DNA from: a virus | Length of the DNA: 43,658 bases | IMG/VR virus record: IMGVR_UViG_3300028610_003302 | Span: 1 to 43,658 of that record | Reading direction: 5' to 3' (one strand) | Notes under the pieces: model-generated | The model's database searches: none | The model's input: only the letters and a program-made list of their open reading frames with translations | What the model was told of the DNA's origin: nothing | Part shown: positions 1 to 43,658 of the stretch, piece by piece | Numbering within the stretch: position 1 is the stretch's first letter | Layout of the letters: the number at the start of each line of letters is the position of its first letter | Made by a program: the position numbers and the translations under genes

Positions 1-304
1 TGTTCATAAACATAATAGTTACAGAACCCTCGTCATTATGCTGATTAACATTATTATCCTGATAAGACGATACTGCCAAATCTATTACGCCATCCCCATC
101 TAAATCTCCAATTGATTCTATGTAAAATCCAAACATATCACCTGCAAAAAGTCCAAGTGTTGTACCATCAGATGTTACAGTAGTAGCATCAATTACCAAT
201 CTATTATTTATTTCAAGTTCTGCATATGCTGAAGGGATTGTAGATGCTAGAGAGACAACACAGACACTCAAAACTAGTAAAACTGAAAGTGACTTTATCA
301 TCAT
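1..304 (-). CDS. Secreted FG-GAP (integrin-like) repeat protein, C-terminus cut by window edge
   Basis: Only the first 101 codons lie in the window. The frame opens with two adjacent ATGs (304 and 301), giving a signal peptide: basic MMIK, a hydrophobic stretch LSVLLVLSVCVVSLAS, and a probable cleavage after SAYA near residue 28. The mature part contains IGDLDGDGVIDLAVSS followed by EGSVTIMF, the calcium-binding DxDxDG and strand pattern of an FG-GAP/integrin-alpha blade. A secreted beta-propeller with several blades is expected beyond the edge. The first ATG overlaps the stop of the zinc-ribbon gene to its right (ATGA), so the two are cotranscribed. It could be a viral adhesion or cell-surface protein, or the start of host sequence; the window does not decide. 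The fold is well supported, the role is unknown. Confidence 0.75.
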   Translation of the reverse strand, partial: MMIKSLSVLLVLSVCVVSLASTIPSAYAELEINNRLVIDATTVTSDGTTLGLFAGDMFGFYIESIGDLDGDGVIDLAVSSYQDNNVNQHNDEGSVTIMFMN

Positions 305-441
305 ACCCTCTGCCCACATTTTCTACAACGAGGTTTATCACGGGCTAGTTTTGCCTTGGGATTTTTTCTTGATGAAAACTCATTTTTACATGACTTGCCG
401 TTAAAATTTTGATTTTTACAAGTGTATGTTTTTAGTTTCAA
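301..441 (-). CDS. Small zinc-ribbon protein (46 aa)
   Basis: A short frame starting at TTG 441 encodes a basic 46-residue protein with two Cys pairs: TYTCKNQNFNGKSCKNEF and PRCRKCGQR. Such a four-Cys arrangement would bind one zinc and suggests nucleic-acid or protein binding. Its second half matches the C-terminus of the protein at 29727-30083 in the pattern CKNxFxxxKNPxAxLxxxKPxCxxCGxR, so the two look like paralogues. It overlaps the FG-GAP gene by 4 nt and has a TATA-like TTTAAA at 469-474, about 30 nt upstream of the TTG, with GTAC palindromes on both sides. No ATG is available in frame, so TTG is the only sensible start. Confidence 0.6.
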   Translation of the reverse strand: MKLKTYTCKNQNFNGKSCKNEFSSRKNPKAKLARDKPRCRKCGQRV

Positions 442-442
442 T

Positions 443-493
443 GGTACATTGTACACCAAGCACTGTTATTTAAAATAAATGGTACAACGTACC
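443..493. promoter_or_regulatory. Two GTAC palindromes flanking a TATA-like element
   Basis: GGTACATTGTACACC (443-457) and GGTACAACGTACC (481-493) share the pattern GGTACnnnGTAC; the second is a perfect inverted repeat. Between them lies TTTAAA (469-474). The predicted minus-strand transcription start, about 25 nt from that element, falls inside the first palindrome, the usual position for a repressor operator. This is inference from geometry only. Confidence 0.4.
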
Positions 494-525
494 ACATACA
501 ATTATCATTGAATGTCCCATTCAAA

Positions 526-537
526 AATACCTTTAAG
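526..537 (+). promoter_or_regulatory. Class A promoter box, plus strand
   Basis: AATACCTTTAAG matches the class A box found before many genes here. Transcription would start near 559, giving a short leader before the ATGs at 577 and 601. Confidence 0.45.
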
Positions 538-600
538 GAAATATCAGAAATTATAATTTGTGGTCTTACGGCTCTCATGAACAATATCTTGAAAATAGAG

Positions 601-780
601 ATGATAAATACTGGAGATAAAGTAAAGACTAGTGGATTTTATGAGCCCCTCAATCATGATGATGGGGTATGTCAGATAATTGAGGATGAGAACAATCTGT
701 TTTTGGATAAAGGATCAGAAGCCCCCAAAATACTTAGTTGCCAGCATAATGTAACGTGGAGGCTTAAATCTGGTGAGTAG
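601..780 (+). CDS. Small YjzC-like hypothetical protein (59 aa)
   Basis: The frame is open from a TTG at 508, but the conserved-looking part starts at ATG 601 with INTGDKVKTSGFYEPLNHDD, then LDKGSEAP and ends VTWRLKSGE. The GDK-xxxSGxY start, a central KGxxxP and a terminal W resemble short YjzC-like proteins of unknown function; this is recalled, not searched. The class A box at 526-537 lies inside the longer frame, which argues against the 508 start; ATG 577 (MNNILKIE) is the alternative. The last 66 nt overlap the end of the convergent membrane-protein gene. Function unknown. Confidence 0.5.
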   Translation: MINTGDKVKTSGFYEPLNHDDGVCQIIEDENNLFLDKGSEAPKILSCQHNVTWRLKSGE

Positions 781-1245
781 CTTTTTGAGATATTCATCAA
801 GGTCTTGAAATATTTGAAACGTGATATCCTGGTTTGATTTTAAACCATTTTTGTACAGCTTTAGTCTGACACGAATTGCAACTGTCTGCTCAAAAGATAA
901 TGCACCAAACATTAGTGATTCATGAATCTGCATAAACTCTATTACATCAAGGAGTTCTTTTTTGGAGGGATAGCTAGTGGAAATAGGGGTGTGTTCTCTC
1001 TTTTTTTTAGAGACTGACTTTAACTGCATTAGGGATATCTTGCAAAACCGCCAAAACTTGTAACGAGTGAGATGAATGTCAATTACTACAACAAGAAATG
1101 TAGCCATCCCCATTGCAAGAAGTGTCTCCATCCCAAAGTCAGCTATACTTAGCTGACAGTTAAAAAAAATACAAAAGCTCTTTGAGAAAACTGCAAATAA
1201 TATCAGAATTACAACTAGTGTTAAAATAACTCCAAAGAGTTTCAT
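715..1245 (-). CDS. Membrane protein with two N-terminal helices (176 aa)
   Basis: I do not recognise the family. Residues 1-27 form a hydrophobic helix (FGVILTLVVILILFAVF) and residues about 38-58 a second one (METLLAMGMATFLVVVIDI), followed by a basic cytoplasmic-type tail of about 115 residues rich in Lys and Arg, with helical, possibly coiled-coil character near the end. The ATG at 1245 is 23-24 nt from the class A box at 1266-1277, consistent with a leaderless transcript. It is the leftmost minus-strand gene with that box before the tail module, and its position beside a one-helix peptide and coiled-coil gene is compatible with lysis or membrane remodelling, but no lysis motif is visible. 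Confidence 0.6.
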   Translation of the reverse strand: MKLFGVILTLVVILILFAVFSKSFCIFFNCQLSIADFGMETLLAMGMATFLVVVIDIHLTRYKFWRFCKISLMQLKSVSKKKREHTPISTSYPSKKELLDVIEFMQIHESLMFGALSFEQTVAIRVRLKLYKNGLKSNQDITFQIFQDLDEYLKKLLTRFKPPRYIMLATKYFGGF

Positions 1246-1265
1246 GTTTTAAAATATTAAAAAAT

Positions 1266-1277
1266 CTTAAAGGTATT
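1266..1277 (-). promoter_or_regulatory. Class A promoter box
   Basis: The minus strand reads AATACCTTTAAG. Its core lies about 24 nt from the ATG at 1245. Confidence 0.6.
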
Positions 1278-1322
1278 TGGAGTTATAGCATCGTAATTAA
1301 AATTCCAACAAAGATTCAATAA

Positions 1323-1532
1323 TTATTGAACCCCTACAGTCAGAGATTTTAGTGTCTCTTTGAGTTTTTTTCGTCTGGGCTTTAGACGGAGTTTTGTTTT
1401 ACAACACGGACAAAAAATTCCAGAGTATTGCAAATATTCAGAGCAAGTAGTGCATCGCTTTTGGCCGTTTGCATATCTAAAAATAATAAATTTATCTGCC
1501 TTGTATCTAAGGCATAGTCCTTTGCATGTCAA
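1323..1532 (-). CDS. Zinc-ribbon protein of thaumarchaeal type (69 aa)
   Basis: Reads MTCKGLCLRYKAD near the start, then GQKRCTTCSEYL and FCPCCKTKLRLKPRRKK. Two CxxC pairs (CTTC and CPCC) form a zinc ribbon, with two further cysteines at the N-terminus. From memory, small proteins with this layout (MTCKGxCxRYKA, GQKRC, WCPCC, LRxKPR) are frequent in Nitrosopumilus genomes and are probably DNA-binding regulators; this supports host identity. The start is TTG at 1532, 1 nt after the stop of the coiled-coil frame at 1534-1782, so it is the third frame of a unit transcribed from the class A box at 1894-1905. The very basic C-terminus (KPRRKKLKETLK) fits nucleic-acid binding. Confidence 0.7.
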   Translation of the reverse strand: MTCKGLCLRYKADKFIIFRYANGQKRCTTCSEYLQYSGIFCPCCKTKLRLKPRRKKLKETLKSLTVGVQ

Positions 1533-1533
1533 C

Positions 1534-1782
1534 CTACTTTTTTTGGGGTGGTGGTGCTTCTTTTGGTTTATAGTCTATTTTGTTTTTATCACACAGTTCT
1601 TGCAGGTTTTTTATCTCTGCATCTTTGTTTTGTACCATTTGTGCTAGCTGTATGATTTGGTTTGATAGCTCATCAAAGGTTTTTGTGGAAACTTCGCTTG
1701 CCTTTTGTAGATAAATTACAAGCTCGTTTCTTTTTTGTGCAAGGAATTGTTCAACGCTTAGGTTTTGTTCTTGATTACTTAA
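1534..1782 (-). CDS. Coiled-coil protein without a normal start codon (82 codons)
   Basis: An open frame with convincing composition runs from TTA at 1782: SNQEQNLSVEQFLAQKRNEL, a helical region, then DAEIKNLQELCDKNK and a proline-rich tail ending PPPQKK. It has no ATG, GTG or TTG before the internal Met near the middle (QLAQMVQNKDAE). The frame begins 1 nt after the stop of the one-helix peptide, just as neighbouring genes begin with TTG. A single change of TTG to TTA would explain it; alternatives are a near-cognate start or +1 frameshifting from the peptide gene at its TAA, which would fuse a membrane helix to the coiled coil (about 112 aa, a spanin- or holin-like shape). Position is firm; start and intactness are not. 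Confidence 0.45.
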   Translation of the reverse strand, partial: LSNQEQNLSVEQFLAQKRNELVIYLQKASEVSTKTFDELSNQIIQLAQMVQNKDAEIKNLQELCDKNKIDYKPKEAPPPQKK

Positions 1783-1783
1783 T

Positions 1784-1873
1784 TTATGTCACCGCAATTA
1801 CTAAAGATACCACTGCGATTACAAAACCTGCAACGCCAATTCCACCGACTATTGCTGTATTTGTATCTGCCAT
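1784..1873 (-). CDS. Single-helix membrane peptide (29 aa)
   Basis: MADTNTAIVGG leads into a glycine-rich hydrophobic helix (GVAGFVIAVVSLVIAVT) that ends at TAA. The ATG at 1873 sits 23-24 nt from the class A box at 1894-1905, which argues that this tiny gene is real and translated from a leaderless transcript. It heads a unit with the coiled-coil and zinc-ribbon frames. A short single-helix peptide next to the end of a tail module could be a holin-type or virion-associated membrane peptide; there is no specific motif to prove it. A +1 shift at its stop would extend it into the downstream coiled coil. Confidence 0.6.
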   Translation of the reverse strand: MADTNTAIVGGIGVAGFVIAVVSLVIAVT

Positions 1874-1893
1874 GAATCAAAGTCGATCTCTGG

Positions 1894-1905
1894 TTTAAAG
1901 GTATT
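1894..1905 (-). promoter_or_regulatory. Class A promoter box
   Basis: The minus strand reads AATACCTTTAAA, 23-24 nt from the ATG at 1873. Confidence 0.6.
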
Positions 1906-1916
1906 TTTGAAAAATT

Positions 1917-2903
1917 CTATACTAGATAACCTGAAAATTCAGCCATTGCACTGCCACTATCTAATGTATTTTCAATTTCAATTTTATTAAGTACGCCAGA
2001 GCCTACTAGTGAGAATCCCTTTACATTAAATGGACAATAACCACCAGCACCAAAACCTGCACCACCAATTTCTCTTACACCTGTAAATGTATTAGATGCT
2101 AGACCTATTTTGGCTTTAGAAAATTCTGTAATTGTTGTGTTTATGTTTTTTTGTAATGTTGCAACTATTGAATCGTTTTGAGTAGCACCTGGACCTGGAT
2201 TAGTAATCATTGTAATTTTTGCCTCAAGGAGGAATGCAGTTTTTCCATCAGGTACAGTAAATGTTGCTTTATTTGCAGGAACGCTAATATCAGTAATTAC
2301 ATGGAAATAATTTCCAGTTAATACACGGTCTTGAATAAATCCAATGTCTGTTGCCTCTCCTGTAATATTAGCATCCACTGTAATTGATTGAGCAAGTAAT
2401 GTAGGATCAGTTCCTGTGTCTTCTTCAAATCCCATTAAAGACACACGATAAGTTCCCGATGTGCTTGTACTTGTTAATTCAATTACTTTTACTCCATCCC
2501 CATCAAAAGAATCAATTATTCCACTATCAAACTGTCCTGCATTCCCTGCTGCTGCCCTATTTCCTCCATCTCCCTCAAAATGCCAAGTATAAGTTAAAAC
2601 ATCAACAAGAATACCATCAAATTTTAATTCAACATCTACAGACCTATCAACATCTGCCAATGCTCCAGTTGCAGTAACAACATTTGTTACAGGATATAAT
2701 TTAGCACTAACTAAATAGAATGTTTTTCCAGCAGGAACAATATGGGTAATTTGTACAGCATTTGCGACAAATTCTGCTGAAATTTCTTTGAATAGTTTTC
2801 CATCAAACTGTTTTTTTGATAGATATTCCTTATCCCCCACGTCACCTGCCTCCGCTAGTATCTTTTGTAAAATAGATACTATAGTCATAATTTGCTGAGA
2901 CAT
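1917..2903 (-). CDS. Virion tip/receptor-binding-type structural protein (328 aa)
   Basis: Last gene of the tail module on the minus strand. After a helical N-terminus (QQIMTIVSILQKILAEAGDV) the protein is almost all beta-strand with two similar halves: THIVPAGKTFYLVSAKLYPV near residue 55 and ISVPANKATFTVPDGKTAFL near residue 210, each followed by a domain with an F/Y-rich strand. This two-jellyroll style resembles small tail-tip or head-fibre proteins, but I recognise no family. The ATG at 2903 follows the stop of the upstream gene by 9 nt, so they are cotranscribed. No signal peptide, consistent with a virion component. Host binding is inferred from position beyond the long fibre gene. Confidence 0.55.
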   Translation of the reverse strand: MSQQIMTIVSILQKILAEAGDVGDKEYLSKKQFDGKLFKEISAEFVANAVQITHIVPAGKTFYLVSAKLYPVTNVVTATGALADVDRSVDVELKFDGILVDVLTYTWHFEGDGGNRAAAGNAGQFDSGIIDSFDGDGVKVIELTSTSTSGTYRVSLMGFEEDTGTDPTLLAQSITVDANITGEATDIGFIQDRVLTGNYFHVITDISVPANKATFTVPDGKTAFLLEAKITMITNPGPGATQNDSIVATLQKNINTTITEFSKAKIGLASNTFTGVREIGGAGFGAGGYCPFNVKGFSLVGSGVLNKIEIENTLDSGSAMAEFSGYLV

Positions 2904-2912
2904 ACAACTGTC

Positions 2913-3449
2913 TCATCCTCGCTCTACAACCCAAGCAAGATAATCTCTAACTCTCAAATCACTATTGGCAATAGGATTTATCACACAATAATTATTATTT
3001 GATATTTTGAATGGTCCCAAAGTAATTCGTTGTTGTGTTGCGTTCATATTATTTGCAAGATTACCACCCTGCGTATCAAATCTTTCTGTTCCTGTAGCAG
3101 TATCTGTAGTGGGTGAATCCCAAATTTTGTAATTAGCTGGAACACCATTTACTGTATCGCCTGCTTGTAAAATTAAAATTATAAATGCGTCATTTCCTGA
3201 TAAATTCTGATAAGGTGTTGAATCATCTGCTTCATGAATTGACCTTGATGTACCAACAGAAATATCAACATCATGAATAAGAGGTTTTACAGTATCTATG
3301 TCATTAACACCCAAACTAATTTGTCCACTGGGTTCTGGCGTGCTTCCTGAAGCTCCGCGAAAAAATGGAAGTGAGATAAAATGGTCAGGCAAGTCTTCCT
3401 CTATTTCTGGAGTCTGAAACATAGATAGAGGTAAACCAAAAATGGACAT
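2913..3449 (-). CDS. Putative virion structural protein (178 aa)
   Basis: Family not recognised. The N-terminus has FGLPLSMFQTPEIEEDLP, and the rest is strand-rich with ISLGVNDIDTVKPLIHDVDI and a C-terminal RVRDYLAWVVERG. It shares operon and general beta character with the tip protein downstream and lies just after the giant fibre gene, so it is probably a tail-tip or fibre-associated protein. The ATG at 3449 overlaps the stop of a possible 10-codon leader frame (TAATG), which may couple its translation. Confidence 0.5.
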   Translation of the reverse strand: MSIFGLPLSMFQTPEIEEDLPDHFISLPFFRGASGSTPEPSGQISLGVNDIDTVKPLIHDVDISVGTSRSIHEADDSTPYQNLSGNDAFIILILQAGDTVNGVPANYKIWDSPTTDTATGTERFDTQGGNLANNMNATQQRITLGPFKISNNNYCVINPIANSDLRVRDYLAWVVERG

Positions 3450-3481
3450 TACCCATCATCTTCACCTAGCAGGTTTGTCAT
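3449..3481 (-). CDS. Possible 10-codon leader ORF
   Basis: ATG at 3481 encodes MTNLLGEDDG and stops at a TAA that overlaps the next ATG (TAATG). The class A box at 3502-3513 is about 23 nt from this ATG, whereas it is 55 nt from the ATG of the real gene. The leaderless geometry therefore points to the mini-ORF as the first translated frame. An in-frame ATG at 3499 (16 codons) is too close to the box. Confidence 0.35.
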   Translation of the reverse strand: MTNLLGEDDG

Positions 3482-3501
3482 ACCAAATGGAGTGTTCATT
3501 T

Positions 3502-3513
3502 TTTAAAGGTTTT
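3502..3513 (-). promoter_or_regulatory. Class A-like promoter box
   Basis: The minus strand reads AAAACCTTTAAA. A second similar element, ATCCCTTTAAAC, lies at 3517-3528. Together they would drive the two tip genes separately from the fibre gene. Confidence 0.45.
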
Positions 3514-3546
3514 ATTGTTTAAAGGGATTTTCTCTTTTTTTTTATT

Positions 3547-6500
3547 TTATGTTAAAACTCCATATCCAGCAATCACTTGAGCTCCCCAATCTCCGTTTAT
3601 TTGTCTGACAAATAATGTTAAAACTGAACCAGTATCTAAAAAGCCCATAGCACCCTTATGATCTCCAAAAGCAGCATCTGCTCCTGCTGCTGTTGCTGTA
3701 AGGGATGAAACCATAGGAATTGCATTTGTTCCCGCATTTCCCACAGTAAAACCTGCATTATCTTGAACTACCATTCCTAAAATTGTGGCAGCACTTAATG
3801 GGGATATTTTAAATTTTGTTGTAGGTCCTGTCTCATCAATTAATCCAAATCCCAAACCAGATGTAATTCTTGCAGGAATACTTAGATAACTTCTAACATT
3901 ATTGTTTCCACCATTAATTACTAATGCATCAGTAAGTGTAGCATTATCTGCTCTTACCTGTAAACTCAACTTTCCAGAATCAGTAGGATCTTTGACCTCA
4001 CCAATAATTTGAGCATATATTGTTTCAGTTGGCGAATCTAACAAACTGAAATGAAGAGCACCAACATTATCTCCACCAGCAGGGGATGCATCAATCTTGA
4101 CAAGACTTAGAGTCGCAGATTGATTGCCTGTTCCAGTGGTTCTTTGAACTACAAAATCAGATGATTCAACTTTCATTCTGCTGCCATTTCTAGCAAATAT
4201 TCCTGTGGCTATTGGATCTGCTGCATTATCATTAAAAGTTAAAGTATTACTCAAAATAATATTTGGAGATGTTAGTTGAGTTTGAGTGAATGTGTGTTTT
4301 AGAACCCCTGCAAATTTTAACTGATATTCATCTACTGCATTTGTAACATTGAATAACATGTCACTAGAACGAACTGCAATAGAAGCTTCTGTGACACCGA
4401 TTGTATCCGTATTTGTTGTAAATCTAAGTTTACTCAAAGCAACAATATCTTTTGCAGTTATCATGTCAATTGGCAAGACAGGTAAAAATGAAAGATTTGT
4501 AAATGAGCCTGCTACGCTATTATTAATTATAAATTCAATTTTTGCAGCAGTTGGAACTCCTGAATCAGTTACAAGTACTTTGGAATCGCCATCTACTATT
4601 TCATTTGAAGGAGATCCTATATCACTGAAATTTCTAAGTGCACCACCTGAAAATGCTGTAATGTCTGTTCCGTTACTTTTAATTTCTCCAACAACTAATG
4701 GAGCAGTTGGATCAGATCCTAACTGTAAAACAACACTTGCATTAACAACATCACAAGTAATTGATCCACCACTAGCAGGACTTAATCTAACTCCTAATCC
4801 ACCACTGGCGTTATTTTCAATAAAGTTAAACTGTTTTCCAGTTGGAACATTAAAGTGCAATAAGTTATTTAAATCATCATATCCAATTGTGGGGGTTGCG
4901 CCTGCGCCTGCAAATACAGCATCTAAATCAAAGGAAATGTCTTGAGTGTTTATAATTTTATGATTAAGCATATCAAGACGAAATACATTTGGTGCTGCTT
5001 CTTCAAATCGTGCAATCTCATCTGTAACTGATCTAAAAATATGGGATTGCAAATTATTGACATTATATAATATTCCACCATCAGGATCTGCCTTGTTTTG
5101 AATTGATTGTCCTGCTTGGAAAAAATCAAATGTGGCTGCTCCAGTTACACTAAAGTTGTTATAATTATGGTCAGCAGTCATTGGACCAGTGAACTCACCA
5201 CCTGTACTGCTTCCAGTACTTGTGGCATGAGTCCAAGTTGTACCATTATCAATTGTGTATAAGATAACTGAGATTCTTTGAGCTACTGTATCTGTAATTA
5301 TTGGTGGATTTGTAACACTTGGAGGCCACGTTACAGTAAAACTTCCACCTGTAGTATCAAAAATTACAAAAAGTGATTTGTATTTGCTTAGATTAGCTGA
5401 TATATCAAGCTGTAATTCAATGCTTTTGTCTAATGCGACATGTGTTGGATTAAAAAGATCTCCTCGAATGAGTGTCTTTGCTGGTGGTGTTTGTGTTACT
5501 GCCTCATTAAATCCTAATTCAATTGGTTCTGAAAGTGAGCCCCCACCTCCACTTACAATATTTCCAGTCTTTAGATATGCAGTAAAAAATCCACGTTCAA
5601 ATTCTACCATAAATGAAATACTCTCACCTCCAGATAATGCAGCAAACGCATCTGTTATTGTAACAGCATTTCCCACAGTTGGAACAAATGAGAATGTTCT
5701 ACCACCTGTTGGATCTTGTTTCATTGTAATACTAGATAATGCCAGTTTGTCAGTTGGTGGATTTGTCAAGTCCAATGTTATTGTAGCTGTTCCTACTGTC
5801 ATGGCAACAGAATGACGTGTGCTATCTGTAAAATTTATGGTTTGGTTTGTTGTAACTGTTCCTCTATCTGTCTCTTCTGGAAAGTCTATTGGAAATGATA
5901 TTCCACCACCACCAGTACCCTCTAAACTGACTATAGAAACAACACCCACACTGCTTTTCTTTTTTATTTTTAAAATTGGAGGATCAGTTGTATTATCAAA
6001 AAATACATTTCCTTCTGAATTGCCTACTGTTGCATCAGCAGGTACTGTAATTTGTGAAAACTGGACAAAGTGTGCGCCCATTTTCAAGTCCTTTAGTGCT
6101 TCAATTATTCCACTACTGCCATCATTAAACTGCAAATATGTCTTGAGAGCTCCAGCAGTTGCTGTCTGGTCTCGTACTCTAAACCTCATACTTCCTGATT
6201 CATTAGTGATATCAGATTCTTCTTGGTCTACAATTATTTTTGCAAATTCTTCTACAGCTCCTATGCCACCAGCATCATTTGTAGTAGCATCAAAATTTAT
6301 GTCACCAATATTTTTTACCGTACCAGTTGGAGGAACTGATCCAACAATAGCACGAAGTTCAATCTCAGGTGCAATAAAGCCAGCAGTAGGAGTTTCTGAG
6401 GAAAATCTCAGTATTTGTGAAGAGTCGGCATTTACAACTAGTCGTACGTTATCAAGTATTCCATCATTAGTTGTACTTAGTGTAATGATAGAGTCTTCTT

Positions 6501-8931
6501 GTCCTAGAGTTGCATCACTAATCTCAGAAGATATTCTAGAATAGGTAAACGGATTATTGTTTGATTGTTGACCTCTAAATATAATATTTCCCAATGCATT
6601 ATTAGTTACACCAGTTTGGTTTCTAAAAAAAGTTAGAACAGGGTTAAGAGATGTGTTTACTAGTGTCACATCTTTTAGTGCCTCAATTATTCCATTATTA
6701 TTATTATTAATATTCATAAATCGAGTTGGACTGCCACCTACTGTTACATCAAAACCCAAGGAGCCATCAATGGAACCAGTACTAGCATCTTCAATTTTTC
6801 CTACAATAGATGCATACTCTAGTGTTCCCGCATTGGTATCATCTGGTGCCCTAAAGCCAAGCTGACCAATAGTTTGTAGAGATATTGCAGGTTCACGAGC
6901 TCGTGTGATGTTAATTTGAGAAGTAGAATTGATATCAGTGCTGTCTGATTGAACAGTTAGAATTCTAGCAGGAGTTACAGTATCATGATCAAAGATAACT
7001 CCTGCATTGTTATCAAAACTAAATACAAAGTCATTAGTTTCTGCTGTATTGAATTGGAACTGACTTCCAGTGTTAAGTAGAATTACACTTTCAGTATTTA
7101 CAGTAATTGTAGAGTCTGCAACAAATTTGGCTTGATCAATATCAAAAATATTAAATGTACTCATATCCAAATCTCTAAGAGCCTTGATGACTCCATCACT
7201 GTTATCATTCAGAGTCATAAACGGAGTTACACTGTTGGCTAGCGTAACATCAAAACTTAGCGAACCATCAACTGAACCGCCTGCATTGTCTTCAATCCCA
7301 CCAACAATTGCAGCATACTCTACAACCCCACTTGCTGCTGTTGTACCAGCTTTGAAAACAAGTGAACCTACAGTTGATGGGGATGGAGGAATAGAAGTAG
7401 ATCTTGATATATTCAAAAGGGGTATAGAGTTGAGATTTGTACTATCTGATTGTATAGTGACATCTACTTGGTCTGAAATGCTGGGATTTTTATCTATTAT
7501 GAAAGCAGCAATATTTTGTAGACTAAATACAAAGTCATTAGTTTCTGCGGTATTGAATTGAAACTGATTAGAAGAGTTTAGTAAAATTGCACTGTCAGTA
7601 ACTGCACTTACCACCCCTTCACTATTAACAAAAGTTGCTCTGTCAATGCTTAGAATATCAAATGTATTCATATCAAAATCTACACTGGTAATTAGCTTGT
7701 TACTTGGTCCATCAAGCTGAAATTTTTCAGTTGCATCTATAGTCCAAGTGATATTCTGAGTGTTTGGTATGTTTGTTACTAGTCCGTCTGGAACAACTGA
7801 TGGCAGTAAAAATTCTGAACGCCCAAACTGTCCTCTACTTACAGCACCATCAGAAACAAAACTAATACCACCCATGTTTGTAATATTATTTGCAACAGAA
7901 TTTGCAAACAGATCAAATCCTGCAATATTTGTAATGAATCGTCCCGCCCAGTCTTTATCTATATCAATAGCCAGTGTACTAAGTAACCCACCAGCAGATT
8001 GAGAGAGATCCACCAACATTACATGATAGGTTATTCCCCCATCCATTGTCGCTAATTCAAATATTGTTTTGGCATTAGCAGCTGGGTCTAAAAGAGAATT
8101 CATTAATGCCCCATCCTTAATGGTAGGATCAACTGAAGTTAGCATACGATTGCCAACCCCATCTTGAATAAACATAACACGAACAATTTCCGCTACCGTA
8201 TTTGCAGGGTCATTAGAAATTTCAAATGATATGTTGCCAGCAGGGAACTGAATCTGTTTTGCGTTTCCTGTTTCTACACTAAGATTAATTGTCGCAGTAC
8301 CACCAGCAGCGGGAGTCAAGTTTTCTTTTGGATATAGAATTGGAAATGATGTGCTAGGTGTACCACCGCCTGTTACTCCAACTATTCTCCACTTTGCAGA
8401 TATAATGTCATATGTTAAATCAACTACATCGTTTCCAGATAATACAAAGTCAACTGCTCCTGGTGTAAAAATTGTATCAGGAGTTGCTGAACCTGTATTT
8501 TTTATTGTAATTGTATTTCCATCAGTATTGTATATTCTTAATCGCTGACCAGGTCGTTGTGCTCCAAGAATTGTAATTAAATCTACACTAGTTCCTAAAC
8601 CAGAAATTATTGTAAACCTGTCAGTAGAAGTTTCAGCTACAGGATTATTACTTTGGTCAACTAGTAGATTCAGGGTATTAGTTGTAGCATCTATGAATGC
8701 TGATTGTTCTAAAAATCCAAGGTTTCCACGAAACAATGCACCTTTAAGGTCTGCATTTCTCTGATCTCTACCTGACTGTCGAAAGTTACCGTATCCACTG
8801 GAATCATTAAAAACACCTCCCCCCAAACCTTGTGCGTTTTGCTGGGAACTAAGGACATAATTTTCATTATTAGTCTGAGTGTTATACACCTCATCATTTG
8901 AGCTATCAGAGAAGAGTCTACCTTTGCCCAT
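3547..8931 (-). CDS. Giant tail fibre protein with tandem beta-domains (1794 aa)
   Basis: One of two very long fibre proteins. The N-terminal ~70 residues are polar and Gln/Asn-rich (NFRQSGRDQRNADLKGALFR), a probable attachment segment. From about residue 430 to 800 a unit of roughly 165 residues occurs twice; each copy starts with MxTFxIxxIDxAxFV, has QFQFNTAETNDFVFS and IVGxIEDxxxGSxDGSLxFDV, and ends in GxIxALxD. Two more divergent copies follow (one with NGIIEALKD-type ends near 790, one with FAKIIVDQEESDITNESGS near 960). Similar 'isotropic' repeat domains are typical of marine phage fibres. Its ATG lies directly after the stop of the hub gene at 8932, so both share one transcript from the class B box at 12062. 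It probably forms trimeric side or tip fibres that contact the host S-layer. Confidence 0.8.
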   Translation of the reverse strand: MGKGRLFSDSSNDEVYNTQTNNENYVLSSQQNAQGLGGGVFNDSSGYGNFRQSGRDQRNADLKGALFRGNLGFLEQSAFIDATTNTLNLLVDQSNNPVAETSTDRFTIISGLGTSVDLITILGAQRPGQRLRIYNTDGNTITIKNTGSATPDTIFTPGAVDFVLSGNDVVDLTYDIISAKWRIVGVTGGGTPSTSFPILYPKENLTPAAGGTATINLSVETGNAKQIQFPAGNISFEISNDPANTVAEIVRVMFIQDGVGNRMLTSVDPTIKDGALMNSLLDPAANAKTIFELATMDGGITYHVMLVDLSQSAGGLLSTLAIDIDKDWAGRFITNIAGFDLFANSVANNITNMGGISFVSDGAVSRGQFGRSEFLLPSVVPDGLVTNIPNTQNITWTIDATEKFQLDGPSNKLITSVDFDMNTFDILSIDRATFVNSEGVVSAVTDSAILLNSSNQFQFNTAETNDFVFSLQNIAAFIIDKNPSISDQVDVTIQSDSTNLNSIPLLNISRSTSIPPSPSTVGSLVFKAGTTAASGVVEYAAIVGGIEDNAGGSVDGSLSFDVTLANSVTPFMTLNDNSDGVIKALRDLDMSTFNIFDIDQAKFVADSTITVNTESVILLNTGSQFQFNTAETNDFVFSFDNNAGVIFDHDTVTPARILTVQSDSTDINSTSQINITRAREPAISLQTIGQLGFRAPDDTNAGTLEYASIVGKIEDASTGSIDGSLGFDVTVGGSPTRFMNINNNNNGIIEALKDVTLVNTSLNPVLTFFRNQTGVTNNALGNIIFRGQQSNNNPFTYSRISSEISDATLGQEDSIITLSTTNDGILDNVRLVVNADSSQILRFSSETPTAGFIAPEIELRAIVGSVPPTGTVKNIGDINFDATTNDAGGIGAVEEFAKIIVDQEESDITNESGSMRFRVRDQTATAGALKTYLQFNDGSSGIIEALKDLKMGAHFVQFSQITVPADATVGNSEGNVFFDNTTDPPILKIKKKSSVGVVSIVSLEGTGGGGISFPIDFPEETDRGTVTTNQTINFTDSTRHSVAMTVGTATITLDLTNPPTDKLALSSITMKQDPTGGRTFSFVPTVGNAVTITDAFAALSGGESISFMVEFERGFFTAYLKTGNIVSGGGGSLSEPIELGFNEAVTQTPPAKTLIRGDLFNPTHVALDKSIELQLDISANLSKYKSLFVIFDTTGGSFTVTWPPSVTNPPIITDTVAQRISVILYTIDNGTTWTHATSTGSSTGGEFTGPMTADHNYNNFSVTGAATFDFFQAGQSIQNKADPDGGILYNVNNLQSHIFRSVTDEIARFEEAAPNVFRLDMLNHKIINTQDISFDLDAVFAGAGATPTIGYDDLNNLLHFNVPTGKQFNFIENNASGGLGVRLSPASGGSITCDVVNASVVLQLGSDPTAPLVVGEIKSNGTDITAFSGGALRNFSDIGSPSNEIVDGDSKVLVTDSGVPTAAKIEFIINNSVAGSFTNLSFLPVLPIDMITAKDIVALSKLRFTTNTDTIGVTEASIAVRSSDMLFNVTNAVDEYQLKFAGVLKHTFTQTQLTSPNIILSNTLTFNDNAADPIATGIFARNGSRMKVESSDFVVQRTTGTGNQSATLSLVKIDASPAGGDNVGALHFSLLDSPTETIYAQIIGEVKDPTDSGKLSLQVRADNATLTDALVINGGNNNVRSYLSIPARITSGLGFGLIDETGPTTKFKISPLSAATILGMVVQDNAGFTVGNAGTNAIPMVSSLTATAAGADAAFGDHKGAMGFLDTGSVLTLFVRQINGDWGAQVIAGYGVLT

Positions 8932-11900
8932 CTAAACAAACCTCTTAACTGATGTGATGGTTCTAGTAAATCCCCCCTCACCAGTACCAGGAGATGTTAG
9001 ATTGTACTGGACATGCTTTACTACAAGCTTTATCTTTTTGTCATTAGGATTAGTTGAATCATCCTGATCATTTACTAGTTGATCATTTTCAAAAAAGTAT
9101 CCATCACCAAATTTTAGTGAAAACAGCTCACCACCAGCAGTCTCTATTTGGTACTGCTTTAGTTGGAATTGTTCTTTTTCAAGTTCTGTCTGTGCATCGT
9201 TTTGTAGCTGTTTAAATGAGATAATGTGAGGTCTTTTTCTAAACTGCGCTTCCAGATTTCTATCAGTTGCAGGCTGTCGTGCAATTGCTAAAAGTGGTTT
9301 TGTAAAATGAAAGTCATCAATAGTTATTGCAAGTGTTCCTCCAAAAAGTTTGGCAAGTGAACTATTGTTTATATCAAAATCCAATGCATCCCCAGACAAG
9401 TCAGGTGCAAATCGTCCAAACTCGTCATAAAAGTTCTGTAGCTGAAATCCTACAAACTGGATTTCTCGAAATGCAAATCGATTTACAATTTCAAGCTCCT
9501 GTGGTAAAATCAACGAGCCAATATTTTTTAGTGCAAGATCAAAGAATCTGGGCTTTCTTCCTCTGTAAATCTTAAATGATGAAAACGGAACAGTTACTGG
9601 AAAAAATACATCAACAAAGGGAATCTCTACGTCATAAAATACTGTATTGTCATATCTGTCTATCATCCAAATTCTAACAGTAGTAATTCCGTCAAGTTTT
9701 GCAGGAGGACTGCCAAGAGTTAGATTTGTAATTTTAATAATTGCTGTAAGCTCTTGTAGCTGTCCCAAGTCCTCGCTTTTTGTTTGATTGAATCCTCTAG
9801 TTCCTCTACTAGTCCACGTCATGTTTTGCGTATCAAGAAAGGATGGCTGCAAGCTATCCTCCCCAAATGCTCCTGATGGGGTGGCAGTTCCAAAGATATT
9901 TCCTACAGTAACTGATGGTGAGCCCAAATTATTTGGAGAAAACGGAATACGAAATACAGCCCATGCTCCTTTTTTGAAAAAATCCCCTACGGGGGTAGTT
10001 GAGCCAGAAAGAAATCGAGTTAGAAAATTGCTTCCCATTTCATACTTGAATTCAAGAGCAGAAAAGATGTTAGTTGCAAATGGGTTTCCGTCTTTTGTTA
10101 CATCTGGGTGATTAGTGCTGTCAGTCTCAGCAGGTTTTGGATCATATGACTCTGATGATGAAATACTAGTGTACTGGTGTAGACAGTCAACTGCTAAATC
10201 CCCAGTAACGACACTCCATATGTTTGGGTGGGCACTAGTGTTCCATTGGTAAATTAGACCCTCATCAATTACTACTACCTGCATATTTTCAAGATCAGTT
10301 CCAGTGTCTGCTGGTCTGTACTTTACAATCCATTCCTCACCACTCCATTCAGCAATGTTATTTAGAAATGGAATTCCGTTTGAATCATTTCCTGTAAATC
10401 CAGTTGCAACACCATCAATTAGCATTCGTCTTCCAACTGGGAATTGGTTCTGCTGTCCTGAATATGCCCATCTGTCAGCAGCAACTGCTATTGATTCGCC
10501 ACTAACTATAGTTGCAGTTGCAGTAGCAGTAACTCCAGATACAGGAGGATCTATTGTGACATTCGGAGTAGATGTAAAGTTAGTGCCACCATCATCTACA
10601 GTGATTATAGTTACTTGTCCATTAGATAGAATTGCAGTAGCAGTAGCTCCTGAACCACCTCCTCCACTAATAGTTACATTTGGTACAGATGTGTATCCAG
10701 AGCCAGCATTAGTTACAGTGATAAGAACTACTTGACCTCCTCCATCACTAATCTTAAAGTCCACCCAAGTTCTAAGAAACTTGGCATCAATGGTATTATC
10801 CAATACAACAATGTTAATGTCAAACATTGTAGCACCAAGCTTGCCGTTTGCAGTATCTGGCGTAATGACTTCATTTGTCTGATTTACTTCGCTAGGATTG
10901 GCACCACAGTTTGCCCATTCCTTTACTTTATCATCAGTCCATTCAGAGTATTGGATTGTATCTCCAAATTCGTCTGACATGTCAACTTGTTGCCAGTTTG
11001 TAGGATCACTTGGGGGCGCAGTAAAGGGAGGAGTTCCTGTAATGTCATTGAGTGCTAAAAAGTGCTTGTTATCAAGATACTTTACAAGAGAGTCTTTGAG
11101 ATAGAAAATATTCTCATCCCATTGTGGTCTAAAGATAAACTGATCAACACCACTTACATATTTTGAGTGACCTGTAGGTAACGAGCCGTGCGTTTGTGAA
11201 CCCCACGCTGCAACTTGTGTTGCAGTAGCAGCAGCGATTCCTACATCAGTAGAACCAATATTGACATTAAAAACGGCATCTCCGCTTTGTGGTTGTTTTA
11301 AAGTTGGAAGTGCTGCATCATCACTGAGATTAATACTTCTGCTTCCTTGTGAGAACAGTGCAATGTCTAACTCATTAACATTGGGGGTTTCAAATCCCAG
11401 TTCAAAATAATCCAAGACACCGCCAAAAGCAACAGAGGCACCAAGCTTGTCAAGCATTTGGTTCCAGCGATTATATCCAGTATCCTCAACTAGTCCATAT
11501 TCATAGTGGTTGACTGTAAAATTTGGAAATCCATTTCCAAACCCACTTGATTGTACATATCCTATAGCATGTCCATTTAATGTTGGTTGCAAAGAATTTC
11601 TGTTGTCGTTATAGCTAACTCCAATTTCTCGTGCAACACGAAACGCATCAGCAAAAAAGAACCTCCCTGCAAAATTAATTCTCTGTGTGTGATATTCGAT
11701 ACCAATTAGATTTAGCTCTAAGATAGTTCCGTCAGTCTTGGTCTGTGATGGTACAACAAGTGGATTAAACTCAAAGAATCTGTCATATGTGTTTCCTACC
11801 AAGTCTTCTGCTTGTACTCTGAATCGGTCAAACTGTTCAATTACAGGTTCAGACCCTTTGGTTGTAATGAAATTACCAAACGCACCTGTCAGCTTTAAGA

Positions 11901-12042
11901 TGCATTCGTTTACCTGTCCAGATCCTGTATCAGTAAATGAAATTCCAAGTACATCTCCTGTAATGTCTTGTGTTGTAGTATAGCTACTTGATACAGTAAA
12001 ATATGTTACAAAGAAATTTTTAATGTTGCCAATATTTGCCAA
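8932..12042 (-). CDS. Baseplate hub/tail-tip structural protein with inserted repeat cassette (1036 aa)
   Basis: The first ~250 residues have the look of a tail-hub beta-barrel: TTTQDITGDVLGISFTDT, then IEQFDRFRVQAEDLVGNTYD and a second strand-rich part with YGLVEDTGYNRWNQMLDKLG, as in gp27/gpD-like hubs. Residues about 434-514 hold two copies of a repeat (AGSGYTSVPNVTISG and GGTNFTSTPNVTIDPP, each followed by ATATA), inserted in otherwise unique sequence. The C-terminal part includes RKRPHIISFKQLQNDAQTEL and ends VKRFV. The start is TTG at 12042, set by the class B box 24 nt upstream. The first codons (MANIGNI) and the upstream DNA are nearly identical to those of the gene at 14339. A hub role is inferred from position between tape-measure-like and fibre genes. 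Confidence 0.6.
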   Translation of the reverse strand: MANIGNIKNFFVTYFTVSSSYTTTQDITGDVLGISFTDTGSGQVNECILKLTGAFGNFITTKGSEPVIEQFDRFRVQAEDLVGNTYDRFFEFNPLVVPSQTKTDGTILELNLIGIEYHTQRINFAGRFFFADAFRVAREIGVSYNDNRNSLQPTLNGHAIGYVQSSGFGNGFPNFTVNHYEYGLVEDTGYNRWNQMLDKLGASVAFGGVLDYFELGFETPNVNELDIALFSQGSRSINLSDDAALPTLKQPQSGDAVFNVNIGSTDVGIAAATATQVAAWGSQTHGSLPTGHSKYVSGVDQFIFRPQWDENIFYLKDSLVKYLDNKHFLALNDITGTPPFTAPPSDPTNWQQVDMSDEFGDTIQYSEWTDDKVKEWANCGANPSEVNQTNEVITPDTANGKLGATMFDINIVVLDNTIDAKFLRTWVDFKISDGGGQVVLITVTNAGSGYTSVPNVTISGGGGSGATATAILSNGQVTIITVDDGGTNFTSTPNVTIDPPVSGVTATATATIVSGESIAVAADRWAYSGQQNQFPVGRRMLIDGVATGFTGNDSNGIPFLNNIAEWSGEEWIVKYRPADTGTDLENMQVVVIDEGLIYQWNTSAHPNIWSVVTGDLAVDCLHQYTSISSSESYDPKPAETDSTNHPDVTKDGNPFATNIFSALEFKYEMGSNFLTRFLSGSTTPVGDFFKKGAWAVFRIPFSPNNLGSPSVTVGNIFGTATPSGAFGEDSLQPSFLDTQNMTWTSRGTRGFNQTKSEDLGQLQELTAIIKITNLTLGSPPAKLDGITTVRIWMIDRYDNTVFYDVEIPFVDVFFPVTVPFSSFKIYRGRKPRFFDLALKNIGSLILPQELEIVNRFAFREIQFVGFQLQNFYDEFGRFAPDLSGDALDFDINNSSLAKLFGGTLAITIDDFHFTKPLLAIARQPATDRNLEAQFRKRPHIISFKQLQNDAQTELEKEQFQLKQYQIETAGGELFSLKFGDGYFFENDQLVNDQDDSTNPNDKKIKLVVKHVQYNLTSPGTGEGGFTRTITSVKRFV

Positions 12043-12077
12043 TAAAATTTAGGTAATTTTTGGAATAAGGGTATTTT
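12029..12077. repeat. 49-bp duplicated promoter plus start region, copy 1
   Basis: This stretch matches 14326-14374 with one mismatch. It contains the class B box, the TTG start and the first codons of the hub gene. Confidence 0.85.
12062..12075 (-). promoter_or_regulatory. Class B promoter box
   Basis: The minus strand reads AATACCCTTATTCC. The TTATT core is 24 nt from the TTG at 12042. Confidence 0.6.
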
Positions 12078-12078
12078 T

Positions 12079-12639
12079 CTATGTTCCAAGACCTGTTGGA
12101 TCACCACTGAATCTCAAAGTCAGAACAACACCTGCCTTTTGCTTGTATTCACCATCTCTGATTATTCTTGCTTGAGCCAAGACATATCCAAAAGTCAGAG
12201 CAGGTGTAATGTTGAATTGTGGCATATCATCCATTCGCAGACCAAATCGACCTTTGGGAAAATCACTCTGTAGTGTCTTGTCTTCTTGTAGCCATGTTAC
12301 AAGATGAGCCAAATCTCTGTTAGGCAAATTTTGATTTGGATCAGTTAATCGAGTTTGCCTTAGCTGTCCTGTAATTTGAACATCTATTCCCTGCAATCCC
12401 ATGTCTTGCACTTCGTTTATTTGTCCTGCAACTCGCGGATTCTCAGGAGTTGAATTTCTATAGTTTACTTCAGTGTTAAACACAAAACTCCCAGTTGCAA
12501 CAACTGGCTCTGAATTAAATACTATTTTGTTTAGTGGTAAGGCTCCTCCTTCTGTGGCATTGCCTACTGTTGCCCTCCAAATTGCCGTGTTATCTGCCAG
12601 GATTAAACACGTTCCTTCTTCTTGGGTTGCCTTGCGCAT
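12079..12639 (-). CDS. Putative distal tail protein (about 186 aa)
   Basis: A strand-rich protein between the tape-measure-like and hub genes, the usual place for a distal tail (Dit) or baseplate wedge protein. Visible features are FVFNTEVNYRNSTPENPRV, QGIDVQITGQLRQTR and a C-terminal strand ending LTLRFSGDPTGLGT, which recalls the terminal strand of tail-tube and Dit folds. The frame is open back to 12738, but the upstream gene ends at 12590 with a natural-looking C-terminus; ATG 12639 (MRKATQEEGT) or ATG 12660 keeps the overlap near 50-70 nt. Neither has a promoter box, so it depends on the upstream transcript. Function is inferred from position. Confidence 0.55.
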   Translation of the reverse strand: MRKATQEEGTCLILADNTAIWRATVGNATEGGALPLNKIVFNSEPVVATGSFVFNTEVNYRNSTPENPRVAGQINEVQDMGLQGIDVQITGQLRQTRLTDPNQNLPNRDLAHLVTWLQEDKTLQSDFPKGRFGLRMDDMPQFNITPALTFGYVLAQARIIRDGEYKQKAGVVLTLRFSGDPTGLGT

Positions 12640-13453
12640 CAGTAACTGAACCGCTTGCATTTTGACTTCGATAGATTTCTTGGCTGTTGCGATAAGGTGA
12701 AAACTGTAAAATTCCAGTTGTGCCACTTGAGAATTCAAAAAGATTTCCGTTTACCTGTGATTGACCTCCGCGCAGTCCCTGCATTGTAGTTATTCGAATC
12801 TCTTGGTATCCGTGTCGGAGCTCCTCTTGGAGTTGTCTTGCATAAAAATTCATTGTCTCAATTCTTGCAATTCTTTTAAAACGTCTGTCAAGCATTCTTC
12901 CTGGTTGCATAAATTGGTCTATTACAAAAAGAACAGTCTCGTAAATCAGAATTGCAAGTACTGCATAGATTCCACCTTTGGCTGCTCCTTTACCATACTT
13001 TGATATGATTTTTGTTAGTCCAGCAATAAAAAATGCACTAGGGTTTGTTGCAAATTTTATCATGTTTGATGCTGCTTGCGATGATAGTCTGTTTATCCTT
13101 CCAACTGGACCTTGCATGAATTTCCTTTGCTGTAAAGTAACTTTTTCTAGCTGTAATTTTTTTAGAATTACTTTGGGGTCTTTGCTGTCTGCACCTTTGA
13201 TTTCTGCTTTGAGTTTTTTTATGAATTTTTTTAGATGACGAGTTTCTATTTGCTCAAATGTAGGTACACCAAAATCAGCACCAGATACTTTTTCTTTTTT
13301 CTTTTTTGGTTCTTCTTTTATTTTTACTTCTTTTTTTACTTTTATCTCGTCTGCTCTTGCCATCTCTGATGAGAGACCTTCAATAAACTCCTTGTCTTGC
13401 GGATCAACATCAATTTTTATTTTGATGTGAACAGAGTCTTCCCTATCTGCCAA
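12590..13453 (-). CDS. Short tape-measure-like protein with one transmembrane segment (287 aa)
   Basis: The N-terminal ~110 residues are very highly charged and helical (EVKIKEEPKKKKEK, RHLKKFIKKLKAEIKG), predicted to form a long coiled coil. Residues about 160-180 are a hydrophobic helix (GGIYAVLAILIYETVLFVID), followed by a helical stretch (RRFKRIARIETMNFYARQLQ) and a polar tail. Coiled coil plus membrane helix, in the slot between tail-tube/completion genes and the hub, is the pattern of a tape-measure protein; no other candidate is present. At about 1.5 angstroms per residue, 287 residues would imply a tail of only about 43 nm. The start is TTG at 13453, overlapping the previous gene by 11 nt. 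It could instead be a tail assembly or membrane-anchoring protein. Confidence 0.5.
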   Translation of the reverse strand: MADREDSVHIKIKIDVDPQDKEFIEGLSSEMARADEIKVKKEVKIKEEPKKKKEKVSGADFGVPTFEQIETRHLKKFIKKLKAEIKGADSKDPKVILKKLQLEKVTLQQRKFMQGPVGRINRLSSQAASNMIKFATNPSAFFIAGLTKIISKYGKGAAKGGIYAVLAILIYETVLFVIDQFMQPGRMLDRRFKRIARIETMNFYARQLQEELRHGYQEIRITTMQGLRGGQSQVNGNLFEFSSGTTGILQFSPYRNSQEIYRSQNASGSVTDAQGNPRRRNVFNPGR

Positions 13454-13913
13454 AGAGCATACTTCTCCCTAATTCACTTTCAAGTTCATCTACAAGTTTT
13501 TTCTTAAACTCTGGGTATCCTTTTTTGAACCCTTCAGAAAATACATGTCTTGCCTGAATCCCACTAACGTAGTGGCCTTTTGAAAAATACTTTACACCAT
13601 CCTGAAACCAGCGAAGTGCCTTTTTGAGTTTGGGTTTGATGAAATGCCGTTTTGTTCCCTCCTCAAAGAACTCATCAAGTGGCTCTAGTTTTTCTCCCTT
13701 AAAGTCAACCCAAATCCAAAGATATGTTCCATCAAAGTCAGACTGAATGCTATGGATGTATCTCTTTGGCATCTTTTTTTTGATTGCCTCCTGATGGATT
13801 GCCTCAAGTAATGTCTGGTTTGCAATAGTGAGAATTTTATAATTAATTAATTCCTGTATTCTAAATGGAAGAGACTGTGTTCTCAAAGCAGACAAGTACA
13901 GATTATCTGCCAA
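13443..13913 (-). CDS. Tail completion protein, HK97 gp10-like (156 aa)
   Basis: The central and C-terminal parts show the layout I associate with gp10-type head-tail joining proteins: FEEGTKRHFIKPKLKKALRW, then a FSKGHYVSGIQARHVFSEGF loop and a final helix with the pattern FKKKLVDELESEL. The N-terminus is helical (LPFRIQELINYKILTIANQT) as in that family. Length is near the usual 130-160 residues. The TTG start at 13913 directly abuts the stop of the tube-like gene at 13914. In this virus it sits after rather than before the tube-like gene, a modest departure from the usual order. Assignment is by motif memory and position. Confidence 0.5.
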   Translation of the reverse strand: MADNLYLSALRTQSLPFRIQELINYKILTIANQTLLEAIHQEAIKKKMPKRYIHSIQSDFDGTYLWIWVDFKGEKLEPLDEFFEEGTKRHFIKPKLKKALRWFQDGVKYFSKGHYVSGIQARHVFSEGFKKGYPEFKKKLVDELESELGRSMLFGR

Positions 13914-14339
13914 TCAAACCACCGAAACTTCATCACTAATTATTCTGAATCTGACACGAAATATCAGACCGCCTTCAACTGGCTTTATGATATTAAAATC
14001 AGGAAGCTGTGCATTTACTGTAATTGTAACATTTGCTCCACCTCCTCGGGGTTCTGAGATAATTTTGAAGGGAGTAGTAGGAAGATCTCCGTCATTATTA
14101 AGCTCAGTAAATGCATTAAATGAGGAAATTTCTGGAGTAGTTAATAGTAGAGTTGCATCAAAAAAGTGATCTCCTTTGCCGTAGAAATACTGGACTGAGC
14201 CATCAGTTGTTGGCTCTCTTGCTTCGGGTCTTCCCAGATGAAAGTCAAGATCCTGAAGCATAATATATCGATTAGAGCCGACATCAAGCTTTAGATTCTG
14301 TGCGTTTACAAGTTCTGCAATCTCACCAATATTTGCCAA
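13914..14339 (-). CDS. Putative tail tube or tail-associated protein (141 aa)
   Basis: Short beta-rich protein: YIMLQDLDFHLGRPEAREPT, VQYFYGKGDHFFDATLLL, then SFNAFTELNNDGDLPTTPFK and a final strand GLIFRVRFRIISDEVSVV. A paired-strand sandwich with one helix fits a tail-tube or small baseplate subunit, but no family is certain. The TTG start at 14339 is placed by the class B box 24 nt upstream. The first codons (MANIGEI) nearly repeat those of the hub protein (MANIGNI), because both genes carry the same 49-bp duplicated leader. It heads the unit that reads on through 13443, 12590 and 12079. Confidence 0.55.
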   Translation of the reverse strand: MANIGEIAELVNAQNLKLDVGSNRYIMLQDLDFHLGRPEAREPTTDGSVQYFYGKGDHFFDATLLLTTPEISSFNAFTELNNDGDLPTTPFKIISEPRGGGANVTITVNAQLPDFNIIKPVEGGLIFRVRFRIISDEVSVV

Positions 14340-14374
14340 TAAAATTTAGGTGATTTTTGGAATAAGGGTATTTT
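14326..14374. repeat. 49-bp duplicated promoter plus start region, copy 2
   Basis: Matches 12029-12077 with one mismatch; includes the class B box and the TTG start at 14339. Confidence 0.85.
14359..14372 (-). promoter_or_regulatory. Class B promoter box
   Basis: The minus strand reads AATACCCTTATTCC, core 24 nt from the TTG at 14339. Confidence 0.6.
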
Positions 14375-14386
14375 GTCTAGAATAAC

Positions 14387-17300
14387 CTATGCCCCTTGTG
14401 TCAATACCATTTTAGAATATTGAACATCTACAGAAGCAGGAGTACCATCATAATTAACTACTGCTACTTCCAATTCATCATCTGTTTGAAGATTAACTGT
14501 AGTAGTAGATTGTAAAAATATGTAGGTAGTATTACCAGTAGAAGTTAATCTAATTGCATTAGGTTCTACAGCGATAGTAGAGGCTGAGCGAGTTCTGAGT
14601 AGATTAATACCAACTACTTGACCTGGACCTGAAGCCATTTTGATAGTAGCCGAATAGTCAACGGTAAAATCACTTGTTTCAATGCCAATATATTTTAGTT
14701 TTCCATCTCCAGCAGTAGCAGAATTTACGCTAGTTCTTTCAAGACTAGTGGCTTGCCATGTAGAACTACCAATAGCTACAGGAACAGCAGTAGTTGTAGT
14801 AGATACAAGCAAACCTCCTGAGTCAAACAAAGAAATTTCTCCAGCTACCATACTATCAGCAACACCTGGATTATTTTGTGCAGTTACTTCGAGACTTGCA
14901 CTATTAGCAGAGTTGGCATTCATAGTACCTACTCCTGTTGCAGTAAATGTCGCAGTTACATTAAATGTCAAACCACTTATTGCATTAACGATAAAGGTTC
15001 CATTGTAATTTGAATCAGCAAAATCTTGCAATACAGTCATTTTTCCGACTTTTAATCCGTGTGCAGTAGTAGAGGTAAGTGTAATGTCGCCAGTAATAGT
15101 TACAGTTGCAGTAGCACTACTACCAGTACCCTCTGAAAGAGTAACTGATTCACCAGCACTAGTATAACCTGAACCACCAACTAATTTTGTAAAAGCAGTA
15201 ATTACACCAGAAGTAACTGCATCAACAGTAATTCTTGCGTTACTTGCAGTACTAGTATCACCTGTAATGGTAAGTTCATCACCAACTACATATCCAGTAC
15301 CGCCAGAAACTAATGTAATTGTGGTAACTGGACCGCCACCATCTGCAACGGCACTAATTGCAATATCCATTACTCCAGTACCTGTTGCAGTAAATGTCGC
15401 AGTTACATCAAATGTTCTTGCTCCTGCATTAACAGCAGTTACAGTGAAAAGACCGTTGTAATTTGCATCATCAAATCCACTTAGTTGTACTTGGTCTGAA
15501 ACAGATAATCCATGTGTAATATCAGTAGTAAGTGTAATGTCGCCACCACCAGCATCTGCAACAGTAGTAATTGTAAGAGGAGATGTAGTAAGAAATCCCT
15601 TTCCTGTTGCACCAAATGTAGCAGTTACCTCAAAGGTGCTAGCAGCAACTGCTTGTACGTCAAATGTTCCGTTGTAATTTGCATCATCAAATCCAGATAA
15701 TACTATTGAATCGCCAACTACCAATCCGTGTGCAGTAGCATCAACTGTAAGGACAATGTTACCGACGTTTTGGGCAACCTCAGTAATTACGAGTTTTGTT
15801 CCTCTTTGATAGAAATCTCCTAAAGATGTCGTACAATCATTTAGGACATATGTACTTCCTGAAATAGGGTTAGGTTCAAGAAAGAATAAAGAATTACCAG
15901 AGTTACTGTTAAATTCTCGAAAATTGGAAATTGTCAAGTGCATAACTCCCGTAGGATTATCAGTAGTTATCTTGGGCAGTACAGAAAACATTGTGAAATT
16001 ATTGAAATTTGAGTTACCTGAGAATCCAGCCTCAACATTAAAAATTTCTTGACCTATGCCACGAAATCCACCGTTAGTATAGTTAGTATGGGTACATCGA
16101 ACAAATGCACAAATATCGCTTTGAACTTGTCCAAGCTCATTTAAAGTGACAAAGTTAGTTGTATCACAAAATACAGTTCGATTAGACTCTATATCAAATA
16201 TAGAATTTTCGGCTAATCCTACTATAGTGATATTTTTAGTTCTTATTGTTCTTACTAAGGTACTTGGACCAAAAGTTTTATTTCGTATCATCGGACCAAC
16301 TCCCTGCCATAACACAATCTTATCTGCACTTACAGCAGAAATCTCCAAAGATGAATTCATTCCAACTAGAAAAGGTTTATTTAATGCAAGGGGTGTACCA
16401 CCTCCTGGCAACTGCGGTCCATCAACAGACACAGTCCAAGATTCGTTATCAGGAATTACTAAATTGGTACCAAACTTGGCTTCAAGTTGTGCTTGTGTTC
16501 TAACGTTTATCTGACGGAATGGGTTTGGTCTTACTGGTCCTCTAAAAAACGAACCGTCTTGCTCAAAGACAATCTCAGAACTATCTAATTGTGTAACTGT
16601 ACCATCAGTTAATCCAGAGATTCCAAATGGAACCAAACTAAGTTCTTGAAATATAAGACTAGTTGTATCCACTACAATTGGATCAACTGTAGTTATCACC
16701 CACGCAGTAGTTGCATTAGCAGTACCACTGGTAATTTCTGTGAGCATTCCATTGTTTACTTCTGCATCCGTATCTGCATCAGTAGAGCGAGTCCAACTAC
16801 CCGCATCTACTACAACATAGATTCCATTTTCAGAGGCAGTCGTCTGATCCTTTACTAGTACTCTATTAGGATTAACTACTGCAACTCCGTCAATAGTCTG
16901 AGAGTTTGCAAGTGTAATGTTTCCAGTAGTAGCAGCCACACAATCTGCTTTGGTGTCTAATCCTGCTGGAACGGCTACTCCAAGATTATTTTCATCTCCA
17001 ACAGAAATAGAACCATTTGGTATAGTAGCTTCAAAAGTACCATTGGCTTCTATTGTAAATACTGCTGTACCATTATTTCGTATCTCCCATAATGGTCTGT
17101 TTTCTATATCAGTATTATCAGATTGTCTCAAATTTAAAACAGATACTGGAACTGTTCCAGTATCAGCTGGTGTGATACTAACATCAGTGATAAATCCGTT
17201 AGTATTTCCCAGTGTAGTTACAGCCATCTCTGCTGCAAAAGATGAAGCAGTTGCAGTTGTATTTCCAAATGTAAATCCACCATCAGTATTTGCAACTACT

Positions 17301-19291
17301 AAACCATCAGTAACAGTATCATCAGGAAATGTTATAGTGGTAATTCCATCTGAACCAATTTCAAATCTTTTTACTTGAGTAGTAGAGCTTGCAGGAGTAG
17401 TAAAAATCTCAAATCTCATAGGAGTACTTGAAGGAGTAAATGTTCCATCTGCTGTAAAACACAAAAAACCAGCAAACTCAAAGGCACTCCCTGTATGTCC
17501 AAGTGCTTCTACACCAGCACAAATATCATCTAGTATTACAGCACTTGGAGAAGCAAGTGTTCCTCTTGATTTATTTCCTGAAATAAAACCTCCATCAGCT
17601 GAATCATTATTGAATACTGTTGCATTGTATTTTGCAGCAGTTGTTCCCCCAGTCTTTTCAATACGAATATCTTGAGTAAATATATTGCCTGCTGTAAATG
17701 TATTAATTCCACTAAAAGTCTGAGAGATTTGAAGAAGTGCAAGTGTACCATCTGCATTAGGTGGTGTTAATACTCTAGTAGTTGCACTTGAAAATCCATC
17801 TATTTCAAATCTTAATAGCTTTGTATCATCAACACTTCCTTTTATGATTGGAATAGCATCAGATACTGGAAATGTTACAGATGATGCATCCTTAAATGAT
17901 GGAGCTACACCTGAGCCATTGCTTGTCAGTACCTGATTTAAAGTTCCAACTGTGGTAACTCCAACTGCACTTGCAGCATTGCCAAACAACACACCCTTAT
18001 CAGTAAGTGTCTCTACACCTGTGCCACCACTAGCTACTGCAATAGTAGTAGCCATAGGACCCCATGTTCCTGTTGCAATAGTTCCTACAGTTACAATGTT
18101 AACACCTCCCGCATAAGTAGTAGAAATTGAAGCAGAGACTGTTGCTTGACTAGGACTAGGAGAGTCTGCAACTAAAAAAATAATATCATTATCAGTATCA
18201 ATAAAATTTATAGCTTCTCTGTTTGTAGCTACAGTTGATCCTTCTAGTTTTACAAGTCGTATAGTGCCAGCACTAGTATCACTAAAGACAGGGACATTTG
18301 TAGGTCCCTGACTTGTTAGTACTTGTCCTGAGGTACCAGCTGCAACAGTATCAGCAAAACCTGATGTATCCCAAGTTATTAGTTGACCAGATTGTCCGTT
18401 TGCCAAGTCTGCAACATCTACATTACTAAGCATGTTGCCATCAGCGTTTGCATTAAATGTCTTGTTTGTAAAAATATCAATAGTATTTCTTCCCATCAGA
18501 GTGTCTGAAGTTGTTGGAAGGGTAAGAGTTCCAGTGTTTACTATTTGTGCAATTACAGGCATTGTTAATGTCTTGTTAGTTAGAGTGTCAGTGGAAGTGC
18601 GAGCTACCAGTGTATCTGTTCCAGTTGGTAAAGTAAGGGTTCCAGAGTTTGAAATTGTAGAGATGACAGGAAATGTTAGTGTCTTGTTTGATAGAGTGTC
18701 AAAAGTGGTACGTCCTACAAGTGTTTGAGGACCAGTTGGTAAAGTAAGGGGTCCAGAGTTTGTAATTGTAGAAATTATCGGTGTAATTAGGGTCTTGTTT
18801 GTAAGTGTCTGTGTAAAATTCTCTGCAACAAAGATATCATTTGCAGTAAGAGAAGGAAGGGTTAGGGTTCTGTTATCGCCAATAGCTGATGCAATTATTT
18901 GGTAAGTAAATGTGGCTGCGGGATTTTGAATAAATAACTGATTATCTGGAAACGTCTGTGCAAAGTCTCCATAGGTATTTGCCTTATTGGTAGCTACAAC
19001 AAGACTTCCCAAAGTAAATGTAATGTCAGTGGTATTTCCAGTAAGAACAACTTTGTTTGTTTCTCCCAAAAGTGATCTAAATTCCAAGTTAACTCCAGAT
19101 TTTTGTTTAAAAACTCCCTCCCCTGTTCCGACATTGCTTGCAGTGTTTATTTGACCAGAACTAGGAAGATCATCTAGTCTTGCTCGCTTGTTTTCAGTTT
19201 CTGGATTAGAGTCTTCTGAATCAAGTAACATTACCTCGTCTGCACCTACTGGTACACCCTTTGATCCTTTTCCACTCCAAGGAAGTGACAT
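14387..19291 (-). CDS. Giant tail fibre protein with several repeat families (1634 aa)
   Basis: A modular fibre. Residues about 160-280 carry repeats of the type TLTNKTLTxPxI, IxNxGTLTLPTGTDTLVGR, common in marine phage fibres. Around residue 800-890 is a known fibre-type domain (TIDGVAVVNPNRVLVKDQTT, ENGIYVVVDAGSWTRSTDAD). The C-terminal third has three copies of a ~45-residue unit (HGLxVGDxVxLSGFDDANYN, GTFxVxAV, VTATFxATGxG), with two GxGY-type repeats (GGTGYVVGDELTITG, GGSGYTSAGESVTLS) spliced between the second and third. It ends in a compact strand-rich domain (VDVQYSKMVLTQGA), possibly the tip. The ATG at 19291 is 23 nt from a class B box. The start MSLPWSGKGSKGVP is polar and may attach to the tail. 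A receptor-binding role is inferred. Confidence 0.8.
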   Translation of the reverse strand: MSLPWSGKGSKGVPVGADEVMLLDSEDSNPETENKRARLDDLPSSGQINTASNVGTGEGVFKQKSGVNLEFRSLLGETNKVVLTGNTTDITFTLGSLVVATNKANTYGDFAQTFPDNQLFIQNPAATFTYQIIASAIGDNRTLTLPSLTANDIFVAENFTQTLTNKTLITPIISTITNSGPLTLPTGPQTLVGRTTFDTLSNKTLTFPVISTISNSGTLTLPTGTDTLVARTSTDTLTNKTLTMPVIAQIVNTGTLTLPTTSDTLMGRNTIDIFTNKTFNANADGNMLSNVDVADLANGQSGQLITWDTSGFADTVAAGTSGQVLTSQGPTNVPVFSDTSAGTIRLVKLEGSTVATNREAINFIDTDNDIIFLVADSPSPSQATVSASISTTYAGGVNIVTVGTIATGTWGPMATTIAVASGGTGVETLTDKGVLFGNAASAVGVTTVGTLNQVLTSNGSGVAPSFKDASSVTFPVSDAIPIIKGSVDDTKLLRFEIDGFSSATTRVLTPPNADGTLALLQISQTFSGINTFTAGNIFTQDIRIEKTGGTTAAKYNATVFNNDSADGGFISGNKSRGTLASPSAVILDDICAGVEALGHTGSAFEFAGFLCFTADGTFTPSSTPMRFEIFTTPASSTTQVKRFEIGSDGITTITFPDDTVTDGLVVANTDGGFTFGNTTATASSFAAEMAVTTLGNTNGFITDVSITPADTGTVPVSVLNLRQSDNTDIENRPLWEIRNNGTAVFTIEANGTFEATIPNGSISVGDENNLGVAVPAGLDTKADCVAATTGNITLANSQTIDGVAVVNPNRVLVKDQTTASENGIYVVVDAGSWTRSTDADTDAEVNNGMLTEITSGTANATTAWVITTVDPIVVDTTSLIFQELSLVPFGISGLTDGTVTQLDSSEIVFEQDGSFFRGPVRPNPFRQINVRTQAQLEAKFGTNLVIPDNESWTVSVDGPQLPGGGTPLALNKPFLVGMNSSLEISAVSADKIVLWQGVGPMIRNKTFGPSTLVRTIRTKNITIVGLAENSIFDIESNRTVFCDTTNFVTLNELGQVQSDICAFVRCTHTNYTNGGFRGIGQEIFNVEAGFSGNSNFNNFTMFSVLPKITTDNPTGVMHLTISNFREFNSNSGNSLFFLEPNPISGSTYVLNDCTTSLGDFYQRGTKLVITEVAQNVGNIVLTVDATAHGLVVGDSIVLSGFDDANYNGTFDVQAVAASTFEVTATFGATGKGFLTTSPLTITTVADAGGGDITLTTDITHGLSVSDQVQLSGFDDANYNGLFTVTAVNAGARTFDVTATFTATGTGVMDIAISAVADGGGPVTTITLVSGGTGYVVGDELTITGDTSTASNARITVDAVTSGVITAFTKLVGGSGYTSAGESVTLSEGTGSSATATVTITGDITLTSTTAHGLKVGKMTVLQDFADSNYNGTFIVNAISGLTFNVTATFTATGVGTMNANSANSASLEVTAQNNPGVADSMVAGEISLFDSGGLLVSTTTTAVPVAIGSSTWQATSLERTSVNSATAGDGKLKYIGIETSDFTVDYSATIKMASGPGQVVGINLLRTRSASTIAVEPNAIRLTSTGNTTYIFLQSTTTVNLQTDDELEVAVVNYDGTPASVDVQYSKMVLTQGA
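14920..15770. repeat. Tandem NYNGTF-type units inside the 1634-aa fibre gene
   Basis: Three related coding units lie here; each contains the core DxNYNGxF and ends in VTATFxATGxG. The DNA encoding the ends is also similar (for example 'gcagtaaatgtcgcagttaca' type strings near 14940 and 15390), so exchange between copies is plausible. Confidence 0.7.
18455..18820. repeat. Tandem TLTNKTL/TLTLPTG units inside the fibre gene
   Basis: Four successive units of about 38 codons encode TNKTL, then LTLPT and TLVGR or TLMGR. The repeat is visible at DNA level as recurring 'gtcttgtttg' and 'gttggtaaagtaaggg' strings. Confidence 0.7.
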
Positions 19292-19309
19292 GATTAAAAA
19301 TACGTTTTT

Positions 19310-19323
19310 GGAATAAGGGTATT
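19310..19323 (-). promoter_or_regulatory. Class B promoter box
   Basis: The minus strand reads AATACCCTTATTCC, core 23 nt from the ATG at 19291. Confidence 0.6.
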
Positions 19324-19324
19324 T

Positions 19325-20890
19325 TTATCCGTATCCCATTTCATCTGTATTTTCATATTCCATATTGCCAGTATTTTCATACAACATATTTCCAGTAATG
19401 AAGATGGATGTAGGACCAGTAAGATTTCCACTAATTCTAAATTCAACTAGCTGTTCGTTTTCGGTAATTTTTTCAACGTTTGTAATGTTTACTGGAACTG
19501 ACTCTGTTAGAAAAAACGGAGGGGTCTCAGTGTTTGGGGTAATGTGAAAAAATACAGCAGTTCCAAGCTCGCCATTTGCTTGTGGCAGAAATATTTGAGA
19601 AAGTAAGTTTAGAGTAGGTGTAATAGGTGAAGGTACTGTGATGTCACTTTTTTTGAGTTGCATGTTGCAACTAAATCTGCCACTAAATGAGCCCCTGAAA
19701 TAATTTGGAATTGCAGTAGTGGTAGGAGAGTCAGTTGTAACATATGGAACGTTTCGCCATCCTTGCAGTATCTGTACTCTCTCAACTTGCGTGTAAAGAT
19801 AGTCACCTGTTGGCAAAGAGTCTCCAGTTGATTCAGAAAAATCAAAGAGCAAAACACCACCATATCCCAAAAATACCTCGGGACTGCTAGATACAATTCT
19901 TGTTAGAGTAAATCGTAATGTTCTAGTTAACTCTGGATCATCAGGCAAAAACGTATCGTCTTTAGTCCATCCAGTGTTTGTTCTAAAAAATTCTCCAGTA
20001 ACAGTAGATGGCGCATACACTGTTTTTAGAATTCTTGACACCTCACTTGTCATTCGTTGCATCAAGTCAATCCAAACAGAAAACTGATCATCAGCTGAAT
20101 CAATTACTTGCAAAAAGCATGTAATCTCAAATGTTTCTGACTGCTCAAAGAACTTTGGATGCTCTATAATGTTTTCATTTCCTAGTGCGTTAATTTTTTG
20201 TACTGTAACTGCTTTTGGAAACTTGTTTCCAGGTACTTGTCCTCGCTCAAAAAAGTGAACAGGTTCAGTCATTGTGCTACTGGTTTCTTTTGCTAGCTCT
20301 CCAGTTAATGACCAATTGTTAGTTAGTAATTCCTGTATGGTTTGAGCTTCGGAGGTTGCAAGAGTAGTACTTGCAGTATCAGATGGCGGTCCTGTACCAG
20401 TTCCATTGATTGCAGATACGCGATAAATAACATTAATTCTGACTGGAGTTATTGGAGTGTCAGTAAAAAAAGTATTAGTGTTTCCAGTATCTGCAACTAG
20501 GTCAGTAAATGAGGTATCAACTGTTGCAGTAGCAGTAGCAGTAGTACCAGGAGTATTTGGGGGTGCTATTGTAACAGTTGGAGGAGTAATGTATCCAGTT
20601 CCAGCTATAACTACAGTTATGGTATCAACTTCACCTGCATTAATTGTTGCAGTAGCAGTAGCAGTAACTCCAGATGTAGGAGGAGCTATTGTAACAGTTG
20701 GGATAATTGTATATCCAGAACCCCCAACAACTACAGCAATACTGATAACACTACGTCCAAAACTTCGTTCTATCTTATATCCAGTAATTGCAGGAACTGC
20801 AACTGGAACAGGTGCATCCCATGTCAGTTTTGCTGTGTTTATGCTTGTGCCATCAGCGGATAAATTCCGAGGCGCAGTTGGTAGTACCAT
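19325..20890 (-). CDS. FN3-containing tail terminator/tube-like protein (521 aa)
   Basis: Residues 1-45 (APRNLSADGTSINTAKLTWD, ITGYKIERS) and about 127-178 (FTDLVADTGNTNTFFTDT, YRVSAINGTGTGPPSDTAS) are the two halves of one fibronectin type III domain. Residues 46-126 between them are two copies of the GxGY repeat (GGSGYTIIPTVTIAPP, AGTGYITPPTVTIAPP, each with ATATA). The middle (KFFEQSETFEITCFLQVIDS, WIDLMQRMTSEVSRILKTVY) resembles a tail-terminator layout, and the later part (YFRGSFSGRFSCNMQLKKSD, VEFRISGNLTGPTSIF) a tube-like beta-sandwich. It ends with repeated GNMxYENT. The ATG overlaps the upstream connector stop (TAATG), as expected for neck and tail genes. The FN3 call is firm; terminator and tube roles are inferred. 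Confidence 0.6.
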   Translation of the reverse strand: MVLPTAPRNLSADGTSINTAKLTWDAPVPVAVPAITGYKIERSFGRSVISIAVVVGGSGYTIIPTVTIAPPTSGVTATATATINAGEVDTITVVIAGTGYITPPTVTIAPPNTPGTTATATATVDTSFTDLVADTGNTNTFFTDTPITPVRINVIYRVSAINGTGTGPPSDTASTTLATSEAQTIQELLTNNWSLTGELAKETSSTMTEPVHFFERGQVPGNKFPKAVTVQKINALGNENIIEHPKFFEQSETFEITCFLQVIDSADDQFSVWIDLMQRMTSEVSRILKTVYAPSTVTGEFFRTNTGWTKDDTFLPDDPELTRTLRFTLTRIVSSSPEVFLGYGGVLLFDFSESTGDSLPTGDYLYTQVERVQILQGWRNVPYVTTDSPTTTAIPNYFRGSFSGRFSCNMQLKKSDITVPSPITPTLNLLSQIFLPQANGELGTAVFFHITPNTETPPFFLTESVPVNITNVEKITENEQLVEFRISGNLTGPTSIFITGNMLYENTGNMEYENTDEMGYG

Positions 20891-21288
20891 TATGATCTGG
20901 TTCTAGTAAATCCCGTAATTGGTGATGTCACCCCAAAAGTATTAGCACCAGACAGACCGCTTGGATTTTTTCTTCCATATGTAACTAGAACATAGTCCTG
21001 CATTGATTTTTTTGCCTGATTTGTTGCCTCCATCATTTCGGTTTTTCTTGGATTTTGAAACTGGTTAAAGTAGGCTGCTGCAAGTTGTGATGATAGTGAA
21101 GTCAGCTCAGGGTCTGGAATACTTAGAGGAATGTCTGCATGTAGCCGTATCTGATTTGCAGTGTAATTATCAGATGCGTTTCTTGCAGTGTTTATTTTTT
21201 CATTGGAATCATCATTGCTTCGTGCAATGTTTAGGTAATCTTTGGTCTCATTAAGAGTAGAAAATGTTTGATCAGGAGTTGAGGACAC
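20890..21288 (-). CDS. Head-tail connector-like protein (132 aa)
   Basis: A small helical protein starting MSSTPDQTFSTLNETKDYLN, with SLSSQLAAAYFNQFQNPRKT and SMQDYVLVTYGRKNPSG. Length, helical content and the series TLNETKDYLNI...LAAAYFxQFxNP...YVLVTYGR resemble gp6-type connector or head-completion proteins that dock on the portal. It starts at GTG 21288, 25 nt from the class A box at 21309-21320, and its stop overlaps the ATG of the next tail gene, so the pair is translationally coupled. Position between capsid and tail genes supports a neck role. The family assignment is from memory. Confidence 0.55.
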   Translation of the reverse strand: MSSTPDQTFSTLNETKDYLNIARSNDDSNEKINTARNASDNYTANQIRLHADIPLSIPDPELTSLSSQLAAAYFNQFQNPRKTEMMEATNQAKKSMQDYVLVTYGRKNPSGLSGANTFGVTSPITGFTRTRS

Positions 21289-21308
21289 AAAAAAGTGATG
21301 ATTTTGAA

Positions 21309-21320
21309 ATTAAAGGTATT
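21309..21320 (-). promoter_or_regulatory. Class A promoter box
   Basis: The minus strand reads AATACCTTTAAT, core 25 nt from the GTG at 21288. Confidence 0.6.
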
Positions 21321-21337
21321 TTGTTATATATGATATA

Positions 21338-22444
21338 TTAAATATTTTTAATGCCTCCAATAGTATAAAATCCTGGAGTCATTGATGAATCAGGAATGGT
21401 TTCATTGTTAAATATTGTTTGAATTAGATCGTCTGATAATTCTGAATTATAAATTCTAAATTCTCCAATTTCACCCAACCACATCTGAGCTCCAGATGAA
21501 CCACCTAGTACATAATTTCCAACGGGTGCTCCAGCAGGATTGGCTCCAACAACTGTTCCTTGATTAACTCCATTTACATAAAAAGTTGCATCATTAGATG
21601 AATCCAATTTTACTGCCACATGTGTGTACACACCTGCTGTCATTGCAGTGACAGCTTGAACATAATCTTGCACACCAAACGTTGTAAAAATTAAGGATGT
21701 AGAAGAGCCATTAGTTCCAAATCCAAATCCACCAGAAGTAGCAATCGAAAATATTCTGTGAACACCAACAAAATTATCTGGATTGACCCATGCCATGAGT
21801 GTAAAACCATTTGTTAAAGTTCGTATAGCATTAGAACATAATCCTTGAGAGTCGTTATCAACCCCATCAAAATCTACAGCCCCATCAGGTTTTCCAGCTA
21901 CTGAAGTTGGAATAGGAGGAGTGGCATCAGGTGTGAGATTATTAGCAGCATCGAGTTGAGTAGAATCTAGTGTAGAGTTTGCGCCAAAAGTTGTCTGATT
22001 CAAATGCCATACTGCAAGATTATTTACATCCCACACATTAGCTGAATTTTGTTCATCAGATGCAGAAGGCTTGTTAAAATACATGTAAATTATAGTACCT
22101 GTATCAATAGTTTTTTTAGTCCAAGCAGTTAGTTTTGAAGTGCCATCAAATGCCTCAATTTCATATGGTAGTTGTACCATATCTGTTCCAGCAAATCGAA
22201 TGTCTTGACCTTGAGCTTGTACTTTTCCGCCCATCTGAGAAAATGTAGAATCAATTAACAATTGAAAATCAGTTTTTGATCCACCAATTACTTGAGATGA
22301 ATTTACTGTTAATGGAATTCTACTCTTAAAGCTAACATCAAACCAATCAGGAGGAATAGCACTAGATGTTTGTGATTGTGGTGGAAAGTTAGTATTAGCA
22401 GTTACACTTCCTAGGAAGTTTTGTGGAAAATATGCAAGAACCAA
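21338..22444 (-). CDS. DUF2341-LamG surface protein (368 aa)
   Basis: Residues about 32-125 look like a DUF2341 domain: WFDVSFKSRIPLTVNSSQVI, LIDSTFSQMGGKVQAQGQDI, LPYEIEAFDGTSKLTAWTK, IIYMYFNKPSA. Residues about 145-350 are a LamG/concanavalin-like jellyroll: LAVWHLNQTTFG, DGAVDFDGVDNDSQGL, FTLMAWVNPDNFVGVHRIFS, VYTHVAVKLDSSNDATFYVN and a closing GEIGEFRIYNSELSDDLI. Such pairs usually bind glycans. It has no signal peptide, is 3 nt downstream of the coiled-coil gene and starts with TTG 22444. A virion decoration that binds host surface sugars is the likely role, by analogy with Ig- or lectin-like capsid decorations of other phages. Confidence 0.7.
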   Translation of the reverse strand: MVLAYFPQNFLGSVTANTNFPPQSQTSSAIPPDWFDVSFKSRIPLTVNSSQVIGGSKTDFQLLIDSTFSQMGGKVQAQGQDIRFAGTDMVQLPYEIEAFDGTSKLTAWTKKTIDTGTIIYMYFNKPSASDEQNSANVWDVNNLAVWHLNQTTFGANSTLDSTQLDAANNLTPDATPPIPTSVAGKPDGAVDFDGVDNDSQGLCSNAIRTLTNGFTLMAWVNPDNFVGVHRIFSIATSGGFGFGTNGSSTSLIFTTFGVQDYVQAVTAMTAGVYTHVAVKLDSSNDATFYVNGVNQGTVVGANPAGAPVGNYVLGGSSGAQMWLGEIGEFRIYNSELSDDLIQTIFNNETIPDSSMTPGFYTIGGIKNI

Positions 22445-22447
22445 TTA

Positions 22448-22765
22448 CTATCTTCTCCCAAAAAGATTACAAATTTTTGCAAGAAATATTCTGAGTAAGG
22501 ATTTCTTTGGAATCTCTTTTGTAATCTTTGATTCTTGTTTTGGAGTTTTCTTTTCAAGAATAGAAATTTTGTTTTCAAGAATTGTAATTTTCTTTTCAGA
22601 AAGTGTGATTTTGTTTTCAAGAAATACAATTTTAGGAGATAGCACATCAGGAATTGGTACAGTTTGTTTTTTATCAATTATTTGAGGTGGTGGATCTTGT
22701 GGAGGATTATTGGTATTAGATGGAATACTTCTGCCAGAACGCTGTGGCAAATGTGAATAAATCAT
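22448..22765 (-). CDS. Coiled-coil protein with heptad repeats (105 aa)
   Basis: The N-terminal 35 residues are proline-rich (NNPPQDPPPQIIDKK). Residues about 47-80 form near-perfect heptads, FLENKITLSEKKITILENKI then SILEKK, a trimeric or dimeric coiled coil, and the end is basic (LRIFLAKICNLFGRR). The ATG at 22765 overlaps the stop of the repeat protein upstream by 4 nt (ATGA). A linker or trimerisation stalk for the adjoining LamG protein is a reasonable reading: two genes 3 nt apart, one a stalk and one a lectin-like head. No family recognised. Confidence 0.6.
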   Translation of the reverse strand: MIYSHLPQRSGRSIPSNTNNPPQDPPPQIIDKKQTVPIPDVLSPKIVFLENKITLSEKKITILENKISILEKKTPKQESKITKEIPKKSLLRIFLAKICNLFGRR

Positions 22766-23367
22766 GCTCCAAACTGTACTAGATGGGCTCTCAAATTATT
22801 AATTACAGTAATATTTTGAGTGGATTGAAGATTAATAATATCTCCTGCTTCTACATCAATGTCAAATCGATAATACCCATTAGATACTACTTCTGAAGTG
22901 TTATCTGCATTAAGATTTCCTTTCAAAGTAGATAACAAACCTTGACGAACAGAAACAGTTGCATTTGCACCCATAGTAAACGAAAAGTATATTCTTAAAA
23001 TTCCTCCACCTCCTGGCTTTACCTGAGCAGCAGTTATTGTAATTGGAGTAGAGAAAATGTTTGTATTCATAGTAGGAGGTGTTTCAAGGACTGCATCAAC
23101 TGTAGCAGTAGCACCAGCAGTATCAGGAGGAGCTATTGTAACTATTGGAGGATTGATATATCCAGTTCCATTTACAGCTATATTGACAGAAGTAATAGTA
23201 TTACCATCAGTTGTAGCAGTGGCAGTAGCTTGAATTCCTTCTGCATTATCAGGAGGAGCTATCGTGACAGTCGGATTAACTGTATATCCAGAGCCACCCA
23301 CAAGACTCGCAAAACTGGCAACCCCAATAGGGACTACAAAATCAACGGGATAAATCGATGAAGGCAT
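22762..23367 (-). CDS. GxGY-repeat virion protein (201 aa)
   Basis: Residues about 15-110 are two copies of the GxGYxxxPxVxI repeat (GGSGYTVNPTVTIAPP and NGTGYINPPIVTIAPP), each followed by an Ala/Thr-rich ATATAT or ATVDAV stretch. The C-terminal ~90 residues form a beta-sandwich (ILRIYFSFTMGANATVSVRQ, YYRFDIDVEAGDIINLQ, ITVINNLRAHLVQFGA) like small head-fibre or tail-tip jellyrolls. ATG 23367 is 25 nt from the class A box at 23389. The first gene of a three-gene unit with the coiled-coil and LamG genes, so these probably form one surface appendage. The repeats here are the shortest, cleanest example of the cassette found in five genes. Confidence 0.6.
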   Translation of the reverse strand: MPSSIYPVDFVVPIGVASFASLVGGSGYTVNPTVTIAPPDNAEGIQATATATTDGNTITSVNIAVNGTGYINPPIVTIAPPDTAGATATVDAVLETPPTMNTNIFSTPITITAAQVKPGGGGILRIYFSFTMGANATVSVRQGLLSTLKGNLNADNTSEVVSNGYYRFDIDVEAGDIINLQSTQNITVINNLRAHLVQFGA

Positions 23368-23388
23368 ATAAAAAAGTCGTCATTTAAA

Positions 23389-23399
23389 ATAAAGGTATT
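23389..23399 (-). promoter_or_regulatory. Class A promoter box
   Basis: The minus strand reads AATACCTTTAT. It overlaps the stop codon of the zinc protein at 23399 and lies 25 nt from the ATG at 23367. Confidence 0.55.
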
Positions 23400-23686
23400 T
23401 AGATTTTCTTGTTTTTGGATTTTCTACCAGTTGTTTTTGGTTCTTCTTTTGTGATTATTTCATCACTTGTTGTTTCAATAACTTTTGGCTCTTCTTTTTT
23501 TGTTACAGGTAAAGTTGCAATGTTTTTGATTGGAATTGATGGTTTAATTTCTTGTACTGCACCGTAACCATCACCGCATTTTATGCTACGAGATAAACCT
23601 ATTGAATGATCAAGTAATGCTCTTGCTTTCTCAAAAGTATCAGCTTTTGCACTAGCACCACACTTGAAACATTTAGCTTTTGACAT
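23399..23686 (-). CDS. Small CxxC protein with basic tail (95 aa)
   Basis: Begins MSKAKCFKCGASAKADTFEK and has a third cysteine at SIKCGDGYGAV; the C-terminal half is disordered and charged, ending KTTGRKSKNKKI. Three cysteines can support a small metal site, or the first pair may act in a dimer. The ATG at 23686 follows the capsid gene stop by 5 nt, so it is made with the capsid protein. In related viruses a small gene after the major capsid gene often encodes a head-completion or decoration protein; here only the position supports that. Family not recognised. Confidence 0.55.
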   Translation of the reverse strand: MSKAKCFKCGASAKADTFEKARALLDHSIGLSRSIKCGDGYGAVQEIKPSIPIKNIATLPVTKKEEPKVIETTSDEIITKEEPKTTGRKSKNKKI

Positions 23687-23691
23687 TTTAG

Positions 23692-24894
23692 TTAGACTTC
23701 GTAGCTAGTAATCTTAAAAGCACCTTCAGGATGTGCTTGTTTAATATCTATTCGTACAACTAAATCAGATTGATAAAGTCCACCCACCGAGAGATCAAAG
23801 TTTTCAATAGTAAGGTCTTCCCTTAATCCAGTTACAAGTGCAATATCTCTCTTAGTGATCATTACTGTTCCAGCAGGAATTTGTGGCGTTTCCCAGACTG
23901 CTCTTAGACCAAGTGATTGTGCTAATCCAGAATTGTTAATTACATCTGTGTCATCAGTTGGTCCCAACTCAAATCTGTTAAAGAACGGATAGAAACCACC
24001 AGTTGATGCAGTCTTTACAGTTAGTGCTGCATCTGATGGATTGATAAACATGGTGTCTGCGCGGTTACGCAAAGTACCTGGGAATCTTGAACGAATAACT
24101 TCTACTAATGCTTCTAGTTCTTCTTGTACAGGAGTTGCATTTGCAAGTGTTGCTTTTGTTGCAGTGTTAACTGTAGTTGCAGTAACTAGCGTATCAATTA
24201 TTTCTTTACCAATCATAAAGTAAAATTCGTTTCCTGCGTTCTTGAGCGATTGTTCAACGGACAAAAAATTGTTGTCTTTCACGTCGTTTCTGTTTACAGA
24301 AATAGTTCCGCGAAATGAATTGTTTGTACCACTTGTATCAAGTTCAACTGTTTCAATTTTTCCGCCAATTGCTGGCGGAATTCCGCCTGCTTCTTTATAG
24401 ATGGAGAGTCCTTTCTGATCAGTAGGTGAACCGCCAACGGTGTCGGTATATTTTGTAATTGGAACATTAACTTTTGGAGAATCCATATCAATCAATCTTG
24501 AATATTGCTTCCAGTCGCTCCAGGGCTCTGCTCCCTCGAGTATCTCATCTGCAATTTTTAATGCAGACAATGAGTTTGGAACTGAAACTGTTTCTTTGAG
24601 ATCCTTTCCACCAATTCTCATGTTGCCTTTGGCCTCATCACCTATTCTGATATTGTAGCGATGTTTCCAGATTGTAGGTAAGTTTGGATTTATTCTGCCT
24701 TCCTCAAATCCATTAGGATGAGTTCTATCAAAGAATACTGAAAGTGGTGTTTCTCTGATTGGTCTAAATATATCAAATGGTTGTCCTGATCTTTGCTGTG
24801 CTTCTGCACTGGCAATTAATGCCTCTTGGACATGTGCCATCTCGTTTAATTGTAAAATAGATTGCCTGTTGTGTTTTGGTCGTCCAGTAGCCAT
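23692..24894 (-). CDS. Major capsid protein, HK97-fold candidate (400 aa)
   Basis: Length and layout fit an HK97-type capsid protein: a helical, Gln/Glu-rich N-terminus (LQLNEMAHVQEALIASAEAQ), then an elongated E-loop-like strand region with TIWKHRYNIRIGDEAKGNMR, a spine-helix region (VEQSLKNAGNEFYFMIGKEI), a P-domain/A-domain part with MFINPSDAALTVKTASTGGF and ELGPTDDTDVINNSGLAQSL, and a closing strand VVRIDIKQAHPEGAFKITSY. It sits between a decoration-like gene (2 nt upstream) and small head genes, downstream of scaffold and protease genes, the canonical order. ATG 24894 is in a transcript led by the class A box at 25539. I see no unusual insertion. Identity is inferred from order, size and strand pattern rather than a unique motif. 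Confidence 0.75.
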   Translation of the reverse strand: MATGRPKHNRQSILQLNEMAHVQEALIASAEAQQRSGQPFDIFRPIRETPLSVFFDRTHPNGFEEGRINPNLPTIWKHRYNIRIGDEAKGNMRIGGKDLKETVSVPNSLSALKIADEILEGAEPWSDWKQYSRLIDMDSPKVNVPITKYTDTVGGSPTDQKGLSIYKEAGGIPPAIGGKIETVELDTSGTNNSFRGTISVNRNDVKDNNFLSVEQSLKNAGNEFYFMIGKEIIDTLVTATTVNTATKATLANATPVQEELEALVEVIRSRFPGTLRNRADTMFINPSDAALTVKTASTGGFYPFFNRFELGPTDDTDVINNSGLAQSLGLRAVWETPQIPAGTVMITKRDIALVTGLREDLTIENFDLSVGGLYQSDLVVRIDIKQAHPEGAFKITSYEV

Positions 24895-24896
24895 GT

Positions 24897-25517
24897 CTAT
24901 GTTGCCGTTCCATCTCCTTCTCTTTGGATATCAACTGCAATAATGTCAGTATCATCTGCTGCTACAGCCTGTAATGCTCTTGCAATAACAAATTGTTTAG
25001 CAGTTGATGTAGTACCATTCAATGCAACTAATACTGAACCTGTAAAACTAGGACCACCTCCACCTTGAGCAGATGCACCTTGTTCTGATGCGACTAACGG
25101 ATCACCAATAGCAATAGCTTCACCAGTTGGAACTGTTTCAGCACCTGTTAGATTTTTAACTCCTGCAACTCTAGCAAGACATCTTCCTTGAGTTACAATT
25201 ACTGCTGCTTGTCCTGCACTAGCTGTTGCTCTATTTGTATCAGTAGTAGCTGTAGTACCATTGCCATAAATTCCATCAGTATCACCACCAACTGCAATAC
25301 CATATGTTGGTTGAGCCTCAGTTTTTGCTCCTCCTGCTCCTGTAGTACCAGTAAGTTCTTCAACTCTTGGTAAAATTTCTGAACCTGGAATAGTAGTATT
25401 TAATTTTACAGCAGAGCCCATTGTTATGACTCCATTTGAAATTGCATTAATTACAGAACTTGCATTATGATCTATTGGTCCTCTTGCCAGTCCTGGATAT
25501 CGATTTGTATTAGCCAA
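24897..25517 (-). CDS. Head decoration-like protein (206 aa)
   Basis: An Ala/Thr/Gly-rich beta protein. The pattern NGVITMGSAVKLNTT, YGIAVGGDTDGIY, GRCLARVAG, GEAIAIGDPLVAS, and the close FVIARALQAVAADDTDIIAV resembles DUF2190-like capsid decoration or stabilisation proteins, which often lie next to the major capsid gene. The start is TTG at 25517, supported by the class A box whose core is 25 nt away. It heads the transcript that continues into the capsid gene after 2 nt. Likely binds the outer capsid surface; copies should be stoichiometric with the capsid protein. Confidence 0.65.
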   Translation of the reverse strand: MANTNRYPGLARGPIDHNASSVINAISNGVITMGSAVKLNTTIPGSEILPRVEELTGTTGAGGAKTEAQPTYGIAVGGDTDGIYGNGTTATTDTNRATASAGQAAVIVTQGRCLARVAGVKNLTGAETVPTGEAIAIGDPLVASEQGASAQGGGGPSFTGSVLVALNGTTSTAKQFVIARALQAVAADDTDIIAVDIQREGDGTAT

Positions 25518-25538
25518 TGTAAAGTAATATCTATTCTG

Positions 25539-25550
25539 TTTAAAGGTATT
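25539..25550 (-). promoter_or_regulatory. Class A promoter box (capsid unit)
   Basis: The minus strand reads AATACCTTTAAA, core 25 nt from the TTG at 25517. It should be the strong promoter for the decoration and capsid genes. Confidence 0.65.
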
Positions 25551-25749
25551 AATAAAAAAATATTTTTTTACAAAATAATGTTTGCAAAATTATTTATTTT
25601 TTACAAAATACCTTAATGTAGATGTTGTAAATTATTTGTCGCAAAAAAAATTCTACAACAAAAAAATTATGCAAAAGAATTTTTAAAAATAATAATCTCA
25701 AAACAAAATTACAAATTAAAAATAATGTTTTCTTAAAAAATTTCTTTTT
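25551..25749. other. AT-rich intergenic region with inverted repeats and a plus-strand class A-like box
   Basis: No gene of normal size is visible. On the minus strand the region is full of T-runs after the scaffold gene stop and can act as its terminator. On the plus strand AAATACCTTAATG lies at 25606-25618, and 25617-25660 contains two mutually exclusive stems: TGTAGA with TCTACA, and TGTTGTA (25623-25629) with TACAACA (25654-25660). A 16-codon frame from TTG 25636 is also present. It may hold a small RNA or leader peptide; the evidence is weak. Confidence 0.35.
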
Positions 25750-26865
25750 CTAGTTGTACATTGGATTTTTTTGAGAGTTTAACATTTTATCCATGTTTTC
25801 AATTTCAGATCTTGCAATTGCAATCTTATTTCTCTGATAGTTTGGAACTGGTTGCACTCCAACAACTGTTTGGCTTTGTGAATGTGCTGCTGCAAATGGT
25901 GTAGGTTCTGTTTCTCTGAATTTGGCAGTTGCGTTTTCACGTATTGTATCCAAGTCAAGTTTCATAGTTCCACTAGTAGTTACTGCTTCTCTTATTTCCA
26001 CTGAAAGTCTTTTAATTGCATCTTTTTGATTCACAAATGCTTCTCGCTGTTTTAGAATTGCCTCTCTTTGCTGGGAAATAATTCGATTTAGTGGAATTAC
26101 AACTTTGTTGTGATATTTTTTCATCTCTTGTTGGACTGTATACTGCATTTGTCTCATCATTTGGTTAGTATCCATTGGTGGTGGTGCTGGCATTCCTTGA
26201 CCCATTTCCCTTGCAATATCAGGCATCAAACCAGGAGGTGCGCCCATACCGCCATTCATGCCGCCATTCATGCCGCCATTCATGCCCATACCGCCTTCAC
26301 CTATAGGTGGCACTCCAGGGACAACTATTCCATTAGTCTCACTCCACTGATTTACAGTTCCATCCATGTCCTGCATTGGCTTTTCGCCATTAGTGGTGTC
26401 TATACCCTGACCTGCATATGGTGCAACATTATCAGTTGATTGCTCAGAACCGTCTTCTCTTCCTCCGTTATTGTGATTATCTAAAACTTCTTCATGTAGT
26501 TTGTGATCTTTCTCAGAGTCTTGCTCGTGTAATTTTTTGAAAACATCATCTTTTTCCTCTTCTTCATGTAATTTTTTTTCTTTGTTATCATCTTCTTCTT
26601 CAGTTATTTTAGGTGCTGCAATACCATCATCTACATTAGGTCCAAGTCCAGCATCTGCATGATTTCCTTGATCATCTTCTAACTCTTTGATTGCTGATTC
26701 CATAAATGAATAAGCATGATTTCTTTGCTGAGGATCTTGTGAACTTGATAACGCAAGTGCAGTCTCTACTAGTTTCTTTACAGCAGGTCCTGCTCCGAGT
26801 TTAGTTAATATTGGATCAGCCTGACCCATTGTTGCGCATTCTTGTAATTTTTTAATTAGTTTCAA
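25750..26865 (-). CDS. Capsid scaffold-like protein (371 aa)
   Basis: Lies between the MuF/protease gene and the capsid unit, where scaffolds are found. The middle is strongly acidic with the repeated element KKLHEEEE, KKLHEQD, HKLHEEV (residues about 96-130), then a Gly/Met-rich run of GMNGG repeats (about 195-212). The C-terminal third is a long helix (MKKYHNKVVIPLNRIISQQR, EAILKQREAFVNQKDAIKRL), typical of scaffold capsid-binding ends. TTG 26865 is the start: its class A box core is 25 nt away, whereas the next ATG is 36 nt further in. The protein would be removed by the protease of the neighbouring gene during head maturation. Confidence 0.6.
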   Translation of the reverse strand: MKLIKKLQECATMGQADPILTKLGAGPAVKKLVETALALSSSQDPQQRNHAYSFMESAIKELEDDQGNHADAGLGPNVDDGIAAPKITEEEDDNKEKKLHEEEEKDDVFKKLHEQDSEKDHKLHEEVLDNHNNGGREDGSEQSTDNVAPYAGQGIDTTNGEKPMQDMDGTVNQWSETNGIVVPGVPPIGEGGMGMNGGMNGGMNGGMGAPPGLMPDIAREMGQGMPAPPPMDTNQMMRQMQYTVQQEMKKYHNKVVIPLNRIISQQREAILKQREAFVNQKDAIKRLSVEIREAVTTSGTMKLDLDTIRENATAKFRETEPTPFAAAHSQSQTVVGVQPVPNYQRNKIAIARSEIENMDKMLNSQKNPMYN

Positions 26866-26886
26866 TAATTTGTAATGTGTATTCTG

Positions 26887-26898
26887 TTTAAAGGTATT
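26887..26898 (-). promoter_or_regulatory. Class A promoter box (scaffold gene)
   Basis: The minus strand reads AATACCTTTAAA, core about 25 nt from the TTG at 26865. It is back to back with a plus-strand box at 26925. Confidence 0.6.
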
Positions 26899-26924
26899 AA
26901 TGAATTCAAAAAATATTTTTTAAA

Positions 26925-26936
26925 AATACCTTTAAC
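26925..26936 (+). promoter_or_regulatory. Class A promoter box, plus strand
   Basis: AATACCTTTAAC, core about 28 nt from the ATG at 26962. Confidence 0.6.
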
Positions 26937-26961
26937 CTAATTGTATAGTTATAATATAATT

Positions 26962-27270
26962 ATGACAACTGCTACTACATCACCATTTCACATTAGCACA
27001 GATAAAACTGCATACACATCTACGGAGGATGTAATTGTTACTGCATCAATTAAGGGATGGTATCCAGGTCCTGACGGAAAAGCAAGATTGGTAATTTGGA
27101 TAAAGGGAACTGGTATGCATGTAGCTGATGAGTATGTTACAAAACCTGCAAGTGGTGATACTGTAAAATGGACAGTTCCAGCTTCTGCATTTGCTAATTA
27201 TATTGGAGATACTTTTGATGCACAGTTAGAATTTGGTAGTTTACATGCAGATACTACATTTACTCACTAG
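26962..27270 (+). CDS. Single Ig-like/MG2-type beta-sandwich protein (102 aa)
   Basis: The only plus-strand gene within the structural block. HISTDKTAYTSTEDVIVTAS is the opening of an MG2- or bacterial Ig-like domain; later strands are ARLVIWIKGTGMHVADEYVT, DTVKWTVPASAF and FDAQLEFGSLHADTTF. No signal peptide or membrane helix. The frame reads back to TTG 26941, but ATG 26962 fits the class A box and the sequence. Its TAG stop shares the CTAG with the stop of the convergent MuF/protease gene. Domains of this type are common in secreted thaumarchaeal proteins, so it may be captured host sequence acting as a capsid decoration, but that is inference. Confidence 0.65.
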   Translation: MTTATTSPFHISTDKTAYTSTEDVIVTASIKGWYPGPDGKARLVIWIKGTGMHVADEYVTKPASGDTVKWTVPASAFANYIGDTFDAQLEFGSLHADTTFTH

Positions 27271-29357
27271 AGAATTTCTATTTTTGTAAATTTAATTCCA
27301 GGCTCAGCTGATGGTACAAAGTGACCATCCCAGTATATCCCTCTAGGATCAGTTACAACAAAAGTCATTCCAATCCCATCTAATTCACCCAACACCACAC
27401 CCTTTGGAACCAAACACAACTCACAGTCATCTTCAGTACATTTGTGATCACATTGCTCTACAGTTTCTGAGCGTGGCATACCGCCATTAATTGATACAGC
27501 AGTAATTTTTTTATCATCAATTGCATCATTAATTGTGTCATCTCGAACTATTACAAGCATCTGAATCTCTTTTCTATACTTGTCAAACTCTGCATCAAGT
27601 ATAGTTGCATCTACTTCAAACTCTGGCTGATGATTGATATCCATGCTTTTTCCAATCGCAGTACGAGTCATAGAGTTTAGCTCTTCTGCTGAAAGTTTTC
27701 TTTTGTATGGTTCTCCCTCAGAGCGGTGATCAGTGATTGTTTCACCTGCTGCTCGTATCAAATATAGTATTCCACCAGAATCATATGCCAGTTCTCGTGC
27801 CTTTGTGATATAGTCCTCAGTCAACCAGTCAAATTGCGAGCGAAGATTTGCAATGCTTTCTTGTAATAATTTTCTAGTCAATCTGCCTTTTGGCAACTCC
27901 AAACGAATTTGGGGCATCTTCATTGATGAAAGCTTGATAGCTTGACATGCACAAATTTCCTTTAGCGGGTTTTTCTTTGTAGTTTTTTTATCTAGCTTGC
28001 CGTCTTTTTTTACCTTGTGTAGTGTACCGTCTTTTGCTGCTTTGTTAATGTGGTTTTCAATGGAATGAATATCTGATTCTTCTTTTCTTGAAAGTGAATC
28101 ACCTGCTCCCTTGTATTTTGGTACAACTTTCCAACTACATTTGCAGTTTGGATGCGTTGTAGTGTATCCCAGATTCTCACTTGGAATTACTGGCCTGTTG
28201 TGAGTTTCCAACAAGTTGAATCTTTTTCCACTGTATGGGGCGCACTCATCATCATTGTCATGTCCGTGATACTCGTATTCTGCAAATATTTCTAGAGACT
28301 CATCAGGTTCTAGAGCATCTAATATTTTATCAATTCCTATTACACCACCAAGTAAGATAGCCCACTTTAGCAGCAAGTCACGAAGTTTATTTTTCTTGTC
28401 TTCTTTTTTTGCTTCAAGCAGATATTTTTTTTGTGGTTCTACGTGAGTTAGTAATTTTGTATAATATTTTGGGTCTTCTTTGAGATGGTCTTGTGCAATT
28501 TGTTTTGCAAGATTTCTGTCACTAGTATGCTCTAATTCAATTTCAATGCCTGCTTGGAGTTGTTTTGAATCATCAGTTTCAGCTAATGGATTTGTTCCGC
28601 TTGGAGGAATTACAATGTCGGGAATTTTTAATGGATACATTTGGGAATCCTCAATAGGATATCGCCATTCAGGAATTGCCTTTGCTACATTGAATCCATG
28701 TTCTCCATGCATTGATGGTTCAGAATTTACTTTATTTGCAGTTGCACTCCAGTTTGTATCATCGCCAGGATACGGTGGGTTTAGCACATCATAAACATTT
28801 GACAGTGAACCAATACTGTTAGGATCAGGGCTAAGAAATGATTGGTATGGCTGTGTTGAGCTTCCAATTCCATATGGTGATTTGTTTGGTGTGGGGTATG
28901 GCTGCACATCATCTGGCAGTCCTGCAAAATTTGTAGTTGGCTCTCCAGTATCTGGAACTATCACATTATTTACTCTACCTGCAATATCAACTCCAGTGAC
29001 TGGTCCTGGCCAAGGTTGTGCATATGGCGGTTCAGGTTCTGAAAAATATGCAATGACTGCTCTGTGAACTTCTTCTTCAGGAATTCCGCGAGATAATAAT
29101 TCATGCTCCATCTGGATTGCTTTTTGTGCAACATCACCAGTTGTAGTTTCTACCATAAATCCTGGTTTGTAGTTTACCTCAAGCTTGTTGTATTTTGGTT
29201 CTACATCAGTATCAATTGGTTGTGGATTCCCATATGCGTGCAAGTCACATGTGTCTTTTGCCTTTATCTGTCCCTTTACTAGTTCACACAAACCGCCTGC
29301 AACAAAGTGTTTGCAGTTACCACATAACGATGACCTAGTATTTTGGTTCTTTGACAT
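27267..29357 (-). CDS. MuF-like head protein fused to prohead protease (696 aa)
   Basis: The N-terminus has a four-Cys cluster (C12, C15, C24, C37: SLCGNCKHFVAGGLCEL, DTCDLH). Residues about 360-410 show the MuF end pattern: DDECAPYSGKRFNL, then TTHPNCKCSWKVVP. The C-terminal 250 residues look like a prohead protease: a helix (YITKARELAYDSGG), the histidine in SMDINHQPEFEVDA (H576), and the serine in ITAVSINGG (S622), spaced as in S78/U35-type proteases (His then Ser in VSIxG); XkdF-like proteins combine a similar Cys head and protease. The start ATG overlaps the previous gene by 23 nt. It probably enters the prohead with DNA-ejection functions and cleaves scaffold and capsid proteins. Catalytic residues are predicted, not tested. 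Confidence 0.65.
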   Translation of the reverse strand: MSKNQNTRSSLCGNCKHFVAGGLCELVKGQIKAKDTCDLHAYGNPQPIDTDVEPKYNKLEVNYKPGFMVETTTGDVAQKAIQMEHELLSRGIPEEEVHRAVIAYFSEPEPPYAQPWPGPVTGVDIAGRVNNVIVPDTGEPTTNFAGLPDDVQPYPTPNKSPYGIGSSTQPYQSFLSPDPNSIGSLSNVYDVLNPPYPGDDTNWSATANKVNSEPSMHGEHGFNVAKAIPEWRYPIEDSQMYPLKIPDIVIPPSGTNPLAETDDSKQLQAGIEIELEHTSDRNLAKQIAQDHLKEDPKYYTKLLTHVEPQKKYLLEAKKEDKKNKLRDLLLKWAILLGGVIGIDKILDALEPDESLEIFAEYEYHGHDNDDECAPYSGKRFNLLETHNRPVIPSENLGYTTTHPNCKCSWKVVPKYKGAGDSLSRKEESDIHSIENHINKAAKDGTLHKVKKDGKLDKKTTKKNPLKEICACQAIKLSSMKMPQIRLELPKGRLTRKLLQESIANLRSQFDWLTEDYITKARELAYDSGGILYLIRAAGETITDHRSEGEPYKRKLSAEELNSMTRTAIGKSMDINHQPEFEVDATILDAEFDKYRKEIQMLVIVRDDTINDAIDDKKITAVSINGGMPRSETVEQCDHKCTEDDCELCLVPKGVVLGELDGIGMTFVVTDPRGIYWDGHFVPSAEPGIKFTKIEIL

Positions 29358-29676
29358 TTCGCCTCAACTGATTGTCAAGAATTTTTTTCCACAAATCTGT
29401 AGTCATGTTGTTTGTGTTTGATGAGCTGTCAATTTTTCCGACTTGTCCTCCAATTCCTTTTTTGTTTTTTTGGATATCAGGCTCTACAGGTCTATTTGTA
29501 ATTGGTGGATTAAATACTGGAACCTGTCTGTTTGCATTTATTTTTTCTTGTATTATTGATTCTGTAATTTCTGCTTTAGTTTCTTTGCCAATAGATGCAT
29601 TGCATACTGCCCAAGGATTATCAACTTCTCCCTTTGCTTTGACTTTGGCTACACAATCATCTAATTTTTGTGGCAC
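29335..29676 (-). CDS. Small phage head-associated protein with CVxKVK/PWAVC motif (113 aa)
   Basis: Starts MPQKLDDCVAKVKAKGEVDN followed by PWAVCNASIGKE, a short Cys-containing motif that recurs in many phage head proteins next to or within portal/protease genes; the remainder is polar and ends RRNVKEPKY. The motif is recalled as widespread in uncultured phage, its function is unknown. The GTG start at 29676 is supported by the class A box at 29697 (24 nt). It heads the unit that contains the MuF/protease gene, which it overlaps by 23 nt, so the two products are made together and may interact. Confidence 0.6.
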   Translation of the reverse strand: MPQKLDDCVAKVKAKGEVDNPWAVCNASIGKETKAEITESIIQEKINANRQVPVFNPPITNRPVEPDIQKNKKGIGGQVGKIDSSSNTNNMTTDLWKKILDNQLRRNVKEPKY

Positions 29677-29696
29677 AAAGTTTAGCTTGTTTTTAG

Positions 29697-29708
29697 GTTA
29701 AAGGTATT
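29697..29708 (-). promoter_or_regulatory. Class A promoter box
   Basis: The minus strand reads AATACCTTTAAC, core 24 nt from the GTG at 29676. Confidence 0.6.
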
Positions 29709-29726
29709 AATGAATTTAAGAAAAGT

Positions 29727-30083
29727 TTAATCAATGAATACTATTATTCTATCACCACATTCTGGGCATTGCGGTTTATTTTTTGAGAGGGGAGCATACG
29801 GATTTTTTTTGGTGTGAAATTTGTTTTTACACATCATACATTTGACATTAGGTTGTCGTTTTGGATTTCTTCTATTTTGTCTTATTTTATTTAATTTTTT
29901 ATCATTTGAATAATAATGAACCAAACTGGTAGAATTATTTCTTTTTTGATTCTTGTGATGCCTATCTAATGATGTAGCTCTTTCTTGTAGGATATTTTTT
30001 TGATAATTTAATTTTCTTTGTTTTTTTATCTTTTCTTTATTTTTTTGATAGTAGGACTTTCGTGTAGTGGTATAGGTATTCAA
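29727..30083 (-). CDS. Basic zinc-ribbon protein (118 aa)
   Basis: The N-terminal 75 residues are extremely Lys/Arg/Asn-rich (KNKEKIKKQRKLNYQKN), the C-terminus is a zinc ribbon, VKCMMCKNKFHTKKN and QCPECGDRIIVF. It pairs with the 46-aa protein at 301-441 by the shared CKNxFxxxKNP and KPxCxxCGxR pattern. A DNA- or RNA-binding role is likely. The start is TTG 30083, the only candidate in frame; no class A or B box is at the right distance, so it may be read through from the S-layer gene or use the TTTTAAAA at about 30086. It lies between the S-layer and head genes. Confidence 0.5.
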   Translation of the reverse strand: MNTYTTTRKSYYQKNKEKIKKQRKLNYQKNILQERATSLDRHHKNQKRNNSTSLVHYYSNDKKLNKIRQNRRNPKRQPNVKCMMCKNKFHTKKNPYAPLSKNKPQCPECGDRIIVFID

Positions 30084-30089
30084 GGTTTT

Positions 30090-30109
30090 AAAAAAAAGAA
30101 AAAAGGGGG
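30090..30109 (-). terminator. Poly-U terminator after the S-layer gene
   Basis: On the minus strand a C-run is followed by a T-tract with a single C interruption, starting about 17 nt past the S-layer stop. T-tracts of this kind terminate archaeal transcription. The downstream zinc-ribbon gene starts only 6 nt after it. Confidence 0.5.
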
Positions 30110-30125
30110 AAATGTGAACTAGTTT

Positions 30126-33100
30126 CTAACTTACGTTGACAGTTGTGCTAATTGGTGGTGACAATGCAGTAGGATTATCTACTGATTCCCAAACAAATGC
30201 AGTAACAGTGTATGTTCCTGATTCTTCGGGAATCCATGATAATGCTGGGCTGAATTGTTGACCCTCAACTAATGTTCCTGTAATCCATGCTAATGAAACG
30301 GTAACACCGCTATCATTTTGAACCTGTACTAAATATGCAAACTCCTGAACTCTATCCTGACCATTACTCAAGTCAGCACCAATCTGTACCTGTTGGTCAA
30401 CAGAAACAGTACTTATACTGTTTTTGAAGGCATCCATTGTTCTCAAGTTAGCAGCTGGTGCTCTCTCGAGAGGTGGTACTAGAGTGCCAATTAGTGTAGT
30501 GGCAGTAATAGCAAGTTCATCGGATGTATTATACGGAGCAGGCAATGTATTGTCCAGATATTTAGCAGTGACAGTATCACCTTCTGAAACTCTAAGTCGA
30601 CCACCAGAAGAACTATCAGTTACTGTGAAGAACACAGTTCCCTCAAATATTCCAGTTGCCTCATTAGTCTCAGTTACAGTAAGTTCGATACCTCCAGCAT
30701 CCGAGTCAGAATAGACTTGGATCTTAAAGTTATCTACTGATTCTGGATTCAAGTTCATGTCAGGATCAATTGTTCTGATTACACCTGTACCGCTTGCTGG
30801 ATAGCTTGCTTCAAGCCACTGAACTTCACCTACATTCCATCTAATAAGTGCTGAACCGACTACAGTTTTACCATCAGTAGACTCAAATGATACGGAAAGT
30901 CCGTCATCATCTTTAGCCTCTAGATAGCCACCTGTTGGTCCATTACCTCTGGATCTAGGGTCAGTATCATATCCATTTGTGCCAGTACTAGCATCTCCAT
31001 CTGCATCATGTCTGAATCCAGTAAGAATTACTTCACCTGTAAAGATACCCGTATCAGTTCCAGTTTCAACCAATTTGTATTGGTCAAGATCACCAGTTCT
31101 AGTACTAATATCTACAGAATTGTCCTTACTATTACCGATTTCGTCAACGGCATTGGAGTCAAAGTTGTGATCAGGGGATACTATAGTGATGTATACCTTA
31201 TCAGTCCATGAGTAAACTTTTTGGTCAAGTTCGACAGTTGCGCCAAAGTTGGATGTAAATATTGTTAATGATACATCTTCATCTTCGTCACCAACAAACT
31301 TTGCACCAGAAGGTCCCCAATCAACGTATTCTAAATCAATTATCTCACCACGTTCTAGTTGAGTACCATCAAGATGTGATGGCATTTCGGCTACTACTTG
31401 GAAGATTCCAGTAGAGTCACCTGTCTCTCTAAAAGCGGAAGGTTCTGGATCGAATGCGTTGTTTAAGTCACCTTGTTTACCCATTGTTACCTTACTTGCA
31501 TCAGAATCCCATTCAATGAGATCTAATGAGATAGTTTCTGCTTGATCATTATCCAAATCAAAGTCTGGTTCAATAAGGGTCATGATCATATCAGAACCTA
31601 TAATGTACACAGATTTGTCGGATTGCAAAACACCGTTTCTAAGGTCAAATGTTGCAGAATCAGTGATAGAGTTTAGATCACCTGAAGCATCAGTTGGATC
31701 AATGTATTCTACTTGGAGAATATCTCCTTGTATGATACAATAATTTTCGCTGTTGCTTGTAGGAGTATTAAATCTATTTGATTCGTTATTACCTGAACCT
31801 AGTAGGTTTTCAAATACTGTAGTTTTTGGACATTCAGTACTTGAAGGACCATCAGTGTATCTGATTGTCATATCAATCTCAAAGATACCAGCATCTGGAG
31901 CAACTTCTTTCATTGGTCCTAATGTTTTGATATCATTTGCAGCATTATTACCAACTGAGATTAAACCATCATTTGCGGTTTTACCTCCAGCAGTTGCCAA
32001 TATTACTTTTTCAGATCCTCTTATGACTGAAACAGTTACAGGTGAATTATCTAGAGCAATGTCATCGGAACCATTTGCAGAAAGATCAAAGTCTGGATCG
32101 TTTACTCTAATGTGAACTTTAAGATCACCATTAGTGAGATATTTTCCTTTTGCTCCAAGATTATTATTGATAGATGTATCATGGATTGGGAAAATAGATC
32201 TGTTGTTTGGTCCAGATTCTTGTGATGTTTCAGTTATTCCAAAGTCTTTTGGAATACCAAATGGAACTGGATAGACACTTCTATCCAAACTAACACTACC
32301 TGTGTTAGAACCAATTGCTGCTGAGTCACCTACTTCAATTATTTCACCAGATGCATCTCTGAAATCAATATAGTCAACCGTAATATCAAGTCCTGATACT
32401 GGTGTAACTATTCCACCTACATCACAATAATTTTGTGGGATTTGGAAATTACCTACAAATACACCAGAGTCTTTTTTGGTTTCTCTGAGTGTAAAGTTAG
32501 TATCTTCAAATCCTAAATTACATGATCCTGTGGCGTTCCAGAGTTTGTCTGCAAATTTAATCTCAAGTAAATTTCCTAAATTTGAATTTTTGTCACTGAG
32601 TAATACTTTATCACCTACAATGCTTGTACCTTGTGCTATTTTGTAGATTTGTAAAGTATTAGTATCAGTATTCAAATCAGAATCCTCAAGAGTAACATTC
32701 ACAGTATCACCAACTTTGTAATTGGTGTCATCAAATGTGATTTTACCACTGTGAGATGGTGCTGATACTTGATCAGATTGTGTTCCTATTGTACCAGTTC
32801 CCTCTAGATCTAGATAATTTACTCGAACATCATCTTCGTCTGTGAGATCTTCATGAGCAATGATTACTAAATCTTGATCAAGGGTGGTAATTTTTGCATA
32901 TGTAGCAGCTTGTCCAACATTAATTTGGTTTAGCATTACATATTCAAGACTACCTTGGAATACACCAGAACTTTTTGTGGTTTCTTCAGGCAACATTCTG
33001 TATATAGCGTCATTGTATCTTTTGTCTCCGTCAACACCGAATCTTAGGATATCCAATACCATTGGTGCTTTCTCTTGTGCAGTGAAAGCAGAACTACCAA

Positions 33101-34784
33101 TTACTTGAATCTTCAAATCACCGCCAATATTAGTTGGCAATAATGATTGTGTATCAAGTCTAATAAATCCCGATGGGGATGCATCTTTTACAAGATCATG
33201 TAAAGGATGTCCAGTACTATTAGCGATAGCAATGGTTATTCTTTTATCGGTAAGGGATGTAAAGTCATAGTTAACATATGTGAATACATATGGTGCTATG
33301 TCTCCACCATCAGCAAACGTATAGAAGTCTGAATACGCATAAGCGTAATCAAACGTCAATGTATCTACAGTTGCTCCAGTTACATTTGCAATGTATCTGT
33401 CACTGAACTGTTCTACATAGGTTGTTGGTGATGTGTGAGAGTTTTTCAAGAATTCAAAAGTGATTGGTTCACCAATCTTTACTGTTGGAAGAATAGAGTT
33501 TGAATCAGTAATTTTTGCCAATTCTTCTATTCTTGTATTCTTGTTTACATCTTGATCTATGATATCAACTTTAATTTGCTCACCAGATTGCCATTCATCA
33601 TCAGGTTCTATGATATTTACAGTTGCATCAAAATTATCGATTAGAATTGATTGTTCTGAATCATTATAATCAATAGTTGAAGCTGTACCTCTCAAAGCTG
33701 TTGATAAGGTTTCAAAGTTTGCCTTGTTTCCAGAATCAGTATTTTCAAAAACACCTGTATTGACAGATGTTTCTGTAAAAGTGATTTGGTGGTTAACGGC
33801 AGTATTTCCTGATAATTTTTGATCATCATTATCTACAACTTTGACGTTATCTTGTGGATCAATTATTAGTTTACCATTTTGTTCAAAGTTCAAGCTTGAC
33901 TTGAGTGAATCAAACAAATTAGCGTTATCTGAGACTCTGGTTAATAATCTGTCATAGTATTGATAGTATGTTGCATCTGTACCAGTTCCATTAAATGTCC
34001 AACTATCTTCTGATGTTGGATCAATGTTTAACATTTGATCATTTAATACCAAATGAATGGAAGCTGATTTTGGATACGAATCTCTATCAAGGTTTAATGC
34101 AACTTGATCAGAATTGTCATCAGTGTACTTTAATACACTTTCTTGAGGACTTCCTGCTGCCCTATATACAATATTAACATCACCTTTTACGGTAAAGTCA
34201 AATGTTTGAATAAAAGGCCAGTTGATTTCATTAAAACCTAAGTGTTGACCTGTATGATTACCTGATGGATCACTTAATGCTTTTGCAGAACGAACTACAT
34301 TGTTGATGTTATCATTAACATCAATTGCAGTATTTGGGAAATAGACACCAGCACTTTCAAAGTTTAGTGTACCGATTGCAGTTCCACTAACTATGTAAGG
34401 TGTACCAAAATCCAAACCAGTACCAGCACCAGCAACAGTTACTGTTGCATCTGCTGCATCTGCCATTTTCTTATCTGCAATATATGCATACCAATTTCCA
34501 TCAGTACCTTGCATCATTCTTAGATCTTCACCGTTTACTGTAACGGTTGGTTCTCCTTTGAGTTCATTAGTTTCTCCGATGTTTCTGTCAGCGACAACAA
34601 CTTCTACGACCATAGGGCCAGCAAAAGTATTATCAAAGGCAGAATCTTCGACTGAGACAAACAAGTTAGAATTGGTGGCAGCCATTGCGGGTTCCATTCC
34701 TTGGAAGGCAACAGTCATTCCACCAGCTAACATTATTGTCATTAGCGTTAGACTAGTTATTTTTCGTTGTGTTTCGTTATTCAT
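30126..34784 (-). CDS. S-layer protein homologue of Nitrosopumilus type (1552 aa)
   Basis: A signal peptide (KITSLTLMTIMLAGGMTVAF, cleavage after AMA at residue 35) leads into ATNSNLFVSVEDSAFDNTF and VNGEDLRMMQGTDGNWYAYI. This closely resembles my recollection of the N. maritimus S-layer protein (Nmar_1547), including the motif DGNWYxYxAD. The body is a string of Ig-like domains marked by about eight copies of ExxxxTGIFxGxV (for example VETGTDTGIFTGEV). Acidic segments (DPDFDLSANGSDD, DPDMNLNPES) look calcium-binding. The C-terminal domain (SLAWITGTLVEGQQFSPALS, TVTAFVWES) lacks a membrane helix. At 1552 aa it is shorter than the ~1700 aa host protein. It lies between portal and MuF genes on the same strand, with a class A-like box of its own. 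It may replace or remodel the host lattice, mask the virion, or block superinfection. Confidence 0.85.
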   Translation of the reverse strand: MNNETQRKITSLTLMTIMLAGGMTVAFQGMEPAMAATNSNLFVSVEDSAFDNTFAGPMVVEVVVADRNIGETNELKGEPTVTVNGEDLRMMQGTDGNWYAYIADKKMADAADATVTVAGAGTGLDFGTPYIVSGTAIGTLNFESAGVYFPNTAIDVNDNINNVVRSAKALSDPSGNHTGQHLGFNEINWPFIQTFDFTVKGDVNIVYRAAGSPQESVLKYTDDNSDQVALNLDRDSYPKSASIHLVLNDQMLNIDPTSEDSWTFNGTGTDATYYQYYDRLLTRVSDNANLFDSLKSSLNFEQNGKLIIDPQDNVKVVDNDDQKLSGNTAVNHQITFTETSVNTGVFENTDSGNKANFETLSTALRGTASTIDYNDSEQSILIDNFDATVNIIEPDDEWQSGEQIKVDIIDQDVNKNTRIEELAKITDSNSILPTVKIGEPITFEFLKNSHTSPTTYVEQFSDRYIANVTGATVDTLTFDYAYAYSDFYTFADGGDIAPYVFTYVNYDFTSLTDKRITIAIANSTGHPLHDLVKDASPSGFIRLDTQSLLPTNIGGDLKIQVIGSSAFTAQEKAPMVLDILRFGVDGDKRYNDAIYRMLPEETTKSSGVFQGSLEYVMLNQINVGQAATYAKITTLDQDLVIIAHEDLTDEDDVRVNYLDLEGTGTIGTQSDQVSAPSHSGKITFDDTNYKVGDTVNVTLEDSDLNTDTNTLQIYKIAQGTSIVGDKVLLSDKNSNLGNLLEIKFADKLWNATGSCNLGFEDTNFTLRETKKDSGVFVGNFQIPQNYCDVGGIVTPVSGLDITVDYIDFRDASGEIIEVGDSAAIGSNTGSVSLDRSVYPVPFGIPKDFGITETSQESGPNNRSIFPIHDTSINNNLGAKGKYLTNGDLKVHIRVNDPDFDLSANGSDDIALDNSPVTVSVIRGSEKVILATAGGKTANDGLISVGNNAANDIKTLGPMKEVAPDAGIFEIDMTIRYTDGPSSTECPKTTVFENLLGSGNNESNRFNTPTSNSENYCIIQGDILQVEYIDPTDASGDLNSITDSATFDLRNGVLQSDKSVYIIGSDMIMTLIEPDFDLDNDQAETISLDLIEWDSDASKVTMGKQGDLNNAFDPEPSAFRETGDSTGIFQVVAEMPSHLDGTQLERGEIIDLEYVDWGPSGAKFVGDEDEDVSLTIFTSNFGATVELDQKVYSWTDKVYITIVSPDHNFDSNAVDEIGNSKDNSVDISTRTGDLDQYKLVETGTDTGIFTGEVILTGFRHDADGDASTGTNGYDTDPRSRGNGPTGGYLEAKDDDGLSVSFESTDGKTVVGSALIRWNVGEVQWLEASYPASGTGVIRTIDPDMNLNPESVDNFKIQVYSDSDAGGIELTVTETNEATGIFEGTVFFTVTDSSSGGRLRVSEGDTVTAKYLDNTLPAPYNTSDELAITATTLIGTLVPPLERAPAANLRTMDAFKNSISTVSVDQQVQIGADLSNGQDRVQEFAYLVQVQNDSGVTVSLAWITGTLVEGQQFSPALSWIPEESGTYTVTAFVWESVDNPTALSPPISTTVNVS

Positions 34785-34810
34785 GTTATTAAATATTCGT
34801 TAAAGAAATC

Positions 34811-34823
34811 ATATTTAAGGTAT
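34811..34823 (-). promoter_or_regulatory. Class A-like promoter of the S-layer gene
   Basis: The minus strand reads ATATACCTTAAAT, a variant of the class A box. Its core is about 31 nt from the ATG, implying a leader of about 7 nt. Upstream, the minus strand has GGGATTAATCG and GGACTAATCG about 20 nt apart, a possible operator repeat. Confidence 0.5.
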
Positions 34824-34855
34824 ATGGACGATTAGTCCTTTTTGGGTATGATCGA

Positions 34856-35143
34856 TTAATCCCACATTATTTTTAGTTGATTTTTATAGCCTAATAAGAT
34901 GTGCCATTTTGGAGCATATTTGTGTTCAGTTGATGGGTCTTGTACTCCTCTGGGCCACATGTCATAATTGTTGTAAAAATCCCAAGTCGTATTTGCAGTA
35001 TATGATAAAATATTTCCACATGTGATACCATCAGTTGATGTAGTAAATGTGAAATTGTCATTTGTAGTTGCAGTACCATTCCACCAAGTAGGAAATTGAC
35101 TATCATAAGTGCCATCATAATTATTATTGTTATTATTACTCAT
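34856..35143 (-). CDS. Small portal-linked protein (95 aa)
   Basis: ATG 35143 overlaps the end of the portal gene by 8 nt; the frame is open further upstream but that part lies inside the portal gene. The protein starts MSNNNNNNYDGTYD, continues with FPTWWNGTATTNDNFTFTTS, and ends KWHILLGYKNQLKIMWD. It is rich in Asn, Thr and aromatic residues, strand-like, with one cysteine. I do not recognise it. Tight coupling to the portal suggests a head or neck component. It is the last gene before the S-layer promoter. Confidence 0.55.
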   Translation of the reverse strand: MSNNNNNNYDGTYDSQFPTWWNGTATTNDNFTFTTSTDGITCGNILSYTANTTWDFYNNYDMWPRGVQDPSTEHKYAPKWHILLGYKNQLKIMWD

Positions 35144-36830
35144 AGTCTCGTCCCCAGTTCCAATCTTGAGATTGGTTTGATTGTCTGTAATTTGTTGGCA
35201 CAAATGGATTGCCACTTCCTCTAACATCACGCATCATAGAATCATACATTGGGTTATCCATTGGAGGAGAACCCATCACTTGATCATTAAAAACAGGACC
35301 GCCTCCAATATCAGCAGTTGGGAGATACTGCCCGTCTGCTGTTTTGTTTGGCGGTGTAATTATTCCTCCACCCTCTACTCCTCCTTGGTTTATTGTTGCA
35401 TTGCCAAGTGCTAACTGGTTGTGTGGATCATTGTACTGGTTATCTACTGTCACTAAATAATCTTCGTCTATTGGAAGTCCTGCCTGCTCAAATAATTTGA
35501 GAATTTGTTTTGGATCTTTTGGCATTGGGGACTGCAAGTATAGTTCAATTAGTTTTATCATGTCTTGTACTGCAACATCTTTTTTCTCTACTTGTCCAAA
35601 GTTTACATCAAAGCGAGTTATATGCCAAGGAACTGGAATCATTCCACCATAATAATTAACATCAAAGAATGGATGTGAATCATACCAAGGCTTGAATAGT
35701 AATTCGTTTAGTTGCTCTCGTACAGAAATTGGAAATGCAGTTAATCCAAGCTCATCTAACAATGCTGCGCGTTCAGCATTTGCAAATGTATGAGTGGATA
35801 CTCCAGCTTGTTTTCCTCTAAAATCATTTAGTGCCTTGAATAGTGGACCTTGTGTAATATCTGCAAACTGACTTGGATTGAAATTTCTAGCCTGTGATCC
35901 TAGTTCTTTAATCTCAACGTTTGTTCCAGAAATTATGTCTTGTCCAATTTGGGCTGACTCTATGTTTGCTTGTAACGCTGCTCTTTGATCAGCTGATGCG
36001 CCATCTGCTATCCATACGTTTCGACTTATGTAACGCTGCTCTGCCATCTGCATTTGGAATTGTGTAGAATATTTTCTATCAAGCATTGATGGCAACTCAA
36101 CATCAACAGAGTCCTCACCGTTTAGTGGCATTGTAAAATTACGAGTTGATGTTACAGATACACCAAAGCCCGTACCAAATGGTGATGCGTTAACTGGATT
36201 CCATTTGAAATGCATTACCTCTGATGGATTAAAATAACCTTGATACTCTGGACCACGAAATTCTAATTTGTATGGCACTCTTTGTCTGTCTGTCCATATT
36301 CTTTGAAACGATGAGATTGGAATATGTAAAAGGTCAGAAAATCGCTCAACGTTACGAATCCCCATTCTAGGTTTCCAAACAGAATTACCATACCACAACA
36401 TCTCCTTTACTAGTTCTGTATCAAAAGTATCAAAGCGAAGATTTTTTGTAAAGTCCTCCATGTACTCTATGAAACTCTCACTATCTCCTTTGATGTAGTG
36501 CTGACCTCCCGTAACTTTTGATGCCAAATCATTAATTGCAAGCTGTACATCCTCGTCTTGTTGCAATGCTACAGCTTGAGCATCAAATCTCACTGATGGT
36601 ACAAAGAAAGTTTTTGATGTATAGCCTTCCCGACTATATGCTCCAATTGTTGAAATTTCAGGTCCCCAAACTGGCTGAGATAAACCTGGCACCATTTCAG
36701 ATAATAAAGAACTGTTCATTGTATCTTTGACTAAATTTATGTTTAGTGACTTTGTGTAGTGTCTGGGCGAATTAGTTTCACTTGAAAGAAGCTGTGCTAA
36801 ACCGTTTCGTAATCTGGTACCAAATCCCAT
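35136..36830 (-). CDS. Portal protein (564 aa)
   Basis: Residues about 90-160 (DVQLAINDLASKVTGGQHYI, VKEMLWYGNSVWKPRMG) and 180-215 (FRGPEYQGYFNPSEVMHFKW, NPVNASPFGTGFG) are typical of HK97/SPP1-type portals: the stem-side helix, the xxPSEVMHF motif and the PxGxG turn. A long helical stem region follows, with ERAALLDELGLTAFPISVRE near residue 350, and a proline/glutamine-rich C-terminus with QLALGNATINQGGVEGGG. Length is usual for the family. The ATG at 36830 is 24-25 nt from the class A box at 36852. Being a twelve-subunit ring at the head vertex, it docks with the terminase at 39005 and the connector at 20890. Confident from motifs and position. Confidence 0.85.
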   Translation of the reverse strand: MGFGTRLRNGLAQLLSSETNSPRHYTKSLNINLVKDTMNSSLLSEMVPGLSQPVWGPEISTIGAYSREGYTSKTFFVPSVRFDAQAVALQQDEDVQLAINDLASKVTGGQHYIKGDSESFIEYMEDFTKNLRFDTFDTELVKEMLWYGNSVWKPRMGIRNVERFSDLLHIPISSFQRIWTDRQRVPYKLEFRGPEYQGYFNPSEVMHFKWNPVNASPFGTGFGVSVTSTRNFTMPLNGEDSVDVELPSMLDRKYSTQFQMQMAEQRYISRNVWIADGASADQRAALQANIESAQIGQDIISGTNVEIKELGSQARNFNPSQFADITQGPLFKALNDFRGKQAGVSTHTFANAERAALLDELGLTAFPISVREQLNELLFKPWYDSHPFFDVNYYGGMIPVPWHITRFDVNFGQVEKKDVAVQDMIKLIELYLQSPMPKDPKQILKLFEQAGLPIDEDYLVTVDNQYNDPHNQLALGNATINQGGVEGGGIITPPNKTADGQYLPTADIGGGPVFNDQVMGSPPMDNPMYDSMMRDVRGSGNPFVPTNYRQSNQSQDWNWGRDYE

Positions 36831-36851
36831 TAAAAAAAAGCTGTTTTCTCA

Positions 36852-36863
36852 ATTAAAGGTATT
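36852..36863 (-). promoter_or_regulatory. Class A promoter box (portal)
   Basis: The minus strand reads AATACCTTTAAT, core 24-25 nt from the ATG at 36830. Confidence 0.65.
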
Positions 36864-36878
36864 ATTGTTTAGATTGTT

Positions 36879-38309
36879 CTACGGAGTTCCAAAGTTTGCC
36901 TCAAAATTTAAAGTAAAATCAATATTAGAAAACGCCTCGACTCGATGGTTTAGTGTGTTTGCTGCAAGAACATAACTTGCTCCATCTGTAAAAGCAGATA
37001 CTGATTCAGGATAGTAAATCTGACCATCACCAGTTCCAGGAGTTGTATTAGTAGTATTATTAATAGTGGTACCATCTATTGTTTTTATAATATTATTTCT
37101 CGTATCTGCAAATACTGTATCAGTAGCTGCTAATATCCCATGTCCACTTGATGGGAAGAATAAATCAGTCCCAGTAGTTCCAGGTGTTCCATGTTGAACA
37201 ACAAAATTAGTAGCAGTGATATCATATTGGTTAATTATACTTCTTGCAGAATCAGTTACTTGGAAAAGATTAGGGCTTGAATCAAATATTACTCCATGAG
37301 GTCTGACAAAAGATAGAGGAGTTGGAGCAGGTAAAACTTGAGGTGATGAAGGTGTAGCACCAACACTATATCGTACAGCTCTGTGATTTAGCTCATCTGC
37401 AATAACTAAAAAAGTCAAAGCATCATCTACAGCAATTCCTGCTGGACGGTAAAAGTTTGAAGTACCAAAGCCACCACTTCCTACTGAAGCAATAAATGCA
37501 CCATCAGCTATAGCTAGTGTTCTAATTCGATCATGAAAAGTATCAGTTACAACTAGTCTAGTACCATCAAAGACAATTCCTGATGGACGATACAAGTTAT
37601 TATCAGTTGGACCGCCATCGCCAATAGGACCACCTTGGCCAGTTGTACCATCTCCGTTATTTCCCCAAGGAACAATAGTAGCTGCTGCTGTAACAGATGC
37701 ATCATTACTATTTCCTGAAGTACCAATAACTGTTACAGTTGGAGTTGCATTAGTATATCCATTTCCATTGCTAACAAGTGTAACTGCTGTTAAGAGAGTA
37801 CCATTAGTTGTTGCAGTTCCAGTTGCCAATGATTTTCCAGGAGGAGCATCAATGACAACTTCAGGGGCTGCACCAGCAGTTGAAACATATGAAGAACCTT
37901 GATTTGTTACTGTTATGCTTGTAACAATTCCATCAATTAGATTGGCAGTTGCAGTAGCCCCAGAACCTGTTACTGAAACAATTGATACATTAGGTGGAGT
38001 TGTATAACCTGAACCGCCATTAGTTACAGTAATTGTAGTAACATTCCCAGCAGAAACAGTTGCATTTGCAATAGATGTTCCAGCAGGACCTTCAATTACC
38101 AATAATGCATTTACATAACCACTAGTACCTCCGTTTGCAAGAGTTAGACTTGTAACATTTCCATCAGCAAGTGAGAAATTAAAAAAGCCAGGTGTATAAA
38201 CCCATTTTGAAATTCTATGATTAAATTGCTCTGCAACATAGACTGCATCATTAGCAACATCAAAGGCAATATCAGATGGTCGATACATCTTACCAGCTTG
38301 AAGTGTCAT
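36879..38309 (-). CDS. NHL-repeat beta-propeller protein with inserted GxGY repeats (476 aa)
   Basis: Blade motifs of an NHL propeller recur: MYRPSDIAFDVANDAVYVAE and QFNHRISKW, LYRPSGIVFDGTRLVVTDTF, FYRPAGIAVDDALTFLVIAD with ELNHRAVRY, FVRPHGVIFDSSPN, then FFPSSGHGILAATDTVFAD and a final LNHRVEAFSN. Between the first blade and the second, residues about 41-212 are four GxGY-type repeats (GGSGYTTPPNVSIVS, NGNGYTNATPTVTVIG and two divergent). The frame is open to TTG 38330, but that codon lies inside the class A box; ATG 38309 is 23-24 nt from the box and begins just before the first blade. No signal peptide. It lies directly upstream of the portal and may be a virion or host-contact protein; NHL domains bind proteins, glycans or RNA. 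Confidence 0.7.
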   Translation of the reverse strand: MTLQAGKMYRPSDIAFDVANDAVYVAEQFNHRISKWVYTPGFFNFSLADGNVTSLTLANGGTSGYVNALLVIEGPAGTSIANATVSAGNVTTITVTNGGSGYTTPPNVSIVSVTGSGATATANLIDGIVTSITVTNQGSSYVSTAGAAPEVVIDAPPGKSLATGTATTNGTLLTAVTLVSNGNGYTNATPTVTVIGTSGNSNDASVTAAATIVPWGNNGDGTTGQGGPIGDGGPTDNNLYRPSGIVFDGTRLVVTDTFHDRIRTLAIADGAFIASVGSGGFGTSNFYRPAGIAVDDALTFLVIADELNHRAVRYSVGATPSSPQVLPAPTPLSFVRPHGVIFDSSPNLFQVTDSARSIINQYDITATNFVVQHGTPGTTGTDLFFPSSGHGILAATDTVFADTRNNIIKTIDGTTINNTTNTTPGTGDGQIYYPESVSAFTDGASYVLAANTLNHRVEAFSNIDFTLNFEANFGTP

Positions 38310-38329
38310 GAATTTAGAGGGATTTCTCA

Positions 38330-38341
38330 ATTAAAGGTATT
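38330..38341 (-). promoter_or_regulatory. Class A promoter box
   Basis: The minus strand reads AATACCTTTAAT, 23-24 nt from the ATG at 38309. Its position excludes the TTG at 38330 as start. Confidence 0.65.
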
Positions 38342-38347
38342 AACAAA

Positions 38348-38590
38348 TTATTTTACTGGCATCTCTACTATACTAAATGGAGTCTCTGTGTATTCACTTT
38401 TTCTTACTGTACGGACTCCATGATTCTTTTTTCCTTTATAAAATTCTGGATGAATCTTTCTTGCGCAAGAAAAACATAATTGAAATTTTTCCCAATTATC
38501 TCTTTTTTGTGTCGAACGTGATCTATGATAACATCCAGTGCCGTTAGGATATTTAGTGGTTCGTGCTCTATGTCCAAGGCATGTTGCCAA
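38348..38590 (-). CDS. Zinc-binding CxxC protein (about 80 aa)
   Basis: Contains CLGHRARTTKYPNGTGCYHR and WEKFQLCFSCARKIHPEFYK, where CFSC plus the upstream Cys and His residues could bind zinc. The phrase LCFSCARKxxPExY is one I associate with small thaumarchaeal zinc proteins. The start is uncertain: TTG 38590 is the first usable codon. A TTAAAG element at 38650-38656 is placed better for ATGs at 38631 or 38634, which open a different frame; a one-base frameshift between the two frames is possible. Composition clearly favours the frame given here. It is a DNA-binding-type protein next to the terminase promoter, divergent to it. Confidence 0.5.
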   Translation of the reverse strand: MATCLGHRARTTKYPNGTGCYHRSRSTQKRDNWEKFQLCFSCARKIHPEFYKGKKNHGVRTVRKSEYTETPFSIVEMPVK

Positions 38591-38673
38591 ATATTTCCTC
38601 CATTGTTTAATACCAATTTTTTTTCACCCATCATTGCATAAATATTTGCCCTTTAAGAAACCCTCAAGACCAA

Positions 38674-38687
38674 AATACCCTTATTCC
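38674..38687 (+). promoter_or_regulatory. Class B promoter box, plus strand (terminase)
   Basis: AATACCCTTATTCC, core 24 nt from the TTG at 38707. It is the only plus-strand class B box. Confidence 0.65.
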
Positions 38688-38706
38688 AAAAAAAAGTTTC
38701 TAGCTG

Positions 38707-39003
38707 TTGGAAAATAACAAACCAGAAAAGCTAGAGACTGAAAAAATGTATGAAGGAGTCATTCAAATTTTTGAGAGACTGCACAAGCGATTCATTACAT
38801 ATGAAAAAGAAAATGAAGATGACAACTCACAACCAACACTTGACTATCTGACAAAACTTGGTGGCTCTATCGGATATATGGCACAAGTTCATTCAGGACT
38901 TGCAAAAGCATACCAACACGAAAGAAGACTAGCAGACATTGAAAAGAAACTAGATAAAATTCCACCTGAATTACTAAAGGATTTTCTAAAGTCAGGTAGG
39001 TAA
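38707..39003 (+). CDS. Putative terminase small subunit (98 aa)
   Basis: A small helical protein directly before the large terminase gene (1 nt between stop and next start). It has EGVIQIFERLHKRFITYEKE, a middle helix TLDYLTKLGGSIGYMAQVHS, and a C-terminal coiled coil (RRLADIEKKLDKIPPELLKD). No helix-turn-helix is obvious, so the small-subunit call rests mostly on position and size. The start is TTG 38707, set by the class B box. The alternative is an unrelated small protein that is only cotranscribed with the terminase. Confidence 0.5.
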   Translation: MENNKPEKLETEKMYEGVIQIFERLHKRFITYEKENEDDNSQPTLDYLTKLGGSIGYMAQVHSGLAKAYQHERRLADIEKKLDKIPPELLKDFLKSGR

Positions 39004-39004
39004 C

Positions 39005-40804
39005 TTGGCTGATTCATTTGAGAAAAAGCTAGAAGACATTGAGAAAAAAGTTTCACCGCCTAAAATAAAATCAGGAATCACTCAGCTACCAACTGATCAT
39101 CTGGAATGGATTAAAGTTGCTCGTCCCTATGTTGGAAAGATAAAGCGAACCTTTGAGTGGGAACCATTCTGGGTTGCTGTTTACGAAGATAAATCACCGA
39201 ATATCGTTGTCGTTAATGGCCGTCAAAGTTTTAAAAGTACATTTGGTACGGATATCATCGGTTGCTACGCAACTAGTCATGCTAACTCTGAGGTCACATA
39301 TATAGTTGACAGGGAAGACCGTGTTTCTGCATGGTCTAAACAGAGATTTCGTAAAGATACAATGCTGCGAAATGAACTGTTATCTCCATTTTTAATGCAT
39401 GGAAGAGCAAACGTTGGAGAAATTAATCTTACAAACAATTCTGTAATTTATGTCAGAACTGATGAGAACGAATTCAACAACGTTCAGGGGATGACAAATA
39501 GTTTAATGGTATTTGATGAATGCCAGTATCAAGAATTACAGTTTCGAGCAGCAGCACTATACTCAATGACTATGACTAAGGGACAGTGTTACTATTTGGG
39601 AATTGGTGGAGAAGCTGGTTCTGAATGGTACAAGTTGTGGAAAAAGTCAGACCAAAGAGAATGGAGGTTTGATGATAAATACTGGAGGGAGAAATTAAAG
39701 TTTGATGAGGATGGGTATCTTGCAAATGAGCATCCAGAAAATATTGTTGCAGGAAAATGGGTTGCAGCATATCCTGAAAACAAAGAGTATCGAGGATACC
39801 ACATGCCACAAACAATCTTTGCAAGAATTCCATTAACGATACAAGATGCAGTCAATCTTTACAAGACAAGACCTGAGAATTCCATAGAGTTTCAAGAAAA
39901 ATACAATCCTACAAGTATAGTGCAAGCTCACGTATATGGAAATTTCTTCAAGGCAATGCGCAGACCAATTACACCAGAAATGGTTGAGGCTTGCTATGAC
40001 TATACCCTTACACTGTTAACTCCAGAACAAATAAACGAATTAAAACAAAAACATGGAAAAGAAGTTTTAATATTTTTAGGAATTGATTGGGGTTCGGGTC
40101 CAGCAGCATCAAAGACTGTTGGAACTGTAATTATTTACTGGCGAAAGACAAATCGTTATCAGATTGCATGGATTGATTCTAGACCGCAAGAACACGAGTA
40201 TGATCAGGCTACATACTTTGTTAAACTATACAACGAGTATTGCTGTGACTTTTGTGTAGCTGACTTGGGGTATGGTAAGGACAAAGTAACCATGATGCAA
40301 AACGGTGGTTACACATCATTTGGTGAAAAAGTTACAGGACTAGGGAGAGGACGAGTCAAGGGATGCTGGACTTCAGGCAACATAACTACAGAAACTATGA
40401 GGCACAAAAACCAGGATATTATAGATGCGCCAACTGTAGGTGAAAAAAAAGAATTTTACTCAGTAGATAAGACTCAGGTAATTCAGAACTTTATTGACTT
40501 TGTTGGCAGTAAGGTTCCAAATGGGAATGGCAAACAGGTGTCCCAGCTAATAATTCCAATGAAAAACGATTGGGAGTGTGACTTTTTGGTTAATGACTTT
40601 TGTGATATTACAAGAAAAGATCTAGATAAGACAAATATGGAGATTAGCAAAGATGACCCCAGACAAAAAGCCAAGAAAGAATACAATCACCCAAAGGATG
40701 TAGTTATGGCAATTATTTACTGCATGATTGGTAAACAAAAGTATGACCCACAAGGATTTCAAATATCTAAAATCAGAGCTAACAGACGGTTCAGATATAA
40801 TTGA
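39005..40804 (+). CDS. terL: Terminase large subunit (599 aa)
   Basis: The ATPase part has a Walker A motif NGRQSFKST (residues 71-79), with the K/S/T of the P-loop, and Walker B SLMVFDECQ (166-173), with Asp171 and Glu172. The nuclease part has IFLGIDWGSG (Asp361), FCVADLGYGKD (Asp420) and HPKDVVMAI (Asp565), the three-acid RNase H-like site typical of the family. Length is usual. The start is TTG 39005, 1 nt after the small gene. It packages DNA into the prohead via the portal at 35136. The gene ends 3 nt from the convergent minus-strand gene. All essential motifs are intact, so the virus or provirus looks functional at this step. Confidence 0.95.
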   Translation: MADSFEKKLEDIEKKVSPPKIKSGITQLPTDHLEWIKVARPYVGKIKRTFEWEPFWVAVYEDKSPNIVVVNGRQSFKSTFGTDIIGCYATSHANSEVTYIVDREDRVSAWSKQRFRKDTMLRNELLSPFLMHGRANVGEINLTNNSVIYVRTDENEFNNVQGMTNSLMVFDECQYQELQFRAAALYSMTMTKGQCYYLGIGGEAGSEWYKLWKKSDQREWRFDDKYWREKLKFDEDGYLANEHPENIVAGKWVAAYPENKEYRGYHMPQTIFARIPLTIQDAVNLYKTRPENSIEFQEKYNPTSIVQAHVYGNFFKAMRRPITPEMVEACYDYTLTLLTPEQINELKQKHGKEVLIFLGIDWGSGPAASKTVGTVIIYWRKTNRYQIAWIDSRPQEHEYDQATYFVKLYNEYCCDFCVADLGYGKDKVTMMQNGGYTSFGEKVTGLGRGRVKGCWTSGNITTETMRHKNQDIIDAPTVGEKKEFYSVDKTQVIQNFIDFVGSKVPNGNGKQVSQLIIPMKNDWECDFLVNDFCDITRKDLDKTNMEISKDDPRQKAKKEYNHPKDVVMAIIYCMIGKQKYDPQGFQISKIRANRRFRYN

Positions 40805-40807
40805 TAT

Positions 40808-41281
40808 TTATCCTACCTTCCAAGTTTCAGGTCGATTAGAATCTTCATCAATAGACGTTTTTATTTTCAGTATTTCTCTGATAGTTTCAATTGTAAAAAT
40901 GTGTTGTGCTCCAATCATCATTTGCGGAATACCAACTGGAATAAAACCAATAGCAGGATTTGTCTGCTTTAAGAATTTTATTGCCTGCTGTAATGTAAAA
41001 TCCACACAAAAGTACAAGTGTTTTTTATAATCTCCATCCCAAATCTCAAACTCACCTTGAATTATTCCACCAGTTACAGAAAAACGGTCTGCACAATCAA
41101 AAGATTCTTTTTTCATTAATTTCATTATTGGAATCATTTGTTCTAATGGAATTTCTATTGCCATGTTATACATATCAAATGGACCATCAATTTCTGCTAA
41201 ACTATGTGTCGCATCAAGTTTATCATGTTTTCCATAATAAAATTTCCAAGGCTTGTGATCATCTATCTTGTCTTTAATCAA
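40808..41281 (-). CDS. Hypothetical protein (157 aa)
   Basis: Last gene of the right-hand minus-strand operon. The fold appears mixed alpha/beta: WKFYYGKHDKLDATHSLAEI, FDMYNMAIEIPLEQMIPIMK, CADRFSVTGGIIQGEFEIWD, YFCVDFTLQQAIKFLKQTNP and a final helix IREILKIKTSIDEDSN. No family recognised and no catalytic pattern visible. The TTG at 41281 overlaps the upstream stop (TTGATTAA), and the gene stops 3 nt from the terminase end, so the two operons meet tail to tail. No signal peptide. Confidence 0.6.
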   Translation of the reverse strand: MIKDKIDDHKPWKFYYGKHDKLDATHSLAEIDGPFDMYNMAIEIPLEQMIPIMKLMKKESFDCADRFSVTGGIIQGEFEIWDGDYKKHLYFCVDFTLQQAIKFLKQTNPAIGFIPVGIPQMMIGAQHIFTIETIREILKIKTSIDEDSNRPETWKVG

Positions 41282-41600
41282 CTAGATTGATTCCATGTTC
41301 AGTTAGATAGTCATATGAGAACTTTGCAGCAGACGGATATGTTTTTTTTATCTCGTCAGTTTTTTTGTCAATTTCATATTTGTTAATTATTTTTTTTAAA
41401 ATCTCAATTAGCAGATTTTTATTATATGGATCTGCTCGCTTCCATGTTACAAAAAGAGAATAAACAAATCCACCTCCTCCAGTATCTAGCTTGAATTCGC
41501 CAATTGGATGTTGAGAATTTTCATACATCATGCAAAGTCCAACTATATCCTCAATGATGATAAACTGTTGCATTGGATCATATTTTTCCCAGAAAATCAT
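41274..41600 (-). CDS. Hypothetical protein (108 aa)
   Basis: Starts with an amphipathic helix region (QFIIIEDIVGLCMMYENSQH), then EFKLDTGGGGFVYSLFVTWK, and a Lys-rich C-terminal helix (LLIEILKKIINKYEIDKK). No family recognised. The GGGGFVYS loop between strands is notable but is not a known nucleotide-binding motif. The ATG at 41600 overlaps the stop of the TIR-like gene by 4 nt (ATGA), which argues for coupled translation. It probably acts with its operon neighbours; no separate role can be named. Confidence 0.6.
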   Translation of the reverse strand: MIFWEKYDPMQQFIIIEDIVGLCMMYENSQHPIGEFKLDTGGGGFVYSLFVTWKRADPYNKNLLIEILKKIINKYEIDKKTDEIKKTYPSAAKFSYDYLTEHGINLVD

Positions 41601-41959
41601 TGCATCTTCTGGGTTTTTGCAATTGTTGCAAGCATTTTCCTCAAACCAATCAAAGTTATAGGTGATAGTTCATCACCTGTTTTTGTGTAATCATAAAGGA
41701 TTCCACATAGGTTGGGATAGTTTAGAATGGATTTGTCTTTAATATTATCAGGTAAAATATTTCTAAAAATGTAAATCATTGGCTTGCCCAAATCAACTGC
41801 ATGTTGATATTCTTCTTGTGTTTGCTTGTCATCAAACCAGCTCTTTGATATGACAATGACTGCAACATTTGTTTTATCTAATGCACGTAATGCTCCTTTT
41901 GGATCATGATCATAGTCACTTGACTTTGTTACATGTAGTTCAACATCTTTATCTTTCAT
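41597..41959 (-). CDS. TIR-like domain protein, N-terminally short (120 aa)
   Basis: The core matches the second half of a TIR domain: a strand with VELHVTKSS, then LDKTNVAVIVISKSWFDDKQ and TQEEYQHAVDLGKPMIYIFR, followed by further strand and helix to LRKMLATIAKTQKMQ. The S-x-S-W and the EEYQHA (in place of WCxxEL) resemble the catalytic helix, with Glu as the probable NAD-binding acid. The first strand and helix of a normal 140-residue TIR (the FISY part) are missing; the ATG at 41959 overlaps the upstream stop, so the shortness is real rather than a start error. It may be a truncated, inactive or antagonistic TIR, or a divergent Rossmann-like fold. The assignment is by pattern, not search. 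Confidence 0.5.
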   Translation of the reverse strand: MKDKDVELHVTKSSDYDHDPKGALRALDKTNVAVIVISKSWFDDKQTQEEYQHAVDLGKPMIYIFRNILPDNIKDKSILNYPNLCGILYDYTKTGDELSPITLIGLRKMLATIAKTQKMQ

Positions 41960-42180
41960 TTTCCTACCTCCAATCGATGCTTGTCAATTACAAATGCCAT
42001 TAGATAGTGTAATATATTGCAAGAATCGCAATTGTTTGCATGATTTCCCATCATTATTCCATTTTTTAGACTCATCTCAAAATCAGTGTCTAAATCGTCA
42101 ATCTTTATATTTTGTATTATCTCAAGTATTCTTTTTTTGTGCTCATCAAAATTTGCAGGAGTTAAAGGAATGTAACTCAT
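41956..42180 (-). CDS. Hypothetical protein (74 aa)
   Basis: Starts MSYIPLTPANFDEHKKRILE; the C-terminal half has NHANNCDSCNILHYLMAFVI, with a CDSC pair and His residues that could bind metal. The frame reads back to 42228, but ATG 42180 overlaps the stop of the upstream gene by 4 nt (ATGA) as do its neighbours, so 42180 is chosen. The stop overlaps the ATG of the TIR-like gene in the same way. No family recognised. Confidence 0.55.
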   Translation of the reverse strand: MSYIPLTPANFDEHKKRILEIIQNIKIDDLDTDFEMSLKNGIMMGNHANNCDSCNILHYLMAFVIDKHRLEVGK

Positions 42181-42380
42181 TCTACTAGAGTTGGCTCCTC
42201 TGATATTCCTAGGACCAATCCATAACAAAATCTAGGATTGTACGATGATAAGAACGAATCATACCTGTCTTGTAATTCTGTAAATGTTTCAATGGCTGCA
42301 TCTATGGTATGATGTACTGGGAAGTGATTACCATCAGGTACACGATCCTCAACAAAATGTCCGTTAAGATGATATCTCAT
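42177..42380 (-). CDS. Hypothetical protein (67 aa)
   Basis: MRYHLNGHFVEDRVPDGNHF opens the protein, followed by a helix (AAIETFTELQDRYDSFLSSY) and a short strand-rich end GLVLGISEEPTLVE. No family recognised. Both ends overlap neighbours by 4 nt (ATGA). Histidine-rich first half (four His in 24 residues). Confidence 0.55.
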   Translation of the reverse strand: MRYHLNGHFVEDRVPDGNHFPVHHTIDAAIETFTELQDRYDSFLSSYNPRFCYGLVLGISEEPTLVE

Positions 42381-42541
42381 GATTTCTTTTTCCTCTTTAA
42401 TTGTGGAGCTGGGACAAGAGAGAGTCTGTATCTTTTGTTAGGATTGCTCATCAGCTCGCTTGCAAATTCTTGTATGAATGATTCGTATTCTATGTTAAAG
42501 AAAGCAAGTATCTCATAACCTTTACCGTAAATTTTTGTCAT
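42377..42541 (-). CDS. Hypothetical micro-protein (54 aa)
   Basis: ATG 42541 gives MTKIYGKGYEILAFFNIEYE, then a helix SFIQEFASELMSNPNKRYRL and a basic tail PQLKRKKKS. The stop overlaps the next ATG by 4 nt, and the start overlaps the upstream stop (TGATG). The conserved overlap style, rather than homology, supports it. Basic tail suggests contact with nucleic acid or membrane; function unknown. Confidence 0.5.
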   Translation of the reverse strand: MTKIYGKGYEILAFFNIEYESFIQEFASELMSNPNKRYRLSLVPAPQLKRKKKS

Positions 42542-42663
42542 CACTCATCACTCCAAGAATAAATTTTTTGCACAAAGACTTCATCTTTGCTGTAAACTAT
42601 AGCTTGAAACATTCCCTTTTCTATCCCCCTATCTGTGATACAATTAAAATAAATATTATCCAT
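42541..42663 (-). CDS. Hypothetical micro-protein (40 aa)
   Basis: ATG 42663 encodes MDNIYFNCITDRGIEKGMFQ, then AIVYSKDEVFVQKIYSWSDE. It overlaps the upstream frame by 8 nt and shares one base with the ATG of the 54-aa gene (TGATG). Strand-rich small protein, no family recognised. Accepted because it fills the gap between two genes in the same overlapping style. Confidence 0.45.
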   Translation of the reverse strand: MDNIYFNCITDRGIEKGMFQAIVYSKDEVFVQKIYSWSDE

Positions 42664-42802
42664 TAGTATCTCCTGCAAAAAATACCATGTTTCCTTGTTT
42701 GTCATTGTGTACAGTGTTTATCATGTGATTAAATAATTCAGATGATGAACTCCATCTTGGACCATTCACACCGCAAAACAGACACCAATAATTCTGACTC
42801 AA
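42656..42802 (-). CDS. C2H2-type zinc-finger micro-protein (48 aa)
   Basis: Contains CLFCGVNGPRWSSSSELFNH followed by MINTVH: two Cys, then two His, with the spacing of a C2H2 finger (long loop between C10 and H26, and H32). Archaeal viruses often encode such single fingers as DNA-binding regulators. TTG 42802 overlaps the stop of the ART-like gene (TTGA); there is no ATG. It is followed by FFAGDTNG and its stop. Confidence 0.55.
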   Translation of the reverse strand: MSQNYWCLFCGVNGPRWSSSSELFNHMINTVHNDKQGNMVFFAGDTNG

Positions 42803-43383
42803 TACAGTTTCTCCTTTTTTGAAATAATTGCATTTGTAGGATCAAAAAGTACAATACTGCTAGCATCCCAAGTATTGAAAATAGTGTGAAAATGCAAATC
42901 AGATGAATCCTCATAGTATATGCCATCACAAACATTCAGTGCTTTACCCCATACAGAACGTGCAGTTACAATATTACCTTTTTGTAATTGTTTTATCTGA
43001 TATTGTGAAATATTCATTAAATCACTTAATGAGGAAAAAGAAGAAGAAAAATGTGGAAAAAGATTATGATGTTTTAGTTCAGGGATTAGAAACAAAAAAA
43101 GTTCATCAGCATCACTTACGGCAGATATTCTAATAAACAAAAGATTAGGCTTTAGATAGACATTGCATATTGTTGCATTCTTTACATCTCTAAAGTCATT
43201 TCCAGTACACCACTCCTCCCAGTCTCCATTAATTGATATCCAGAATCCAGGTGGCTTGTATAGTAATGCATCTTTTCCCATGTCTCTTATTTTAATACCG
43301 TTGTTCATTATCCCATCATACCCTTCGTGTGAAGTCACATGTGTAAGATTCTCAGTAATACATTGACTGTTAATGTAATTCAA
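42799..43383 (-). CDS. ADP-ribosyltransferase-like protein (194 aa)
   Basis: The pattern suggests an ART fold: LTHVTSHEGYDGIMNNGIKI (His15, then a helix ending in NNGI), YKPPGFWISINGDWEEWC, a strand-rich middle with ICNVYLKPNLLFIRIS, and the end VCDGIYYEDSSDLHFHTI followed by WDASSIVLFDPTNAI. An early His in xTHxT, a Ser/Tyr strand and a late Glu (E158 in YYEDS) are in the order of ART catalytic residues, and the final WDxxSIVxFxP resembles phage ART-like ends. The frame is open to 43509, but that part overlaps a good zinc-finger gene; TTG 43383 gives a 14-nt overlap and starts just before the fold. An inactive relative or a different fold is possible; no search was run. Confidence 0.45.
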   Translation of the reverse strand: MNYINSQCITENLTHVTSHEGYDGIMNNGIKIRDMGKDALLYKPPGFWISINGDWEEWCTGNDFRDVKNATICNVYLKPNLLFIRISAVSDADELFLFLIPELKHHNLFPHFSSSFSSLSDLMNISQYQIKQLQKGNIVTARSVWGKALNVCDGIYYEDSSDLHFHTIFNTWDASSIVLFDPTNAIISKKEKLY

Positions 43384-43513
43384 ATCTTTCTCCTGTCTTT
43401 GCGGTTGTATCCTCGCGATTCTTTTTACATTCTTCAGGAGTGTGCCTTGATGCACGAACTGTATCACCACACTTTGAGCATTTGATGTATGTGTGTAGTC
43501 CTTCTTCAATCAC
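43370..43513 (-). CDS. Small zinc-finger protein (47 aa)
   Basis: GTG 43513 gives MIEEGLHTYIKCSKCGDTVR, then ASRHTPEECKKNREDT and the end GERFELH. Cys12, Cys15, His24 and Cys29 could form a treble-clef-like zinc site. Its GTG shares a base with the stop of the upstream gene, as in the rest of the operon. A regulator or nucleic-acid binder is probable. Confidence 0.55.
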   Translation of the reverse strand: MIEEGLHTYIKCSKCGDTVRASRHTPEECKKNREDTTAKTGERFELH

Positions 43514-43658
43514 TATACTCTAACCTCAGTATCATTTGCATCAACAAATGCAATTGCTGGACATACCTTGCTATGGTTTGATTTTAAATAAGTCAAAAAC
43601 AAGCTTGGGTTCTTTGGGAGTTTTGGTGTGTCGTCTTTTTCTTTTTTTGCTTCTCTTT
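43513..43658 (-). CDS. C-terminus of a hypothetical protein, cut by window edge
   Basis: Only the last 47 codons are in the window: a basic stretch (REAKKEKDD) followed by LPKNPSLFLTYLKSNHSKVC and a strand-like close AIAFVDANDTEVRV before the TAG. No family can be named from so little. The stop shares a base with the GTG of the downstream zinc protein, so the operon begins outside the window on the right. Confidence 0.5.
   Translation of the reverse strand, partial: REAKKEKDDTPKLPKNPSLFLTYLKSNHSKVCPAIAFVDANDTEVRV

Follow-up and report, generated by a model that had tools for sequence, protein, structure and literature searches.

Why should a viral genome carry, among the genes for its own head, a gene for the wall protein of an ammonia-oxidising archaeon? 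The question is raised by a 43,658-bp IMG/VR contig that has no terminal repeats, analysed here over its whole length (the window). Along the minus strand, the gene for a beta-propeller protein is followed by the portal gene, a small ORF overlapping the portal gene, the S-layer gene, and a 118-aa ORF, and then by a 113-aa ORF and genes for MuF-like, probable scaffold/protease, decoration-like, and likely capsid proteins (Table 1). The names portal, MuF, and scaffold derive from gene order and known motifs, with no strong family match behind them. None of 250 Nitrosopumilaceae (cellular) genomes searched contains a relative of the portal gene; a relative of the S-layer gene is present in 229 of the 250.

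An earlier note had described a 1552-aa ORF with a signal peptide and repeats between the portal and MuF genes and on the same strand, and had likened its N-terminus to the Nitrosopumilus S-layer protein (Nmar_1547). The ORF is as described, the shared strand being minus, and contains no internal stops. Its likeness to the S-layer protein reaches far beyond the N-terminus: phmmer aligns it to the N. maritimus S-layer protein (NmSLP; PDB 8c8k) with 1462 bits and E = 0, in three stretches that span residues 1-1552 with a gap at about 445-499, a short variable stretch. The homology is full-length and not limited to generic Ig-like repeats. These repeats are marked by ET...[TS]G[IV]F-like motifs, of which the protein has seven; after shuffling of its sequence the mean number is 0.02. 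The signal peptide is of the host type (MNNE..RKITSLTLMTIMLAGG), and the first 36 residues align with those of cellular copies. An AlphaFold2 model of residues 37-620 (mean pLDDT 65) matched 8c8r in Foldseek with E 1.2e-34 and gave a TM-score of 0.73 over 8c8n; NmSLP structures were the only strong PDB matches. The window ORF is a full-length homologue of NmSLP, both by sequence and by predicted fold. Its product contains 10.1% aspartate, has a net charge of -141, and at 3.6% lysine lies above the cellular copies compared. No Pfam or PHROGs match to the protein itself was found, nor any relative among 50,697 phage records or in a plasmid collection, and BFVD gave no good match.

Table 1. Features of the S-layer locus and of flanking viral genes, in window coordinates.
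Feature	Position	Strand	Remark
Virus-borne S-layer protein gene, 1552 aa, signal peptide, Ig-like array	30126-34784	-	ATG at 34784, stop at 30126
Host-type palindromic S-layer promoter element GGACTAATCGTCC	34826-34838	-	Position and spacing as host GTGGACAATTCGTCCATTA
TATA-like box CCTTAAATA of S-layer promoter	34812-34820	-	Matches host S-layer promoters
Host-type S-layer terminator AACTAGTTCACATTTCCCCCTTTTTTCTTTTTTTT	30090-30124	-	Near-identical sequence 3' of cellular S-layer stop codons
118-aa basic zinc-ribbon-like ORF	29727-30083	-	Travels with S-layer gene in four viruses
Viral promoter box AATACCTTTAACCTAAAAACA of next gene	29688-29708	-	Far edge of insert; conserved in G016 empty site
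Small ORF overlapping portal end	34856-35230	-	Its stop is the near edge of the insert
Portal protein, flanking viral gene	35136-36830	-	Named from place and conservation in 17/22 related contigs
MuF-like head protein, flanking viral gene	27267-29357	-	
Likely major capsid protein	23692-24894	-	Weak PHROG match, E 0.0057
Terminase large subunit, viral hallmark	39005-40804	+	PHROG 675, E 7.9e-30

Promoter, terminator, and insertion site

The gene had previously been assigned a class A-like viral promoter box, an assignment that does not hold. The window contains ten copies of the true viral box, AATACCTTTAA, against 0.05 expected, and the S-layer promoter is not one of these. Upstream of the S-layer gene lie instead GGACTAATCGTCC and CCTTAAATA, and their spacing to the ATG is close to that in cellular S-layer genes, which carry GTGGACAATTCGTCCATTAG and then CTTAAATAC upstream; the combined palindrome and TATA pattern has one match in the window with none expected. 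We therefore rejected a viral promoter in favour of the host S-layer promoter.

The palindromic element was found in 24 of 61 genomes searched, at one or two per genome, and where its position was compared it lay just before the S-layer gene in cellular genomes. The palindrome GTGGACAANTNGTYCATTA of Nitrosopumilaceae genomes (e.g. G023:C6:39796-39814) is probably the operator of a dedicated regulator. Among the viral contigs that carry the gene, the window and G001 have a perfect palindrome, G002 and G273 an imperfect one. Both arms are altered in G001 (GAACTAATGGTTC) with the palindrome retained, and the same double change occurs in one cellular genome. A terminator near-identical to AACTAGTTCACATTTCCCCCTTTTTTCTTTTTTTT follows every viral copy with a complete end, and the codon usage of the S-layer gene correlates with that of host S-layer genes at r = 0.96, against 0.91 with that of the virus. 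By these sequence elements, the virus has the complete transcription unit of the host S-layer gene, including the palindromic promoter element, TATA box, and terminator.

This unit sits between genes that adjoin in close relatives. G016, the closest of them (portal 93%), has neither the S-layer gene nor the 118-aa ORF, and the stop of its small ORF and AATACCTTTAACCTAAAAACA of the next gene are only a few hundred bases apart. The S-layer gene was found in two of 22 related contigs, several of the 22 being fragments, and is absent from contigs in which the site can be seen, among them G016, G003, G004, and G008. The statement that the gene is embedded in the virion-assembly cluster is thus accurate for the window and two relatives, but the gene is not fixed there: close relatives are without it, and other lineages carry it elsewhere. 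That close relatives do without the gene suggests that it may be dispensable for virion formation.

The 118-aa ORF lies 3' of the S-layer gene in the window, G001, and G002, and was not found in relatives without the S-layer gene. It belongs to no clear family and has no close viral relatives beyond these genomes and G273, where it is shortened. At the same insertion site, contig G012 (L052; 2166-5906 of the reversed record) encodes a different secreted protein, of 1246 aa and with repeats, on the opposite strand, which makes the stretch between the portal and MuF genes look like a hotspot for cargo encoding surface proteins.

Distribution and descent of the viral copies

The portals of G001 and G002 are 85-88% identical to that of the window, and both contigs carry the S-layer gene at the same site. 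G273 (51,665 bp) has an exact 144-bp terminal repeat and is therefore probably complete. It represents another virus lineage, with tail proteins 30-40% identical and its own terminase, and its S-layer gene, followed by the shortened 118-aa ORF, lies at a different genome position. Further copies came from cellular bins. The records L005/L164 (G122:C59, LFLC01000054.1) and L165 (G122:C27), binned as Nitrosopumilus LS_AOA, belong to a tailed virus that itself has an S-layer gene. One LS_AOA contig (L005) holds a primase, a terminase, and an S-layer gene, and a second, read along the coding strand, opens with the C-terminus of an S-layer protein, after which come portal-like, scaffold-like, decoration-like, and capsid-like genes. 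We infer that these two viral contigs join; the chromosomal S-layer gene, flanked by its usual cellular neighbours, lies on a third, and the C-terminus common to the viral and chromosomal copies seems to have broken the assembly. The S-layer gene of this tailed virus retains the host terminator. The 6.5-kb contig L002 is without cellular neighbours, and the chromosomal S-layer gene of the same bin lies elsewhere; we count L002 as a mobile contig, its viral status not being established. By sequence, the gene is present in at least three virus lineages.

That the gene is an assembly chimera or a piece of host DNA is hardly credible and was rejected: these are metagenome contigs, and S-layer genes are repeats able to break assemblies, as in the LS_AOA case, but independent contigs share the junctions (the window and two relatives), the complete genome G273 has terminal repeats, host neighbour genes are absent next to the viral gene, and the window sequence has diverged to about 51% full-length identity with the nearest cellular copy.

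The viral copies and the two mobile contigs, L005 and L002, form one clade apart from the chromosomal S-layer genes, supported in both halves of the protein (95/87 in the N-terminal tree and 98/94 in the C-terminal tree). The cellular names in the tree first hinted that each virus had taken up the gene separately from cells. This was dropped after examination of the two 'cellular' clade members because the L005 contig carries a primase and a terminase, and L002 is without cellular neighbours. Viral S-layer copies are under purifying selection, with dN/dS about 0.2 (0.19-0.29 among viral copies against 0.18-0.19 among host copies). The synonymous divergence of the S-layer gene among the window, G001, and G002 resembles that of the portal and capsid genes, and the gene is therefore an old resident. 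G002 and G273 are distantly related viruses, but their S-layer genes (dS 0.54) are closer than those of G002 and the window (0.95), which points to transfer between virus lineages or to repeated uptake from related cells. On the portal tree, S-layer presence requires two changes. Given the portal- and capsid-like divergence, one gain with later losses is plausible, though a single vertical origin is unproven.

Mean viral-host identity is 0.80-0.83 in residues 1001-1552, which, according to the published NmSLP structure, include the membrane-side part, against 0.20-0.45 in residues 37-700. The viral copies thus keep the signal peptide and the membrane-side half and have diverged in the outer half. 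Host copies also vary most outside (0.27-0.75 in residues 37-700 against 0.86-0.91 in 1001-1552), so outer divergence alone is no proof of a changed role. A long insert follows NmSLP residue ~515 in five of the six viral or mobile copies (G001, G002, G273, L005, and L002), where the window copy has a short linker. In the one copy modelled, that of G002, the insert is predicted to form a pair of helices, about 56 and 51 residues long, and the block pLDDT is mostly 76-90. Domain 4 of NmSLP, described as projecting outward from domain 3, probably lies near the insert position. All viral copies are strongly acidic, with net charges of -141 to -219 that fall inside the host range, and the acidic C-terminal half is kept.

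The viral gene resembles that of NmSLP (Nmar_1547, PDB 8c8k-8c8r) in full-length homology, signal peptide, Ig-like array, acidity, promoter element, and terminator. It differs in being virus-encoded, in its separate clade, diverged outer half, and insert in five of six copies, and in having the 118-aa ORF downstream in place of the cellular neighbours.

Possible roles of the viral S-layer protein

Phage morons can bring about superinfection exclusion through a change of the cell surface, as in serotype-converting phages or with Llp of phage T5. Like phage morons, the S-layer gene is a self-contained transcription unit between conserved virion genes, absent in close relatives, with a predicted cell-surface product. 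Unlike serotype-converting phages and T5 Llp, it would supply a version of the main wall protein rather than modify a sugar or block a single receptor.

We lean towards the reading that the gene is an S-layer moron, that tailed viruses of ammonia-oxidising archaea captured a host S-layer transcription unit, and that it now forms a virus-specific lineage that re-faces the lattice of the infected cell. During infection, host machinery would transcribe the viral gene like the cell's own, and the product would be secreted via its signal peptide and enter the growing lattice through its conserved domains. The outer face of the infected cell would then be replaced by the viral version, and receptor or glycan sites would be lost or masked, both for rival virions and for the virus's own progeny at release. 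We infer lattice entry and function, and the altered face probably changes the virus receptor. HFTV1, a tailed virus of archaea, uses an S-layer protein as its receptor (PMC9973310), so a change in the outer face could plausibly alter how other virions, or progeny, adsorb. Re-coating with superinfection exclusion, as suggested in the earlier note, is still the best hypothesis for these sequences; an inner half that is conserved, an outer half that has diverged, and the presence of inserts support it indirectly. Against it stand the lack of a helical insert in the window copy, the imperfect palindromes of G002 and G273, and the finding that preinfection with HFTV1 gives no exclusion of its own attachment (PMC9973310). 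A further proposal, which we regard as possible but would not yet call probable, is that viruses of ammonia-oxidising archaea keep and trade their own S-layer lineage, some members bearing long helical spikes, and that in infection these convert the ammonium-sieving coat of the host into a virus-specified one that excludes rivals.

The main rival to re-facing of the coat is envelope maintenance, comparable to the role of an auxiliary metabolic gene (AMG): a viral supply of S-layer protein would keep the wall and its ammonium-concentrating layer intact until progeny are made. The retained host promoter is consistent with this, as are the acidity of the viral copies and of their C-terminal half, given that the N. 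maritimus S-layer is described in PMC11153153 as a cation and ammonium sieve with a charge gradient. We nevertheless consider maintenance unlikely, since an identical host protein would serve equally and since it leaves the outer-half divergence, the inserts, and the patchy presence unexplained.

It is more doubtful still that the protein aids egress by weakening or opening the S-layer at release. The viral outer domains are shorter, and large inserts could disturb packing, but purifying selection throughout the conserved half, together with host-like regulation, suggests that the lattice protein works, and no viral promoter box is present at the gene. The suggestion in the earlier note that the protein decorates virions, or its extension to receptor binding, draws on the position of the gene between the portal and MuF genes in three genomes, and fares slightly worse. 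The retained host signal peptide would export the protein, whereas heads assemble inside; the promoter is of host and not viral type; the closest relative and others with the same head genes are without the gene; and in G273 and the LS_AOA virus it occupies other genome positions. A captured host gene with no function for the virus is very improbable, although close relatives manage without it, because four viral genomes hold intact ORFs with dN/dS about 0.2, several virus lineages carry the gene, and its synonymous divergence is as old as that of the portal and capsid genes.

The open-access literature, to which the search was confined, yielded no virus reported to encode a homologue of its host's cellular S-layer protein. 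The nearest precedents there are an annotation and a legend entry. The OM43 methylophage Melnitz has a putative S-layer-type protein for which the same superinfection hypothesis was raised (PMC9004378), but Melnitz is a bacterial phage, the assignment is annotation only, and phage records hold no match to the window protein. The other is an SLP that contains an immunoglobulin domain and belongs to a cryptic integrated thaumarchaeal element, listed only in the figure 6 legend of PMC6563490. It is likewise an S-layer-type protein on thaumarchaeal mobile DNA, but the element is not a virus. Exclusion of rivals by a virus-specified coat, if true, would be superinfection exclusion through wall replacement, a form that did not turn up in the literature searched. 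The S-layer is the entire outer wall of these archaea, both the surface that viruses contact and the ammonium-gathering sieve for a main nitrogen-cycle step. If viruses rewrite it in infection, then virus competition, cell-surface evolution, and nitrification become linked, and questions about the receptor of thaumarchaeal tailed viruses, the fast-varying outer domains of S-layer proteins, and the regulator that reads the palindrome become testable.

Other features of the window

A second promoter-like box, AATACCCTTATTCCAAAAA, unlike AATACCTTTAA, lies upstream of tail genes (12057-12075, 14354-14372, 19305-19323, and 38674-38692) and possibly marks another temporal class. The NHL/beta-propeller protein encoded at 36879-38330, adjoining the portal gene, is duplicated in the relatives G003 and G004. 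A small ORF at 41597-41959 has a weak TIR-like match (E 0.018). Finally, positions 2-319 encode a secreted FG-GAP-repeat protein, another host-like surface protein, cut off by the contig end.
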